A model generated the notes under the pieces. That model was not told the DNA's origin and made no database searches. It saw only the letters and a program-made list of their open reading frames with translations. A stretch of DNA of 46,717 nt from a virus. The stretch spans positions 1-46,717 of the IMG/VR virus record IMGVR_UViG_3300012985_000014; one strand, written 5' to 3'. Of the stretch, positions 1-46,717 are shown in pieces; the first letter of the stretch is position 1, and every line of letters begins with the position of its first letter. The translations under genes were made by a program, and so were the position numbers.

Positions 1-41
1 GGGTGGGGGGTTGGAACGCGGTCCGACAAAGCCCCGGGGGT

Positions 42-62
42 GGGGGGGGGGGGGGGGGGGGG
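42..62. other. Homopolymer G tract near the contig end
   Basis: An uninterrupted run of 21 G residues sits just before the terminal repeat. The matching place at the other end (about 46645-46672) is G-rich but broken up by T, A and C. The run is therefore more likely an assembly or sequencing artefact at the contig edge than real sequence. No gene is seen in 1-137. Confidence 0.6.
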
Positions 63-107
63 TACCCGGGCGTTTCCAAAAGCGGTGGCCCTACGTGAGT
101 GTGTAGA
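61..107 (+). repeat. Terminal repeat, left copy
   Basis: These 47 bases recur at 46671-46717, the last bases of the window, with a TTT to CCC difference at 73-75 as the only change. Such terminal redundancy is expected when a circular or circularly permuted genome is assembled. Joining the copies places the gene at 46112-46612 directly upstream of the late module. Confidence 0.85.
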
Positions 108-137
108 TTCGCCCTCTACAAAATTCCCACATCACCA

Positions 138-157
138 GGTGTACTTGACGGTACACT
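138..157 (+). promoter_or_regulatory. Palindrome and shared CTTGACG element before the late module
   Basis: An 18-base inverted repeat (GTGTAC, six bases, GTACAC) occupies 139-156, and TACACT at 152-157 could be a -10 box. That box ends six bases before the ATG at 164, so the transcript could be leaderless. The left part contains GGTGTACTTGACG (138-150), which matches GGTNNNCTTGACG. The same string recurs at 492-504 and 8216-8228, each time upstream of a gene start. No convincing -35 box is visible. Promoter or operator function is inferred. Confidence 0.4.
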
Positions 158-163
158 GCTGGC

Positions 164-436
164 ATGACCACGGGTGACTTCCAGGCCGAGTTGAGCCGCT
201 ACCTGCGCTGCGCCATCTGCCAGAAGCGCGTGGACTCGGTGAGCCGTGACGTCAATCTCTCCCGCCGCGAGGTGACCTACACGGCGCACTGCCACGGCAA
301 GTCGGAGGCGGTCTCGGTGCCCGGCGAACTACTCGACAACCTGGCGCACATCGACATTGCGCCTGCCTTCGCGGGTAACTTGCTCGCGGCCCCGGAGCGC
401 GGGCTGCTGTCCGCCATGCCCAACGCACGGCGCTGA
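164..436 (+). CDS. Small putative zinc protein, CHG family member 1
   Basis: This 90-residue protein has CAIC near residue 17 and CHG near residue 43, a plausible four-ligand metal site (C, C, C, H). The same arrangement, CxxC, then roughly 25-30 residues, then CHG and a hydrophobic strand, occurs in the products at 622-807, 1055-1375 and 2147-2410. The four therefore look like diverged copies of one family. The gene is first in the module that runs into the terminase. A possible -10 box ends six bases before the ATG, with no obvious Shine-Dalgarno. Function is not recognised. Confidence 0.75.
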   Translation: MTTGDFQAELSRYLRCAICQKRVDSVSRDVNLSRREVTYTAHCHGKSEAVSVPGELLDNLAHIDIAPAFAGNLLAAPERGLLSAMPNARR

Positions 437-458
437 CCGGGGCATAATTCCACGCCTT

Positions 459-473
459 GGGGCAAAATGCCCC
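459..473 (+). terminator. Hairpin after the first gene
   Basis: A perfect six-base-pair stem (GGGGCA / TGCCCC) with an AAA loop lies 23 bases after the preceding stop codon and is followed by GATTCTTCTT. The stem is GC-rich but the T tract is interrupted, so it may be only a weak terminator. The second CTTGACG element lies just downstream. Confidence 0.4.
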
Positions 474-491
474 GATTCTTCTTGACCGGGT

Positions 492-504
492 GGTGACCTT
501 GACG
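492..504 (+). promoter_or_regulatory. Second copy of the GGTNNNCTTGACG element
   Basis: GGTGACCTTGACG stands 13 bases before the ATG at 518 and matches the elements at 138-150 and 8216-8228. It follows the hairpin at 459-473, so this 81-base gap may end one transcript and start the next. No good -10 box accompanies it. Confidence 0.3.
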
Positions 505-517
505 TAACTACGTGGAG

Positions 518-625
518 ATGGTCGCCGAGGTCTTGCGCTTCATCGGGCTTTGTGCAGTGGCCTGGCTGGCGCTGCGGGCGGTGTACTGGGTCGTGCGGGG
601 GCTGACCAGCGGGGGTCAGTGGTGA
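518..625 (+). CDS. 35-residue single-pass membrane protein
   Basis: ATG at 518 opens a 35-codon frame ending at TGA 623-625. The product is one hydrophobic helix (residues about 5-29, rich in L, A, V, W) with an Arg before and after it. The next gene starts with GTG at 622 inside this stop codon (GTGA), the coupling used throughout this genome, which supports the frame. GGAG directly abuts the ATG, so the Shine-Dalgarno spacing is poor. Role unknown. Its place before packaging genes does not suggest lysis. Confidence 0.5.
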   Translation: MVAEVLRFIGLCAVAWLALRAVYWVVRGLTSGGQW

Positions 626-807
626 CCGTCGCCCAAATCCAGAAGCAGTCGGTCTGTCCGGTGTGCGGGAAGTCGCCTCCGCTCAAGGCCGTCGTCAAGG
701 ACGGAGACACGGTCGTCCTGACCGCAGAGTGCCACGGGTACGCGACGACCGTGCATCTCAAGAAACAGCACGTCACCGGGCCTCTGCCGCCGGAGTCAGC
801 CAATTGA
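622..807 (+). CDS. Small putative zinc protein, CHG family member 2
   Basis: A GTG start at 622 overlaps the preceding stop. The 61-residue product has CPVC near residue 12 and CHG near residue 38. The spacing and the following beta-strand-like stretch match the family described at 164-436. It is the shortest copy and has essentially only the metal-binding core. Function unknown. Confidence 0.7.
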   Translation: MTVAQIQKQSVCPVCGKSPPLKAVVKDGDTVVLTAECHGYATTVHLKKQHVTGPLPPESAN

Positions 808-1058
808 CCCCCGCCGCAATCGAAGCAGCCGCACGCGCCCTGCACCGGTTCAACGCGCCCCGGGTGGCGAACGACGTGGAGCCGTGGGAGTCGGTGCCTC
901 CGAACACGCAGGCGCGGTGGCGGAAGCAGGCTGAGCTTGCGTTGCTGGCGGCGGCCGAGACGACGCCGCTCCAGGTGGTGCAACTGCCGGCTCACGACCC
1001 GTTCGCGCGTCTCAGCCGGCCGAACATCGAGGCGGACGAGCCGCCGGAGGCTGCGTGA
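804..1058 (+). CDS. Hypothetical helical protein, TTG start
   Basis: The likely start is TTG at 804, overlapping the upstream TGA (TTGA). The 84-residue product opens with an alanine-rich helix and then has a W-E-S-V-P...R..W...AELALLAAA pattern. Short phage proteins with an N-terminal helix and a W/R-rich second helix often look like this. No catalytic or metal motif is visible. It lies between two CHG-family genes in the same overlapping chain. Function unknown. Confidence 0.65.
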   Translation: MTPAAIEAAARALHRFNAPRVANDVEPWESVPPNTQARWRKQAELALLAAAETTPLQVVQLPAHDPFARLSRPNIEADEPPEAA

Positions 1059-1375
1059 ATACCGCCCAGTGGACGGCTGGACTTCGGCAGTACCTCCCTC
1101 GGGGTGCCCGTTGCCTTAGCTGCGGGAAGCCGCCCGAGGAGACCGAGTTGCATCCAACGCCGCTCGGATGGCGCGCGGTGTTTTGGTGTCACGGCGCAGT
1201 CGAGTGGCTGGACATCAGCGAACTCGAACGCCCCGAGGACGTCGCTGCCCGCGCCAAGCGGCTATTCGCCAGGAGCATCGTGCAGCACGGCTGCCTTGGT
1301 CAGCCAGGAAGACTGCTGCGAGCGGCGCGCCCGCGTCCTCGTGGCCAGATGAACAGCGTTGGCCGTGGCGGATGA
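1055..1375 (+). CDS. Small putative zinc protein, CHG family member 3
   Basis: A GTG start at 1055 overlaps the preceding stop. The 106-residue protein carries CLSC near residue 21 and CHG near residue 46, followed by a V-E-W-L-D-I strand as in the other family members. The last 30 residues are basic and low in complexity and may reflect only an open frame. The 3' end overlaps the starts of the two following reading frames. Function unknown. Confidence 0.7.
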   Translation: MNTAQWTAGLRQYLPRGARCLSCGKPPEETELHPTPLGWRAVFWCHGAVEWLDISELERPEDVAARAKRLFARSIVQHGCLGQPGRLLRAARPRPRGQMNSVGRGG

Positions 1376-1568
1376 TGTCAGCCGGCAGCGACGACACCAG
1401 CTCGCCCGGGCAGCCGAGGGCTTCTGTCCTCGGGAAGGCTGTCGAAGCAAAACTGGCGGAACTCTCTGCGGGGACCACAAACGCGCGCATCGCACGTACG
1501 AAAGAGCGCGAAGAAAAGCGCGCCGCGAAGAAAAAGCGCGAGCGAGAAGCGCAGGCGGCGCGGAATGA
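1359..1568 (+). CDS. Possible overlapping small zinc-finger protein
   Basis: This frame begins TTG at 1359 (or GTG at 1365) and lies out of frame inside the start of the gene at 1372-1950. It encodes C-x4-C, then C-x2-H eight residues later, followed by a long Arg/Lys/Glu helix. Small phage zinc proteins commonly have this layout. Third-position G+C is lower here than in the competing frame. Either both frames are translated or one is an accident. The cysteine pattern is the only support. Confidence 0.4.
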   Translation: MAVADDVSRQRRHQLARAAEGFCPREGCRSKTGGTLCGDHKRAHRTYERARRKARREEKARARSAGGAE

Positions 1569-1950
1569 CGCCGTCAAGCAGCTGGCGAAGCTCACGAGGC
1601 AGCAGGAACTCGACGAGCAGGGGAAGATCATCGACAGCATCGCGCTTCGCGGGCTCAAGACGGCCGAGGGGCTGCTCATGAAGGCCGGCGACGAGGGCTA
1701 CAACGCCGACGCCGACGTGCCGCTGGCGGACGCGACGACCCGGAGTCACTTCGGGATGACGGTCTACAAGCAGATGATGGCGAAGCGGGTCGCCGACAAC
1801 GCCAACGCGACGAAGCTGGGCGTGGTGTTGCTTCAAGGGCGAATGGACGAGGCGGACTGGAACGCGGAGGCGCGGCGGGTGGACGAGGAGCAGCGCCGGG
1901 CGCACGCGATTGACGTGGCGGCCGAGATGGTCGCGGAGGATGGCGAGTAG
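1372..1950 (+). CDS. Coiled-coil protein in the small-terminase position
   Basis: The 192-residue product starts at ATGATG (1372/1375), overlapping the upstream stop. Residues about 40-85 are a charged Lys/Arg/Glu/Ala helix. The C-terminal half is a clean helical domain with no cysteines. It lies about 460 bases upstream of the large terminase gene, where many phages encode the small terminase subunit. A basic N-terminal region and helical oligomerisation domain would fit, but no diagnostic motif is visible. No start codon exists downstream of 1568 until 1678, so the N-terminus must overlap the alternative frame at 1359-1568. Confidence 0.6.
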   Translation: MMSAGSDDTSSPGQPRASVLGKAVEAKLAELSAGTTNARIARTKEREEKRAAKKKREREAQAARNDAVKQLAKLTRQQELDEQGKIIDSIALRGLKTAEGLLMKAGDEGYNADADVPLADATTRSHFGMTVYKQMMAKRVADNANATKLGVVLLQGRMDEADWNAEARRVDEEQRRAHAIDVAAEMVAEDGE

Positions 1951-2150
1951 TGGCTTACATCGACCACGGTTCGCAGCGCCCACCCGTCACGCCGCGCGAA
2001 GTAGTCGACGCGCTCGACCTGATCATCCGGTGGTACCGAGAGGACACGACCGGCCAGAACTGGCGCATCGACGTACAGCAAATGGAGAGCGACCGGGACG
2101 GCATGGCCGACTTGGTCTGGCCTGAGCGTCGCCCGAAGGAGCGAGAGTGA
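1950..2150 (+). CDS. Hypothetical 66-residue protein
   Basis: A GTG start at 1950 shares one base with the upstream TAG. The product has a short helix (V-V-D-A-L-D-L-I-I-R-W-Y) and a charged remainder, with no cysteines and no signal or membrane segment. It is kept in the overlapping chain leading to the terminase. Function not recognised. Confidence 0.6.
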   Translation: MAYIDHGSQRPPVTPREVVDALDLIIRWYREDTTGQNWRIDVQQMESDRDGMADLVWPERRPKERE

Positions 2151-2410
2151 TCGACTACTCCGTCCTCATCGACGGCAAGCCGCCGCCGTTCGTGATTCCG
2201 TTCTGCGCTTCGTGCGACATGCCGGTCGAGCTTTTCACGGTCCACCCCGTTCCCGAGCACGACGGCCAGCCGATGTTCGTCGCCGAGGCGTCCTGCCACG
2301 GCAAGACGTCGGGAATCATGATGCCAGTGACCGACTGGGAGAAGCTACAGGCGCTCGGCCACAAGCTGGTCCTGTTTCAGCGTCGGGAGGGCTTCGATTC
2401 CGTCCGCTGA
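2147..2410 (+). CDS. Small putative zinc protein, CHG family member 4
   Basis: The 87-residue protein starts with GTG at 2147, overlapping the preceding stop. It has CASC near residue 20 and CHG near residue 50 with hydrophobic strands on either side, like the members at 164, 622 and 1055. It is the best-formed and most compact family member and directly precedes the terminase gene (stop and next start are one base apart). A role in packaging or host takeover is possible but unproven. Confidence 0.7.
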   Translation: MIDYSVLIDGKPPPFVIPFCASCDMPVELFTVHPVPEHDGQPMFVAEASCHGKTSGIMMPVTDWEKLQALGHKLVLFQRREGFDSVR

Positions 2411-2411
2411 A

Positions 2412-3914
2412 GTGCGCTCTGTCGACGGCCGAGAGGTCGTCTGGGAGCCGCAACCACGGCAAGCGGTCGCTTTGTCGTGCCCGGCCTTCGAACTTTGCTA
2501 TGGCGGGGCAAAGGGGGGCGGAAAAACTGACTTCCTGGTCATGGCGTGCGTCGCGCAACTCGCCCTTTGCCACGCGAAGTGGCTCGCGACGAAGCGAAAG
2601 CAGCGCGGGCGCTACATCATCTTCCGAAAGAACGTCAAGAACCTCGCGGACATCATCCAGCGCGCCGAGGAGCTCTATCCGGTCATTGATCCGGGCGCGA
2701 AATGGAACGTCATGGAGAAGCGCTGGACGTTCACGAGCGGCTACAAGGTCGATTTCGCGCACCTCGACGGCCCGAACGACCACCTTGGCTATCACGGCCA
2801 GGAATTGACCGGAGTGGGCATCGACCAAGCCGAGGAAATCGCCAACGAGGTGCGCCTGTTCCTGGTGATGCAGGTCCGATCGAAGGACGCCGACATGCGG
2901 AAGCTGCTTTTCGTGCGCTACACGGCGAATCCGGGCGGCCCGCACGCGGAATGGGTGAAGAGAGACTTTATTCAGGGCTGTCGCCCGCACAACACGGTGA
3001 TCAAGTCGACGGTCAAGCTCCGAAACGGCACCCCGCGCGAGGTGACGAAGGCTTTCGTACCCGCCACGCTCTACGACAACAAGTACCTAGCCTCTGACGG
3101 AACGTACGAGGCCAACATGATGGCGCTTCCTGAGCACCTTCGCCGGATGTACCTCGAAGGCGACTGGGACGTTGTCATCGGCGCCTACTTCGCGAACCTG
3201 TGGAGCCGCGACCTGCATGTCATCCCGTCGTTTTCCATCCCCGGGCACTGGCCCATCAAGTTCGGCCTCGACTGGGGCACCACGGCGCCAGCCTGCACGC
3301 TCTGGGGCACGCGCGACAACGACGGCAACGTCTACATCATCGACGAGCTGTGGCGACCCGGCATCACCGGCCGCACGTACGGCGCGGCGATGCTGAAGCG
3401 CCTGGAACTCCAGAAGTGGAGCGTCGAACGCAAGTGGACCGCCAAGGACATGTACGGGCTCATCGACCGCCAGGCCATGGCAGCGACCGCCGCCGACGTC
3501 GGGAGCGGCGGCTCTGCCACGCCAGCGGCCGGCATTCAGTGGTGCGGGTGGCGCATCTTCCCCGCGAACAAGGACCGCGCGGCCGGGAACGAGCAAGTGC
3601 TGGAGCGACTGCTCAAGAAGCCGAACGGAAAGCCGTCGCTGTTCATCTTCGGCGACCGCTGCCCGAATCTGATCCGAACGCTGCCCGTGCTGATGTCCGA
3701 CCCGCGCAACCCGGAAGACGTCGACCCCGATGCCCCGGATGACCACGCGTTCGATGCGCTGAAATACCTGCTGCTCGACTGGCCCGTGCAGGGAACGCGC
3801 CCGAAGGACAAGCAGGGCGACCAGGACGTCGAGCGTTGGCTCGCGATGGCTGCTCGACGGAAAGAACTATCTGAATCGCCCGGTGACACCATCACCACGG
3901 GCTACGGAGACTGA
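2412..3914 (+). CDS. terL: Terminase large subunit
   Basis: This 500-residue ATP-driven DNA-packaging motor cuts concatemeric phage DNA and pumps it through the portal. The ATPase domain has a Walker A site GGAKGGGKT at residues 31-39 and a Walker B-like segment GVGIDQAEE at about 134-142. The coupling motif TANPGG follows at 171-176 with W-V-K after it. The nuclease half begins around FGLDWGTT (Asp near 287) and ends with D-D-H-A-F-D-A-L-K-Y, the usual C-terminal Asp-containing motif. Length is normal. Start is GTG at 2412 and the portal gene follows after two bases. Confidence 0.95.
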   Translation: MRSVDGREVVWEPQPRQAVALSCPAFELCYGGAKGGGKTDFLVMACVAQLALCHAKWLATKRKQRGRYIIFRKNVKNLADIIQRAEELYPVIDPGAKWNVMEKRWTFTSGYKVDFAHLDGPNDHLGYHGQELTGVGIDQAEEIANEVRLFLVMQVRSKDADMRKLLFVRYTANPGGPHAEWVKRDFIQGCRPHNTVIKSTVKLRNGTPREVTKAFVPATLYDNKYLASDGTYEANMMALPEHLRRMYLEGDWDVVIGAYFANLWSRDLHVIPSFSIPGHWPIKFGLDWGTTAPACTLWGTRDNDGNVYIIDELWRPGITGRTYGAAMLKRLELQKWSVERKWTAKDMYGLIDRQAMAATAADVGSGGSATPAAGIQWCGWRIFPANKDRAAGNEQVLERLLKKPNGKPSLFIFGDRCPNLIRTLPVLMSDPRNPEDVDPDAPDDHAFDALKYLLLDWPVQGTRPKDKQGDQDVERWLAMAARRKELSESPGDTITTGYGD

Positions 3915-3916
3915 AC

Positions 3917-6259
3917 ATGGACATGCCCCCTCTCGACCAGCCTCCCGCCGACGACGCCCCGCCCGACGTTGGCGCGCTCACCGTCCAGTTGCAGCCTCCG
4001 CGCGCCGCCCCCGTCGCCGGCAAGCCGTCCGAAGACACCAACATGGTCCCGTCGCTCAACGAGGAGGAGCAGAAGAAGCTCGTCGAGCAAGTGATACGGG
4101 ACTTCGACGCTGACGTCGACAGCCGCGAGCCTCGAATGCGCCGGCTGAAAGAGGCACAGGGCCTCTACGCCTCCGTCATGAAGGCGAAGTCATTCCCCTT
4201 CAAGAACGCCGCCAACGTGAACCTGCCATTGCTTGCGCGCCCGTGGCTCCAGATTCAGGGGCGCCTCTACGACATGGTCTGGCCGGCCGACGGCAAGGTC
4301 TTCTACTCGTCGTTCACGTCCATCAGCGACGCGCCAGTTGCCGCCGCGACGGAGACGTTCGGCAACAGCTACATCCGCCACAAAATGCCCGAGATGTCCC
4401 AGGGCATGGACGACACGCTCCACCAGACGTGCGGCTACGGCTCGGGGTTCCGGAAGACGTACTGGAACAGCTACGAGGGCCGTGTCTGCTCCGACTGGAT
4501 TCCCATCGAGGACTTCGTCGTCGCCCACGGCCAGCGCAGCCAGGACCCGTCGATGCGCGACGTCCCGCGCTACACCCACGTGCAGCGCCCCACCTACTTC
4601 AAGATGGAGGGATACTCCGACAAGGGCATCTACGCCAACTTCGACCTGGTCAAACTGACCGCTCCCGACCAGAAGGCCGACAGCGAGTTCAAGCAGCAGC
4701 TCGCGAAAATCGACGGCCACAGCGCCTCGACGAGCGAAACCACCATCGAGTCGCAAGAGCGGATGGTGCTGGAGCAGTACTTCGAGTGGCGCACGCCCGA
4801 CGCGCCAGACGTACACCCCGCTTTCGACGGCAAGCCCCACGCCGTTGTCGCGACCGTCGATGAGCAGTCGCGCACGCTTCTGCGCCTCATCATCCGCGAG
4901 GAGCCCGACCCCGACGATTTCGCGCGCTTCACGAAGGAACAAGCCGCATTCGACGGGCACATGCAGCAGCTCGAGGCGTTCGTTCGCGAGGCGCAGGCCG
5001 CGCAGACGGTGCAGGACGCTGCCGCCGCTGCTGGCCTGCCGGTAGATCCGAACTTCCAGCCTCCGCAACCTCCTGCGCCGCCGCCCGGCCTGAAGACCGA
5101 CGAATCAGGCATGCCGACGCCGCCCGAGCCTCAGCGCGTGCGGCCTATCAGCCTGTTCACGCACTACCGCGCGTTCCCCTCGGAGGGCTTCTACGGCCTC
5201 GGCCTCTGCGACTTCATGTCGGGGGCGAACAAGGCCGTGAACACGATGCTCAACCAGACCATCGACCGCGGCACGCTCCAAATCAGCATGCCGGGGTTCA
5301 TCTCGGCGCAGCTGAAGGGGCAGCGCGGCGCCATCAACGTCCAGCCGGGCGAGATGATCGAAGTCGACGCGCCCATGGGCTCGCTGAAAGACGGGATGTT
5401 CTTCCCGCAGTTCCCGCCCGCCGACCCGTCGCTGATGCGGACGGTGCAGCTGCTCCTCGAAGAGTCGGACAAGATGGTCGCCAGCTCCGACATGATGAGC
5501 GGGCAGACCTCGGGGGCGAACCGCACCGCGAAGGAAGCGCAAATCCTCAGCGAGCAGATGATGATGCAAATCACCGTCCTTGCGAGGCGCATCAAGGAAG
5601 CCTTCAAGCACGAGCTGGACAAAATCTGGCGGTGCTGGGGCGTGTTCCTTCCCGACGAGGAAGTCGTCGACCTCATCGGCCACGACAACGAGCCGACGCA
5701 GGTTCGCATCGGCCGCGCGATGTTCACGCCGAACGCGCACGTCACGCCCGCCGCCGACCCGCGCACCAAGACGCAGCGCCGCGAGGAGGCGATGCAGGTA
5801 TTCGGGCTCGTGACGAACAACCCGTACCTGATGAACCAGCCGCCGCCAGTGCGCGACGCGCTGATGCGCCAGGTAACCGAGGACGTGCTGCGCGTCCACG
5901 GCGCCGAGAAGCTGGTCAAGCTGCTCCCGCCGCCCGAGCCCGTGCAACCGCCGCCCCCTCCCCCGCCAGCGCCGTACTGGGAGGAAAACGCGAGCTTCGT
6001 CCGTGGCCAGGACCATCCCGTGCACAAGGATGACAACGACCAAGAGCACATTGCCGGGCACATGAGCATCAAGAACGGCCCGGCCGGCGCGGTCATGGAC
6101 AAGGCAGGGAAGGACATGCTCGACCGCCACATCAGGTTCCACGTGGCACAGGACATTGAGAAGACCGGCCAGAAGGTGCAGCAGCTTCATCAGCACTTGA
6201 TGGGCGGGACGGTACAGCCGGCGCCGATGCCTCCGATGATGAACGGAGCGCCGCAGTGA
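3917..6259 (+). CDS. Portal protein
   Basis: This 780-residue protein forms the ring at one capsid vertex through which DNA passes. Characteristic features are the N-terminal helical region, the segment F-P-F-K-N-A-A-N-V-N-L-P-L near residue 95, and the F-Y-G-L-G motif near residue 420. A long helix with R-T-A-K-E-A near 540 fits the stem and crown of large podoviral portals. A proline-rich stretch near 675-690 leads to a His-rich tail (H-I-A-G-H, H-I-R-F-H). Size and position after the terminase support the call. Confidence 0.9.
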   Translation: MDMPPLDQPPADDAPPDVGALTVQLQPPRAAPVAGKPSEDTNMVPSLNEEEQKKLVEQVIRDFDADVDSREPRMRRLKEAQGLYASVMKAKSFPFKNAANVNLPLLARPWLQIQGRLYDMVWPADGKVFYSSFTSISDAPVAAATETFGNSYIRHKMPEMSQGMDDTLHQTCGYGSGFRKTYWNSYEGRVCSDWIPIEDFVVAHGQRSQDPSMRDVPRYTHVQRPTYFKMEGYSDKGIYANFDLVKLTAPDQKADSEFKQQLAKIDGHSASTSETTIESQERMVLEQYFEWRTPDAPDVHPAFDGKPHAVVATVDEQSRTLLRLIIREEPDPDDFARFTKEQAAFDGHMQQLEAFVREAQAAQTVQDAAAAAGLPVDPNFQPPQPPAPPPGLKTDESGMPTPPEPQRVRPISLFTHYRAFPSEGFYGLGLCDFMSGANKAVNTMLNQTIDRGTLQISMPGFISAQLKGQRGAINVQPGEMIEVDAPMGSLKDGMFFPQFPPADPSLMRTVQLLLEESDKMVASSDMMSGQTSGANRTAKEAQILSEQMMMQITVLARRIKEAFKHELDKIWRCWGVFLPDEEVVDLIGHDNEPTQVRIGRAMFTPNAHVTPAADPRTKTQRREEAMQVFGLVTNNPYLMNQPPPVRDALMRQVTEDVLRVHGAEKLVKLLPPPEPVQPPPPPPPAPYWEENASFVRGQDHPVHKDDNDQEHIAGHMSIKNGPAGAVMDKAGKDMLDRHIRFHVAQDIEKTGQKVQQLHQHLMGGTVQPAPMPPMMNGAPQ

Positions 6260-6441
6260 CCGACGTCGAATACACGTTGTCGCGCGAACGAGAAGAAGAG
6301 GTGGCGTCGCGGATGCCGTCCGGATGTGAGCACGACCTAACGCAGGTGGACACGCACCCATCGATGGGGCGCGCGTTGCAATGTCGGCTTTGTAAGTGCT
6401 GGCAGTGGGAATTTCCTCTCTACCGAGGAGCGCCGCAGTGA
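6256..6441 (+). CDS. Small putative zinc protein
   Basis: The 61-residue product starts with GTG at 6256, overlapping the portal stop. It has C-x-H near residue 24 and C-x2-C near residue 43 before a W-Q-W-E-F strand. This C..H...CxxC plan resembles the insertion in the GroES-like protein two genes downstream (C-x5-H-x16-C-x2-C). Function unknown. Confidence 0.65.
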   Translation: MTDVEYTLSREREEEVASRMPSGCEHDLTQVDTHPSMGRALQCRLCKCWQWEFPLYRGAPQ

Positions 6442-6734
6442 CCCGCCCCCGCTGGCTGTCCCTCGACGGCAAGGCCATGGCCGAAATTCGCGAGTTGCCC
6501 GCGATCCAGATGCTCACCGAGTGGCTGGAGTGGGAACGCGCGGCCGCGCTGGAACTCGTCCACGAAGCGACCGTCATGAAGGAAGACCCAGCCCTACGGT
6601 CGGGAACCGTCATCGCCATCGACCACATCTTGAAGTCGTTGCACACGCCGCTGGCGATTGCCGACTTGCCCGAAGAAAAGTTCAAAGACCCGGCCCGTAG
6701 GCCATCGCGAAAGGACGAAGATGCTGAAGTTTGA
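6438..6734 (+). CDS. Hypothetical helical protein between portal and co-chaperonin
   Basis: A GTG start at 6438 overlaps the previous stop, and the gene runs 14 bases into the next one. The 98 residues are mainly two amphipathic helices (around residues 20-50 and 55-70) with a charged tail. There is no recognisable domain. Position suggests a head-assembly role, by inference only. Confidence 0.6.
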   Translation: MTRPRWLSLDGKAMAEIRELPAIQMLTEWLEWERAAALELVHEATVMKEDPALRSGTVIAIDHILKSLHTPLAIADLPEEKFKDPARRPSRKDEDAEV

Positions 6735-7275
6735 CGAGTTGCCGTCGGTCCCGCTCAACGACCGAATCATGGTCCGGCAGGACGAGCCGCCCGAGGAGTC
6801 AGTGGGCGGGATTCTCATCCCGCAGGCGGCGCAGATTCAGGCGCGGACAGGCACCATCCTGTCGGCGGGCCTGCGCGCGATGGACATTATGTTCGACAAC
6901 GGCGAGCAAATCGGCGACCGCATCGAGTTCGGCCAGTTCGCGGGCGTCTGGGAGGAGTGGGACCACATCGTAAAGGCGGGCAAGAAGATGTGCCCCGACG
7001 GCGTGGATCACGCGTGGGCGCGGCGCCCTGCTCCCGGCTACCGCTCCGAGGCGTACGAGTGCGACGCGTGCGGCGCCATCCGTCACCGCGAGCCGATTCT
7101 CATCATGAACGTCGGCGACATCCTGACGAACATCACCAAGGCCGAGCGCATCCGCAGCGGAGAACTGACGCTGAAGCGCTACGAGAACCCGACCGTGCAC
7201 AAGTACGAGCGCGCCAACGCCGCTCCCATCGACACGACCGCCAACCCCACCAACGGAGTGACCTATGCTGCTTGA
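6721..7275 (+). CDS. GroES-like co-chaperonin with zinc-site insertion
   Basis: The 184-residue product starts L-K-F-D-E-L-P-S-V-P-L-N-D-R-I. It carries the GroES mobile-loop signature S-V-G-G-I-L-I-P at about residues 27-34, then G-T-I-L-S-A-G, G-D-R-I-E-F-G and a closing strand I-L-I-M-N-V-G-D-I-L (126-135). This is the order of GroES strands. Between the last two lies an insertion of about 40 residues with C91, H97, C114 and C117, a likely zinc ribbon. The tail after 140 is also extra. Phage co-chaperonins such as T4 gp31 help the host GroEL fold capsid protein, and the gene sits between portal and capsid genes. Start chosen at ATG 6721 for the GroES alignment. Confidence 0.8.
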   Translation: MLKFDELPSVPLNDRIMVRQDEPPEESVGGILIPQAAQIQARTGTILSAGLRAMDIMFDNGEQIGDRIEFGQFAGVWEEWDHIVKAGKKMCPDGVDHAWARRPAPGYRSEAYECDACGAIRHREPILIMNVGDILTNITKAERIRSGELTLKRYENPTVHKYERANAAPIDTTANPTNGVTYAA

Positions 7276-8191
7276 AGGACAGACCGACGACACCAGCGAC
7301 GCGGAAGACCTTGCGGCGCTGAGAGGCGCGGCAGATGGCGCCCCGGCCGCCGACAAGGAGCCGGACGGCCCCGCTGTACCGCCCGCGCCCGAACCGGGTA
7401 AGTCCGTGTCCGTCGAGGCACCGAAGTCGCGCCGCCAGCGCGCCGAGGAGGAGCGCAAGGCAGAGTTGACGCGGATGTCCGAGACCATCAAGGAACTGCG
7501 CGAGCGGGACTCTGCGCGTGATCGCCAGCTTGGCGAGCTGACCGGCCACCTGTCGGCGCTCGCCCAGCAGCGCGCGGCCGCGCCCCCGGTACAGGCATAC
7601 CAGCCGCCCCCGCCGCAGATTCCTGATCCGCGCGACCTTCGCCGGCAGGCGCTCAAGGCGCTGGACGCCAGAGACATGGACCAGTATCACGAGTTGCTCG
7701 AGCAGGCGAACACCGCCGCGACGATGCGCGCCATCGCGCCTGCGCTACAGCGCGTGGCCCAGCAGCCGCAAGCCCCCGTCCAGCAGCAGGTGCCCGCCGA
7801 GTTAATGGCGTACTTCGCGGCCTACCCGGACGTGGCGACGCACCCGTCTCGAGACAAGCTGCTGATGGCCAAGAACGCCGAGCTGGAGGCGCTCGGGTAC
7901 CCGGAAGGCCCGGGGCGCGTGAAGGCCGTGTTCGACCATGTCCAGGCGACCGTGAAGGCCGGCAAGGGCGCGCAGCGACAGGCCCCTGGGTTCGATCCGA
8001 GCAGCGCCGCCGCGCTATCGGGCACGCCCACCGCCCGCCCGGCTGGGGGCAGCAGCGGCCCCGGCAAGGGCGAGCCGCGCGTCGAGCTGAACGCCGAGGA
8101 GCGCCGCATGTGGAAGGCGGCGGGATTCACCGACGAGACGGAGCTGGCGCGGTACGTCGCGCAGTCGAATCCGGGTCGCGTTCTCCGCTGA
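7265..8191 (+). CDS. Scaffold-like head assembly protein
   Basis: This 308-residue acidic protein is rich in Ala, Gln, Pro and Glu. A coiled coil spans about residues 57-105 (R-Q-R-A-E-E-E-R... to L-A-Q-Q-R) and a helical region about 115-165. The C-terminal helix E-L-N-A-E-E-R-R-M-W-K-A-A-G-F-T is typical of podoviral scaffold proteins. It lies just upstream of the head genes and overlaps the co-chaperonin by 11 bases. No protease motif is seen. The call rests on composition and position. Confidence 0.65.
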   Translation: MLLEGQTDDTSDAEDLAALRGAADGAPAADKEPDGPAVPPAPEPGKSVSVEAPKSRRQRAEEERKAELTRMSETIKELRERDSARDRQLGELTGHLSALAQQRAAAPPVQAYQPPPPQIPDPRDLRRQALKALDARDMDQYHELLEQANTAATMRAIAPALQRVAQQPQAPVQQQVPAELMAYFAAYPDVATHPSRDKLLMAKNAELEALGYPEGPGRVKAVFDHVQATVKAGKGAQRQAPGFDPSSAAALSGTPTARPAGGSSGPGKGEPRVELNAEERRMWKAAGFTDETELARYVAQSNPGRVLR

Positions 8192-8194
8192 GTA

Positions 8195-8228
8195 TTGACA
8201 TTCCAGAATTCGTCAGGTCTACTTGACG
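8195..8228 (+). promoter_or_regulatory. Sigma70-type promoter before the capsid genes
   Basis: TTGACA at 8195-8200 is a perfect -35 box, and TCTACT at 8218-8223 lies 17 bases later as a 4/6 -10 box. The -10 region is part of GGTCTACTTGACG (8216-8228), also found at 138-150 and 492-504. This 120-base gap is one of the few in the structural module, so extra transcription of capsid genes is plausible. A CTGACC/GGTCAG hairpin at 8290-8307 lies just before the next start. Confidence 0.5.
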
Positions 8229-8311
8229 ATGTAGTTAGGGCGTAATTCCTCGGGGCAGTCGACCGAGTGAGCCTGGCACCGATTCCGCGCTGACCAACCC
8301 GGGTCAGAGGC

Positions 8312-8836
8312 GTGAAACAGGGTCAAGGGTCACTCATGCACGTTCCGAGTCGCAACGACGCCCCTGCCGGTCTGGACCTTCACGCGCAGTCTCGAGCGCA
8401 TGAACTTTCGGGCAAAGACCCGAACTTTCATTACGAGTACAAGTCGCTTGATCCGAAGCATCCGCAGTACTTCGGGAACTACCTGAAGCAACGCGAGATC
8501 GGAAATCAAGTCGCCAAGTACGTGTTCGTCGATCCGTGGGAAGTGGTCCACCAGGGCGAAGTCGAGCAGGGCCGCAAGCGCGCGGATGACACCAAGGGCG
8601 TGGACACGAAGGTGACCCACGGCTCGATGGTGCTCATGCGTACGCCCAAGGCGAACGCCGAAAAGGTGCACCTGATGAATGACCGCATGGTCAACATCCA
8701 GAGCGCCGCGCTGCACTCGAACGAGCGGAATCAGATCGAACAGACCCGCTTCGGGGCGCAGGTATTCAGCGGCGACGTCACCAGCGGCGCTCATGCCGCT
8801 CCGGTCGTTTCCGCCAATTTGACCGGAGGCAAGTAA
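8312..8836 (+). CDS. Head-region structural protein
   Basis: The protein has up to 174 residues from GTG 8312, preceded by AGAGG. ATG at 8336 is the alternative start and gives 166. It is polar and mixed alpha/beta with few hydrophobic runs and no cysteines, and contains H-Y-E-Y-K-S-L-D-P and V-D-P-W-E-V-V. Its place between scaffold and capsid genes, behind its own promoter, suggests a minor head or decoration component. Family not recognised. Confidence 0.65.
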   Translation: MKQGQGSLMHVPSRNDAPAGLDLHAQSRAHELSGKDPNFHYEYKSLDPKHPQYFGNYLKQREIGNQVAKYVFVDPWEVVHQGEVEQGRKRADDTKGVDTKVTHGSMVLMRTPKANAEKVHLMNDRMVNIQSAALHSNERNQIEQTRFGAQVFSGDVTSGAHAAPVVSANLTGGK

Positions 8837-8839
8837 GTC

Positions 8840-9442
8840 ATGGCGAACTCAGCTCTTCCCGGGTTTCGCCCCGTCTACGTGAAGGGTGGCGGCACCGTCA
8901 CCTACCGTCGCGGGCGAGTCCTCACCAACAACACCACCGCAATCTTTCAGTACGACGCCGTCGTGCGGGCCGCTGGCGGCGACTACACGGTTGCCTCCGT
9001 CACCACCACGGCGACTCAGGGCAGCTCGGGCGGCGTGGTCTACACCGACGCGGCGGGCACGCGGCGCGAGGCGAAGTACCTCCCGGCCGCCACGCTCTAC
9101 ACGTCGTCTGGCAACGCGCCCGACAACGCGAGCTACGTCTACCTGGTCGACAACCTGGTCAACACGGTGTTCACGGCTTCGATTGCCGGCGCAGCCGTCA
9201 CGCTGACCGACGAAAACCTGAACCTGGCGATGGTGCTGGGCGCCGGGTCGACGACCACGGGTCTGTCGGGACACACGCTGACCCGCACGGGCATCGCGGT
9301 CACCGCGACCATCCCGTGGCGCTTCGAGGGTCTCGTCATCGGGTCTCCGATCAATGACGTCGACCTCATCAACACCGCAGCGTTCGTTACCGCCAACTGC
9401 ACCTTCGACGAGCCGGCCCTGTCGGCCAGCTTGGGAGTGTAA
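8840..9442 (+). CDS. Probable head decoration protein
   Basis: This 200-residue beta-rich protein has many Thr, Ser, Gly and Val residues, alternating hydrophobic strands and almost no charge. This is typical of virion surface proteins. It lies two bases before the capsid gene and has the Shine-Dalgarno GGAGG about 11 bases before ATG 8840. Capsid-stabilising proteins are usually encoded here. The assignment is positional. Confidence 0.6.
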   Translation: MANSALPGFRPVYVKGGGTVTYRRGRVLTNNTTAIFQYDAVVRAAGGDYTVASVTTTATQGSSGGVVYTDAAGTRREAKYLPAATLYTSSGNAPDNASYVYLVDNLVNTVFTASIAGAAVTLTDENLNLAMVLGAGSTTTGLSGHTLTRTGIAVTATIPWRFEGLVIGSPINDVDLINTAAFVTANCTFDEPALSASLGV

Positions 9443-9444
9443 CC

Positions 9445-10341
9445 ATGTCAGTACTCAACATTGCCCAGTGGTACGCCGCTATCGAGCCCGTCGAGCGCAA
9501 GTGGTTCAACTCCGCGATGGCCAAGATCGTCGAGCAGTTCTCCCAGATTGCGGAGGTCGACTCCATCGACGTTCCGATCCGGGAGTTCAGCGAATGGGGC
9601 GGTCCTCAGCAGCTCGAGCTGAAGCCGGAAAACCAGGCGATGAACGTGCGAACGGTGATGCTCGGCACGCCGAAGCGCGTCCAGGTGGCGACCTTCGCGG
9701 GCGCCATCGAAATCAGCCGCGAGGCGGTCACCGACGTCAAGATCTCGCAGCTGAAGACGCCGGCTCAGGCGCTCGGCCGCGCGGCCAAGAAGACGCCGGA
9801 GTACCTGTTCGCGCAGTTCATGGACCGGTCTCACAACAGCGCGTACCCGGTCACCGCCGACAACATCAACCTGTGCTCGGCGAGCCACGTGACCCCGTAC
9901 GGCACCACGTACGCGAACACGCTGGCGACCCCCGCCGCGCTGTCGGAGACCTCGCTGGAGGACATCCGCACCGCGCTGCGCACGACCATCGGGCCGGACG
10001 GCATGCTGGCGCCGGTCACCCCGAAGGCGCTCATCGTTCCGTCGGCTCTGGATGTCCTGTCCGAGAAGCTGACCAAGAGCGAGAAGACACTGGGCAGCGC
10101 GAACAACGACCCGAGCGTTATCCAGGGGATGAAGCGGATCGTGTTCGACTACCTGACGAACACCACGCGCTTCTACGTCCAGACCGATGCCGACAACGGC
10201 TTCTACTGGAACTGGCGCGAGAAGCCGACCTTCGAGCGCGACAACGTCTCGCTGACGATGCAGGCGATCTTCATCTGCTTCTTCCGCGCGATGTGGGGCG
10301 CCGAGAACGCCCGTTGCGTCTACGCATCCGACGCCACCTAA
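9445..10341 (+). CDS. Major capsid protein
   Basis: The 298-residue product has the organisation of HK97-fold head proteins. There is a helical start (A-Q-W-Y-A-A-I-E-P-V-E) and an E-loop-like stretch with R-T-V-M-L-G-T-P. The segment I-E-I-S-R-E-A-V-T-D near residue 90 is followed by a long helix and the A-domain-like stretch P-K-A-L-I-V-P-S-A-L. A closing strand is Q-A-I-F-I-C-F-F-R-A. Mu gpT-type and similar capsid proteins share the S-R-E segment followed by a helix. Position after scaffold and decoration genes agrees. No cleavage site is evident, fitting a separate scaffold. Confidence 0.8.
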   Translation: MSVLNIAQWYAAIEPVERKWFNSAMAKIVEQFSQIAEVDSIDVPIREFSEWGGPQQLELKPENQAMNVRTVMLGTPKRVQVATFAGAIEISREAVTDVKISQLKTPAQALGRAAKKTPEYLFAQFMDRSHNSAYPVTADNINLCSASHVTPYGTTYANTLATPAALSETSLEDIRTALRTTIGPDGMLAPVTPKALIVPSALDVLSEKLTKSEKTLGSANNDPSVIQGMKRIVFDYLTNTTRFYVQTDADNGFYWNWREKPTFERDNVSLTMQAIFICFFRAMWGAENARCVYASDAT

Positions 10342-10353
10342 GGAGCAACGACC

Positions 10354-11343
10354 ATGGGACTTCGATCAAGCAAGACGATCACCGGGTTTCCCGGCATCGT
10401 CGCCAGCTACGGTCAGCCGAACCCCTCGGGCGTTGCAGCCGGAATCGCACGGTACTGGGGCGGCGGCGAGGTCATCTACGTCGGCAACCGCTCCGGCCTC
10501 AAAGCCGGCGACGGCTCGACGCCGAACAACCCCATGTCATCGCTCGTCGGAGCCGGGGGCGCTCTCGCGGCGCTCCAGGGCACGACCGGGCGCGGGCACG
10601 TGATCTTTCTGCTCCCTGGCTCGTCCTACTCGGTCGATGCAGCCGACTGGGCGAGCCTCACTGCCGCGGCGAGCGACTTCGCTATCGTCGGCTTGGGGAC
10701 CGGAAGCGCCCGGGCCTCGCTGACGTGGACCACCGCGACGTCGACCTGGCTGCTCGACACTGCCAACGTCGCCATCGACGGCGTCCGGCTGAACCTGGAG
10801 CCGACCACCGGAACCGTCAACGTCGCAGCGCCCTTCACCGTCTCGGCGGCGGGATGCGCGATTCGAAACTGCCGGATCAAGACCGGCACCGACGCCAACA
10901 ACAAGGTGACCATCGGCATCACCGTCACGACCGGTGGCGATGAATTCGTGTTCGAAGACAACCACGTCACGGGCGCCGCCCTGGCCACCATGACCACGTT
11001 CATTCGACTGACCAACGTCGATGCTCCGGCCATCCGCCGCAACCGCATCCGCTGCGGCACCACGGCAGCGGCGGTGGGCGTGATTCAGGAACTGACGACG
11101 GTCTGCACGAACATCGACATCAGCAACAACATCCTGCACAACAACGCGGCCAGCTCCACGGCCTGCATCACTGCGGCCCTCGCCAGCACGACCGGCGACA
11201 TCTACGGCAACTACTGCCGAAACATGACCGACGGATCGAACGCGCAAATCGTCGTTACCTCTGGTGACGTCGAGTTGTTCCAGAACTACGGCGTCAACAA
11301 CAGCAACGAAACGGGCATCCTGCTCGGCACGCCGTCGGTGTAA
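10354..11343 (+). CDS. Beta-helix virion protein next to the capsid gene
   Basis: The 329 residues form repeated short strands with N and T ladders (I-R-N-C-R-I, F-E-D-N-H-V-T-G, I-R-R-N-R-I-R-C, I-S-N-N-I-L-H-N, I-Y-G-N-Y-C-R-N). This is the signature of a right-handed parallel beta-helix. The first 50 residues are glycine-rich and could dock to the head. AAGGAG lies 11 bases upstream of ATG 10354. Beta-helix proteins are usually tailspikes, so this place directly after the capsid gene is unusual. It could be a capsid decoration or a displaced depolymerase. Confidence 0.65.
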   Translation: MGLRSSKTITGFPGIVASYGQPNPSGVAAGIARYWGGGEVIYVGNRSGLKAGDGSTPNNPMSSLVGAGGALAALQGTTGRGHVIFLLPGSSYSVDAADWASLTAAASDFAIVGLGTGSARASLTWTTATSTWLLDTANVAIDGVRLNLEPTTGTVNVAAPFTVSAAGCAIRNCRIKTGTDANNKVTIGITVTTGGDEFVFEDNHVTGAALATMTTFIRLTNVDAPAIRRNRIRCGTTAAAVGVIQELTTVCTNIDISNNILHNNAASSTACITAALASTTGDIYGNYCRNMTDGSNAQIVVTSGDVELFQNYGVNNSNETGILLGTPSV

Positions 11344-11346
11344 CCC

Positions 11347-11613
11347 ATGGGGACCAGGCCGACGGAGTTCGTCAATGGCGAAGTCCTCACGGCCTGCTCC
11401 ATCTGCGGGCGACGCCGTCTCTTCCCGTCACAGGTGGTCCTTTCCCCGGACCGCCTGTGGCGGTGTACCGAGTGCAACGAGCTGACGGCCTACGAATACA
11501 ACCAGCAGATTGCGGCTGCACGCCAGCGGCGGCCCGAGCCTGATACCGGCATCGGCATTGGCTCGCAGTTCGACCCTAGCTTTCCCACTGACTCAGACAT
11601 GGGGTTCCCGTGA
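11347..11613 (+). CDS. Small zinc-ribbon protein
   Basis: The 88-residue product has C-S-I-C near residue 17 and C-T-E-C near residue 40. These form a CxxC...CxxC zinc ribbon spaced by about 20 residues, followed by a polar tail rich in Pro, Asp and Gly. It begins three bases after the beta-helix gene. Such ribbons bind nucleic acid or stabilise structural complexes, and which applies here cannot be told. Confidence 0.65.
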   Translation: MGTRPTEFVNGEVLTACSICGRRRLFPSQVVLSPDRLWRCTECNELTAYEYNQQIAAARQRRPEPDTGIGIGSQFDPSFPTDSDMGFP

Positions 11614-12305
11614 GCGTCAGATACGCAACCGTCACAGCGATGCGCGCCGCCCCGACCAGCGGGTTCAACACCGCCGTGGCGAATACGTGCTACGTCGACA
11701 GCCTCGGGGACTTCTTCAACTTCATCCCCGGGTCCACGGCGACGGATGTGTCGAACGTCATCGTTTCGTCGAGCGACGCGCTGGGGAAGTGGTTCCGCAT
11801 GTGGATCGGACGTCAGGGCGTCATCGACCCCGGGGCCACGCTGACGGCGGCGACCACGTACACGTCGCCGACTTGGACGGCGGGGCTGTACCGGAAAATC
11901 ATCCTCGAGCTTGAAGTCTCGTGCTCGGCCTTCAGCTACTTCCGCTTCCAGGCGAACGCCGTTGCCACGTCGGTCTACACCGACATTGGGTACAACAACA
12001 ACTCGGCGGTAGCCAACGACTCAGCGGTCAAGGGCACCAACGGCTTCGCTCGGGTCGGCGTCTGCATCGCGGCCGGCAATAACAACGTCATGCGGACGCA
12101 GTTCTGGCCGCTGACGACCGGGCGGACTCGTCTGGGGCTGTCCGAGTCGATGAGTGACAACAACTCGGGGACCCTGGCGAACTCGATGGGTCGCGCTGTG
12201 CAGTTCGCGTTCTGCGACACGACCACTGACGTCACGTTCATCACGGCATCAGTGACCGGGGCGACGATGACGGGAATCGCGAAGCTCTACGGGGAGCTAG
12301 CATGA
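11610..12305 (+). CDS. Virion-associated beta-rich protein
   Basis: A GTG start at 11610 overlaps the preceding stop. The 231 residues are rich in Thr, Ala, Ser and Asn with alternating strands (Y-R-K-I-I-L-E-L-E-V, F-R-F-Q-A-N-A-V), resembling a jelly-roll or other surface beta domain. It precedes the tail adaptor gene with a 4-base overlap. No family is recognised. Confidence 0.55.
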   Translation: MSVRYATVTAMRAAPTSGFNTAVANTCYVDSLGDFFNFIPGSTATDVSNVIVSSSDALGKWFRMWIGRQGVIDPGATLTAATTYTSPTWTAGLYRKIILELEVSCSAFSYFRFQANAVATSVYTDIGYNNNSAVANDSAVKGTNGFARVGVCIAAGNNNVMRTQFWPLTTGRTRLGLSESMSDNNSGTLANSMGRAVQFAFCDTTTDVTFITASVTGATMTGIAKLYGELA

Positions 12306-13015
12306 CCATCGGGGCAACCACCACGTTCACCGAGTCGCGCGACGATATCATCGCCGAGGCGCTGGAGACGTGCGGGGCGATCGAACCGGGCGGCACGCGC
12401 GACGCGACGAACAGCAACCTATTCACGATGGGCGAGCGCGCGCTCAACCGCGTGGTCAAGTCCATCGACGCGAGCGGCGTGCACCTGTGGCACTACCAGC
12501 GCCGTACGACCACGACCACTGCGGGCACGGCGTCCTTCGTCGTTGCCTCTGACGTTCTCGGCCTCGACGGGCCGGTCCGCTACACGCGCTCAGGCGCGAC
12601 GGCGGCGCTTCAGGCGTTGCCCATGTCGCGCGACGACTACATGGCGCTGGCTGACCGGACGACCCAGGGACCGTCCACGCGCTACTACGTCGAGCAGCTG
12701 TTGACGACGACCACGGTCTACCTGTGGCCCGTGCCCGACGCGACGGGTGACACCGTCGAGTACACCGCGTGCGTGCGCGGCGCGGACTTCGTCACGGGCG
12801 CGGACACGGCCGACTTCTGGGCCGAGTGGCTGAACTGCCTGGTCTACGGGCTGGTCGTCGAGCTGGCGCCCAAGTTGTCGCAGTCGGCGTTGATGGACCG
12901 GTTCAAGCCGATGTTCGACCGTGAACTCGACAAGCTGGTCAACAGCGACAACGAGCGCGGACCGATGACGCTGGTCCCGTACGGGGCCATGGGCAACTTC
13001 GGGGGGGCTGGCTGA
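12302..13015 (+). CDS. P22 gp4-like tail adaptor
   Basis: The 237-residue product matches the plan of podoviral head-completion proteins such as P22 gp4. A helix (R-D-D-I-I-A-E-A-L-E) is followed by L-N-R-V-V-K-S-I-D and then W-H-Y-Q-R-R with strands. Further on come D-Y-M-A-L-A-D-R near residue 115, G-P-S-T-R-Y-Y-V, L-W-P-V-P-D, and helices ending at L-D-K-L-V-N-S. These proteins bind under the portal and close the packaged head for tail attachment. The gp10-like gene nearby supports it. Confidence 0.75.
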   Translation: MTIGATTTFTESRDDIIAEALETCGAIEPGGTRDATNSNLFTMGERALNRVVKSIDASGVHLWHYQRRTTTTTAGTASFVVASDVLGLDGPVRYTRSGATAALQALPMSRDDYMALADRTTQGPSTRYYVEQLLTTTTVYLWPVPDATGDTVEYTACVRGADFVTGADTADFWAEWLNCLVYGLVVELAPKLSQSALMDRFKPMFDRELDKLVNSDNERGPMTLVPYGAMGNFGGAG

Positions 13016-14526
13016 TGGCCGCGACCGTCTCACTGATCCAGATGCTCGCGTCGGGCGCCCTCACGTCTACGGGCGCGCCCATCGCGTCTGGCAAGGCTCG
13101 CTTCTACCTCCCAGGCACGCTCACGCCCGTCTCCGTCTACTCGGACAGCGCGGGCACCACGGCCATCACGCCCCCGCTCACGCTCACGGCTGGCGGCACG
13201 GGCATCGCGTACACGAAGGTCCCGACGCGGCTCATCCTGAAGGACAGCACCGAGACCACCACCTACTTCGATGGGCTGGTCAACATCCACCGCGCCGAGC
13301 AGCTGGAGATTCAGAGCGCGTCCGTGAACGGCGGGACCGAGACGACGTTGCAGACGTTGCTCGACGGCATCGGTACGTCGTTCGGCGGCACGGCGGGGTT
13401 GTGGCAGGTAAAGGTCAATACGTCAGCGACCGAGCGCAACCTAAAGACTGTTCTGGGAGAACTAAAGGTCAGCGTGAAAGCGTTCGGCGCGGTCGGAGAC
13501 GACATCACCGACGACCACACCGCGCTGCAAAATGCGTTCACGTTCGCGGCAAATGCCTCGGGAACTGTGACGGTGTACTTCCCGTCGGGGTTCTATCGGA
13601 ACTCGTCCGCTATCTCGTTCGGCGGAACGCAGGTCAACGTAGAGGGCGAGGGCCCTGGCAACAGCATCATCCGGAATACGGGAGCGGCGGCGAACACCTT
13701 CTCTGTCACGTCGACCTTCACGAGGTGGAAAGACCTCGCGATCACTCACTCGTCGTCGTCCACGGGATTCGGCGTCTCCTTCACCGGGGGCGCCGGAAAC
13801 CACATCTTCGAGAACGTCCAGGTCGATAGCCATGCGTCTGCGATTTCGACGAACCACACCGTGCTCTATGTGGCCGGTAATTCGTCGTTGACGACTTCGA
13901 CGGGGAGCGTGGTGGCGGCGATCGCGCACACGGGAACGGGCCGCGTCTACGTTATCGGGTCAAGCCTGCTGTCGTCCGCTGGAAAGGGCGTGTCGACCGA
14001 CACGGGGAACATCTATTTGGTCGCGTCGTCCGTCAGTGCGGGCACCTACGGAATCGACATGACCGGGGCATCTTCAACGCTCCGGTCGTTCGGGTCGTCG
14101 ATTTCAGGATCAACCGCTCCCGTCCGGACTGCGACGACCAGCGGCGCGATGCAGTTGCAGGCGACGACCCTGAATGCGTCCGTCGTTGACCAGCGCACGG
14201 GCGCCCCGGTCGCCTATTCCCTGTCGGTGAACGGGTCGGTCACGCCGCTGCCAGACCAGACCGAGTCCATACGCATCATCGCGACGGCCGCAATTACGGT
14301 CACGATTAACGCCGCGATCGCCCTCGGCTTCGGTCGGAAGTTCTCGATCATGCTGGTGAACAGTTCTGGCGGCGCAGTCACCTGGACGTTCAACGCCCAG
14401 TACAAGCTCCAGGGCGGCGCAGCTCCAGCACCAGCTACCGGCAATCTCATCATCTCGCATTTCGAGTACGACCCGATCAACTCGGTCTACAGGGAGACGG
14501 CGCGGTCTGCGTCGATGGCGATCTGA
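13015..14526 (+). CDS. Tailspike with pectate-lyase-type beta-helix
   Basis: The 503-residue protein has an N-terminal beta-rich head-binding region (residues about 1-100) and a short linker. Near residues 150-205 it carries the tailspike motif V-K-A-F-G-A-V-G-D-D-x3-D-D...Y-F-P-S-G-F-Y. Repeated strands of a parallel beta-helix follow and a beta-sandwich-like C-terminus ends it. Proteins of this build bind and often cleave surface polysaccharide. Catalytic residues cannot be assigned by eye. ATG at 13015 shares one base with the upstream stop. Confidence 0.8.
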   Translation: MAATVSLIQMLASGALTSTGAPIASGKARFYLPGTLTPVSVYSDSAGTTAITPPLTLTAGGTGIAYTKVPTRLILKDSTETTTYFDGLVNIHRAEQLEIQSASVNGGTETTLQTLLDGIGTSFGGTAGLWQVKVNTSATERNLKTVLGELKVSVKAFGAVGDDITDDHTALQNAFTFAANASGTVTVYFPSGFYRNSSAISFGGTQVNVEGEGPGNSIIRNTGAAANTFSVTSTFTRWKDLAITHSSSSTGFGVSFTGGAGNHIFENVQVDSHASAISTNHTVLYVAGNSSLTTSTGSVVAAIAHTGTGRVYVIGSSLLSSAGKGVSTDTGNIYLVASSVSAGTYGIDMTGASSTLRSFGSSISGSTAPVRTATTSGAMQLQATTLNASVVDQRTGAPVAYSLSVNGSVTPLPDQTESIRIIATAAITVTINAAIALGFGRKFSIMLVNSSGGAVTWTFNAQYKLQGGAAPAPATGNLIISHFEYDPINSVYRETARSASMAI

Positions 14527-14534
14527 TGCGCGGC

Positions 14535-14816
14535 CTAGTAGCAGTACGCGGCGCAGTTCACGGTGACCGCGCCCTTCGTGCCGACGCAACCGGTGGCGGG
14601 GTTGGACGCAACGCCGGTCTCCTGGTCGACCGTCTTGTAGCAGACGCCCATGCCGTCGCGAGACGAGGCGTAGGCGAACTTCGGATCGCACGGAGCAACG
14701 AACGCCAGCTCGCCGCAGTCCCCGCCCGCCGAGACCGTTCCCAGGGAGGGGCCGACGTATTCGCATCCGACGGCCGAGAAGAACAGCAGAACCAGGGCAA
14801 GTTTCTTGGTATTCAT
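14535..14816 (-). CDS. Cys-rich lipoprotein encoded against the late module
   Basis: The 93-residue product starts with a lipoprotein signal peptide: N-T-K-K, a hydrophobic stretch and Cys at residue 18 preceded by A-V-G. The mature part has six further cysteines, enough for three disulfides. AAGGAG lies eight bases upstream of the ATG. It is the only leftward gene in the structural module and fills a gap between tailspike and gp10-like genes. This is the classic place for a moron, an independently expressed gene useful to the lysogen. Surface masking or superinfection exclusion would fit, but no homologue is recognised. Confidence 0.75.
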   Translation of the reverse strand: MNTKKLALVLLFFSAVGCEYVGPSLGTVSAGGDCGELAFVAPCDPKFAYASSRDGMGVCYKTVDQETGVASNPATGCVGTKGAVTVNCAAYCY

Positions 14817-14884
14817 TGGGCAGGCTCCTTGGCGGGGTGTTGGTTGTCCGCCTCTGGGGTTAGACGGGCTGCCTGTTCCACCAG

Positions 14885-16393
14885 GTGGCCCGTCGTCTAT
14901 TCACCCCAAAGGGTGACTTTGACGCCCCCCTCGTGTCAAGTCCGGGGGTCGGCGTGATGGCGCTGACGCCTATTGACATTTCGGCCGGGTTGGTATCCAC
15001 CGCCGACGATGTCTCCCCCGCCCCGTCGCGCGTGATGAACTTCATGCCGGACGTCGCGGGCGTCCAGCGCATGCGGCCGGGCCTGGTCACGTACACGACC
15101 ACGGGCCTTGGTTCGTCGCCCATCACGGCGTTGTACCGGTGGAAGACCTGGATCGTCGCCGTCACCGCCGACCGCAAGATTTGGGCGCTGGCTGATGGTC
15201 TGCCGACGACCTGGCAGGCGCTCTCCGACGCGACGGCCGCCACGCAGCTGGACAACGTCCTGACGCCGAACTTCGCAGAGTCGCCGTCTTACCTGTACAT
15301 CGCGGGTGGCGGGGCGATCCAGAAGTGGACCGGCATCGGCCTTACCGCGCGGCTTGGTGGCACGTCGCCGAACGCCGCGAGCCTCATCAACCTGGGTCAG
15401 CGGCTCATCGCGCCGAGCCTCACGATTCCCGGCAAGTTCGTCTACAGCGACGCGGGAGAAGGCAACGATGCCACTTGGTCGGGCGCGGGGCAGTTCGCCG
15501 AGGCACGCCCCGACGCCATCGTGACGGTCGCCGAGAACACGGCGGAAATGGCCGTCTTCGGCACGTCGACGCTGGAAGTGTTCGGCATCTCGACGGACCC
15601 GCTCGTGCCGTTCCAGCGCATCAACACGCTGAACATCGGCCTACTCGCGGCGAACTCCGTGGTGCGCGTCGACGGGGACGAAAACTCGGCGTACTTCTTT
15701 CTCGACTCCAAGCGCCGCATCGTCGAGACCGACGGGCGCGGGCAGAAGAACATCGGCGAGGCGATTCAGCGCGACCTGCGCAACCTCGGCACTGTCTCCG
15801 ACTGCTACGGCTACCGCGAGACGACCGACCGAAACGACTGCCTCGTCTTCGTGTTCCCGACGGCCGGGCGCACTTGGGCCTACGACATGGGCTCGAAGAA
15901 GTGGCACGAGCGGGGCATCTACGATGGCGTCAGCCGCAACGTGGCCTATCCGGTCATCGCCTCGACGTACTGGCCGGCGCTCAACCTGAACGTGTGCGCG
16001 CGTTCGGGCGTCGCCGGGCTGTCGTACATCGACACGAACACGCGGACTGACTACGGCTCGACGCTGCTGTCTGAACTCATCACGGGCTACCAGGACTTCG
16101 GCACCGCGAACCGGAAGCGGAGCGCGCGGCTGCGCGTGACCATGCGGCGCGGGACGGCGACCCTTGGCGCGACAGGCGGTCAGGTCGAAGTGGCCGTGCA
16201 GAACGATGGCCTCGGGTGGTCATCGTTCAAGCAGATTGACGTGGGCCAGCCGTCGGACTTGCAGCAGTCGAAGGACGTACGCCTTGGCGGCGTGTTTCGG
16301 CGGCGGCGGTACTGGCTGCGCTACGCCGGCAGCGACGAGATTTCGATCGCAGGACTGTACGACGACGTCGAAGACCTCGAGGCGGCGGCGTGA
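14885..16393 (+). CDS. P22 gp10-like packaged-DNA stabilisation protein
   Basis: The 502 residues form successive beta-strand repeats. They include E-M-A-V-F-G-T-S-T-L-E-V-F-G near residue 220, then P-F-Q-R, R-R-I-V-E-T, S-D-C-Y-G-Y-R and T-W-A-Y-D-M-G...W-H-E-R-G near 330. Podoviral tail-hub proteins like P22 gp10 follow this pattern. They sit below the gp4 ring and hold the tail needle. GTG 14885 is the chosen start. It begins 69 bases after the divergent lipoprotein gene, so expression presumably comes by readthrough. Confidence 0.8.
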   Translation: MARRLFTPKGDFDAPLVSSPGVGVMALTPIDISAGLVSTADDVSPAPSRVMNFMPDVAGVQRMRPGLVTYTTTGLGSSPITALYRWKTWIVAVTADRKIWALADGLPTTWQALSDATAATQLDNVLTPNFAESPSYLYIAGGGAIQKWTGIGLTARLGGTSPNAASLINLGQRLIAPSLTIPGKFVYSDAGEGNDATWSGAGQFAEARPDAIVTVAENTAEMAVFGTSTLEVFGISTDPLVPFQRINTLNIGLLAANSVVRVDGDENSAYFFLDSKRRIVETDGRGQKNIGEAIQRDLRNLGTVSDCYGYRETTDRNDCLVFVFPTAGRTWAYDMGSKKWHERGIYDGVSRNVAYPVIASTYWPALNLNVCARSGVAGLSYIDTNTRTDYGSTLLSELITGYQDFGTANRKRSARLRVTMRRGTATLGATGGQVEVAVQNDGLGWSSFKQIDVGQPSDLQQSKDVRLGGVFRRRRYWLRYAGSDEISIAGLYDDVEDLEAAA

Positions 16394-17253
16394 GAAGCGT
16401 CACCGAGAACATCTCCGACAAGGAGCACCGCGCGGCAACCCGCGAGCTTCAGGTTGCCGTCGACGCCATCCCTGCGACGGCGACGGGCACGGGGCTCGTC
16501 CACGTCACGGGCGGCGTGCAGGACGCTGCTTCGAAGCTCATCGACACGGCGGACATCAACCCAGATCAGGTCACGTACGCGAAGATTCAGAACGTCTCGG
16601 CGACGGCACGGGTGCTTGGTCGCTTCTCGGCCGGCGCGGGCGACATTGAGGAGGGGACCGGGACGCAAGTGACCGCCATCCTCGACCCGTTTTCGAGCAC
16701 GCTCCAGGGAGTCGCTCCCGCGTCGGGCGGCGGCACGACGAACTTCCTCCGCGCCGACGGAACCTGGAATGCGCCGCCGACTTCGACGACGGGCGTCTAC
16801 CTCGTCTCGACCATCACGGCGCCGACGGCGTTCGACTGGACGAGCCTCAACGGCGACGCCACGGGGCTCGTCGAATTCCGCATCTACATCAACGTCAAGC
16901 GGGCGTTGCTGGCGGGGTTCACGCTGGGCGCGCGGCTCAACAACGACTCGGGCGCGAACTACCGCCAGGGCGGCGGCACCCCGACGTCGGTGACCGTGGC
17001 GCTTTCTGGCGGCGTCGGGGCCAACAACTTGGCGCAGGGGATGATCGTGATTCCCAACCCGCTGTCGGGGTCGATGCGGGCCATCGACGGGAATGGAGTC
17101 ATGGCGACCGACGACGCCCCGGAAAGCGTCGCTGGTGGCGGGTTCGGCTTCTGGACGAGCACGGCGGCCATCACGCGCATCACGCTGGCGGTCATCGCCG
17201 GTGCGATCGACGCCGGCTCCACGGCGAGCCTCTACCGAGTGGTGTCGCAATGA
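16390..17253 (+). CDS. Tail fibre-like protein
   Basis: A GTG start at 16390 overlaps the gp10-like stop. The 287 residues have a short N-terminal helix and the segment T-Y-A-K-I-Q-N-V-S-A-T-A-R-V-L-G-R near residue 62. That segment recurs in many tail fibres and spikes. L-R-A-D-G-T-W near residue 120 begins a beta-rich C-terminal domain. It may be a short fibre or needle-associated protein. The protein is 287 residues, too short to be a long fibre on its own. Confidence 0.65.
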   Translation: MRSVTENISDKEHRAATRELQVAVDAIPATATGTGLVHVTGGVQDAASKLIDTADINPDQVTYAKIQNVSATARVLGRFSAGAGDIEEGTGTQVTAILDPFSSTLQGVAPASGGGTTNFLRADGTWNAPPTSTTGVYLVSTITAPTAFDWTSLNGDATGLVEFRIYINVKRALLAGFTLGARLNNDSGANYRQGGGTPTSVTVALSGGVGANNLAQGMIVIPNPLSGSMRAIDGNGVMATDDAPESVAGGGFGFWTSTAAITRITLAVIAGAIDAGSTASLYRVVSQ

Positions 17254-17268
17254 CGAAAGGCGGCTGAA

Positions 17269-17949
17269 ATGGGCTTCTTTGGCGACCTCTGGGACCTGGG
17301 AACGAAAAACACGAACTTCGACGCTGGAGCTCCATTCGGGGCAATCAAGCAAGTCGGCGGTCAGGTCGTGGACGCCGCCAAGTCCCCCGGCTACGACACC
17401 GCCGCGCAGGGGGCGAAGGAAGCGCAGGCGTACCTCCAGCAGCTTTCCCAGACGGCATGGGACCGCCAGATGCAGGGCCTTCAGGGCGCGCTCGGGCAGT
17501 TCCAGGGCTACGACGCGCTCAAGTCACAGCTGATTCCGAGCCACGGCGGGCAAGGCGGTGGTGGAATGCCGGGCGGGCCGCCTCCTGGCTCGCCGCCATC
17601 CCTGCCGCCCCCGGGGGGCGGAATCCCGCCGTCGACCGGGCCGGCCATCGAAGGGCGCTCGGGCGTGGCTCACTTCGGAGGTGCTGGCTCGGCTGTGCCC
17701 GGCCCATCCGTCGAAGGCCGCAGCGGCATCTCGCACTTCGGAGGCGCCGGTCCGCCTGTCGCGCAGACGGGGTACGGCCCGCCGCCCGGGGCCATGCCGC
17801 AGCCGGCTCCCGCCATGCCGCAACTGCCGCCGCCCGCCGGCGCACCGACTGCCCTCCCGCCTCCGGGCGGAACCGTCGTCGACACGTCCACTCCGAACAT
17901 CCTGACCATGCTGTCCGCGATGACCCGTAGCGGACGGGGGCACTTCTAA
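17269..17949 (+). CDS. Proline-rich putative ejection protein
   Basis: The 226-residue protein starts M-G-F-F-G-D-L-W-D-L-G, an amphipathic opening seen in internal virion proteins. A helical region to about residue 85 and a Pro/Gly-rich low-complexity half follow. A 13-residue repeat (E-G-R-S-G-[VI]-x-H-F-G-G-A-G) occurs twice, encoded at 17650-17688 and 17713-17751. It heads the block of large internal proteins. P22-like phages place their small ejection protein here. Confidence 0.5.
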   Translation: MGFFGDLWDLGTKNTNFDAGAPFGAIKQVGGQVVDAAKSPGYDTAAQGAKEAQAYLQQLSQTAWDRQMQGLQGALGQFQGYDALKSQLIPSHGGQGGGGMPGGPPPGSPPSLPPPGGGIPPSTGPAIEGRSGVAHFGGAGSAVPGPSVEGRSGISHFGGAGPPVAQTGYGPPPGAMPQPAPAMPQLPPPAGAPTALPPPGGTVVDTSTPNILTMLSAMTRSGRGHF

Positions 17950-19955
17950 TGGCCGCCGTTGGTAGCGCCGAGTGGGTCGCGCAACAGACCTACAACCCGC
18001 GCACGGCAGCGGACAACGCCGCTTGGCAGGCCGATCCACGGTCGAACCCGAACAACACGATGGGCGTGTACTACGACCCAAGCAACGCGAAGGGCGACGT
18101 CAGCGGGTACTACTACGACTTCAACAACCCCGCGCTCCGGGTGAACCAGGGCGGCCAGGCGTCCTCGATGGGCGCGGCTGGCATCACGCCGGGCAGCTCG
18201 GGTGACCCGACGTGGAACCCCGCCGCCTACGCGACCCAGTCGTATGGGGGACAGGGCCAGGGGGGGCTTGTCCCGCTAGCGAACCAGCTCACGAACGCGA
18301 ATGCATCCCAGGGGTCTGCCACGCCAGCAGGCTATTCAGGCGGCCTTGGCTCTGGGTCGATTGGCGGTCAACACGGCCCATCGCAGGCTAGCGGAGGAGA
18401 CCCGTGGCAGACCGCCAATGCGTCATATGGTAACGCCACTCCCGCTGGCTACTCAGGGGGTGTCGGGTCGGGCTCTCAGGGAGCGAGCGGATCGGTTCTG
18501 AACGGATGGGGAGGCAGCCAGTCCGGCGCTCCACAGACCGCGAACGCCTCTTACGGATCGGCGACTCCCGCTGGATATTCCGGTGGGCTCAGCACGGACG
18601 GACAAGCTGGGGCGGCGGCCGGCAAGGCTTACCAGTCGTCGTCGATGTTCGGGGGGGGGCAGCAGGCGGGCGGATCGTACGGCGGCGGTGGCAGCCAGGG
18701 CGGTCAGATTCCCGGCTACGGCGGCGCGCAGCAGGCGTACGGCGGCGGCGGCGCATCGAATCCCTACGGCGCTGCCCCCCCGCCTGCCTATGCGCCCACG
18801 GCCAGCAGCTACAGCCCGACGGCGCCCGGCAATCCCGGCCAGCTGCAAAACAACACCTGGTGGGGAGACCCCGCGCAGGCGTCGCTCGAGAACGCCTTCG
18901 GGCAGTACGGGCAGAACTTCCTGAACCCGACGAACACGCAGCAGCTCAACGCCTCGAATCCGTTCGCGCAGCCGCTCCAGGGCGAGGCGCTCGGACGGAA
19001 CGCCGGGGCGATGTACGGCAACACGACGAACAGCCAGAACGCGCTCGGGGCGCTGACCAGCCAACTTGGGCAGCCATCGGAGCTTGCCCAGAACTCGGGG
19101 GGCATCGCCGGGAAGATCGGCCAGGCCGACAACTCGCAGGGCTACCTCCAGCAGATTGGCCAGCAACTCGGCGGCCCGGGCGCGCTCGAGCAGTTCGCGG
19201 CGTCCTCGCTGACCGGCGACAACCCCTACTATGCCCGCCTGGCGAAGCAGGGCCGCGACGCCATCAACCAGGAAGCCATCGCGCGCGGCGCGTACGGCGC
19301 TGACGGCACCCTGGCGGCTCTGGGCAACTACCAGAGCGGCATGGACGCGCAGAACTACCAGGCGCAGGCCCAACTCCAGCAGGCGGCGCAGGCGGCCCAA
19401 CAGGCGCGCTTGGGGCTCGGCGGGTCGCTGTCGCAGGCGGCGGACTCCTCCGCGCTCAACCAGGGCAACGCGCTCTCGTCGCTCTACCAGAACATGTTCG
19501 GTGACCGCATGCAGGCGGCGGGGCTCGGCATCCAGGGCAATTCGGCGGCCGATCAGTCGCAGATTGCCCGGCTCGCCGGCCTGACGAACATGGTCAACAA
19601 CGGCGACCAGACGACCCTCGCGCGGCTGTCCGGGCAAGCGGGGCTCGCGAACCAGGCGGACACGCAGGGTCTGAACTCGCTCAACAGCTACTTCAACCAG
19701 GCGGGTAACGCGCAGCAGGCGGGCGGCCAGCGCATCAACTCGCAGTTGGATCGGGCGCTCCAGGAGGCCATGGCGCAGGCGGGGCTCTACGGAGGCTTCT
19801 ACGGCCAGGGAGGCTCTCAGTCCGTCGACGCCGGTACTGCGGGCGCGAACGCAGGCGCGAACGCTGCCCAGCTGACAGGGCAAGGCCAAAACTCTGGCGT
19901 CAACAACCTGATCAACATCTTCAGCGCGCTCATGGGCGGCGGGAGCAAGAAGTAA
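17949..19955 (+). CDS. Gln/Asn/Gly-rich internal virion protein
   Basis: The 668 residues are dominated by Gly, Gln, Ala, Asn and Ser. The first half carries three copies of A-N-A-S-x-G-x-A-T-P-A-G-Y-S-G-G about 120 bases apart at the DNA level, then Gly/Tyr-rich sequence. The second half is more helical (A-Q-A-Q-L-Q-Q-A-A-Q) with repeated L-A-x-Q-A-x patterns. Low-complexity proteins of this size after the tail genes are typically packaged and ejected with DNA. No lytic transglycosylase motif is seen. Confidence 0.55.
   Translation: MAAVGSAEWVAQQTYNPRTAADNAAWQADPRSNPNNTMGVYYDPSNAKGDVSGYYYDFNNPALRVNQGGQASSMGAAGITPGSSGDPTWNPAAYATQSYGGQGQGGLVPLANQLTNANASQGSATPAGYSGGLGSGSIGGQHGPSQASGGDPWQTANASYGNATPAGYSGGVGSGSQGASGSVLNGWGGSQSGAPQTANASYGSATPAGYSGGLSTDGQAGAAAGKAYQSSSMFGGGQQAGGSYGGGGSQGGQIPGYGGAQQAYGGGGASNPYGAAPPPAYAPTASSYSPTAPGNPGQLQNNTWWGDPAQASLENAFGQYGQNFLNPTNTQQLNASNPFAQPLQGEALGRNAGAMYGNTTNSQNALGALTSQLGQPSELAQNSGGIAGKIGQADNSQGYLQQIGQQLGGPGALEQFAASSLTGDNPYYARLAKQGRDAINQEAIARGAYGADGTLAALGNYQSGMDAQNYQAQAQLQQAAQAAQQARLGLGGSLSQAADSSALNQGNALSSLYQNMFGDRMQAAGLGIQGNSAADQSQIARLAGLTNMVNNGDQTTLARLSGQAGLANQADTQGLNSLNSYFNQAGNAQQAGGQRINSQLDRALQEAMAQAGLYGGFYGQGGSQSVDAGTAGANAGANAAQLTGQGQNSGVNNLINIFSALMGGGSKK
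18292..18593 (+). repeat. Three-copy coding repeat in the internal virion protein
   Basis: Units of about 54-60 bases at 18295-18354, 18411-18467 and 18537-18593 encode A-N-A-S-x-G-x-A-T-P-A-G-Y-S-G-G. Codon choice differs between copies more than protein sequence does, so the peptide appears to be under selection. Confidence 0.7.
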
Positions 19956-21470
19956 ATGGCCGCCTACCAGCCGATCCAGATGCCGGGCGGGTCCGGTGAC
20001 TTCGGGGATGCGTTCGATCGCATCTTTAGAGCGCGCGAGGCGTCGCGGCAGGCCGACCAGCAGCGCGCCGAATTGCTCCTGAAGCAGCAGGCGCAGCAGC
20101 AGCAAGGGCAACTTCAGCAGGCCCAGATCCAGAATTACCAGTCGGAGGCGGCCCAGCGGGCGACCGAGGAGACGGCACGCCAGCAGCAGCGCGACTTGAC
20201 CGCGCGCCAGGCCATCATGAAGGCGCTCGACGCTGGACAGCACGACCTCGCCAAGCAAATCGCCGTGGCCAGCGGCGTGACCATCGCCCATCAAGCGCCG
20301 TCCGTGACGCAGATGCCGGGCAACACGACCATGGCGCCGCTGGGCGTTGACCTGACCGCGCCGCCCGCCGAAGGCGAGACGACCGACGCCGTGTTCAAGC
20401 GCAACGCGGACGCCATCGCGTCGAACGCCCCGCAAGCGCCCAAGCCGCCGACCGGGTGGACCATCAACGGGACGCCTTACGACCCGGCCGCGACCGAGGC
20501 GGCGGCGGATGCCGAGCGTGCCAAGGAAGCGAAGCGCGTGGGCAGCGCGTACGAGGCGCTCAACTTCGGCCCCCAGGCGTCCGCGCTGGTGCTGGGCAAC
20601 ACGGGGAAGCCCCCTGAAGTGGATCAGGCGTTCATCGCGACGAAGAAGGCCGAGGAAGCGGCAGCGCAGCGGCAAATGCTGCTCGACCAACGGCTCGAAG
20701 CGACCCGCGCGCAGCACGAGCGCGAGAATATGACCGTTGCGGAGCGGCTCTCAGAAAACGCCAAGAATCGCGCTGCAAAGATCGAGGCCGCCAAGCAGGG
20801 CGGCGGCGGCGCACGAACTGACCAGTCGAATCTCGCTGGCTACAAGTACGTCGACCAGGTCACCAAGGAAGGTGCGAAGGAACTTGGGCTTCCCAAGCTG
20901 AATGAGTCGCTGTCGACCATCGACCTAGCGCTGAAGGAGCTTCAGAAGCCGTCTGGCGCTGCCCAGATTGGCGGCAGGATGGCGCTCGAGCGTGCGCTCC
21001 GTGGCGGCCCGCCGACCCAGTACATGGACCAGATGGAGCAGAACCACCTCGGTGGCGCATGGGCGCGCCTGGAAGGTGCGATTCAGACCGCCATCGACGG
21101 CGGAATGGCCCCGGGACAAATCGAGGCGATTGTCCACGAAGGCAACGCGGCAAAGGAGGCCATGAGCGCAGCCCGCGACCGCCGACTGGCCGCGATCAAG
21201 GGCCGACTCGAGCGTGACCCGGCCCTTCAGAACATGCGCGGCTCGGTAAACGAGCGATACCGGCAGATTGCCGAGGGCATGGGCGCGCCCGCCGAGGACA
21301 TCTTTCCCGGCGAAGCGAACGCCCTGCCCCCCGTCGGGGCTGGCGCCGTGGCGAACAAGCCCAAGCCGACGGTGCGCGAGCGGCTGACGAGCGGGACAAA
21401 GTCATCCCAGGCCAACGAGGAGCGCAAGAAGCGACTCATCGAGGAAGCGCGGAGGTTGGTCGGTGAGTAA
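19956..21470 (+). CDS. Coiled-coil internal virion protein
   Basis: The 504-residue protein starts at the ATG directly after the previous stop. Long Gln/Ala/Glu/Arg helices (residues about 28-75 and 195-275) frame a Pro-rich middle. A helical C-terminal domain contains G-G-A-W-A-R-L-E-G-A-I-Q-T-A-I-D and ends in a charged tail. No enzymatic motif or membrane segment is seen. With its neighbours it forms a three-protein set like the P22 ejection proteins, by inference. Confidence 0.55.
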   Translation: MAAYQPIQMPGGSGDFGDAFDRIFRAREASRQADQQRAELLLKQQAQQQQGQLQQAQIQNYQSEAAQRATEETARQQQRDLTARQAIMKALDAGQHDLAKQIAVASGVTIAHQAPSVTQMPGNTTMAPLGVDLTAPPAEGETTDAVFKRNADAIASNAPQAPKPPTGWTINGTPYDPAATEAAADAERAKEAKRVGSAYEALNFGPQASALVLGNTGKPPEVDQAFIATKKAEEAAAQRQMLLDQRLEATRAQHERENMTVAERLSENAKNRAAKIEAAKQGGGGARTDQSNLAGYKYVDQVTKEGAKELGLPKLNESLSTIDLALKELQKPSGAAQIGGRMALERALRGGPPTQYMDQMEQNHLGGAWARLEGAIQTAIDGGMAPGQIEAIVHEGNAAKEAMSAARDRRLAAIKGRLERDPALQNMRGSVNERYRQIAEGMGAPAEDIFPGEANALPPVGAGAVANKPKPTVRERLTSGTKSSQANEERKKRLIEEARRLVGE

Positions 21471-23211
21471 CCCGCTCATCATCGCAGCGGGCGCCGTCCC
21501 GCCTGACATTCGCCGTCCGCCGCGCGGCCTCGAAGACGTCATCAGCGACATGGTCGACGCTGGCATGTCCGACGAGGAAATTCGCGGCGCCATCGGGAAG
21601 CGCCCCGCCGCCAAGCCGGCGTACAGCCCGACCCAATACGGAGCACCCGAGAACAAGGCAGGCCCGTACACTCCCGAGCGCCAGGCGGCGGATACGCGCG
21701 ATCGCGCCGAGGCGAACGCCCTGTTGCTGGGGAGCGCCGACGAGCGCGACCTGGTGGACGGCGGAACGTCTGACCAGATCGCATACATGCGGCAGCATCC
21801 GGGGCACAAGGCAGCCGCCGATGCCGAGGGCGCTGCAAAGGGATTCTCGCAGTTCGCGGTGGGACAGGCGCTCGGCCCGCTGGTGACTGGCGGCCTGATG
21901 AAGCTCGGCGTGTCGCCAGGCGTGGCCAACATCGGCGGCGGTGCGATGACGGGCGCGGTGCCCTCGGCAATGGCAGGAAACTCGGGCGGCGAAATCGTCA
22001 AGGACGCTGCGTTCGGAGCCGCCATCCCGGCGCTTGGCGCTGGTCTGACCGGACTCGGACGGGGAATTCTCGCGAGCAAGGGCGGCCAGGCTCGGCAACT
22101 CATCGAAGCGCGCGGTGGAAATGTCGGCATCGGCGACAGCGGTTCCGGGCTGCCCGAGTTTGAGGGGCGCGGGAAGATCACGGACGCCGACATCAGCGAG
22201 TCAGCGCGAACGGCAGGCCAGAAGCTCTTGGCCGCGAACGACGCGCGATTCGATGCCGAGGGGCGGCGCCCGTACCGCGCGGCGAAGGCCGAAATTGACC
22301 GAGGGCAAGGGCGGAACCTCGTCGACGTGATTCCTCTGCGTCGCGAGCTGCTAAGCGTCGCCAACGACCCGTCAACCCTGCCAGGGACCCGCTCCGCGTT
22401 GCTTGGCCAGGTCAAGGAAATGGACGCGCAGTTCCCGCTCGACAACGGACGGCAGTACGCGCCCGAGTCGTGGGTCAACGGCAAGACGTCCATGTTGATG
22501 GACATGGCTAACGTCGGGAAGGCGCGATTCGGAGACATGACCCCGCGCGATGCCAAGGTCGCGAGCGTCGCGTCTGTTGGGCAGAAGATGCGCGAAGCCG
22601 GCCCGTACGCCGATGCCAACCGTCGCTACGCTGCCGCAAAGACCGAATCTGGCGACTTCCGCGAGGCCCTCGGGCTGAATCGATCGCCGGCAGCCAACGA
22701 AGCCGTCGACGAGCGCAAGGCAGCGAACATGCTCAGTCGCCGCGGGGACTCCACGCGGACAGCCGGCATCCAGCGCAAGGAAGCTCAGCGCCTCGAGGAG
22801 ATGCTTGCGTCGGACCCCGCGCTGGCACGGATCGCCGACTCGCCAGAGCTCCTGCGCGCCAAGGCCGACCTCCAGTTTCACGTGGGCACGCCCGCGCACG
22901 GCGGCTTGCTCGATCGCGTCGGCGTCCCGGCAGGTGCCGTCATCGGCGACCTTCTCGGCGCAGCGGCGGGCGGCGGCCACGGCGGCCTCAAGGGCGCGGC
23001 CATGGGTATCGCGAGTGCGCTTGCCGCGCAGAACGCAGCGCCTATCGCGGGGCGCTTGCTCTACAACCCGGCCCGCGCGGCGGTGCCGGTCGGCCAGGAA
23101 CTCACGAACTTCTCGGCCAAGTGGAACCCGGTCATTCAGGCCTATTTTCAGGCCGCACAGCGCGACGAAGAACTCAACCGTAGCCGCGCGGCGGCACTCA
23201 ACGCTCAGTAA
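21463..23211 (+). CDS. Membrane-active putative ejection protein
   Basis: The GTG start at 21463 lies inside the previous gene's end. Of 582 residues, about 120-205 are a Gly/Ala-rich hydrophobic stretch with alternating helices, and a second one sits at about 488-530 (A-V-I-G-D-L-L-G-A-A-A-G-G-G). Such glycine-zipper regions insert in membranes. The middle is helical and charged. P22-type ejection proteins form a trans-envelope channel for the DNA, which would fit. No peptidase or transglycosylase motif is visible. Confidence 0.55.
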   Translation: MSNPLIIAAGAVPPDIRRPPRGLEDVISDMVDAGMSDEEIRGAIGKRPAAKPAYSPTQYGAPENKAGPYTPERQAADTRDRAEANALLLGSADERDLVDGGTSDQIAYMRQHPGHKAAADAEGAAKGFSQFAVGQALGPLVTGGLMKLGVSPGVANIGGGAMTGAVPSAMAGNSGGEIVKDAAFGAAIPALGAGLTGLGRGILASKGGQARQLIEARGGNVGIGDSGSGLPEFEGRGKITDADISESARTAGQKLLAANDARFDAEGRRPYRAAKAEIDRGQGRNLVDVIPLRRELLSVANDPSTLPGTRSALLGQVKEMDAQFPLDNGRQYAPESWVNGKTSMLMDMANVGKARFGDMTPRDAKVASVASVGQKMREAGPYADANRRYAAAKTESGDFREALGLNRSPAANEAVDERKAANMLSRRGDSTRTAGIQRKEAQRLEEMLASDPALARIADSPELLRAKADLQFHVGTPAHGGLLDRVGVPAGAVIGDLLGAAAGGGHGGLKGAAMGIASALAAQNAAPIAGRLLYNPARAAVPVGQELTNFSAKWNPVIQAYFQAAQRDEELNRSRAAALNAQ

Positions 23212-23220
23212 AGGAACCAC

Positions 23221-23613
23221 ATGTCAGCAGTCACCGAACGCGGATACGAACTCCTCAAGAAACTCACCCTGGCTGGCGCCCCGGGCAGCGGAGCGACGAT
23301 CACGCTGTGGGACAGCTCGTCCAACAACGGATTCATCGAGCGCGGCCGGCATTACAAGATGATCATCGTCAACATCATCACGTCCGCCGACAGCGCCGCC
23401 AACGGACTCACCTTCGAGGAATCGAACGACGGCGGCGTGACCTGGGACGTGGTTGGCACGGGCGATAGCATCACCACGGCGGGCGGCTACACCAAGACCT
23501 ACAAGAAGGTCTCCGCGCCCGAGGTCCGCGTGCGCTACCACAACAGCGCGAACGTGCTGACCACCTGGCGCGGCTCAGTCATGGGCGACGTCATGGAGAG
23601 AGGGAACGGATAA
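23221..23613 (+). CDS. Small beta-sandwich virion protein
   Basis: AAAGGAACC precedes ATG 23221. The 130-residue product is a run of alternating strands (A-T-I-T-L-W-D, H-Y-K-M-I-I-V-N-I-I, L-T-F-E-E-S-N-D-G-G-V-T-W, V-R-V-R-Y-H-N) that reads like a small jelly-roll or Ig-like domain. It heads the block of putative receptor-binding genes. Function unassigned. Confidence 0.55.
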   Translation: MSAVTERGYELLKKLTLAGAPGSGATITLWDSSSNNGFIERGRHYKMIIVNIITSADSAANGLTFEESNDGGVTWDVVGTGDSITTAGGYTKTYKKVSAPEVRVRYHNSANVLTTWRGSVMGDVMERGNG

Positions 23614-23870
23614 TGGGCGTCGTTCAGGGCGACCACGGCATCGGCATGATGATCCAAGCGGCGGTCGCGGCCAGCGACGGCGGCGGACACTCGCACATCG
23701 TTCCTGGCGTAGCCATTGGAGACAGGGTCCGCCTGGCGCGAGACATCACCGACGGCCACGACGTCTCCATGTACTTCGAGCGCACCGTCTCGTCGCACGG
23801 GCACGTCGTTCAGACCAGGGGCGGAATCGGCGGGCACGACATTTCCATCTTGCTGGTGAGACCGACGTAA
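23613..23870 (+). CDS. Small protein with VQGD N-terminus
   Basis: This 85-residue protein overlaps the preceding gene's stop. It starts M-G-V-V-Q-G-D-H-G-I-G, nearly the same as the starts of the next two proteins at 23872 and 25692. The rest is rich in His and Gly (G-G-H-S-H-I, S-S-H-G-H-V) and could bind metal. The shared start suggests a common docking site on the particle. Confidence 0.6.
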   Translation: MGVVQGDHGIGMMIQAAVAASDGGGHSHIVPGVAIGDRVRLARDITDGHDVSMYFERTVSSHGHVVQTRGGIGGHDISILLVRPT

Positions 23871-23871
23871 C

Positions 23872-25692
23872 ATGGGCGTAATCCAGGGAGACGTTGGCGG
23901 CGGAGGTGGCACGGACGCCACCATCACGTTCAGCGACATCACAACCAACGATGTCTCGACGTCGAAGCACGGCTTCATGCCGAAGCTTCCTGGCACCGCG
24001 ACCAAGTTCTGGCGCGACGACGGCACCTATCAGACCATCGCAGGGGGCGGGGATGCGCTCGTCGCGAATCCCCTGTCGCAGTTCGCGGCCACTACGTCCT
24101 TGCAACTGAAGGGCGTAATCAGCGACGAGACCGGGTCCGGATCCCTGGTGTTCGCGACCTCGCCAACGCTCGTAACGCCCACGCTCGGCGTTGCCTCGGC
24201 TACGACCATCAACAAGGTCACGGTCACCGCCCCGGCGACCGGATCCACGCTCACCATCACCGACGGGAAAACCCTCACGGTCTCGAACGACGCGACCGTC
24301 TCGGGAACTAACACGGGCGACGTCGCCAACACCGCCGTGACCACCGGCAAGCTGTCCCAGTTCGCCGCGACGACCAGCGCCGAACTCGCGGGGGTCATCT
24401 CCGACGAAACGGGCAGTGGCGCGCTGGTGTTCGGGACGAGTCCAACGCTGACCACGCCGACCCTTGGCGTCGCCACGGTAACGACCGTCAACAAGGTGAC
24501 CATCACGGCGCCCGCGTCGGGGTCAACGCTCGTCATCGCCGACGGTGCCACGCTGACTGCGTCGGCGACCGCGACCGTGAGCGGGACCAACACGGGCGAT
24601 CAGACCATCAGCGACGCGACTATCTCCACGTCGGACATCACCACCAACAACTTCAGCACGACCAAGCACGGCTTCGTTCCCAAGGGCACGAACGTCGGCA
24701 GCTTCCTGAAGGACGACGGTACTTGGGCGGCCATTCCTGGTGGCGGCGACGCCCTGACGAGCAATCCGCTCAGCCAGTTCGCGGCTACGACGTCGCTCCA
24801 ACTCAAGAACACCATCAGCGACGAGACGGGCAGCGGGTCTCTCGTCTTCGCGACTTCGCCGGCCCTGGTGACCCCGGATATCGGCGCAGCGACTGCGACC
24901 ACGGTCAACAAGATTACGATCACGTCCCCGGCCACGGGCGCGACCCTGACTATCAGCGATGGGAAGACGCTCACCGTCAGCAACAACGCCACGGTCAGCG
25001 GGACTAACACCGGCGACCAAACAATCACGGGCCGCCTCATCGGCGTCCAAGTGCTTACGACCGGCAGCGCGGCGACGTACACTCCAACGGCAGGGACCGC
25101 ATCGGCCGTCGTCGAAGGATGGGCCGAGGGCGGCGGCGGAGGCGGATGCGCGGCGACGTCGGCGTCTCAGGCATCCATCGCGTGCGGCGGCGGCGAGGGC
25201 GGCTACTTCTGCCACCGCTACTCGTCAATCACGACCGGAACCTACACCGTAAGCAACGTCGGCGGGGCGAAGGGCGCCAACACCGGGGCGGCGGCTGGCG
25301 ACGGCGCTGACACCACGTTCACCGATGGGTCCACGCTCCTGACGGCCAAGGGTGGCAAGGGCGCGCAGGCGGGTGTTGCTTCTGGGACCGCGACGACCGT
25401 CCTCGCGGGCGCGGCAGGGGGCGCCATCTCCACCAACGGCAACATTCGCAACCTCGGTGGCGTTGGCGGCGGTATGGCCATCCGTACCGGAACAGGCGGC
25501 GCGAACAGCTCCATCTCGGGATACGGCGGCGGTCCGAACGGCGGGGACGCGCGCGGCACCAGCGGCGCGGGACAGGACGCTAAGGGTCCGGCCGGCGGCG
25601 GAAGCGGCGGCCTCGGGCTTTCATCGGGCGCGGCTGTCACGGGCGGGCAGGGCGGACCTGGTCTCATTGTCGTCTGGGAGTACAGCTCGTAA
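23872..25692 (+). CDS. Repeat-containing glycine-rich tail fibre
   Basis: The 606-residue protein begins M-G-V-I-Q-G-D-V-G-G-G. Residues about 69-382 hold three copies of an 82-residue module (S-Q-F-A-A-T-T-S...I-S-D-E-T-G-S-G...A-T-V-S-G-T-N-T-G-D), a common tail-fibre shaft pattern. The C-terminal 190 residues form a glycine-rich domain with repeated G-G-x-G-G motifs ending in V-V-W-E-Y-S-S. Glycine-rich tips of this kind are receptor-binding (compare phage S16 gp38 as a general analogue). It is the best candidate for the main adhesin. Confidence 0.75.
   Translation: MGVIQGDVGGGGGTDATITFSDITTNDVSTSKHGFMPKLPGTATKFWRDDGTYQTIAGGGDALVANPLSQFAATTSLQLKGVISDETGSGSLVFATSPTLVTPTLGVASATTINKVTVTAPATGSTLTITDGKTLTVSNDATVSGTNTGDVANTAVTTGKLSQFAATTSAELAGVISDETGSGALVFGTSPTLTTPTLGVATVTTVNKVTITAPASGSTLVIADGATLTASATATVSGTNTGDQTISDATISTSDITTNNFSTTKHGFVPKGTNVGSFLKDDGTWAAIPGGGDALTSNPLSQFAATTSLQLKNTISDETGSGSLVFATSPALVTPDIGAATATTVNKITITSPATGATLTISDGKTLTVSNNATVSGTNTGDQTITGRLIGVQVLTTGSAATYTPTAGTASAVVEGWAEGGGGGGCAATSASQASIACGGGEGGYFCHRYSSITTGTYTVSNVGGAKGANTGAAAGDGADTTFTDGSTLLTAKGGKGAQAGVASGTATTVLAGAAGGAISTNGNIRNLGGVGGGMAIRTGTGGANSSISGYGGGPNGGDARGTSGAGQDAKGPAGGGSGGLGLSSGAAVTGGQGGPGLIVVWEYSS
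24076..25017 (+). repeat. Three coding repeats of 246 bases in the fibre gene
   Basis: Copies at 24076-24321, 24355-24600 and 24772-25017 each encode 82 residues. The second and third are separated by a different block (D-I-T-T-N...K-H-G-F-V-P-K...D-D-G-T-W) that also occurs once before the first. The gene thus has a mosaic of two repeat types, a setting for length change by recombination. Confidence 0.8.
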
Positions 25693-26141
25693 TGTCCACC
25701 GTCCAGGGGGACGTTGGCGGCGGGGCAGTCCTGGTTCTGTCGGGCGGCGCCATGACCGGCCCGATCGCAATGGGCAACAACAACGTGACCGGGGTCAAGC
25801 AGGTCACGTTCAACAGCGTTCCGACCGCCGCCAAGAGCGGCGCCAGCCCTGCGCTCGTCGACTGGACGGCGGGCAGCTTTCAAGAAATCGTCATCGGCAA
25901 CATCACAGGAACACCGACGTTCACGGCGCCCACGGGACCGTCGCGGCTCACGTTACGCGTGAAGCAGGACGCCACCGGCTCGCGCACAATCGCCGCATGG
26001 CCGTCGGGCGTTCGCTGGCCAGGCGCGACCGCCCCGACGCTCAGCACCGCAGCCAACGCCATCGACTACGTGACGTTCTTGTACGACGGGACAAATTACG
26101 ACGGCTACGCAGCAGCCGGCAGCGGAGGTGCTTGGGCATGA
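25692..26141 (+). CDS. Beta-rich virion protein with VQGD N-terminus
   Basis: This 149-residue protein starts M-S-T-V-Q-G-D-V-G-G-G, as in the two preceding genes. It then has M-T-G-P-I-A-M-G-N-N-N-V-T-G-V, a typical fibre motif in which strands wrap round a trimer axis. The remainder is strand-rich (L-T-L-R-V-K-Q-D-A-T-G-S-R-T-I). Its start overlaps the fibre stop by one base. It is a probable fibre or fibre-attachment protein. Confidence 0.6.
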   Translation: MSTVQGDVGGGAVLVLSGGAMTGPIAMGNNNVTGVKQVTFNSVPTAAKSGASPALVDWTAGSFQEIVIGNITGTPTFTAPTGPSRLTLRVKQDATGSRTIAAWPSGVRWPGATAPTLSTAANAIDYVTFLYDGTNYDGYAAAGSGGAWA

Positions 26142-27151
26142 GCCTCACCGTGCTTCTCAACACCGAGGTCACCAACGTCGTCGAGTTGGCGTCGGGCGCC
26201 ATTTTCTGTTTCGACGGGAACAAGGCGCTTCAGATGAGCACCAACGACGGGGCGTCCTTCTCGGCCGTCCCTGGCTCATCGGGCATCACTTGCCGCACGG
26301 ATTCGCTGGTTGCTAACAGCCTCGGGGAAGTCGTCTTCGGCTCCATCGCGACGCCGCCCAAAATCTACTACGCGACGACCAGCGGCACGACGCAGGCGAC
26401 GGGCACGCTGACCAACGCCGCGACGGGTATCAACCGCATCTCGGCGGACGTGAGCGGGTCGATGTGGGCTGTCACTGACTTCGACGGGAACATCTACCAC
26501 TCGACGGACCACGGGCATTCGTGGACGTCCAAGGCCGTCTCGTACCCGGGCGGTTCGATCGGCCACGTCTACGCCATCTGCGAGACGACGTACGGGTTGG
26601 CGGTGGCGGGTGAAATCGGCGACGCGAACATCTCGAGCGACGGCGGCACGACGTTCGTCAGCTGGGGGCTCACGCATCCGTCGCCGGCTGGCAATAGCGA
26701 CTACCACGGCAACCTGTGGAACATCCAGCAGAGCCCGATTACCGGCTCGCTATTCGCGACGATCGGAGACCCGTTTCCCCCGAACCCGAGCGCCGGGACG
26801 TGCCAGGTCCACCGCAACGCGGACGGCGTGGGCGTCTGGCACCACGTCAACGGCATGGACAACTCCGGTAGCAACAACATCTCGGGGTTCGCGTTCAAGG
26901 GCGACGGGACGATTTACATGTCGTCCATCTACTCGGTCGGACCGACGGGCAAGGTGTACCAGTCCACCGACGACGGCGCGAACTGGACGGAAATCAGCGC
27001 GACTCTCGGGCGCAGCTTCGTCGGCACCGCACGGATCCATCTCGCTCCGTCGGGACGTCTCTACATCAGCGACCACGTCGGGCTGTACCGATACACGTTC
27101 GGTGCCGGCTCGTCGGCATCAAACCCCATGTTCTTCGGAGGAGGTGTCTAA
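26138..27151 (+). CDS. Asp-box beta-propeller protein
   Basis: The 337-residue product carries four Asp-box (BNR) motifs of form S-x-D-x-G-x-x-[WF]: S-T-N-D-G-A-S-F, S-T-D-H-G-H-S-W, S-S-D-G-G-T-T-F and S-T-D-D-G-A-N-W. They are spaced as in sialidase-type propellers. Such propellers bind or cleave glycans, but no sialidase Arg triad can be assigned. ATG 26138 overlaps the upstream stop. It closes the receptor-binding block and is probably a host-recognition protein. Confidence 0.7.
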   Translation: MSLTVLLNTEVTNVVELASGAIFCFDGNKALQMSTNDGASFSAVPGSSGITCRTDSLVANSLGEVVFGSIATPPKIYYATTSGTTQATGTLTNAATGINRISADVSGSMWAVTDFDGNIYHSTDHGHSWTSKAVSYPGGSIGHVYAICETTYGLAVAGEIGDANISSDGGTTFVSWGLTHPSPAGNSDYHGNLWNIQQSPITGSLFATIGDPFPPNPSAGTCQVHRNADGVGVWHHVNGMDNSGSNNISGFAFKGDGTIYMSSIYSVGPTGKVYQSTDDGANWTEISATLGRSFVGTARIHLAPSGRLYISDHVGLYRYTFGAGSSASNPMFFGGGV

Positions 27152-27381
27152 TGAACGCCGCTGACATCGAGGGATTCGCGCTCAAGCTTGCTGACGGGGC
27201 GACCGTGCTCTTCCCTGAGGTAGCGCCGTTCGTCGCGGTGCTGGAGATGCTGCTCGACGTGGCGAACGAGTACGGGATTGTCCCGCACGAGTTGCCCACG
27301 GAACAGGCGCAGGCCATCGCGGCTGGAATGGCGGCGGCGCGGGCGAGCGCGGTCACGTCGTACCGGGAGCGCCACAAATGA
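27151..27381 (+). CDS. Hypothetical 76-residue helical protein
   Basis: The ATG at 27151 overlaps the propeller stop. The product is acidic at first, with a helix rich in Val, Leu and Ala around residues 18-40 that is only moderately hydrophobic, then an Ala-rich helix. It starts the lysis-side block before a one-TM protein. It could be a holin-associated or tail-chaperone-like peptide, but nothing is diagnostic. Confidence 0.5.
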   Translation: MNAADIEGFALKLADGATVLFPEVAPFVAVLEMLLDVANEYGIVPHELPTEQAQAIAAGMAAARASAVTSYRERHK

Positions 27382-27719
27382 TCACCCCGCCAGCGCTTCG
27401 AGCGGTCAGCCATTCGGAAGTCCCCGTCCCGCACGTCGATCTGAAGCCGGGCATGACGTGGTGGCAGCAGTTGCTTTTCCTGCTCGTCTCAGCGGCTATC
27501 GCGGGCGGTAGCAGCTGGGCGGGCTCGCACTGGGGCGGCGTGACACACGACCAGCTGACCGACGAACTGGCGAAGCAGGAAAAGAAGCTGGGCGCCCGCA
27601 TCGACTCCGTGGGCGCGCAGCTCGCCAAGGACTCAGACGACATGCGGAAGTACGTCGACGAGAAGACGGCGCCGAAGGTCGTCAAGAAGCTGAAGAAACC
27701 CAAGCCAACCGAGGAGTGA
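27378..27719 (+). CDS. One-TM protein, holin or spanin candidate
   Basis: The 113 residues have one strong membrane segment at about 27-47 (W-W-Q-Q-L-L-F-L-L-V-S-A-A-I-A-G-G). A charged coiled coil follows (L-T-D-E-L-A-K-Q-E-K-K-L... to about 95) and a Lys/Pro-rich end closes it. Inner-membrane spanins and some pinholins have this layout. The gene lies three genes before the endolysin. No outer-membrane spanin partner is seen nearby. Confidence 0.5.
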   Translation: MITPPALRAVSHSEVPVPHVDLKPGMTWWQQLLFLLVSAAIAGGSSWAGSHWGGVTHDQLTDELAKQEKKLGARIDSVGAQLAKDSDDMRKYVDEKTAPKVVKKLKKPKPTEE

Positions 27720-27720
27720 C

Positions 27721-28074
27721 TTGAAAAATGGCGCAAACAACAGCGGAAGGTCGTGGCTCGGTGGCGTGGAGGAGAGTGAAGCAGCTGGTGAAGCGGCGCG
27801 CGCAGCGTTCTACGATACCCTCGGTCGTACGTGCGACGCATCCCGAACCCTTCTTGACGAGTTCGGCGAGACTCTCCGCAGGTCGCGAGGAGTTGCGCCA
27901 ATTGACCGCCGCCCTACGGACCGCGAGGTCGCGCTGCAACTTCGGCTGATGGTCGCAACGTTCGCCGAGGTGGCCGACGCCTTCGACCCTCCAGCGCCGC
28001 GTGACCCCGACGAAATCACGACCACCACGAAGCGGATCAAGCGGCGCGGCGACTCGCAGCCTGGACAAAAATGA
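27721..28074 (+). CDS. Hypothetical 117-residue helical protein
   Basis: The probable start is TTG at 27721, two bases after the previous stop. An ATG at 27728 opens a different frame with a basic, less protein-like product and is rejected. The product is acidic and helical (E-V-A-L-Q-L-R-L-M-V-A-T-F-A-E-V-A-D-A-F) with a basic tail. Function unknown. Confidence 0.5.
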   Translation: MKNGANNSGRSWLGGVEESEAAGEAARAAFYDTLGRTCDASRTLLDEFGETLRRSRGVAPIDRRPTDREVALQLRLMVATFAEVADAFDPPAPRDPDEITTTTKRIKRRGDSQPGQK

Positions 28075-28361
28075 CCGACATCACCATAGACGCCCCCTTC
28101 GACGAGGAAGTGACCAAGCGGCAGCGCGTGTGCCCGGACTGCGCGAACCCCGACGCCATCGTCCTGGAGAACGACGTCCAGCCGCCCGACAAGCCCGTCG
28201 AAGCGTGGGCGATGGTCCTGTGTTGCGGCACCGAGGACCCGACGCGCTGGCGCTGGTGCCGCAAGCTTGGCGAGGTCGCGTTGCCGTCGCAGGGGCTACG
28301 CGTGTCGTACGACAGGCGGCACGATGCGATGCTCGTCACGAACGACAGGAGACGACGATGA
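28071..28361 (+). CDS. Small putative zinc protein before the endolysin
   Basis: The 96-residue protein has C-P-D-C near residue 21, C-C-G near 51 and another Cys near 63. This is a possible metal site but unlike the CHG family. The start overlaps the previous stop and the end overlaps the endolysin start. Function unknown. Confidence 0.5.
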   Translation: MTDITIDAPFDEEVTKRQRVCPDCANPDAIVLENDVQPPDKPVEAWAMVLCCGTEDPTRWRWCRKLGEVALPSQGLRVSYDRRHDAMLVTNDRRRR

Positions 28362-28843
28362 GCCGGCTCGCTCAGAAGGCCCTGGAACTGGCCGCCACGC
28401 AAATCGGCGTGCGCGAGCACGGGCGGAACCGCGGGCCGGAAATCGACGGCTACTGCCGGGAAATCGGCCACGACCCGACGAAGGCGGACCCGTGGTGCGC
28501 GACGTTCGTGTCGGCCATGGTCAAACGAGCGGCCGATGTGCTCGGCGTTCCCGTTCCGATCCACCTGACGGCTGGGTGCTGGACGCTTGACGAGAAGGCG
28601 CCGCCCTACATGCGGTCGAGCCAGCCCGCGCCGGGGGCCATCTTCCTGCTCAACGGCCACAAGCACACCGGGTTCATCGAGACGACCACGGCGGACGGGG
28701 TGATCGTGACCATCGAAGGGAACACGAACCCGGGCGGCTCCGTCGAAGGCGACGGCGTCTACCGACGCACGCGCAAGCGGAGCGAGCTGCTCTGCTTTAT
28801 CGACTTGTCCGCTGAGCCAGTCCGCGCCCTGACGATGTCATGA
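28358..28843 (+). CDS. CHAP-type endolysin
   Basis: This 161-residue murein hydrolase opens the cell wall at lysis. The start A-L-E-L-A-A-T-Q-I-G-V-R-E-H-G-R-N-R-G-P is typical of phage CHAP or NlpC/P60-like peptidases. The catalytic Cys is probably C47 in D-P-W-C-A-T-F-V, with His at H103 (H-K-H-T-G-F-I-E) and the third residue at E120 or N122 (I-E-G-N-T-N). There is no signal peptide, so export needs a holin. Its 3' end overlaps the convergent gene at 28759-28953. Confidence 0.8.
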   Translation: MSRLAQKALELAATQIGVREHGRNRGPEIDGYCREIGHDPTKADPWCATFVSAMVKRAADVLGVPVPIHLTAGCWTLDEKAPPYMRSSQPAPGAIFLLNGHKHTGFIETTTADGVIVTIEGNTNPGGSVEGDGVYRRTRKRSELLCFIDLSAEPVRALTMS

Positions 28844-28953
28844 ATCGCCGCCAGCGACTCAACGTCTGACACTGGCATCTTGTACGCCTTCGCGATGACA
28901 TCGAAGTCCATGCCCATTCGCACGCAGGCGATGACGGCGTCGCGGATGGTCAT
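28759..28953 (-). CDS. Small HTH-like protein at the end of the early operon
   Basis: The 64-residue product starts at ATG 28953, which overlaps the upstream stop (ATGA). Residues about 4-45 read like a helix-turn-helix (A-V-I-A-C-V-R-M-G-M-D-F-D-V-I-A-K-A-Y-K-M). Its last 85 bases overlap the endolysin gene antisense. It is the last gene of the leftward chain. The family is not recognised. Confidence 0.5.
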   Translation of the reverse strand: MTIRDAVIACVRMGMDFDVIAKAYKMPVSDVESLAAIHDIVRARTGSADKSIKQSSSLRLRVRR

Positions 28954-29141
28954 CGGAAGCATCCGAGCGAGCGATAGAACGCCTTCGTCTCGTCGTCCCA
29001 TGCGATGACCGCCTGCATTTCGTGGTTCGCCACCCATTCCGTGCCGCACCTGACGCAATGGAACACCTCGGCGCGCTCGCTCGCCCAGAACGAATGTAGC
29101 CACTTGTGCCACGGCAAGTTCATACACAGCCAGCGCTTCAC
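28950..29141 (-). CDS. Small zinc-binding protein (CRLFGH-like type)
   Basis: A GTG at 29141 overlaps the upstream stop (GTGA) and gives 63 residues with a Trp-rich start (W-L-C...W-H-K-W) and C-V-R-C-G near residue 33. This resembles DUF1660-type phage proteins, as does the neighbour at 29425-29568. Function of the family is unknown. Confidence 0.6.
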   Translation of the reverse strand: MKRWLCMNLPWHKWLHSFWASERAEVFHCVRCGTEWVANHEMQAVIAWDDETKAFYRSLGCFR

Positions 29142-29428
29142 GGCGCCCCTCGCCGCTTGCCTCGCGCGCACGGCCGACAGTACAGCCTTCCATCCGCGTC
29201 CGCGTAGTCAGCTGGCGTGGCTCCGCAAATACAGCATGCTGGTTCGAAGTTTCGTTCGCACCAGTGAACCGTGTTCCTGTAGCAAACACACGGAAATTCT
29301 GCGGTCGTTTCGTCTATCGTCAGTCCGTCCCAGTCCGGGCAGTAATGGGCGAACTCTCCGTCTAGAATCCTTCCTCTTTCCTTCAGGCAATCTTCATCGA
29401 ATTCTGTCGTCTTATGTTTTCTTGTCAT
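29138..29428 (-). CDS. Small zinc-ribbon protein
   Basis: ATG 29428 overlaps the preceding stop and gives 96 residues. The C-terminal part has C-C-I-C-G and, 17 residues on, C-R-P-C. Earlier cysteines (C-V-C) and a W-C-E-R segment add more possible ligands. Typical of small early phage proteins that bind nucleic acid or host factors. Its precise role is unknown. Confidence 0.6.
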   Translation of the reverse strand: MTRKHKTTEFDEDCLKERGRILDGEFAHYCPDWDGLTIDETTAEFPCVCYRNTVHWCERNFEPACCICGATPADYADADGRLYCRPCARGKRRGAP

Positions 29429-29568
29429 CTCTGAATGTCCCAGATGATCGCGCCACATCGCTCGCAGAGCACGCGCGTGTAGTCCCGATACGGCGGCACC
29501 AGAAGCCGGTCGTGCATGACTTCGAACCATACGCGATGGCCGAACAGCCGGCACAGAAACCGCTTCAT
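29425..29568 (-). CDS. 47-residue DUF1660-like protein
   Basis: The frame from ATG 29568 to the stop at 29425-29427 encodes M-K-R-F-L-C-R-L-F-G-H-R at the start and C-E-R-C-G-A near residue 36. Phage DUF1660-like proteins share this pattern and presumably hold one zinc. Both ends overlap neighbours (TGATG and ATGA), strong support for such a short gene. Confidence 0.65.
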   Translation of the reverse strand: MKRFLCRLFGHRVWFEVMHDRLLVPPYRDYTRVLCERCGAIIWDIQR

Positions 29569-29933
29569 CACGCCCCTCGCCGCTTCAGCCGTCTCGCCAG
29601 CGGGGACAGGTCGGCGGGCTTGAAGTCGAGCGCCACGACCACGGTCAGTCCTAGCGCCACCCGCACGTCATCCTCGGTCATGCACAGGTGCCAGTGGAGC
29701 GGGTATGCAGCCTGCATCGCCTTCTCGTTGTCGGTGAGCTGGCGCTCAGACGGCGGCTTGTCGGGGTCCTTGAATTCGAGGAACGCCGGTTCGCCCGTCT
29801 TGATATTCCTCGCGAGGTAATCGCATCCGATGGCCCCGAAGATGTGCGTGTCGATGGCGCCCGGGTCGATTTGGCGGGCGACCTTGCCGAGCTTCTTGTG
29901 AACCGAATCCGTGCGGCGGCGCTGGTATCCCAT
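29568..29933 (-). CDS. Possible small PD-(D/E)xK nuclease
   Basis: The 121-residue product from ATG 29933 (TGATG overlap) contains G-C-D-Y-L-A-R-N followed by P-A-F-L-E-F-K-D-P, then Q-L-T-D-N-E. The D...ExK spacing and following Gln resemble VRR-NUC or Holliday-resolvase-like nucleases. This would fit a recombination role, but it is short and the call is tentative. Confidence 0.5.
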   Translation of the reverse strand: MGYQRRRTDSVHKKLGKVARQIDPGAIDTHIFGAIGCDYLARNIKTGEPAFLEFKDPDKPPSERQLTDNEKAMQAAYPLHWHLCMTEDDVRVALGLTVVVALDFKPADLSPLARRLKRRGA

Positions 29934-31216
29934 CAGCCGACCTCGGGCGCGGGGGCGCGATGCTTGGCCAAGTCTTCCTGCCACTCGTGCAAGCCGTCGG
30001 GCTCCTCCTGAACCTCGGCGAGCATGTCGGCGGCGCGAGACAGCAGCGCCAGGCAGCCGGGGCAGTCAATCGCTTCCGCCGCCGCCAGCTTCCCCCGTAG
30101 TTCGGCGACCAGTTCTTCGGCGTCCTGCGCCCGCACGGTCACCTTCGCAAGCGCGTCGGCGGTCTCTTCGCGCAGTCGCCCTTCCTCCTGCGCCCGCCGT
30201 ACCAGGTCAGCCGAGGACGCTTCGAGGCCAGCGATTCGGGCGTCGCGGTTGTCCAATTGCTTTTCCATCGCCACCAGCACCTTCGCCCTGACCTCCAGGA
30301 ACCGCACAAGTTCGTCGATTCGAATGTCGCGGGCATCCCGCTCATTCCCCGCACTGACGACCTCCCGTTGCAGCCGGTCGTTGTCGGCCCGCGCCTCGGA
30401 CAGCAGGCGTTCGTGCGCCTTGGCGCTGTCCTGGATTTGCTGCTCCCAGCGTATCGTCTGGGCGCGGAGCTCGGCGTTGGCGGCTTCGAGGATGTCCACG
30501 GCGTGCTCGTGATCAATGAACCGCGCCAGCGTTCCAAGCTCACCGCCGACACCGGGGGACTTCAACAGCAAGGCGCGCAACTCCATGCGGTCGGCCCGCA
30601 TTCGCTCGCCCAGCCCACGCGACGCGTCTGAATTTCTCGAATTCGACACGCCGGTCGAGGGATTTTCGCTTCCTGACGACACAGAAGTCGCTGCGACTAC
30701 AACTTGCACCCCCGGCTGCGGGTTGGCGGGCGCGACGGGGGGCTTGCTGGTCGTCGTCTCGTAGCTGCGCGGTCCTTCGCGGTGAAGCTCGGTCCGTGTC
30801 GTTCCGACGTGCGACAGCGCCTCGGTCGCCCCGGCGAGCGCTTTGTCGAACGGACTTGCAGCGACCGGCGCGGGAGGGTCGGCGATGGGGCCGAAGTTGC
30901 CGTCCATGATGTCGACCTCGATTTGACTTGGCGGCGCGGCTGGCTGCTCGGCCCCGGCCTTGGCCTTCGCGTGGTCGGCGGGATACTCAGACTCGTCATC
31001 GTCGACGGTAATGGGCGGTCGGTCGACTCGCGGCAACAGCGGGACGCACTTCCCAGGTCCATGCTCTCGCCCGACCGGCGCGACCTCGGGTTGACTGCGG
31101 CGGGCGGCAAGGATGTCCTCCAGGGCGCTACGCATGCTGATCTTCTTCGCCTCTACGATGCCGGCCCGGTAGAACGCCTCCTCGATTTCCCGAATCGTCC
31201 ACGTCTCGCTGCTCAT
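29933..31216 (-). CDS. Long coiled-coil protein
   Basis: The 427-residue product has a short N-terminal helical domain and a disordered Pro/Ala/Ser region (about 50-190). From about residue 215 to 400 it is a long coiled coil with heptad-like Leu/Ala/Glu patterns, and C-P-G-C lies near the end. Nothing in it is enzymatic. It could scaffold an early complex or be a structural ATPase-free analogue of SMC-like proteins, but neither is supported further. Confidence 0.6.
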   Translation of the reverse strand: MSSETWTIREIEEAFYRAGIVEAKKISMRSALEDILAARRSQPEVAPVGREHGPGKCVPLLPRVDRPPITVDDDESEYPADHAKAKAGAEQPAAPPSQIEVDIMDGNFGPIADPPAPVAASPFDKALAGATEALSHVGTTRTELHREGPRSYETTTSKPPVAPANPQPGVQVVVAATSVSSGSENPSTGVSNSRNSDASRGLGERMRADRMELRALLLKSPGVGGELGTLARFIDHEHAVDILEAANAELRAQTIRWEQQIQDSAKAHERLLSEARADNDRLQREVVSAGNERDARDIRIDELVRFLEVRAKVLVAMEKQLDNRDARIAGLEASSADLVRRAQEEGRLREETADALAKVTVRAQDAEELVAELRGKLAAAEAIDCPGCLALLSRAADMLAEVQEEPDGLHEWQEDLAKHRAPAPEVG

Positions 31217-31515
31217 CGTCGTCCCTTTCGTGCTCTCGCGGCGATCGACTTCTCAAGAGAGAGCCGGTTCTGCTCCGGTGTGGCGCACCGCCAGCAAACG
31301 CACCGGTCGGGGTGTCCGATTACGCCGGCACCCTTCGCGGCCTCTGGCTGACTGCGGCGTCGTCCCTTCGCAGGCGCTCTCGTAGCCTTCTTGATCGCGG
31401 CAATCACCGACTCGCGGTACAGCCACACGCTCCGGGCGTCGACGTACAGGGCGAGAAGGGCGCGGCGGATGCGGAGGCGTTCTTCGGCCTTGGCGGCGGT
31501 TTGCTGGGCGGTCAT
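31213..31515 (-). CDS. Small protein with CxCxxC motif
   Basis: ATG 31515 gives 100 residues: a helical first half (L-R-I-R-R-A-L-L-A-L-Y-V-D-A-R), a basic middle and H-P-D-R-C-V-C-W-R-C near residue 69. Overlaps link it to both neighbours. Metal binding through the Cys cluster is plausible. Function unknown. Confidence 0.55.
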   Translation of the reverse strand: MTAQQTAAKAEERLRIRRALLALYVDARSVWLYRESVIAAIKKATRAPAKGRRRSQPEAAKGAGVIGHPDRCVCWRCATPEQNRLSLEKSIAARARKGRR

Positions 31516-31724
31516 GGCTTGCGCGACTCCAGCGCCACCGCGATCCGTTCGAGCAGGGCGGTCTGGGCTCGCGCGCAGACCAGGATGGCGTCGCGCTGCG
31601 CATTCGCGCGTTCGATGTCCTGAAGACGCGCCGCCCGCTCCATCTCGCGCCCAACCAGATCAACGTCTGGCAGCGGAGTCGCTAGCCTTTCGAGGGCCGC
31701 CGCGATTCTCTTCAGCGAACTCAC
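31512..31724 (-). CDS. Small helical protein
   Basis: The GTG start at 31724 overlaps the upstream stop. The 70 residues form two amphipathic helices with Leu/Ala heptads, probably a helical hairpin or coiled coil. No motifs are visible. Confidence 0.5.
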   Translation of the reverse strand: MSSLKRIAAALERLATPLPDVDLVGREMERAARLQDIERANAQRDAILVCARAQTALLERIAVALESRKP

Positions 31725-32638
31725 TTCACACCTCGCATCCCCGCCTCGAAGCGCGTCTCGTCCAGCCGCACGTCCGCCCTTCGACCCGACTCGACGAGGC
31801 GGCTCAGCTTCTCGCCCTGGCTCTCCGTCGGCGGCAGGTAGATGGACCGCACGCCGCGCACGTTGATGGCGCGGGCAGGAGGGAGCTCGCGGGCCAGATT
31901 GGTCAGAAGGTTGCCGCGTGGGCCGCAGCCCATCTCATGGTGAAGCGACTGGGCGATGCCAGCCACAAACACGCCGTCGACCATCTCCCGCGGCGCCCGC
32001 CACTCGCGCTTCGCCTTCTCGGCCGGCGCGGGGCCAAGCGCGGGCTTCGGCTCGGCGGGCTTGGCACGGGCGGCGTCAGCGGGGAACAGGACGACGGCGT
32101 TCATTGCCGTCCCGTCCCAGTACAACTCGTAATTTCCGGTTCCGTATCCGCCCAGGGGCCTGGTCATGACTCCTTTTTCGGTGAGTCGAATGACCTCGCA
32201 CACGCCGCGGGTTCGTTCACCCAGGAACCAGGCGACCACATCTCCGACGTTCGCCGACTCGATGCCAGCGCCCGGAATCGGCCCCCTCGGAACGAGCGCC
32301 TCCCACGCCGCGCGGTCATCGTCGGCAGGGCGGACGGGCTTCGCAGGCGCGGACGGGGCGAACACCCCCATCGACGGCGCGCAGGCTTCGCAGGCACGGT
32401 CGTGCTTCCGCATGAACGTCACCATCGTCGCCCCACAGCGGTCGCACGGGTATATCGATGCCCCCTTGATCCAGCCCTCCGCCAACACACGCTCCCGCTT
32501 CTCGGCGGTGGCGTCGACGAACCAGCCAGCCAGTTCGTATTGCTCCTGCGACATCCCCGTCAATACAGGGCTGAATGCGATGCGAACTCCATCGCGATTG
32601 ATCAACGCCTGTCCGTACTCCCACTTCGTCGTGCTCAT
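31721..32638 (-). CDS. Hypothetical protein with central zinc finger
   Basis: ATG 32638 (ATGA overlap) gives 305 residues. The first 60 have alternating strands (T-K-W-E-Y-G-Q-A-L-I), then C-D-R-C and C-E-A-C near residues 65-85 form a CxxC...CxxC finger. A Pro-rich linker leads to W-E-A-L-V-P-R-G-P-I and V-G-D-V-V-A-W-F. No catalytic site is recognised. Length sets it apart from its small neighbours. Confidence 0.6.
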   Translation of the reverse strand: MSTTKWEYGQALINRDGVRIAFSPVLTGMSQEQYELAGWFVDATAEKRERVLAEGWIKGASIYPCDRCGATMVTFMRKHDRACEACAPSMGVFAPSAPAKPVRPADDDRAAWEALVPRGPIPGAGIESANVGDVVAWFLGERTRGVCEVIRLTEKGVMTRPLGGYGTGNYELYWDGTAMNAVVLFPADAARAKPAEPKPALGPAPAEKAKREWRAPREMVDGVFVAGIAQSLHHEMGCGPRGNLLTNLARELPPARAINVRGVRSIYLPPTESQGEKLSRLVESGRRADVRLDETRFEAGMRGVK

Positions 32639-32955
32639 GCTCGCTCCTCTCCGCTCACTGTCCGTTGTTTCGATGCTTGGCCCGGCCTCACCCACGCCGG
32701 TATCAGCCGGGGCGGCGGGCATTCCGTTGCCGTCGGGCGACGCGCGCCCTTGTTCGTCGGCGCGACCGTCAGCGTCGGCGTCACATACCCGGGCGCTGCT
32801 TGCTCGCGCGCCACGCACAGGTCGCAGCGGCCCGAGAACCCGAGCGGCTCGTCCAGGCGAGTGGCCTTGACGGTCCGCGCGTCATCGGGGCACAGCCACA
32901 TCGGCTGGGAATTCCCATTGGCGTGCGTGACCGCGTAGATGCGGACGTGGTTCAC
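32635..32955 (-). CDS. Small zinc protein downstream of the helicase-loader gene
   Basis: GTG 32955 overlaps the upstream stop (GTGA) and gives 106 residues. C-P-D-D near residue 22 and C-D-L-C near residue 46 form a possible zinc site. The rest is Pro/Thr-rich. Function unknown. Confidence 0.55.
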   Translation of the reverse strand: MNHVRIYAVTHANGNSQPMWLCPDDARTVKATRLDEPLGFSGRCDLCVAREQAAPGYVTPTLTVAPTNKGARRPTATECPPPRLIPAWVRPGQASKQRTVSGEERA

Positions 32956-33542
32956 AACGGCGCCGCCTTGTCCTCGGCCAGCCGACTCACCACGTCCGCG
33001 ACCGGCGTAGCGGGCGCGGCAATCTGCTTCGCGGGCGCCTTCCCGCCGATGGCGACGCGCTCCACGCCAGGGAACTCCCCGCGCAGCGGCTCGCCCATCG
33101 AGCCCTGTTCGCCCTTCGCCCGAAACGCCGCGTAGGTCGTCTCGAATTTCTTCCGCTCGAACGCCTCCAGCGCGTCGTCGTTGTGCCCGCAGAACACCAG
33201 CCAGCCGCCCATCGAGCGAATCACGGCGTTGACCAGCGGCCCGAAGTCCACGCCAGTTGTGTAGCTGTGGACGCGACGCGCCCAGCGCGCGGCGGTCCAG
33301 GCTTCCGCGATTTCGGCGGCGAGGACGAGCGGGCCGGCTTGCCCCGCGAAGGCCAGCAGCTCGGCGACGGACGGCATGAACTTGCACTCTCGGATCGCCC
33401 GCTTCGCGAGCGTCGCGATTGCCTCGGGCGGGAACTCCTCCAGGCCGATGGCGTACGCCTCCAGGGCGGTTTCCGTGAGGGGCTGGCGGAAGTACTCCGA
33501 TAGCATCGTGACGGCGGTAGCGACGGCTTGCTTGTTGGTCAT
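32952..33542 (-). CDS. Putative helicase loader (P-like)
   Basis: The 196-residue product from ATG 33542 starts with a helical domain (M-L-S-E-Y-F-R-Q-P-L-T-E-T-A-L-E-A-Y). It continues with F-P-P-E-A-I...A-I-R-E-C-K-F-M-P-S-V-A-E-L-L, the pattern of phage loader proteins (replication protein P, G39P-type N-termini). It follows the O-like gene with a 4-base overlap, the lambda O-P order. It would hand the host helicase to the origin. No ATPase motif is seen, as in lambda P. Confidence 0.65.
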   Translation of the reverse strand: MTNKQAVATAVTMLSEYFRQPLTETALEAYAIGLEEFPPEAIATLAKRAIRECKFMPSVAELLAFAGQAGPLVLAAEIAEAWTAARWARRVHSYTTGVDFGPLVNAVIRSMGGWLVFCGHNDDALEAFERKKFETTYAAFRAKGEQGSMGEPLRGEFPGVERVAIGGKAPAKQIAAPATPVADVVSRLAEDKAAPL

Positions 33543-34393
33543 GGCGGGCTCTCTCCGTGTCGGGCTAGGAATCTGGCGGCGGCATCTCGGGTTGCAGTCG
33601 ACGGCTGGCCTCGGGATGGGGGGCCGGTGGCCACTCGCGCCGGTTTCGACTCGGGGTCCTCCCAGCGCCGCTCGCGCAGGAATTTCTCGAAATTCGGGCA
33701 AAAACTGCCCTCGCTGTACGGGTGGTTTCGAAGCATCCCAGCGTCGAACCGGCGCATGATGGTCTCGCGCAGCGCGGCCTCGCCGCCGATGAACGCAGCG
33801 GCCTGGTAGTGCCATTCCTGAGCCGCCGCGTTCTTGCCGTTCTGGTTTGGATAGGCCGAGTAACAGTCCAGGAACGCCACCGTGGCCGCCCCTACGACGT
33901 GCGTCCGTGGCCGCTCTGGTACCACTGCCACAGGGATCGCGGGCGCGGGAAGTCTCTCTCTCCCTGGATCTGGATCCGGAATCAGATCCGGATCCGGATC
34001 TGCAGGGCTCGACAAAGCCTTTTCGCGGCTAGGCACAGCCAAGGTTTGCCTGGGGCTAGCCTCAGGCTGACCTTGGGCTGGAATTTCCGAGGCCGCCTCG
34101 CGCGGGTGCGGATTCTGGTGGCGCAGGAAGCTCCGAATCTGGATGAACCTGCGACCGTCAACCTCGTACCGAACGATGTGCTTGCGCTCTGCCAACTCGG
34201 CCAGGAGCGCGTTCATGTCGACGTCGTCGCCCGGCAGGATCGCGTGCTTCAGTGTGAACGGCGCGTCCCTGAGGCGGCCTTCTCGGTCGGCGTGGCACGG
34301 CAAGTAGGCCCAGACGAGCCGGGCGTACACCGACATGGTCGCCACGTCCTCGTCGACGGGGGCGCCGGGGTGGATAGAGCGGGTTCGTGCCAC
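33539..34393 (-). CDS. Putative replication initiator (O-like)
   Basis: The 284-residue protein begins at GTG 34393, A-R-T-R-S-I-H-P. It has a winged-helix-like domain (L-V-W-A-Y-L-P-C-H-A-D-R-E-G-R-L-R-D, then I-V-R-Y...F-I-Q-I-R-S-F-L-R-H-Q) common to phage replisome organisers. A disordered Asp-Pro linker near residues 130-150 separates it from a C-terminal helical domain with C-P-N-F-E-K-F-L-R-E. The linker DNA is the GATC cluster at 33966-34001. It likely binds the phage origin and recruits the loader encoded next. Confidence 0.7.
   Translation of the reverse strand: MARTRSIHPGAPVDEDVATMSVYARLVWAYLPCHADREGRLRDAPFTLKHAILPGDDVDMNALLAELAERKHIVRYEVDGRRFIQIRSFLRHQNPHPREAASEIPAQGQPEASPRQTLAVPSREKALSSPADPDPDLIPDPDPGRERLPAPAIPVAVVPERPRTHVVGAATVAFLDCYSAYPNQNGKNAAAQEWHYQAAAFIGGEAALRETIMRRFDAGMLRNHPYSEGSFCPNFEKFLRERRWEDPESKPARVATGPPSRGQPSTATRDAAARFLARHGESPP
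33966..34001. other. GATC-rich hexamer array, candidate origin
   Basis: Six consecutive hexamers (GGATCT, GGATCC, GGAATC, AGATCC, GGATCC, GGATCT) contain five GATC sites in 36 bases. The array lies within the O-like gene, as lambda iterons lie within O. A Dam-family methyltransferase gene lies less than 1 kb away. The array also encodes an Asp-Pro linker, so codon repetition alone could explain it. Confidence 0.4.
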
Positions 34394-34888
34394 CTAGCCG
34401 CCCTTCCATCGCCACGTCTCGAACCCCGGCCCGTAGCCGTAGCAGCACAGCATCAGGTCCTTCGGGAACCCGATGTCGTGACCAACGAACTGAATGCGCG
34501 GATTGAGCCCGATGACCAGCGCGTGCGGGTAGATCCACTCCAGGGCGTAGTTGGCCGTCGTCAGCGGGATCAGCATGAAGATCTTGCGCTCGCCAGCCAG
34601 GGTGGTCTCCGCGCACTTCTTCGCCCACGGGCCGATCTTGGCGTAGGGCGGGTTGAGCCACAGGTTGCCGGCGAGACGCGCCCAATTAGCGGACAGGGAG
34701 TCGGAGGTGAGACAGGAGCCCGGACCGAAGTGATCCCATCCGCTGGTCGACACGACGCAGTTTTCTCTCGTCGCTGCAAGGTCGAACTCCATCTTCCCGA
34801 ACCAGCGTTCGGCGGCGTCGAGGAACTCTCGCGGCGTCCCGACGGTCTGTTCCGACCGGCCGGGCTTCTGAATCGGCATGACGCTCAC
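34394..34888 (-). CDS. dam: Phage Dam-type DNA N6-adenine methyltransferase
   Basis: The 164-residue product from GTG 34888 (GTGA overlap) has T-P-R-E-F-L-D-A-A and F-D-L-A-A-T at the start. N-L-W-L-N-P-P-Y near residue 95 is the NPPY catalytic tetrapeptide of amino-methyltransferases, with W-A-K-K after it. This matches the compact phage DNA N-6-adenine-methyltransferase family. It may protect phage DNA or mark the origin. ATG at 34879 is an alternative start. Confidence 0.85.
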   Translation of the reverse strand: MSVMPIQKPGRSEQTVGTPREFLDAAERWFGKMEFDLAATRENCVVSTSGWDHFGPGSCLTSDSLSANWARLAGNLWLNPPYAKIGPWAKKCAETTLAGERKIFMLIPLTTANYALEWIYPHALVIGLNPRIQFVGHDIGFPKDLMLCCYGYGPGFETWRWKGG

Positions 34889-35049
34889 CGCGAAACCTCC
34901 CCCGCCCCATCGCATCCCGCCGAATCGTCCCGGTCCTCGAGCACGCCCGCCATGAGGGCGCACACGGCCACGATGAGCACGATCAGCCAAGCGGCGCGGC
35001 GTTCCTCGCGTCGGGTGGCGCGGACGTGGAGAAGCTCCGGGGGCGTCAT
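34885..35049 (-). CDS. 54-residue membrane protein
   Basis: From ATG 35049 (ATGA overlap) the product has a basic N-terminus with R-R-E-E-R-R and one strong membrane helix (A-A-W-L-I-V-L-I-V-A-V-C-A-L-M-A-G-V-L). An acidic tail follows. It sits between a lipoprotein-like gene and the methyltransferase gene. Possible roles include envelope modification or superinfection exclusion. Confidence 0.6.
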   Translation of the reverse strand: MTPPELLHVRATRREERRAAWLIVLIVAVCALMAGVLEDRDDSAGCDGAGEVSR

Positions 35050-35306
35050 TCGAACACCACGTAGGTGTCGCAGGTTCCATGTCGCCCGCAGGCGACGGTT
35101 CCGCCAACCTTCCATCCCCACGGCGCGGTCGATTCGAACGCAGTGCAAGAGTCGTAGTACCAGGGGCAGTGAACAGAAACCCCGACGCATCTGATGTCGG
35201 TGAATCCCCGCGCCCGCAGGGACTCTGCGCAGCGCCCCCGGTCAGCTACGAATGTGCATCCGGACCCGACCGACAGAGCGACTATCACCGCGCCGACGAA
35301 CCTCAC
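35046..35306 (-). CDS. Cys-rich lipoprotein-like protein
   Basis: GTG 35306 starts an 86-residue product with a signal-type N-terminus: R-F-V-G-A-V-I-V-A-L-S-V and G-S-G-C at 14-17. The lipobox has V, G, S before G-C and so is weak. Six further Cys in the mature part suggest disulfides in the periplasm. It overlaps both the DnaA-like gene upstream and the membrane protein gene downstream. It is the second Cys-rich lipoprotein candidate of this genome. Confidence 0.6.
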   Translation of the reverse strand: MRFVGAVIVALSVGSGCTFVADRGRCAESLRARGFTDIRCVGVSVHCPWYYDSCTAFESTAPWGWKVGGTVACGRHGTCDTYVVFE

Positions 35307-35749
35307 GCGGCCTCCTTGGCTTCCCGCGCCGCCTCAACAACCCGCCCAACCCGCAACCGCAGCAGCTCGTCAGCCGCCACCCGCCGCTCGAATCGCCGCT
35401 GGCCGCACACCAGCGTGGACGAGTCCTTGCCGAAGTACCGCGCGAGCACCGGGAACGACACGCCCGTGACCGCCCGCGCGACGTAGACGGCCTCCTGCCG
35501 CACAGTCGCGACCCAGGTGTACGGCTTGCCCGCGCGCAACTCGGACAGCGTGTGCCCGTGCCACTTGGCGACGCCCTCCAGCATCGCGAGCGCCTTCGGG
35601 TCCATGTCGCCGGCTTCCGCTGCGATGGCCCGCCGCTTCGTCGCGTCGAGCGCGTACTCCAGCGCCTTGGACATCGCCTGTTCGCTGCCCACGCGGGTGC
35701 GGAGCGTGTCGAAGATGGCCAGGCAACGGCGGGAGAGGGCGGGGGTCAT
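35303..35749 (-). CDS. DnaA domain IV-like DNA-binding protein
   Basis: The 148 residues include a C-terminal stretch V-R-Q-E-A-V-Y-V-A-R-A-V-T-G-V-S-F-P-V-L-A-R-Y-F-G-K-D-S-S-T-L-V (about 83-114). It matches the order of DnaA domain IV: basic helix, S...I-A-x-x-F-G, then the R-D-H-S-T-V signature, here K-D-S-S-T-L. Arg-rich helices follow. There is no AAA+ domain. Such stand-alone domains probably bind DnaA boxes at a phage or host origin. Confidence 0.7.
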   Translation of the reverse strand: MTPALSRRCLAIFDTLRTRVGSEQAMSKALEYALDATKRRAIAAEAGDMDPKALAMLEGVAKWHGHTLSELRAGKPYTWVATVRQEAVYVARAVTGVSFPVLARYFGKDSSTLVCGQRRFERRVAADELLRLRVGRVVEAAREAKEAA

Positions 35750-35961
35750 GGGATTCTCCCAGCCGCGCGAAGGGTGTCGTCAAGCGCGATCCCAAGGCGA
35801 ATGACATTGGCCGTGTCGTCGGCCGCCACGCAGTCAGAGAACGCCTTCGCTGCCTCGGCTACGGACCGCAGGGCGCGAAGTTCGTTGACTACCGCCGCCC
35901 CCGTCTTCGGTGACACGATGGCGATGAACCGAAGATCGTCTTCGCCGACCGGCGCGCTCAC
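35746..35961 (-). CDS. Hypothetical 71-residue protein
   Basis: GTG 35961 overlaps the upstream stop (GTGA). After a short strand region (L-R-F-I-A-I-V-S) comes an Ala-rich helix pair. One Cys only. Acidic overall, no recognisable domain. Confidence 0.5.
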   Translation of the reverse strand: MSAPVGEDDLRFIAIVSPKTGAAVVNELRALRSVAEAAKAFSDCVAADDTANVIRLGIALDDTLRAAGRIP

Positions 35962-36122
35962 GACGCCCTCCGTGCCCGCGCCTTCAACGCGCACTCGGCG
36001 AGCAAGTACGCCGCTGGGCACAGCCAGAACAGCGGCAGGCGACGCGCCTTGACCTTCGCGCACCGAGAACACTCGCGCTCGTGCTCCGCGAGCAAGACAG
36101 CGGCGGGCGATGGCCGGGTCAT
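35958..36122 (-). CDS. 54-residue protein with CxxC
   Basis: ATG 36122 overlaps the HNH gene's stop. L-L-A-E-H-E-R-E-C-S-R-C near residues 8-19 and a later Cys (L-C-P-A-A-Y-L-L) form a possible zinc site. This pattern occurs in many small phage proteins. Function unknown. Confidence 0.55.
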   Translation of the reverse strand: MTRPSPAAVLLAEHERECSRCAKVKARRLPLFWLCPAAYLLAECALKARARRAS

Positions 36123-36874
36123 CGGGCTGCCCCCGCGAGAGGGACGTGACGCCATCGCTTGCCGGAAGCCGCATAGCTGACCGCGCGGTCGGAGACGCCG
36201 AACCGGGCGGCCAGTGAACGGAAGGTCTCCGTCTGCGCGAGCGACCGAATCTCGCGCACGTCGGCCTCGGTCAGCTTGGCCGTCGCGATGCCCTCGCCGC
36301 GCGCCTGCCGTCCGCGCTCCTGCTTGTCGGCGTTGTTGTCGGCGATCGAACCAGGGATCAGGTGCAGGCCGTTTACACACGCCCGGTTGTCGCAGGTGTG
36401 ACGCGAGACTTCGTCCGAGGTCAGCGCGCGGCCGAGTCGCAGTTCCAGCGAGAACCGAATCGCCTGGACGTTTTTCCCGTCGACAAACAGCAGCCCATAG
36501 CCGTCGCGGTCCATGGCGCCCGTCCACGGCCAACACTCGTCAGGACCGCCCTTGGCGACCTGTTCCCAGAAGCGATCGGCGGCCGGGACGAGACGACTGC
36601 GATTGACCCGGCTCAGCGGCCCCGGCGCGTCGGCCCACAGTAGGCCGGTGCAGATCTGCGAGATCAGGGACGTCGATACGACGAACTCGGCGGCCAGATC
36701 GCTGGCCCTTTCATTGGCGGCGCGCCGGGTCCTGATTTCGGCGACGCTCGCGACGTCGAGCTTTGAACGGTGACGCTCTGCCTGACCCGGTAACCCCGCC
36801 GTTGGCAATGGATTTTCAGTCCATTGCTCTACCGACTGAGCTACCTGGGCCTTTGTGGGCGCAGGCTTTAACAT
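36119..36874 (-). CDS. HTH-HNH-HTH homing-type endonuclease
   Basis: ATG 36874 gives 251 residues. Residues about 37-80 are a helix-turn-helix (A-S-V-A-E-I-R-T-R-R...L-A-A-E-F-V-V-S). An HNH core follows with C-W-P-W-T-G, H-T-C-D-N-R-A-C-V-N, L-H-L-I-P-G and D-N-N-A-D (about 110-185), then a second helix-turn-helix (A-D-V-R-E-I-R-S...L-A-A-R-F-G-V-S) at the end. Residues about 9-24 are encoded by the tRNA-Phe fragment. Start is uncertain because of this. TTG at about 36808 is an alternative. Confidence 0.75.
   Translation of the reverse strand: MLKPAPTKAQVAQSVEQWTENPLPTAGLPGQAERHRSKLDVASVAEIRTRRAANERASDLAAEFVVSTSLISQICTGLLWADAPGPLSRVNRSRLVPAADRFWEQVAKGGPDECWPWTGAMDRDGYGLLFVDGKNVQAIRFSLELRLGRALTSDEVSRHTCDNRACVNGLHLIPGSIADNNADKQERGRQARGEGIATAKLTEADVREIRSLAQTETFRSLAARFGVSDRAVSYAASGKRWRHVPLAGAAR
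36805..36850 (-). tRNA. 5' part of tRNA-Phe (GAA), candidate attP core
   Basis: Read on the minus strand, the acceptor 5' strand GCCCAGG, TA, a D-arm (GCTC...GAGC) and a full anticodon arm with loop CTGAAAA are all present. The anticodon is GAA at 36815-36817. After the anticodon stem the match stops: no T-arm and no CCTGGGC 3' acceptor strand can be found. It is therefore a fragment, not a working tRNA. It lies 273 bases from the integrase gene, so the likely meaning is an attP core shared with a host tRNA-Phe gene. Confidence 0.75.
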
Positions 36875-37122
36875 GGCAGCAGTTCCCCTTTCAACCTTTT
36901 GTTTCGCGCGTCGAGATGGCCCCGCTGCGACACCCACCGACTTCGATCTTGTCTAGGGATGTTCCACCAGCAGGGCGGAGCGGAGCCAACTCCATGCGCG
37001 AAATGTTGCTTGGTTGAAACATACCTAGACCAAGCCACCTTGAGCCAAAACGGACAGCAACGCAAGAAAAAAGTGAAGCCACCTCTTGCGTTCGCGGAAA
37101 AGGTGGCCAGTGCGAGCGGGAC
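36875..37122. other. Gap between integrase and HNH genes, with inverted repeats
   Basis: No credible gene lies in these 248 bases. CTTGTCTAGG at 36948-36957 and CCTAGACCAAG at 37024-37034 form a near-perfect inverted repeat. Further inside are ACGCAAG (37060-37066) / CTTGCGT (37085-37091) and GCCACC (37078-37083) / GGTGGC (37102-37107). Position beside the putative attP core suggests integrase arm sites or a promoter for the HNH gene. This is inference. Confidence 0.4.
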
Positions 37123-37999
37123 CTACGTGCCGGCGACCGACCGGTTGATCGCGTCGATGCCTCCGTCGAGCGTCCGCCCGGTGACGTGGCGGTAGTGCTT
37201 CTTGAGCATCTTGGGCGACTTCAGGCCCAGCCACGTTTGCTGGAACAGCTCGGTCGTGCCGCACTCCTCAAGGAACGTCTCGCAGCTGTGGCGCAGGCCG
37301 ATGGGAGAGATGAGCGGAACCCCGGCGCGGTGACAGAGGGCGCGCAGAGGGCGGTTCGGGTGGCCCATGTTGCGCGCCGAGATGAGGTCTCGCGGGTGCG
37401 GCGAGGTCTCCGCCAGGCGCTTCGCAAGTAGAACTCCAAACGCCTCGGGCAGCGGCAAGACAGCCGGGTCGACGTTGCTCTTGGTGTTGCGGCGGGTCCA
37501 CGTTTTCTTGACCAGGTCGACGTCGCACCAGCGGAAGCGGTTCAGGTCGCTGGTATGCATCCCCGTCCAGAAGCCAGCCGCGATCCAGATGCGAAAGTCG
37601 TCGTCATCGCAAGCGAGGTTGGCCGCCTCCCACTGCGTGCGTGTCCAGAAGGCATCCTTGGGCCGGCTGTCCGTCTTGATGACGACCCACGGCGGCACGC
37701 GCGAGATCCATCCTTGCCGCTCCGCCTCTGCCAGCGTCATATGCAGCGTGGAAAGACGCTTACGGATGGTCTCGCGCCCTACCCCGCGTTTCTGTTCGTC
37801 CAAGTAATAGCCACGGATGAGCGGGTATCCGATGGTCGACATTTCGATGTCCCCGAACCAGTCCAGCAAATATCTGGCGTGATTCGCAATGCATCACCCG
37901 AGTCCAGTGCTTACATTCCAGCGCGTTCCCCAGGAGCCAGTTCAGCCCGTATCGAAGTCCTCCGGTCGCTGCCACCCCAGGCAATTCCATCTGTAGCAT
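37123..37999 (-). pseudogene. int: Tyrosine recombinase (integrase), frame interrupted
   Basis: Two frames join into one integrase. ATG 37999, preceded by GGGGAGAG, encodes 36 residues to W-T-R-V-M at 37892. After one extra C at 37891 the other frame continues I-A-N-H-A-R-Y-L-L-D-W-F and runs to 37123, about 291 residues in all. The catalytic domain has L-R-H-S (Arg II) and K-H-Y-R-H (Tyr). The Arg I position reads G-M-H-T-S-D-L, the His before L-R-H is absent and the G-H box reads G-L-K. Either a sequencing error or a real mutation broke it. The intact part could start at TTG 37869. Confidence 0.75.
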
Positions 38000-38248
38000 C
38001 TGTCTCTCCCCTGCGCGATCCCGCGTTGTCCGTGTCGCGTCCGTCCCATAGGGCCGCCCTGTCGTTGCCGACAGAGCAGGCCGCGCAGGACGGTACCCGT
38101 TCGAAACGTTTCTAGAAAGACCCGTGTGTCAGTTTTGTTTCGTATTTCCGTCGGTGAGGTAACGTCGGGGGCTGTGCGTGGGGCGAGATAGCACGCGTCA
38201 AAAATACGACGCACGAAAGCGCGGCCGAGGGCGCCGCGCTTCGATGGG
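38000..38248. promoter_or_regulatory. Non-coding region with overlapping palindromes
   Basis: No gene is seen. GAAACGTTTC (38103-38112) overlaps TTTCTAGAAA (38109-38118), both perfect palindromes, and CTGTCG/CGACAG flank a four-base loop at 38059-38074. The region separates the integrase from the recombination genes upstream and probably holds the integrase promoter and operators. No clear -35/-10 pair could be chosen. Confidence 0.4.
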
Positions 38249-38674
38249 TCAGCTATGAATCCCGCAGGGTAGCAGCAAGCAGCACGGCCCCTTGCGCCCC
38301 GGGTACGCGCAGCGAATGCCAGATGCGACCTCGCGCAGGACGCGGGCGTGAACCTCGGCGCGCGTCTCGAGGCCGCGCTCTTCGGCGCGGTCCTCGCGTT
38401 CCTGGCGGGCGGCCTTCGCGCACGTCTTGCACCGACGGTACCGGCCGTAGTCCGTGAGCGGGTGACCCTTGAGGCAGAAGCCCGACTTCTTCCACGGCAC
38501 GAAGTTCGTCTTCAGCCGGTGGCGCGCCTGGTAGATGCATGCCGCGACCGCGTTGCGCGTCCACTTCCCGCCGAGGCGCGCCGCTGCTTGAGCCGCCGTC
38601 AGCCCTTCGAATTCGATCAACTGCGCGACTTTGCGCTGGCGGGGCGTGAGGCGTGGCAGGTCTTCGAGGGTCAC
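38249..38674 (-). CDS. Sigma-region-4-like HTH and zinc-finger protein
   Basis: GTG 38674 overlaps the exonuclease-annealase stop (GTGA) and gives 141 residues. Residues 9-55 (L-T-P-R-Q-R-K-V-A-Q-L-I...A-A-Q-A-A-A-R-L-G) form a LuxR/sigma-4-type helix-turn-helix. Then C-L-K-G-H-P-L and C-K-T-C make a zinc finger. Several cysteines end the protein. It is probably a transcription regulator or DNA-binding accessory factor of the recombination operon. Confidence 0.6.
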   Translation of the reverse strand: MTLEDLPRLTPRQRKVAQLIEFEGLTAAQAAARLGGKWTRNAVAACIYQARHRLKTNFVPWKKSGFCLKGHPLTDYGRYRRCKTCAKAARQEREDRAEERGLETRAEVHARVLREVASGIRCAYPGRKGPCCLLLPCGIHS

Positions 38675-40236
38675 GCGCCTTCCATCTCCTCGAAGCTGTA
38701 GGCGCCCATCGTGGCGTCGGGGTACACCTGGCGCGCGAGCTTCGACGTTGCCCGCCAGACGCACATGTCCTCGGGGTTCTTGTCCCAGCCGCCGCCCGGC
38801 TTGAGCAAGCCCGCGCGCTTCGCCATCTCCAGCGTGTACGTGCGGCGCTCCTCCTTGGGCGCGCCCTTGCGCTTTGTGACGGCGGTGGCGGCCTCGGGCG
38901 AGACGTCTTCGAGGTAGAAATACTCGCAGTCAGGGTGACGCTTGGCCATCGCCACGAGCAACTGCGCGGGCAAGGTCAGCTTGCCTTGGATGTCCTGCAT
39001 CAGTTCCATCGCCGCCGAGGGGGACAGGCCGAAGTCCTTCCCGCGTGCCATGACCATCAGCGCCTTGTCGACGGTGCCGAACTTCGTCGAGAAGCGACTT
39101 TCGATCGCGCGCTGGGCGAACCAGTAGAGCCCGCGCATGCCGGTCGGCTGGAGGTTCTCGTCGAACTGCGCGAGCGCCAGCGACTTCTCGTCGAGCTTCG
39201 CCGGCTGGGGCGCCATGACCATCTGACCGCCGCCCGCCCCGCCGTTGACGGCACCCGAAGGCACATTGACCGGCGGCGGGGCGGGTTTCGGTTGTTCCAC
39301 CGGCTGACCCGTAGTCGTAGCTCCGGAGTCGGCGGGAGCAGCTTGCGGGCCTGGGCCCGGCGAAATCATGTTCTCGAACTCGGCGTCCTCTGGCTGGTCT
39401 TCGGTCAGCGGCATGGGCTTTCGCTCCTCGTAGATTTCATCGAACTTGATGGGAATGTCGTACTTGAGCGCGACCAGCTTCTTCGCCAGCATCACGTCGG
39501 CCTCGGCGCGCAACAGCTTGTCGTGAATCTTCTTCGGCGCCTTCCCGTCGGCGGTCCGCCAGTAGGGGTCGGTCGCCACCTTGACCAGGTTCTTGGCATC
39601 GGCGTACAGGTCCGTGACGTTGCCGTAGCGCTGGAGCAGCTCCGCGCCGAGCGTCGCGCCGATGCCGTCCACGCCCTTAACGTTGTCGGACTTGTCGCCC
39701 ATGAGCGCCAGCAGGTCGCCGATCTGATGTGGCGCTACGCCGAACTTCTTAATGACGGCGTCGCGGTCCATCCGCTCCCACGTCCGCGTCGACAGCATCG
39801 TGACCATCTCGGCCGAGAGTTGGCACAGGTCTTTGTCGGGGCTCGCGATGGTGACGGGGTGGCTGGCCAGGACAGCGATGTCCGCCGCGCTGGCGATGAC
39901 GTCGTCGGCCTCGTAGCCGTCGAACTGCCACACCAAGTAGCCGTCACGGCGCAGCCGATCCTTGAGCCTGTCGAACTCTTCGAAGAAGCTCGCCGGCTTC
40001 TGTTCGCGCGTCGACTTGTACTCGGGCGACAGTTCCTTGCGCCAGTTCGTGCGGCTGTCGCAGCAGATGGCAATCAGCGCGCCGGGAACGGCGTCGACGC
40101 AGCGGCGTACCGACGACAAGACGATGTCATGGACCTTCGACACCGGCTCCGACTCATGAACGACGTGATGGCTCGCGTGATACAAGGCCGACAGGTCGAT
40201 CAGCAGGACGGGCGGTTTCTGTTCTTGCTGGCTCAT
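38671..40236 (-). CDS. Fused 5'-3' exonuclease and RecT/Bet-like annealing protein
   Basis: ATG 40236 (ATGA overlap) gives 521 residues. The first 270 are a PolA-type 5'-3' exonuclease: L-L-I-D (D14), C-C-D (D60) with Y-K-S-T-R, Y-E-A-D-D (E109, D111, D112), S-P-D-K-D-L-C-Q-L and G-D-K-S-D-N-V-K-G-V-D-G-I-G, the H3TH motif. A Pro/Gly-rich linker (about 275-345) follows. Residues about 350-521 resemble phage RecT-like annealing proteins: A-R-G-K-D-F-G-L-S-P, I-Q-G-K-L-T-L-P, then M-A-K-R-A-G-L, W...N-P-E-D-M and R-A-T-S-K-L-A-R-Q-V-Y-P-D-A-T-M-G-A-Y. It would both resect and anneal DNA ends. Confidence 0.8.
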   Translation of the reverse strand: MSQQEQKPPVLLIDLSALYHASHHVVHESEPVSKVHDIVLSSVRRCVDAVPGALIAICCDSRTNWRKELSPEYKSTREQKPASFFEEFDRLKDRLRRDGYLVWQFDGYEADDVIASAADIAVLASHPVTIASPDKDLCQLSAEMVTMLSTRTWERMDRDAVIKKFGVAPHQIGDLLALMGDKSDNVKGVDGIGATLGAELLQRYGNVTDLYADAKNLVKVATDPYWRTADGKAPKKIHDKLLRAEADVMLAKKLVALKYDIPIKFDEIYEERKPMPLTEDQPEDAEFENMISPGPGPQAAPADSGATTTGQPVEQPKPAPPPVNVPSGAVNGGAGGGQMVMAPQPAKLDEKSLALAQFDENLQPTGMRGLYWFAQRAIESRFSTKFGTVDKALMVMARGKDFGLSPSAAMELMQDIQGKLTLPAQLLVAMAKRHPDCEYFYLEDVSPEAATAVTKRKGAPKEERRTYTLEMAKRAGLLKPGGGWDKNPEDMCVWRATSKLARQVYPDATMGAYSFEEMEGA

Positions 40237-40685
40237 GCTGCCCTCGCTGCGCTTCGGGCGATGCGCTGCCTGGCGATCTTGCACGCCCGACAGTGGCGCT
40301 GCCTCTTGGCCGCAACATAGTAGGTGTTGACCGCGTCGTACGGGTGCCCAGCCGGGCAATGTGTCTTCGCCGACTGGATCGCTGCGATTGCCTGCCCCAC
40401 GTTGCCACGCCGCAGGTTCTCTCTTCTCGTGACTGGCTCTAGGTGCGACGGGTTCACGCAGGCGCGGTTGACGCAGCCGCGAGCGCGGACATGGTCGAGA
40501 TCGAGCCCCGCTGGCACCTCGCCTACCATCAGGGAATAGGCGACGCGATGGGCAGGCCGAAGGGAACCGGACACCCAGAAGACGCCGTATCCGTTCGTCA
40601 TCTTCCCTCCGTGCCACAGCCAGCATCCGCGCCCGCCAGCCGGGAATGACACCTTCGACCAAAACCTTTGCTCAAGCACGGTCAT
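40233..40685 (-). CDS. HNH endonuclease with C-terminal zinc finger
   Basis: The 150 residues start R-F-W-S-K-V and contain C-W-L-W-H-G, H-R-V-A-Y, L-D-H-V-R-A-R-G-C-V-N-R-A-C-V-N-P-S-H-L (the HNH_3-type core). The end carries C-P-A-G-H-P-Y...C-R-A-C. It resembles free-standing homing endonucleases. It sits directly upstream of the exonuclease-annealase gene with a 4-base overlap, as if it had been captured in the operon. Confidence 0.8.
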   Translation of the reverse strand: MTVLEQRFWSKVSFPAGGRGCWLWHGGKMTNGYGVFWVSGSLRPAHRVAYSLMVGEVPAGLDLDHVRARGCVNRACVNPSHLEPVTRRENLRRGNVGQAIAAIQSAKTHCPAGHPYDAVNTYYVAAKRQRHCRACKIARQRIARSAARAA

Positions 40686-41047
40686 GCGTTCCCCCTTCGT
40701 TCGTTCTCCGTCGCTCGTTCCGCGTCCAGGAAGGCCCGCGCCGCATCGAAAGCGTTGTCGGCCTTGGCCACGCTGACCGCGTACCCGTGCAGAATCACCG
40801 CAACGCGCGCGCTGACCGATTCGTCGGGCTCGGCGGGGACGAGCGCAGTCAGACGCCGCTGCGGATTCGCCTGAGTTTGGGGCTGATCAGATTCGCAGCC
40901 GCCACGTCGAAGCGCACCCACGCGCGAAACGACGTCTTGATGGCGGTCTTGCGGTACAGCTTGCGGGCATGCTTCGTGGTCACGGTCATGTCGGTCTCCT
41001 TGGTTGGTTGTTGCGGGCTCGGCGGGGACGAGGGGCGCGAGGGTCAT
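40682..41047 (-). CDS. Uncertain ORF containing a nested gene
   Basis: A 121-codon frame from ATG 41047 (TGATG junction) ends with a good protein-like tail (S-V-S-A-R-V-A-V-I-L-H-G-Y-A-V...A-F-D-A-A-R-A-F-L-D-A). Its middle is poor and overlaps the 46-residue gene at 40849-40989. The tail alone (56 residues from a CTG at 40852, or 38 from a later GTG) may be the real gene. A 19-base direct repeat encodes L-V-P-A-E-P at both the start and the tail, suggesting an insertion by duplication. Confidence 0.4.
   Translation of the reverse strand: MTLAPLVPAEPATTNQGDRHDRDHEACPQAVPQDRHQDVVSRVGALRRGGCESDQPQTQANPQRRLTALVPAEPDESVSARVAVILHGYAVSVAKADNAFDAARAFLDAERATENERRGNA
40849..40989 (-). CDS. 46-residue basic protein
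   Basis: ATG 40989 has an ideal AAGGAG eight bases... upstream spacing GACCGAC, and the product M-T-V-T-T-K-H-A-R-K-L-Y-R-K-T is strongly basic (K/R throughout) with one W. Small basic phage proteins of this kind often bind nucleic acid. It is read in a different frame from the surrounding 40682-41047 frame. The strong ribosome site makes it the better gene here. Confidence 0.55.
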   Translation of the reverse strand: MTVTTKHARKLYRKTAIKTSFRAWVRFDVAAANLISPKLRRIRSGV

Positions 41048-41367
41048 CACGCCACGTACCCGTCTGCGGGGCTCAGTTCCCGCAACGACTCGCTCCCGTC
41101 GTACTCCTGAATCTCGAAGCGTGTTCCCTTGTCGACCCACTCAACCACCAGTTGATTCACTCCACCGAGATACGCGTCGGGATACTTGCGCTCTGCCGCC
41201 GCCCAGGCGGTGCCGTCGTTGGCCAGCACCGCGCGCGCAATGTCAGCGTCGAAGATGGCGGATTCTCCGAGGTCCGTGTTCCATGTCGACCAGCCCGCGC
41301 CGAACCCGGGCGACACCAACACGGCGACCTTGCCGTCCTTGATCAGTCGCTCAACCTTGTCGCTCAT
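41047..41367 (-). CDS. Conserved phage-type hypothetical protein
   Basis: ATG 41367 has GGAGGGA upstream. The 106 residues contain V-L-V-S-P-G-F-G-A-G-W-S-T-W-N and a later E-W-V-D-K-G-T-R-F-E-I-Q-E-Y-D-G. Both look like conserved blocks of a small phage family of unknown function. The G-A-G-W-S-T-W-N loop is distinctive. Confidence 0.65.
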   Translation of the reverse strand: MSDKVERLIKDGKVAVLVSPGFGAGWSTWNTDLGESAIFDADIARAVLANDGTAWAAAERKYPDAYLGGVNQLVVEWVDKGTRFEIQEYDGSESLRELSPADGYVA

Positions 41368-41370
41368 CGG

Positions 41371-41730
41371 TCATCCCTCCAGTTCAAGTTCCGGCACAGC
41401 GCCGTAATCCATCGCAACTTCGCCCTCGTAACCGCCGAGCAGCGTCGGGCCGCACGACCAGTAGTCGGTCAGTGATTCCCGCACGTGCAGGCCGCGCCCG
41501 CCTTGTGGTCCTTCGCAATCTCCCGCGCGAACCGCTGGCGGTCGGTCTTCGTGTCGTGATGCCCGGGCGGCGCCGTCTTGATGCCGCTGGTCTTCTGAAT
41601 CGCTCGCTTCTTGTTCGTGATCATGGTCGGTCCTTTCGTTTCGAGTGAGCCGCGCGCACAGCCGGTCGAAGTCGGCGAACTTCAGCGCCCGCGAGATGGG
41701 CGGTAGGTCGAACGCGGGGACGGGGATCAT
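41371..41730 (-). CDS. Uncertain ORF containing a nested gene
   Basis: A 119-codon frame from ATG 41730 (ATGA overlap) opens well (P-V-P-A-F-D-L-P-P-I-S-R-A-L-K-F-A-D-F-D-R-L). It then becomes His/Arg/Asp low complexity where it overlaps the gene at 41469-41624. It ends with a protein-like tail (D-Y-W-S-C-G-P-T-L-L-G-G-Y-E-G). The tail may be separate, since a CTG lies at the TGA of the nested gene. Confidence 0.45.
   Translation of the reverse strand: MIPVPAFDLPPISRALKFADFDRLCARLTRNERTDHDHEQEASDSEDQRHQDGAARASRHEDRPPAVRAGDCEGPQGGRGLHVRESLTDYWSCGPTLLGGYEGEVAMDYGAVPELELEG
41469..41624 (-). CDS. 51-residue basic protein
   Basis: ATG 41624 follows AAAGGA at suitable spacing. The product is basic at first (M-I-T-N-K-K-R-A-I-Q-K-T) with G-H-H-D-T-K and ends C-T-C-G-N-H, a possible half zinc site. 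It overlaps the frame at 41371-41730 out of phase. Its ribosome site and composition favour it as real. Confidence 0.55.
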   Translation of the reverse strand: MITNKKRAIQKTSGIKTAPPGHHDTKTDRQRFAREIAKDHKAGAACTCGNH

Positions 41731-41978
41731 TTCGTCCTCGCGAGGAAGGCAGACACGCGGTGCTCGTAGCAGGGGCGCCCTGGCGTATCGCACGCCGCGA
41801 TGCCCGCTCCGTAGCTGAAGCACCGGCTGCCCCGGTGCTCATCCTCCAGCAGCGCGCGGGCCTCGGCCAAATCGTCGGCGAGCGTTCGGATGGCAGCCGA
41901 GACGGACAGTTGATACGCCTTGTCCCCTTCATTCCGAGACATCGATACGAAGTAATCGACGTTGCTCCGCTCGCTCAC
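41727..41978 (-). CDS. Hypothetical 83-residue protein
   Basis: The GTG start at 41978 overlaps the upstream stop (GTGA). A helical middle (A-I-R-T-L-A-D-D-L-A-E-A-R-A-L-L-E-D-E) is followed by R-C-F...A-C-D-T-P-G-R-P-C-Y-E-H with three cysteines. No family is recognised. Confidence 0.55.
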   Translation of the reverse strand: MSERSNVDYFVSMSRNEGDKAYQLSVSAAIRTLADDLAEARALLEDEHRGSRCFSYGAGIAACDTPGRPCYEHRVSAFLARTK

Positions 41979-42211
41979 TTGGTCACCATCCCCACCGCCG
42001 CCGCGAACGCGCGGGTGCCGGCTGTCTCCGTTGACAGGCGGTCGACGGCGGCTTCGAACCTCGAAAGCCAGTCGTCCATGTTGCGCTGATGCCGCTCCAG
42101 CGCGCCCTCGATGTTCATCGCGGCCTGGGTCATCTGGTCAGCCGCGCGGCTCATGGTGTTGGCGGCGCTACGGACGTCCTCGGCTCCCAGTAAGGTCACG
42201 TAATCAGCCAC
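41975..42211 (-). CDS. Helical 78-residue protein
   Basis: The GTG start at 42211 lies inside the 3' end of the preceding gene. Almost all of the product is amphipathic helix (A-A-N-T-M-S-R-A-A-D-Q-M-T-Q-A-A-M-N-I-E) and may form a coiled-coil dimer. Its 3' end contains the 20-base repeat also found at 42232-42251. Confidence 0.55.
   Translation of the reverse strand: MADYVTLLGAEDVRSAANTMSRAADQMTQAAMNIEGALERHQRNMDDWLSRFEAAVDRLSTETAGTRAFAAAVGMVTK
42009..42028. repeat. 20-base direct repeat, copy 1
   Basis: The 20 bases at 42009-42028 recur exactly at 42232-42251. Each copy encodes E-T-A-G-T-R-A at the end of a minus-strand gene. The copies lie in two adjacent genes, which suggests a local duplication or transposed 3' end. 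Confidence 0.7.
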
Positions 42212-42464
42212 GGGACACCTCTGTCGGGACAGCGCGGGTGCCGGCTGTCTCGGGGTCGCGCAGCTCGACGGTCACGCGACCGACGCAGGTGCCGCGCCAT
42301 CCGCCGTGAGGCCTAACATGCCCGCAGCGGGCGCAGCATGTGCCGACGTTGGCGAAGTTCTTCGGCTGAATCTCCTCGTGCGGCTCGCCGTGTCCCTCGC
42401 GGTTCGGTTGGCAGCTTGTCGCGCCGTGCTCGCACAGAGAACGCTTGTGGTTCGTCTTCATCAT
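42204..42464 (-). CDS. Cys/His-rich small protein
   Basis: ATG 42464 is preceded by GGAGG six bases away. The site lies on the 3' end of the preceding gene and decides the start over an in-frame GTG. The 86 residues have C-E-H near residue 11, then C-C-A-R-C-G-H near residue 43. This is a possible zinc site. Function unknown. Confidence 0.6.
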   Translation of the reverse strand: MMKTNHKRSLCEHGATSCQPNREGHGEPHEEIQPKNFANVGTCCARCGHVRPHGGWRGTCVGRVTVELRDPETAGTRAVPTEVSRG

Positions 42465-42466
42465 CG

Positions 42467-42796
42467 TTACCTCCACGCCTGAATTCGGGCCTGCTGTTCG
42501 CGGTCGTACTCTTCACGTTCACGCCCGCGCCATTCCTCGCCGTCCTCGCGAGCTGGCGGACGTCGGCACTGGTCGAGCGTGATTCCCTCGGCGGCGCACT
42601 CGGGACACACCTCGCGGGCGCAGCCGTCGATATCCCATTCGTCGGTCAGCCCGACCTTCCACCAGCGCTCTGAGCAAGATCCGCATTCGCGCATCGCATG
42701 GACGTGCTGGCAGTAGTCCGACCACTTCGGGCCGTTGAGGTAGCCCCAGTCGGCGTCGGGCGTACGGGGCTCGTAGTCGCAATGGGGGCACTTCAT
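42467..42796 (-). CDS. Zinc-rich hypothetical protein
   Basis: ATG 42796 (ATGA overlap) gives 109 residues with several cysteine pairs: C-P-H-C (3-6), C-Q-H, C-G-S-C, and C-P-E-C near 74. At least two zinc sites are likely. The C-terminal helix is charged (R-E-R-E-E-Y-D-R-E-Q-Q). It may be a treble-clef or double-ribbon protein of the early operon. Confidence 0.6.
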   Translation of the reverse strand: MKCPHCDYEPRTPDADWGYLNGPKWSDYCQHVHAMRECGSCSERWWKVGLTDEWDIDGCAREVCPECAAEGITLDQCRRPPAREDGEEWRGREREEYDREQQARIQAWR

Positions 42797-43017
42797 CGCC
42801 CGCTCCCGTCGTAGCCGCTGAGCATCGGGTGCGTCCCGTCGCGCAGCATGTCCGCCTCGTACTGGTCTTGCGCGGCAGCCAGGCACCACCGCTCGCACTC
42901 GGTCCGTGTCTCGCATGCGTCGCCGTGGTGGAACGGGTGGTCACAGGTGAATCCGCCGTCGGTCTCGTGAACTTCGTGACCGAAGGCTTCGAGGATGTCT
43001 GCAGTTCGTGCGTCCAT
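42793..43017 (-). CDS. Cys/His-rich small protein
   Basis: ATG 43017, with AGAGGAA upstream, gives 74 residues. It contains F-G-H-E-V-H-E, C-D-H-P-F-H-H-G-D-A-C and C-E-R-W-C, a dense set of possible metal ligands. Second gene of the leftward operon. Function unknown. Confidence 0.55.
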   Translation of the reverse strand: MDARTADILEAFGHEVHETDGGFTCDHPFHHGDACETRTECERWCLAAAQDQYEADMLRDGTHPMLSGYDGSGR

Positions 43018-43039
43018 GGCCACCCGTTCCTCTCGTGGG

Positions 43040-43297
43040 CTAAGCGATGCGCCAGAAGCGGACGCCCTTGAGTCCGCCTTCGATGGCCATGCGACCGGCC
43101 GCCTTTGCTCCGACGGACTTGGCTGCGCGCAGGACGGTGTTGCAGATCTTCTGCGACGCCCCGGGGATGAAGAACGAAGCCCCCACGGGCATCGTCTCGA
43201 ACGGGAAACGCTCCCGGAGCAGAGACGAATTCCGGCCGCGCTGCGGCTCGGGCATCTGAACGTCGGTCTGGAAATTGGCAACCTTGATCGTGGTCAT
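43040..43297 (-). CDS. First gene of the leftward early operon
   Basis: ATG 43297 has AAGGAG seven bases upstream and lies about 30 bases downstream of the predicted transcription start. The 85-residue protein has F-P-F-E-T-M-P-V-G-A-S-F-F-I-P and ends with a basic helix and G-V-R-F-W-R. Small phage proteins with a P-F-x-x-M-x-x-G-x-S-F motif recur at the head of early operons. Their role is not established. Confidence 0.6.
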   Translation of the reverse strand: MTTIKVANFQTDVQMPEPQRGRNSSLLRERFPFETMPVGASFFIPGASQKICNTVLRAAKSVGAKAAGRMAIEGGLKGVRFWRIA

Positions 43298-43331
43298 GGG
43301 ACTCCTTTGTCGTGGGTCAATCGGTGTGTTC

Positions 43332-43360
43332 AATCTATTCAATCGATTCGAAACAGGCAA
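43332..43360 (-). promoter_or_regulatory. Leftward early promoter with operator repeats
   Basis: On the minus strand TTGCCT (43360-43355), 17 bases and TAGATT (43337-43332) form a promoter. Its transcript would start near 43325 and reach ATG 43297. TTCAATC occurs twice nine bases apart over the -10 box, beside TTCGAA, which looks like an operator. The -35 element TTGCCTGT is shared exactly with the regulator promoter at 43668-43696. Confidence 0.55.
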
Positions 43361-43399
43361 GCGAATTCAACTCACCGAGCGAAAATAAATTCGGCGAGG

Positions 43400-43828
43400 C
43401 TACTTCGCCCGGCGCTTGGCGGGCTTCTGCTCGGCCTGGTGCTCTGCGATCAAGGCGTCAAGCTTCTCTTGGATGCCCTCAGGAACGTGCTTGCGAGCGT
43501 TCCAGGTGCGCACGGTGTAGACGTTTTCCTTGAGCCTGCGCCCGACTTCGGCCAGCGAAACACCAAGGATTTTGGCCACCTTCGCGTATGGTCCATTGGA
43601 TTCGAGGGGCACCCCGCGCGTCCGCTTTGGCGTGGCGGGTTCGACTGCGGCTGAATTCATAGAGTCGATTGTGCCAGACCGCGCGCGGACAGGCAACGAA
43701 GAAATCGATTCACGTGCAGCCGCCACCGCCCGCCAACCCGCAGCCTCCGCCTTCAGCCTGTCGCTCTCGCGCTCAAGCTCGTCAGCAAGCGCCAGCATCG
43801 CCTCGGGCGTCGTCGGAGGTCCGGTCAC
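43400..43828 (-). CDS. HTH regulator (Cro/CI-like position)
   Basis: The frame from GTG 43828 encodes 142 residues. A shorter start at ATG 43660 gives 86. The conserved part is a helix-turn-helix (Y-A-K-V-A-K-I-L-G-V-S-L-A-E-V-G-R-R-L...T-V-R-T-W-N) followed by P-E-G-I-Q-E-K-L-D-A-L. The upstream 56 residues look like a helical segment (L-A-D-E-L-E-R-E-S-D-R-L-K-A-E). A good promoter at 43668-43696 lies between the two parts, so both starts may be used. Position beside the divergent early promoter suggests a repressor. Confidence 0.6.
   Translation of the reverse strand: MTGPPTTPEAMLALADELERESDRLKAEAAGWRAVAAARESISSLPVRARSGTIDSMNSAAVEPATPKRTRGVPLESNGPYAKVAKILGVSLAEVGRRLKENVYTVRTWNARKHVPEGIQEKLDALIAEHQAEQKPAKRRAK
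43668..43696 (-). promoter_or_regulatory. Promoter for the HTH regulator, leaderless type
   Basis: TTGCCT (43696-43691), exactly 17 bases and CACAAT (43673-43668) place the transcription start at about 43661-43660. That is the first base of ATG 43660. ATCGATTC at 43704-43711 resembles the operator sequence of the early promoter. Confidence 0.5.
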
Positions 43829-43894
43829 GCAACGTGTGTATCAGTGACGCGCGCGAGCGTCTACGATTTCGTGCGCGGGGAGCGAGGATGCGGG

Positions 43895-43907
43895 TATATT
43901 GGGCGGG
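43895..43907 (+). promoter_or_regulatory. Rightward -10 box before the small operon
   Basis: TATATT at 43895-43900 is a strong -10 box. It ends seven bases before ATG 43908, so the transcript would start on or next to the start codon. No -35 match lies at the right distance. Confidence 0.45.
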
Positions 43908-44228
43908 ATGAGCATAGCCGACGCGATCGAAGCAGAGGCCAATGAGTTCGCCGAGAGCTGCCCGGCCGGCAGTCTCGATCATGATGACTACGAGACCGGG
44001 AGGCTGCACGGGCTACGTCGCGCCGCCGAGATTGCACGCGAAGCCCTCAAGGCCGACGCGGAACGGCTGGCGGAACTGCGGGAGGAGTACGTTCGCCTCC
44101 AGCGCGCGACAGCCATCGACAGGGTGACAACAGCCGATGCGATTCAGCGCCGCGACAGCGTCCGTACCCTCATCGCCGTGTACGAGGAGTGCGCGGCGCG
44201 CGGGATTGCGTTCGGGGGTGGGCGGTGA
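43908..44228 (+). CDS. Hypothetical coiled-coil protein of the rightward operon
   Basis: The 106-residue product is acidic and helical: residues 5-40 and 45-75 include L-R-E-E-Y-V-R-L-Q-R and heptad-like Ala/Leu. Only two cysteines. It is first in a chain of four overlapping genes reading away from the regulator. Function unknown. Confidence 0.6.
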   Translation: MSIADAIEAEANEFAESCPAGSLDHDDYETGRLHGLRRAAEIAREALKADAERLAELREEYVRLQRATAIDRVTTADAIQRRDSVRTLIAVYEECAARGIAFGGGR

Positions 44229-44461
44229 ACACGATTACGGTCGATGGGCAGATGTGCGAGGCAATTCGGATCGGCGTGGCCATTCAAGCGGAGTTGAGTC
44301 GGCTGCCCGTGATGTGGAGGCGCAAGCCCGACGGCGTGCCGATGACGTTCTCGTCCTACGTGCTGAACCAGGCTGGCGGGCTTGCGCGGCTTCTGACCGA
44401 ATGGGAAGCCGTTGACCACGACACCTACCAGCCGGTCAACTGGACGGAGCTTCGCCCATGA
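44225..44461 (+). CDS. Hypothetical 78-residue protein
   Basis: GTG 44225 overlaps the previous stop. A helix (Q-M-C-E-A-I-R-I-G-V-A-I-Q-A-E-L-S-R-L) and a W-rich C-terminal half (W-E-A-V-D-H-D-T-Y-Q-P-V-N-W-T) are visible. No family is recognised. Confidence 0.55.
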   Translation: MNTITVDGQMCEAIRIGVAIQAELSRLPVMWRRKPDGVPMTFSSYVLNQAGGLARLLTEWEAVDHDTYQPVNWTELRP

Positions 44462-44736
44462 ACCTGACCCGCCGCTCGCTATTCGCCAGTGCCGTCGCGC
44501 TGCTGGCGTTGCCGCGTCGGGTTGCGGCTGAGAGGCTGTTGGGGCCGGTGGCAACCACGGTCAGCGTGAACCACCTACCGATTGTCACCACGCCATATCG
44601 GGTGACGATTCGCGGACAGGAGGAATTCGGGTCCAACATCTGGAATCAAACGCATAGCGGAACGCTTCGACTCGACTGGTCAGGCGACGGCGGCAAGACC
44701 TGGCAGCCCGTCACGCCATTCGAGTACCGCCCGTGA
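44458..44736 (+). CDS. Tat-exported protein of the lysogeny region
   Basis: The 92-residue protein starts with a twin-arginine signal: T-R-R-S-L-F (residues 4-9), a hydrophobic stretch A-S-A-V-A-L-L-A-L and a cleavage-like V-A-A near 23-25. The mature 67 residues are beta-rich (Y-R-V-T-I-R-G-Q-E-E-F-G, L-R-L-D-W-S-G-D-G-G-K-T-W). The latter resembles an Asp-box strand turn. Export of a folded periplasmic protein from a phage genome suggests a lysogenic-conversion gene. Confidence 0.65.
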   Translation: MNLTRRSLFASAVALLALPRRVAAERLLGPVATTVSVNHLPIVTTPYRVTIRGQEEFGSNIWNQTHSGTLRLDWSGDGGKTWQPVTPFEYRP

Positions 44737-44957
44737 CCTGCGACCGCCCCATACGCGACCGCAGCGGCGAGGAGCTGCCGGGGGTGAGGTGCAACCTGTG
44801 GAAGGGGCACTTGGGACGGTGCGTGCAGGGATTGATTGCGATCCACCCGCCGATGACATGGGTCCATTCCAGGGTCGACATACCGAGGGAGGCCGTGGAC
44901 GCTACCGCGACGCCGAGTGAGCCTTCTGGACAGCCCGGACCCGTCGACCCCACCTGA
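44733..44957 (+). CDS. Small zinc-binding protein
   Basis: GTG 44733 overlaps the stop of the Tat gene. C-D-R-P near residue 3 and C-N-L-W-K-G-H-L-G-R-C near residue 20-30 form a C...C-x4-GH-x2-C site. Its last 56 bases overlap the convergent gene at 44902-45165. Function unknown. Confidence 0.55.
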   Translation: MTCDRPIRDRSGEELPGVRCNLWKGHLGRCVQGLIAIHPPMTWVHSRVDIPREAVDATATPSEPSGQPGPVDPT

Positions 44958-45165
44958 CGCCTCGAGCGTCGGCGTCGTGGACCTCGCGGATGATCCGCTC
45001 CGTGATGCGCTGGACGCAGCAGTCGTGACAGACAGCGCGCCCAATGGGCACAGCTTCGCCCAGGCTCAACGGACTCAGGTCGCCGGCCATCCCGCGTAGC
45101 TGGTCGCGGTCAGGCTCGCTTGCGGGGCGCTGGCAGAAGGCGCAGGGGGTCAGGGAATTGGGCAC
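44902..45165 (-). CDS. Small zinc-binding protein
   Basis: GTG 45165 gives 87 residues: C-A-F-C-Q-R-P near residue 8 and C-H-D-C-C near residue 46, then a helical tail (R-I-T-E-R-I-I-R-E-V). It follows the gene at 45150-45791 with a 16-base overlap. Function unknown. Confidence 0.55.
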   Translation of the reverse strand: MPNSLTPCAFCQRPASEPDRDQLRGMAGDLSPLSLGEAVPIGRAVCHDCCVQRITERIIREVHDADARGVRWGRRVRAVQKAHSASR

Positions 45166-45791
45166 AGCGGGTTGACGGTGAAGTAGTCCTCGCGCCCGTG
45201 GACACCAGCGCCGACGATGCGCAAGAACTGGCGATTCACGTCACGCTTCACCGGGAGGCTTTCGTGGGGGGTCAAGATCCCAAGCTCGCATAGCTCGCCC
45301 GCCTTGAGCACAGTGACCGCGCTGTACGGATACAGGTCGGCGACGTGGCCGATATCCCCATCCTCGGACGTGTCCTCGTGCTCGGCATCCCAGACGGCGC
45401 AGCTCTCGTCGACGCTGCTGGCAATCAGGATCCTAACGTCGCGGTCTAGCGTAACCGTGTGCCTGCCGCCCCAACTCGGACGCGGAGCCGGCGCAGGTGA
45501 GCCCCATCCCGGCTGAGGAGATCCGCCCCATCCGTACACGCCGCGTAGGATGCCAGCCTCCGTGTGGAGCGCCCTGGCGTGTCGAGCGCGTGCCCCACGA
45601 TGCGGCTTGCCGGCTACCACAGGCGACTCGTCGATGGTCAGAAAGCCAATGTCACCGCGGCGCAGGAACACCGACGATACGATGTCACGATAGGCGGCGT
45701 ACTCGGACGGCACCGAGTCAGGGTCGCCCTGGACGTAGGGCATCATGAGGCAGCGCGTCCCAGCGTACTCGGGGAATTCAACCGTGTTCAT
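45150..45791 (-). CDS. Hypothetical 213-residue protein, accessory gene
   Basis: ATG 45791 is chosen because upstream sequence is not protein-like. The product has a compact start (R-C-L-M-M-P-Y-V-Q-G-D-P-D-S-V-P) and F-L-R-R-G-D-I-G-F-L-T-I-D-E-S-P-V-V-A-G-K-P-H-R-G-A-R-A, which is a conserved-looking core. A Gly/Pro/Trp-rich linker (about 98-118) and a C-terminal half with T-V-T-L-D-R-D-V-R-I-L-I follow. No catalytic pattern was recognised. It is leftward and separate from the early operon, so it may serve the lysogen. Confidence 0.6.
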   Translation of the reverse strand: MNTVEFPEYAGTRCLMMPYVQGDPDSVPSEYAAYRDIVSSVFLRRGDIGFLTIDESPVVAGKPHRGARARHARALHTEAGILRGVYGWGGSPQPGWGSPAPAPRPSWGGRHTVTLDRDVRILIASSVDESCAVWDAEHEDTSEDGDIGHVADLYPYSAVTVLKAGELCELGILTPHESLPVKRDVNRQFLRIVGAGVHGREDYFTVNPLCPIP

Positions 45792-46111
45792 GGCAACCAC
45801 CCTATCACCCTGCCGCGATGCTCCTATGTAAAGAAGTGTGAAGTTTGCATGGCACGATTCTTGGGGTCTTGATTTGCCGCGCTGCGCGGGTGTATGGCAT
45901 GCCGAGCCACAACCCCACCAACGCCAGAGCCGGATTCGGACACGTTGCGGGTTGAGGTACAGGCCGTGGGCGATTCCTAGGGCCGTACGCCGATGCTCAC
46001 CGGAACCCGCTGTCACTCGTCATGGAGCCGGCGGGTTTCGTCATTCCAGGTGTGCGCTCTGCCATCGCGCCTCCATGGCACACTTCGGGCCAAGCGTGCC
46101 ATAATGTCACG
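45792..46111. other. 320-base divergent control region
   Basis: Open frames here lack protein-like composition. The leftward gene at 45791 and the rightward gene at 46112 diverge from it, so it should hold both promoters. On the left side a TGATAG box is visible about 20 bases before ATG 45791, with TTTACA at an over-long spacing. The right side has the palindrome at 46076-46101. Confidence 0.5.
46076..46105 (+). promoter_or_regulatory. Palindrome overlapping a -10 box
   Basis: TGGCAC (46076-46081) and GTGCCA (46096-46101) with inner CTT/AAG form a 26-base near-palindrome. Its right arm overlaps CATAAT (46100-46105), a good -10 box ending six bases before ATG 46112. It reads like an operator for negative autoregulation. 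The transcript would be leaderless. No -35 match. Confidence 0.5.
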
Positions 46112-46612
46112 ATGCGCCTCTTCAATGGCGTCGACGTCGGCCGGGTTTTCGGAGCGCGTCCCACGAAGTTGGCTGGATATGAGAGGCTGAGAGCGTCCGC
46201 TCTCGCTTCCGGTTCACCTGGGCTAACCCTCGATCAACTGGAGTACCTCGCGGCTCACCAGACGCCGTACCGCATCGGCAAGGCTGCTGCTGCGCGACTC
46301 GAGCGACAGCGTGAGCGGGCTGCGGAGCGTGCGAGGATCGCAGGTGAGTTGTTGCGCGCGTCGCTGCTGTCGCACCCGGGCAAGCGGTTCTCGATGGGAG
46401 ACGCGGCCCTCGCGAGGCTTGCGGCTGGAGCGACCAACGGGAGCGACGAGGACGCGGTCGTGTTCGTGGACAAGCGCAAGCTGAGAGGCGAGGCGAAGCG
46501 GGCCGAATACGCCCGCCTCAAGCAGCGTGAGCAGCTGCCGCCGTCGACACTGGGCAAGGTCAGGGGCAACGGCAAGGCCAAGCGACCGAAGGGAGCGGGA
46601 CGGGGATGGTGA
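46112..46612 (+). CDS. Basic helical protein before the late module
   Basis: ATG 46112 is chosen for its -10 box. An in-frame upstream extension is not protein-like. The 166 residues have a short N-terminal domain, a long Arg/Ala/Glu helix (A-A-A-R-L-E-R-Q-R-E-R-A-A-E-R-A) and a very basic C-terminal end. They could bind nucleic acid. Across the circular junction it lies upstream of 164, so it may regulate the late module, or be its first gene. Confidence 0.6.
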   Translation: MRLFNGVDVGRVFGARPTKLAGYERLRASALASGSPGLTLDQLEYLAAHQTPYRIGKAAAARLERQRERAAERARIAGELLRASLLSHPGKRFSMGDAALARLAAGATNGSDEDAVVFVDKRKLRGEAKRAEYARLKQREQLPPSTLGKVRGNGKAKRPKGAGRGW

Positions 46613-46644
46613 TGCTGGCGGTTGGCATGCGTGCTGCACAAGCA

Positions 46645-46675
46645 CCGGGGTGGTGGGAGGGGGTGGGTGGGGTAC
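46645..46675 (+). other. G-rich stretch at the contig end
   Basis: Five or more runs of three or more G in about 30 bases fit a G-quadruplex consensus. They precede the terminal repeat, where the left end has an artefact-like G run. The real sequence of the junction is therefore uncertain here. Confidence 0.4.
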
Positions 46676-46717
46676 CCGGGCGCCCCCAAAAGCGGTGGCC
46701 CTACGTGAGTGTGTAGA
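46671..46717 (+). repeat. Terminal repeat, right copy
   Basis: This matches 61-107 with three consecutive mismatches and marks the point where the contig closes on itself. Confidence 0.85.

Follow-up and report, generated by a model that had tools for sequence, protein, structure and literature searches.

The window, a record of 46,717 bases from an uncultured phage, with 66% G+C, encodes a GroES-type phage co-chaperonin of 184 aa plus stop codon (6721..7275, + strand), in which about 40 extra residues with a candidate zinc-ribbon pattern are placed at the tight turn that leads into the final strand of the barrel. With a probability of roughly 0.7, we consider this protein to be a lid for the host GroEL that helps to fold a phage head protein and in which a clade-specific structural zinc ribbon replaces the last-strand turn. 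Co-chaperonin genes as such are common and unremarkable in this head module. What is new is the insertion, which, among the viral lids examined, is confined to a small set of related phages.

Identity as a co-chaperonin is strongly supported. The ORF begins with ATG and is preceded, at a suitable distance, by an AGGA ribosome-binding-like sequence. Residues 10-76 match the Cpn10/GroES domain (Pfam PF00166, 38.3 bits, E 1.4e-9), above the Pfam cut-off of 21.1 bits, and the protein also matches PHROG 3188 (co-chaperonin GroES, E 1.5e-6). Both profile matches end where the insertion starts; the closing barrel strand and the end of the GroES core (residues 124-139, 7090..7137, + strand) were located by alignment, by the structural model and by VIA-align. 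The mobile loop region (residues 20-35, 6778..6825, + strand) contains SVGGILIP at residues 27-34. In an alignment with 44 other viral GroES sequences it retains the GG-hydrophobic tripeptide for GroEL (GG-ILI) and has the same length as in ordinary viral GroES. An earlier note, made from the sequence alone, had named this loop, the closing strand LIMNVGDIL and the residues C91, H97, C114 and C117; all of them are found as described. Its assignment to the GroES-type phage co-chaperonins is borne out by the sequence and the predicted fold, as is, by the alignment and the conserved residue pattern, its zinc-ribbon-like insertion of approximately 40 residues just before the last strand.

Whether a GroES-like barrel is present, the question on which the earlier note had staked its reading, was addressed with an AlphaFold2 model built on an alignment of 45 viral sequences (mean pLDDT 87.7, pTM 0.80). 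A preceding model, based on seven close sequences, had been poor, with a pLDDT of 62, and the improvement to 87.7 came with the addition of other viral GroES sequences. The predicted model contains the barrel including the closing strand. In VIA-align comparisons, residues 4-142 align with 86-91 positions in GroES/Cpn10 chains that are 94-100 residues long, at an rmsd of 1.9-2.4 and a Z of approximately 8, which is modest in general, but these targets comprise only about 95 residues and are nearly fully covered. In detail, 91 of 100 residues are matched in human Cpn10 (Z 8.3, rmsd 2.3), 89 of 96 in Thermus Cpn10 (4v4o_O; Z 8.3, rmsd 1.9), 88 of 97 in E. coli GroES by model residues 6-142 (1aon_O; Z 7.9, rmsd 2.3), and 100 of 107 in T4 gp31 (1g31; Z 6.8, rmsd 4.2, 7% identity). 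Outside the co-chaperonins, the best-scoring rows are GroES-like domains from dehydrogenases and reductases, with a Z of at most 4.3. Due to the presence of other viral GroES sequences in the model's alignment, the fold result depends in part on the sequence result.

The insertion comprises residues 83-123 (6967..7089, + strand) with C91, H97, C114 and C117 as candidate ligands, and all three cysteines of the protein lie within it. In the model, strands around the insertion span residues 76-85, 99-102, 110-114 and 120-130, of which 99-102 and 110-114 are short and lie beside the ligands. Residues 91-100 have a mean pLDDT of 77, and the blocks covering residues 101-120 have means of 93-94. Structure searches with the whole model returned no row for the insertion alone and are thus uninformative as to whether its fold is known. 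The earlier note had further suggested that the insertion might change the roof of the cage or dock to capsid protein; it lies, however, outside the segment that forms the roof in GroES. That segment is short in the window protein and is predicted as a helix in place of the roof hairpin (residues 51-59, 6871..6897, + strand; DSSP on the model). Downstream of the core, a C-terminal extension of approximately 45 residues (residues 140-184, 7138..7272, + strand), modelled as a helix and a hairpin, does not figure in the earlier note. Since two more distant relatives, L020 and L022, apparently carry it as well, this extension appears to predate the insertion.

The ligand pattern of the window protein is C-x5-H-x16-C-x2-C-G, and that of the relatives L002/L003, L004, L005, L009/L010 and L015 is C-x-H-x(17-24)-C-x2-C-G, so that the first pair is spaced as C-x5-H in the window and as C-x-H in all of these relatives. 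Both ligand pairs and the CxxCG knuckle are kept in the window and in all five distinct complete close relatives, which are 48-61% identical to the window protein; the insertion and its C/H...CxxC pattern are therefore more than a chance occurrence. Identity between window and relatives is 37-46% in the insertion, compared with 60-67% in the part preceding it, so the ligands are kept within a fast-changing stretch. Conserved ligands in a variable stretch are what a structural zinc site would leave behind, and this conservation supports such a site in the insertion. No named zinc-ribbon profile scored above its cut-off for the window insertion, and the insertion of L002 matched Zn_ribbon_RanBP below the cut-off (E 0.021). 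A literature search joining GroES with zinc ribbons, with subscription journals mostly outside its reach, found no report of the combination.

A small frame between the portal gene and the co-chaperonin gene (6256-6441, + strand, 61 aa) contains a free-standing C-x-H-x16-C-x2-C with a spacing that resembles the insertion. Derivation of the ribbon from this gene was considered but not adopted; beyond the ligands no likeness was apparent by eye, and the gene was not found in the relatives.

IMG/VR was scanned with GroES peptide patterns, a FAGxxEEWDH pattern and a CxxCG...EP pattern, all of which gave a nearly identical small set of contigs. More distant relatives were reached by means of the portal protein, from which a tree was made. 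The window, all contigs with complete ligands and two partial contigs form one group with 96/100 support. The next branch outward is L020, in which the insertion is present with its length kept and only one of the four ligands remains (YKCDKTGAIR). L022, with a GroES lacking the insertion, branches before L020; the branches of both are long and their placement is therefore less sure. In several phages with 25% identical portals the Cpn10 matches span the whole profile and leave no room for an insertion. The simplest reading is a single gain of the insertion, with the ligands either lost in L020 or gained after L020 had split off; loss is favoured, because C-D-x-x-G-A-x-R remains in L020. One further portal relative (L036, portal at 5561-7270) shows no Cpn10 match in its 16.6-kb record, unlike its tree neighbour L033.

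Outside this group, no CxxC insertion before the last strand was observed among the matches listed for approximately 119 other viral frames, which were picked by a GDxV..GK..G pattern and are nearly all GroES. The phage collection yielded no DNA match and no place sharing the insertion; its best matches to the insertion have E values of 1-9 and fall, where annotated, on unrelated genes. Among 84,980 prokaryote species genomes, two pattern scans for prophage or cellular copies retrieved no relative (90 stretches matched by the first pattern, none of them encoding one, and none matched by the second), with the limit that such scans rely on short exact peptide patterns and could miss diverged copies.

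The genes in the window are ordered as terminase, portal (3917..6259, + strand; PHROG 1216, E 6e-15), two small frames, co-chaperonin, three genes, and a Mu gpT-like major capsid gene (9445..10341, + strand; Phage_capsid_4 44.1 bits, Mu-like_gpT 29.5 bits). Hence the co-chaperonin gene does lie between portal and capsid genes, as had been claimed, but three genes (7265-9442) intervene before the capsid gene. The capsid protein of 298 aa (approximately 33 kDa) has relatives at 23-31% identity in the Pelagibacter phages HTVC027P and HTVC023P, Roseobacter phage CRP-901, Alcaligenes phage QDWS535, Caulobacter phage GB2A and a Manatee Spring phage. In all five regions examined (HTVC027P, CRP-901, QDWS535, GB2A and the Manatee Spring phage), the capsid gene is preceded by three genes and, ahead of these, by a Cpn10-family gene, as in the window. 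The more distant phages with an insertion-free GroES at this position include cultured ones. In case of GB2A (L168, 4077-4508, gp089c), the gene that occupies the GroES position ahead of the capsid gene is annotated as hypothetical and matches Cpn10 with an E value of 3.5e-9. GroES is also among the 13 core genes of HTVC023P-type pelagiphages (PMC9599517). Downstream of the capsid gene, an 88-aa protein (11347-11613, + strand) with two CxxC pairs is zinc-ribbon-like, with weak Pfam matches below the cut-off, and is 64-80% identical in those related contigs that reach that far. Elsewhere in the window, a tRNA-like match (36783-36850, - strand; Rfam 35.6 bits), whose anticodon-like loop reads GAA and whose T-arm region is shortened, was not called by ARAGORN.

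No GroEL gene was found in the window or in six related records, and the lid would therefore act on the GroEL of the host, which it presumably caps as a heptamer; going by established GroES biology, the GG-ILI mobile loop would make the contact. Among phage proteins, those of the capsid are classical GroEL clients. Together with the position of the gene, which is no proof of client identity, this makes the gpT-like capsid protein the most likely client. In each subunit a structural zinc ribbon (C-x(1-5)-H, then C-x2-C) would take the place of the tight turn before the last strand and hold an extra beta-hairpin. A heptamer would thereby gain approximately 280 residues on the ring, to which the tail of residues 140-184 would add somewhat more. 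The ribbon probably forms a rigid platform that makes the lid surface larger and stiffer and either stabilises the ring or contacts the client.

What such a platform is good for may be answered in several ways. The protein may be a general-purpose GroES substitute, the insertion a merely stabilising or decorative loop and the ribbon devoid of a client-specific role. This we regard as a serious contender, if somewhat short of an even chance, since relatives in the same gene position manage without any insertion and L020 keeps both the gene and the insertion length with the ligand set gone; as L020 retains the insertion with one of four ligands, metal appears dispensable for whatever the insertion does there. 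Against a loop of this kind stands the retention of the ligands in five distinct relatives, whose insertions otherwise vary. Conversely, the ribbons may face the cavity or the roof opening and hold the capsid protein or a scaffold. The gene adjoins head genes in a position kept across distant phages, and the dome may be open, given that the roof segment is a short helix in the model, but the ligands or the insertion are missing from phages whose capsid proteins are 38-47% identical, and such docking is rather doubtful. Likewise, one might speculate that a ribbon grafted before the last strand would serve as a client-specific contact surface, by which the host chamber is re-aimed at phage head proteins, a proposal that we put forward only tentatively.

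Enlargement of the cage in the manner of T4 gp31, to which the earlier note had pointed, is quite improbable. It would agree with the fold match to gp31 and with a model that lacks the roof hairpin; the mobile loop, however, is of ordinary length, and the capsid protein of 298 aa falls well below the 56-kDa gp23, so that an enlarged cage is unneeded. On loop length and capsid size this explanation was rejected. Hardly any more credible is a lid that stores metal or senses redox state. The Helicobacter pylori GroES HspA, like the window protein, carries a Cys/His-rich addition (PMC3856676), but as a C-terminal tail, while here a single C/H...CxxC set is situated inside the barrel; because this set is of the ribbon type and lies within the barrel, a structural site fits better than storage. 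We thus retain the GroEL lid with a structural zinc ribbon as the preferred reading.

How a phage lid redirects the GroEL chamber of its host has been worked out in detail chiefly for T4 gp31, and the clade described here would provide another way of rebuilding a phage lid. Its relatives in the same gene position form a series from no insertion through an insertion without ligands to the complete insertion. Such a series allows the function of the added module to be addressed directly, along with the question whether a lid can itself determine the choice of client.

Like GroES/Cpn10 (PF00166), the window protein has the barrel fold, the mobile loop, the GDxV...G motif and the closing LIM..DIL strand. 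Unlike E. coli GroES with its 97 aa, it comprises 184 aa, with approximately 40 extra residues bearing C/H...CxxC at the last turn, a modelled helix for the roof hairpin and a C-terminal extension of about 45 residues. With T4 gp31 (1g31) it shares the phage origin and the tie to head assembly, and the model predicts, as in gp31, no roof hairpin; since this hairpin is variable and is absent in gp31, it is not required of phage lids. To our knowledge, a zinc-ribbon-like insertion is not known from gp31. The two also differ in the mobile loop, which is of ordinary length in the window protein and longer in gp31 (22 residues compared to 16 in GroES), the client of gp31 being the 56-kDa gp23 (PMC6318259). 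The Cpn10 proteins of HTVC027P, CRP-901, QDWS535 and GB2A, encoded at the same position as in the window, with three genes between them and a gpT-like capsid gene, are 113-155 aa long and have neither the insertion nor a CxxC before the last strand. In medium-chain alcohol dehydrogenases, a GroES-like fold likewise carries an inserted structural zinc lobe, which follows the GDxV strand and precedes the last one. This lobe has four Cys and lies nearer to GDxV, and it belongs to an enzyme rather than a lid; its placement in the fold is similar to that of the window insertion, a likeness of position only. Another parallel is HspA of H. pylori, likewise a GroES with an added Cys/His part, which is metal-binding in HspA and a candidate for it in the window protein. 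In HspA this part is a C-terminal nickel-binding Cys/His-rich tail that is linked to nickel storage and hydrogenase maturation (PMC3856676).

Follow-up and report, generated by a model that had tools for sequence, protein, structure and literature searches.

A family of phage genes that joins a PolA/FEN-type 5' nuclease and a RecT/Redbeta-type annealing domain in one predicted polypeptide

We identified a phage gene in which one open reading frame encodes a predicted PolA/FEN-type 5' nuclease, a linker and a predicted RecT/Redbeta-type annealing domain. The gene is located in IMG/VR record IMGVR_UViG_3300012985_000014, and 'the window' refers below to this whole stretch of 46,717 nt, not to the fusion gene alone. 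Including the window gene, we detected 78 distinct nuclease–RecT genes in uncultivated phage contigs (58 genes plus 20 from the last scan), and all annealer types together gave 84 distinct fused genes, with four types of annealer, in contigs from many metagenomes. We consider it probable that the product is a single-chain phage exonuclease and annealase recombinase, similar to the SynExo/EATR systems, in which the annealer is exchangeable. The 5'-3' resection, the annealing, the hand-over between the two and the role in recombination or replication are all inferred.

The fusion gene occupies positions 38671..40236 on the minus strand and encodes 521 aa, as assigned from the open reading frame, Pfam, PHROG and AlphaFold2. 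The frame is uninterrupted, with 521 codons and a stop, and starts with an ATG at 40236. The stop-to-stop frame is 666 aa long, and its upstream portion overlaps an HNH endonuclease gene (40233-40685, minus strand; phrog_826, E 2e-48), the end of which runs over the ATG of the fusion gene, an arrangement seen in phage genes with coupled translation. Pfam assigned residues 10-166 (39739..40209, minus strand) to the 5'-3' exonuclease N-terminal, resolvase-like/PIN domain (PF02739) and residues 167-266 (39439..39738, minus strand) to the 5'-3' exonuclease C-terminal H3TH/SAM-fold domain (PF01367), which contains the invariant D181 and D184. Residues ~276-349 (39190..39411, minus strand) form a Pro/Gly/Ala-rich linker, predicted to be disordered (pLDDT ~50), which is the fastest-evolving part of the family and is rich in Ala, Pro and Glu across the fused proteins. 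The annealing domain, residues 350-521 (38674..39189, minus strand), was assigned by PHROG, PDB profile and fold comparison; it stops at the annealing core, without a C-terminal docking domain. In the full-length AlphaFold2 model, built with 53 relatives in an alignment that omitted L329 and the near-copy L253, two confident domains were separated by residues ~281-350 at pLDDT ~50. These predictions bear out the preliminary description of the gene as two halves joined by a Pro/Gly linker.

Both Pfam domains of the nuclease half exceeded their curated cut-offs in the window protein: 5_3_exonuc_N gave an E-value of 4e-27 (95.4 bits against a cut-off of 34.3) and 5_3_exonuc an E-value of 4e-20 (72.4 bits against 40). 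All nine metal-ligand carboxylates are present, namely, D14, D60, E109, D111, D112, D134, D136, D181 and D184. They include the EADD motif of residues 109-112 (39901..39912, minus strand), which is conserved in the fused nucleases and would act together with D14, D60, D134, D136, D181 and D184. Across the 64 fusions of the first set, seven carboxylates are invariant and the other two are retained in 63 of 64 proteins, the exceptions being D60E in L058 and D111E in L045; in the 55 aligned members, eight of the nine are invariant and D111 is conserved in at least 90%. By sequence, this half comes nearest to the solved structures of DNA polymerase I, Xni, Taq polymerase and T5 exonuclease, and a Pfam search detected no YqaJ/lambda-Exo-type domain in the fusion protein. 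The nuclease half is thus confirmed by its sequence as a PolA/FEN-type 5' nuclease, the activity of which is inferred. The carboxylates named in the preliminary description were present as placed or in the expected FEN positions, and its statement that the fold differs from that of lambda Exo and RecE is upheld by the Pfam domains and the related structures. A DNA polymerase I fragment was ruled out as the identity of the gene, based on the presence of the annealing domain after the nuclease and the absence of DNA_pol_A from all 37 fusion-bearing contigs searched.

The C-terminal half, at residues ~395-519, matched two PHROG families of RecT-like annealing proteins, phrog_561 (E 6e-16) and phrog_4171 (E 4e-10). 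The Pfam RecT profile (PF03837) gave 17.8 bits with the window domain, under its curated cut-off of 24; it matched 48 of the 55 fused-family members at E <= 0.01, with a best E-value of 3e-10, and the fused relative L057 passed the cut-off (26.1 bits). When a profile built from the 55 members was searched against the PDB, the sole match was 7UJL, lambda Redbeta (E 7e-5). The C-terminal domain modelled alone with AlphaFold2 reached a mean pLDDT of 93, and in a PDB fold search with this model the only match at E <= 0.001 was again 7UJL, the annealing domain of lambda Redbeta (E 2e-4, probability 1.00), with moderate similarity (TM 0.54/0.59). In the profile alignment, W484 (38785..38787, minus strand) and R502 (38731..38733, minus strand), both invariant in all 55 aligned members, are equivalent to W143 and R161 of Redbeta. 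These Redbeta residues contact the template strand, and mutation of R161 is reported to lower annealing in vivo approximately 1000-fold (PMC9512822). Sequence profiles and the structural model together confirm the C-terminal half as a RecT/Redbeta-type annealing domain, for which single-stranded DNA annealing and ring or filament formation are inferred. The RecT-like assignment of the preliminary description therefore holds, and a match of this half to an unrelated family, which would have refuted it, was not observed.

The relatives were collected by alignment-based scans of IMG/VR and a domain scan of the fetched loci. Distinctness of the fused genes was judged on the nuclease core, and close relatives remain among them. 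A scan of viral contigs with the window nuclease half as a single protein gave no match, because its patterns were too specific, whereas the alignment-based patterns succeeded. Identity of the fused relatives to the window protein falls to about 26-30%; the nearest full-length orthologue described here, L002, is 60% identical and was found in one contig. In nine close pairs, dN/dS was 0.06-0.17 for the nuclease and 0.03-0.37 for the RecT domain, and the linker, where measurable, gave 0.2-0.9, above both domains; the more diverged pair of the window and L002 gave values of 0.40, 0.51 and 0.18. Judged from these ratios, both halves are under purifying selection. Several loci near the fusions that appeared to carry the nuclease only were cut by a contig end, as in L050, where the open frame reaches the end of the locus. 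One locus, L267, has an unfused layout: a standalone RecT-like protein and a PolA-type nuclease are encoded by two genes (2403-3539 and 3773-4882) on the same strand, approximately 0.4 kb apart.

We also searched for the fusion outside the uncultivated phages. A bacterial gene was ruled out: the best 80 genome matches cover essentially the nuclease part only and are PolA/Xni-like. Among these 80, the joined match of L143 extends to residue 412, and none of the 80 loci passed the RecT profile, so that no RecT-fused copy was present there. In 682 genomes of two phyla, 17 standalone RecT-like places were found in 15 genomes and none was fused; nine further genomes were empty. Since this genome set is only a sample, prophage copies elsewhere are not excluded. 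No isolate phage among 50,697 records covered 80% of the window fusion or of the other three fusion types, and no plasmid among 72,556 records covered 80% of the window fusion.

The window also encodes terminase, portal, tail, endolysin and integrase proteins, indicating a tailed, probably temperate phage. A 71-nt direct repeat is located at the contig ends (37-107 and 46647-46717; 90% identical, with the differences in a G-run), and the genome is therefore probably complete, with circular permutation or terminal redundancy, although the virus record itself states no completeness. Each of the 37 fusion-bearing contigs has exactly one gene with a 5_3_exonuc_N domain, and none has a YqaJ-type exonuclease (PF09588) or, as noted above, a family A polymerase; some other exonuclease families lay outside the search, and many of these contigs are incomplete or of unknown completeness. 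SSB genes were found in 12 of the 37 contigs, often directly downstream of the fusion, and no SSB was found in the window. Further recurrent neighbours are integrase, DNA methyltransferases, an IstB/DnaC-like ATPase and a DUF559 protein. A RusA-like protein, recognized by eye and without a Pfam match, also recurs near the fusions.

The annealers carried by the nuclease lineage are not confined to RecT, which the preliminary description had missed. The single-strand annealing protein of phrog_3290 is fused to the nuclease in four genes, L071 (E 9e-49), L082 (3e-49), L087 (1e-42) and L169 (assigned with a profile made in this analysis). The C-terminal domain of L042 is Mgm101p (Pfam E 3e-28, above the cut-off, with Rad52_Rad22 just under its own cut-off), and that of L058 is Sak4-like (phrog_124, E 2e-35; AAA_24, E 3e-33). 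In a tree of nuclease domains, the RecT, phrog_3290 and Mgm101 fusions fell in one clade of 65 rows (SH-aLRT 91), separate from the standalone phage nucleases that were sampled and from the bacterial PolA and Xni proteins. In the two non-fused rows inside this clade, L050 and L260, the open frame is truncated at a contig end or close to it. The Sak4 fusion, a single case, lies outside the supported clade. Within the tree, three phrog_3290 fusions group with the RecT fusion L057 (support 97), and the Mgm101 fusion L042 groups with the RecT fusions L014 and L051 (support 97). The exact number of exchanges remains uncertain, because the tree was a quick one with long branches.

Pairwise comparisons revealed traces of the exchange itself. 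The nucleases of L057 (RecT) and L071 (phrog_3290) are 79% identical, while their C-terminal domains lack significant sequence similarity; at the DNA level, homology of 74% continues to L057 position 7079, near the linker end, is lost over the annealer and returns at 7956 with 86%. Similarly, L042 (Mgm101) is 69% identical to L422 and L423 (RecT) over residues 1-307, and their DNA identity of 72% ends at L042 position 3866, with short stretches appearing again from 5250. In two RecT-type pairs, L017/L253 and L039/L040, synonymous divergence of the two halves differs 10-fold or more, which points to recent recombination in the linker. The exchange of annealer cassettes is observed in these comparisons, in which the nuclease and linker form a conserved chassis, as read from the alignments, and the annealer an exchangeable cassette. 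Other proteins with this type of nuclease carry different extensions. In the large viral contigs L319 (3860-5257) and L354 (3983-5563), what appears by eye to be a type-4 (Fe-S) uracil-DNA glycosylase-like domain follows a nuclease of the same type. In L070, L281, L489 and L492, a PolA-type nuclease is followed by a common C-terminal extension of ~170 aa with a motif around CGFYxRxL...PARIWRE, and the extension of L070 had no Pfam or PHROG match.

The fused annealing domain differs from most of its standalone relatives in its C-terminal end. Only 0-13 residues follow the RecT core in 57 of the 58 fused proteins of the first set, and 0-8 in 19 further complete fused genes. In contrast, the standalone RecT relatives L003-L005 have tails of ~85-150 aa, and the tail exceeds ~40 aa in 13 of 15 distinct standalone RecT-like proteins of prokaryote genomes. 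The absence of a tail is not exclusive to the fusions, since the standalone proteins L409 and L419 are also short-tailed, and the comparison hinges on the standalone relatives that were sampled. Redbeta binds lambda Exo through its C-terminal domain, which is required for dsDNA recombination (PMC5052646; PMC9512822). Most simply, the covalent tether would take over this docking role, which is an inference. One of the standalone proteins, encoded by Salinibacter phage 2_1 (L003 3923-4936) and annotated as hypothetical, ends in an SSB-like acidic tip, DADGELPF.

In the mechanism that we propose, the nuclease would degrade the 5' strand from DNA ends, or from nicks or gaps. The annealing domain, held on its flexible linker, would coat the exposed 3' strand at once and in cis, oligomerise and pair the coated strand with a complementary strand, and the tether would replace the docking of lambda exonuclease that is performed in lambda by the Redbeta C-terminal domain. 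What we observed is confined to the identities of the domains, the intact residues, the conserved fusion, the purifying selection, the cassette exchange, the missing tail, and the finding that the contigs examined contain neither a gene of the lambda Exo type nor a polymerase of family A. The coupling of resection and annealing in one chain, as put forward in the preliminary description, remains an inference, with both activities inferred. The best-known role of PolA/FEN-type nucleases is that of a flap endonuclease at nicks and flaps; resection of blunt dsDNA ends is not implied by the nuclease sequence, and biochemical and genetic evidence is absent. The main alternative, which we regard as less likely but serious, reverses the order of the two steps: the annealer would begin by pairing strands, either at forks or during single-strand annealing, after which the nuclease would cut 5' flaps or RNA primers for ligation, a junction-processing rather than a resecting role. 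The type of the nuclease, which is nearest to the 5' nucleases of Pol I, Xni and Taq and has both metal sites fully liganded, is in keeping with such trimming, as is the lack of a family A polymerase in all 37 contigs, so that a phage Pol I does not supply the flap activity. Against this reading, host Pol I can perform flap removal for mid-sized phages. An exonuclease that resects ends usually accompanies RecT in phages (PMC8093625; PMC9772228), and none of the YqaJ type was found in the 37 contigs, which also counts against trimming as the role of the nuclease. Trimming and resection are not mutually exclusive, and both could hold.

It is also conceivable, at a considerably lower level of likelihood, that the fusion serves mainly as a device for co-expression, in which the full-length protein is accompanied by free annealase, produced through a nested linker start or through proteolysis of the linker, and the free annealase is the main working form. 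Of the 64 fusions, 21 have an AGGAG or GGAGG sequence properly spaced ahead of a linker ATG that is in frame, compared with 12.9 +/- 2.2 by synonymous resampling and 5.0 +/- 2.2 by codon shuffling; examples are L037 at aa 300, L015 at aa 381 and L011 at aa 428, numbered in the stop-to-stop frame. However, the signal is absent from most family members, the linker ATGs of the window lack a good Shine-Dalgarno sequence, and the peptide sequence, an acidic run followed by Met, accounts for part of the excess. The independent recruitment of different annealers onto one nuclease indicates in addition that the covalent link itself matters, which argues against this reading. A nested start in the linker is possible and is kept as a lead only; oligomerisation of an annealer that bears a nuclease on each subunit may be problematic, and a nested start would relieve this. 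That a lost stop codon or a misassembly joined two genes can hardly be maintained. No point in its support was found, and it is refuted by the relatives, among which are 84 distinct fused genes, the RecT type alignable over nearly its full length, and the full-length orthologue with 60% identity. The existence of 78 distinct fused genes of the RecT type excludes chance or assembly error, and a stop lost only in the window, with separate genes in related phages, the second outcome that would have overturned the preliminary description, is contradicted by relatives that keep the fusion.

Returning to the single-chain exonuclease and annealase, we tentatively extend it to the whole family, with somewhat less than even confidence in the broader proposal. 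The fusions would represent a widespread phage platform, in which one 5'-nuclease chassis is joined to whichever annealer is available (RecT, the phrog_3290 protein, Mgm101/Rad52 and, separately, Sak4). The tether would replace the exonuclease-docking domain and thereby free the annealer to be swapped by recombination in the linker, and some members may also make free annealase from a nested linker start.

Combinations of RecE with Redbeta, or of Red-alpha with RecT, do not support dsDNA recombination (PMC5052646), indicating that in lambda-type systems the annealer must recognize its own exonuclease. How a trimeric exonuclease is matched to an oligomeric annealase has yet to be explained (PMC9512822). 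In a natural single chain, both the pairing and a 1 : 1 stoichiometry are fixed. The replacement of RecT by phrog_3290 or Mgm101 proteins on near-identical nucleases amounts to a natural experiment on whether a tether suffices for partner compatibility. The single chain also provides a design, open to direct testing, for recombineering enzymes that could be carried into bacteria to which two-component systems transfer poorly. The results suggest that some uncultivated phages recombine with a kind of enzyme unlike the textbook one, and that one-piece machinery is widespread.

No description of such a fusion was found in the open-access literature; older key work lay outside that scope, and a prior description is not excluded. 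Within these limits, the single-chain form with a FEN chassis and exchangeable annealers appears to be undescribed. To this extent, the claim of a new architecture in the preliminary description is supported for the single chain, and the modularity is a further new element; the pairing of a 5' exonuclease with an annealer was already known. In bacteriophage T7, the gp6 exonuclease, a FEN-type 5'-3' exonuclease distinct from the lambda type, acts in trans with the annealing SSB gp2.5 in phage recombination. The T7 proteins are separate, and gp2.5 is an OB-fold SSB rather than a protein of RecT or Rad52 fold. Given this precedent, what is new lies in the covalent and modular architecture rather than in the pairing of the two activities.

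The nuclease half shares its two Pfam domains and nine carboxylates with the Pol I 5' nuclease domain, Xni/ExoIX, T5 FEN and T4 RNase H; unlike the polymerase-linked form, the fusion has no attached polymerase domain, and it covalently carries an annealing domain. The annealing half has a core homologous to the standalone phrog_561-like RecT proteins of Salinibacter phages, Synechococcus phage S-LBS1 and Arthrobacter phage EvePickles (26-32% identity by tblastn), which are separate genes with C-terminal tails; the neighbouring nuclease is RecE-like in EvePickles and VRR-NUC in S-LBS1. As in lambda Red (lambda Exo/Redbeta) and the RecE/RecT system of Rac, a 5'-3' nuclease is combined with an annealer of RecT/Redbeta fold in a phage recombination module. 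The fusion is not a member of the two-component SynExo/EATR systems, since it is one open frame here and in 83 further fusions, but it may work alike. It differs from lambda Red and RecET in being one polypeptide instead of two, in the type of its nuclease, which is FEN/PolA where lambda Exo and RecE are PD-(D/E)XK enzymes, in lacking the C-terminal domain with which Redbeta docks lambda Exo, and in the swapping of its annealer among unrelated families.
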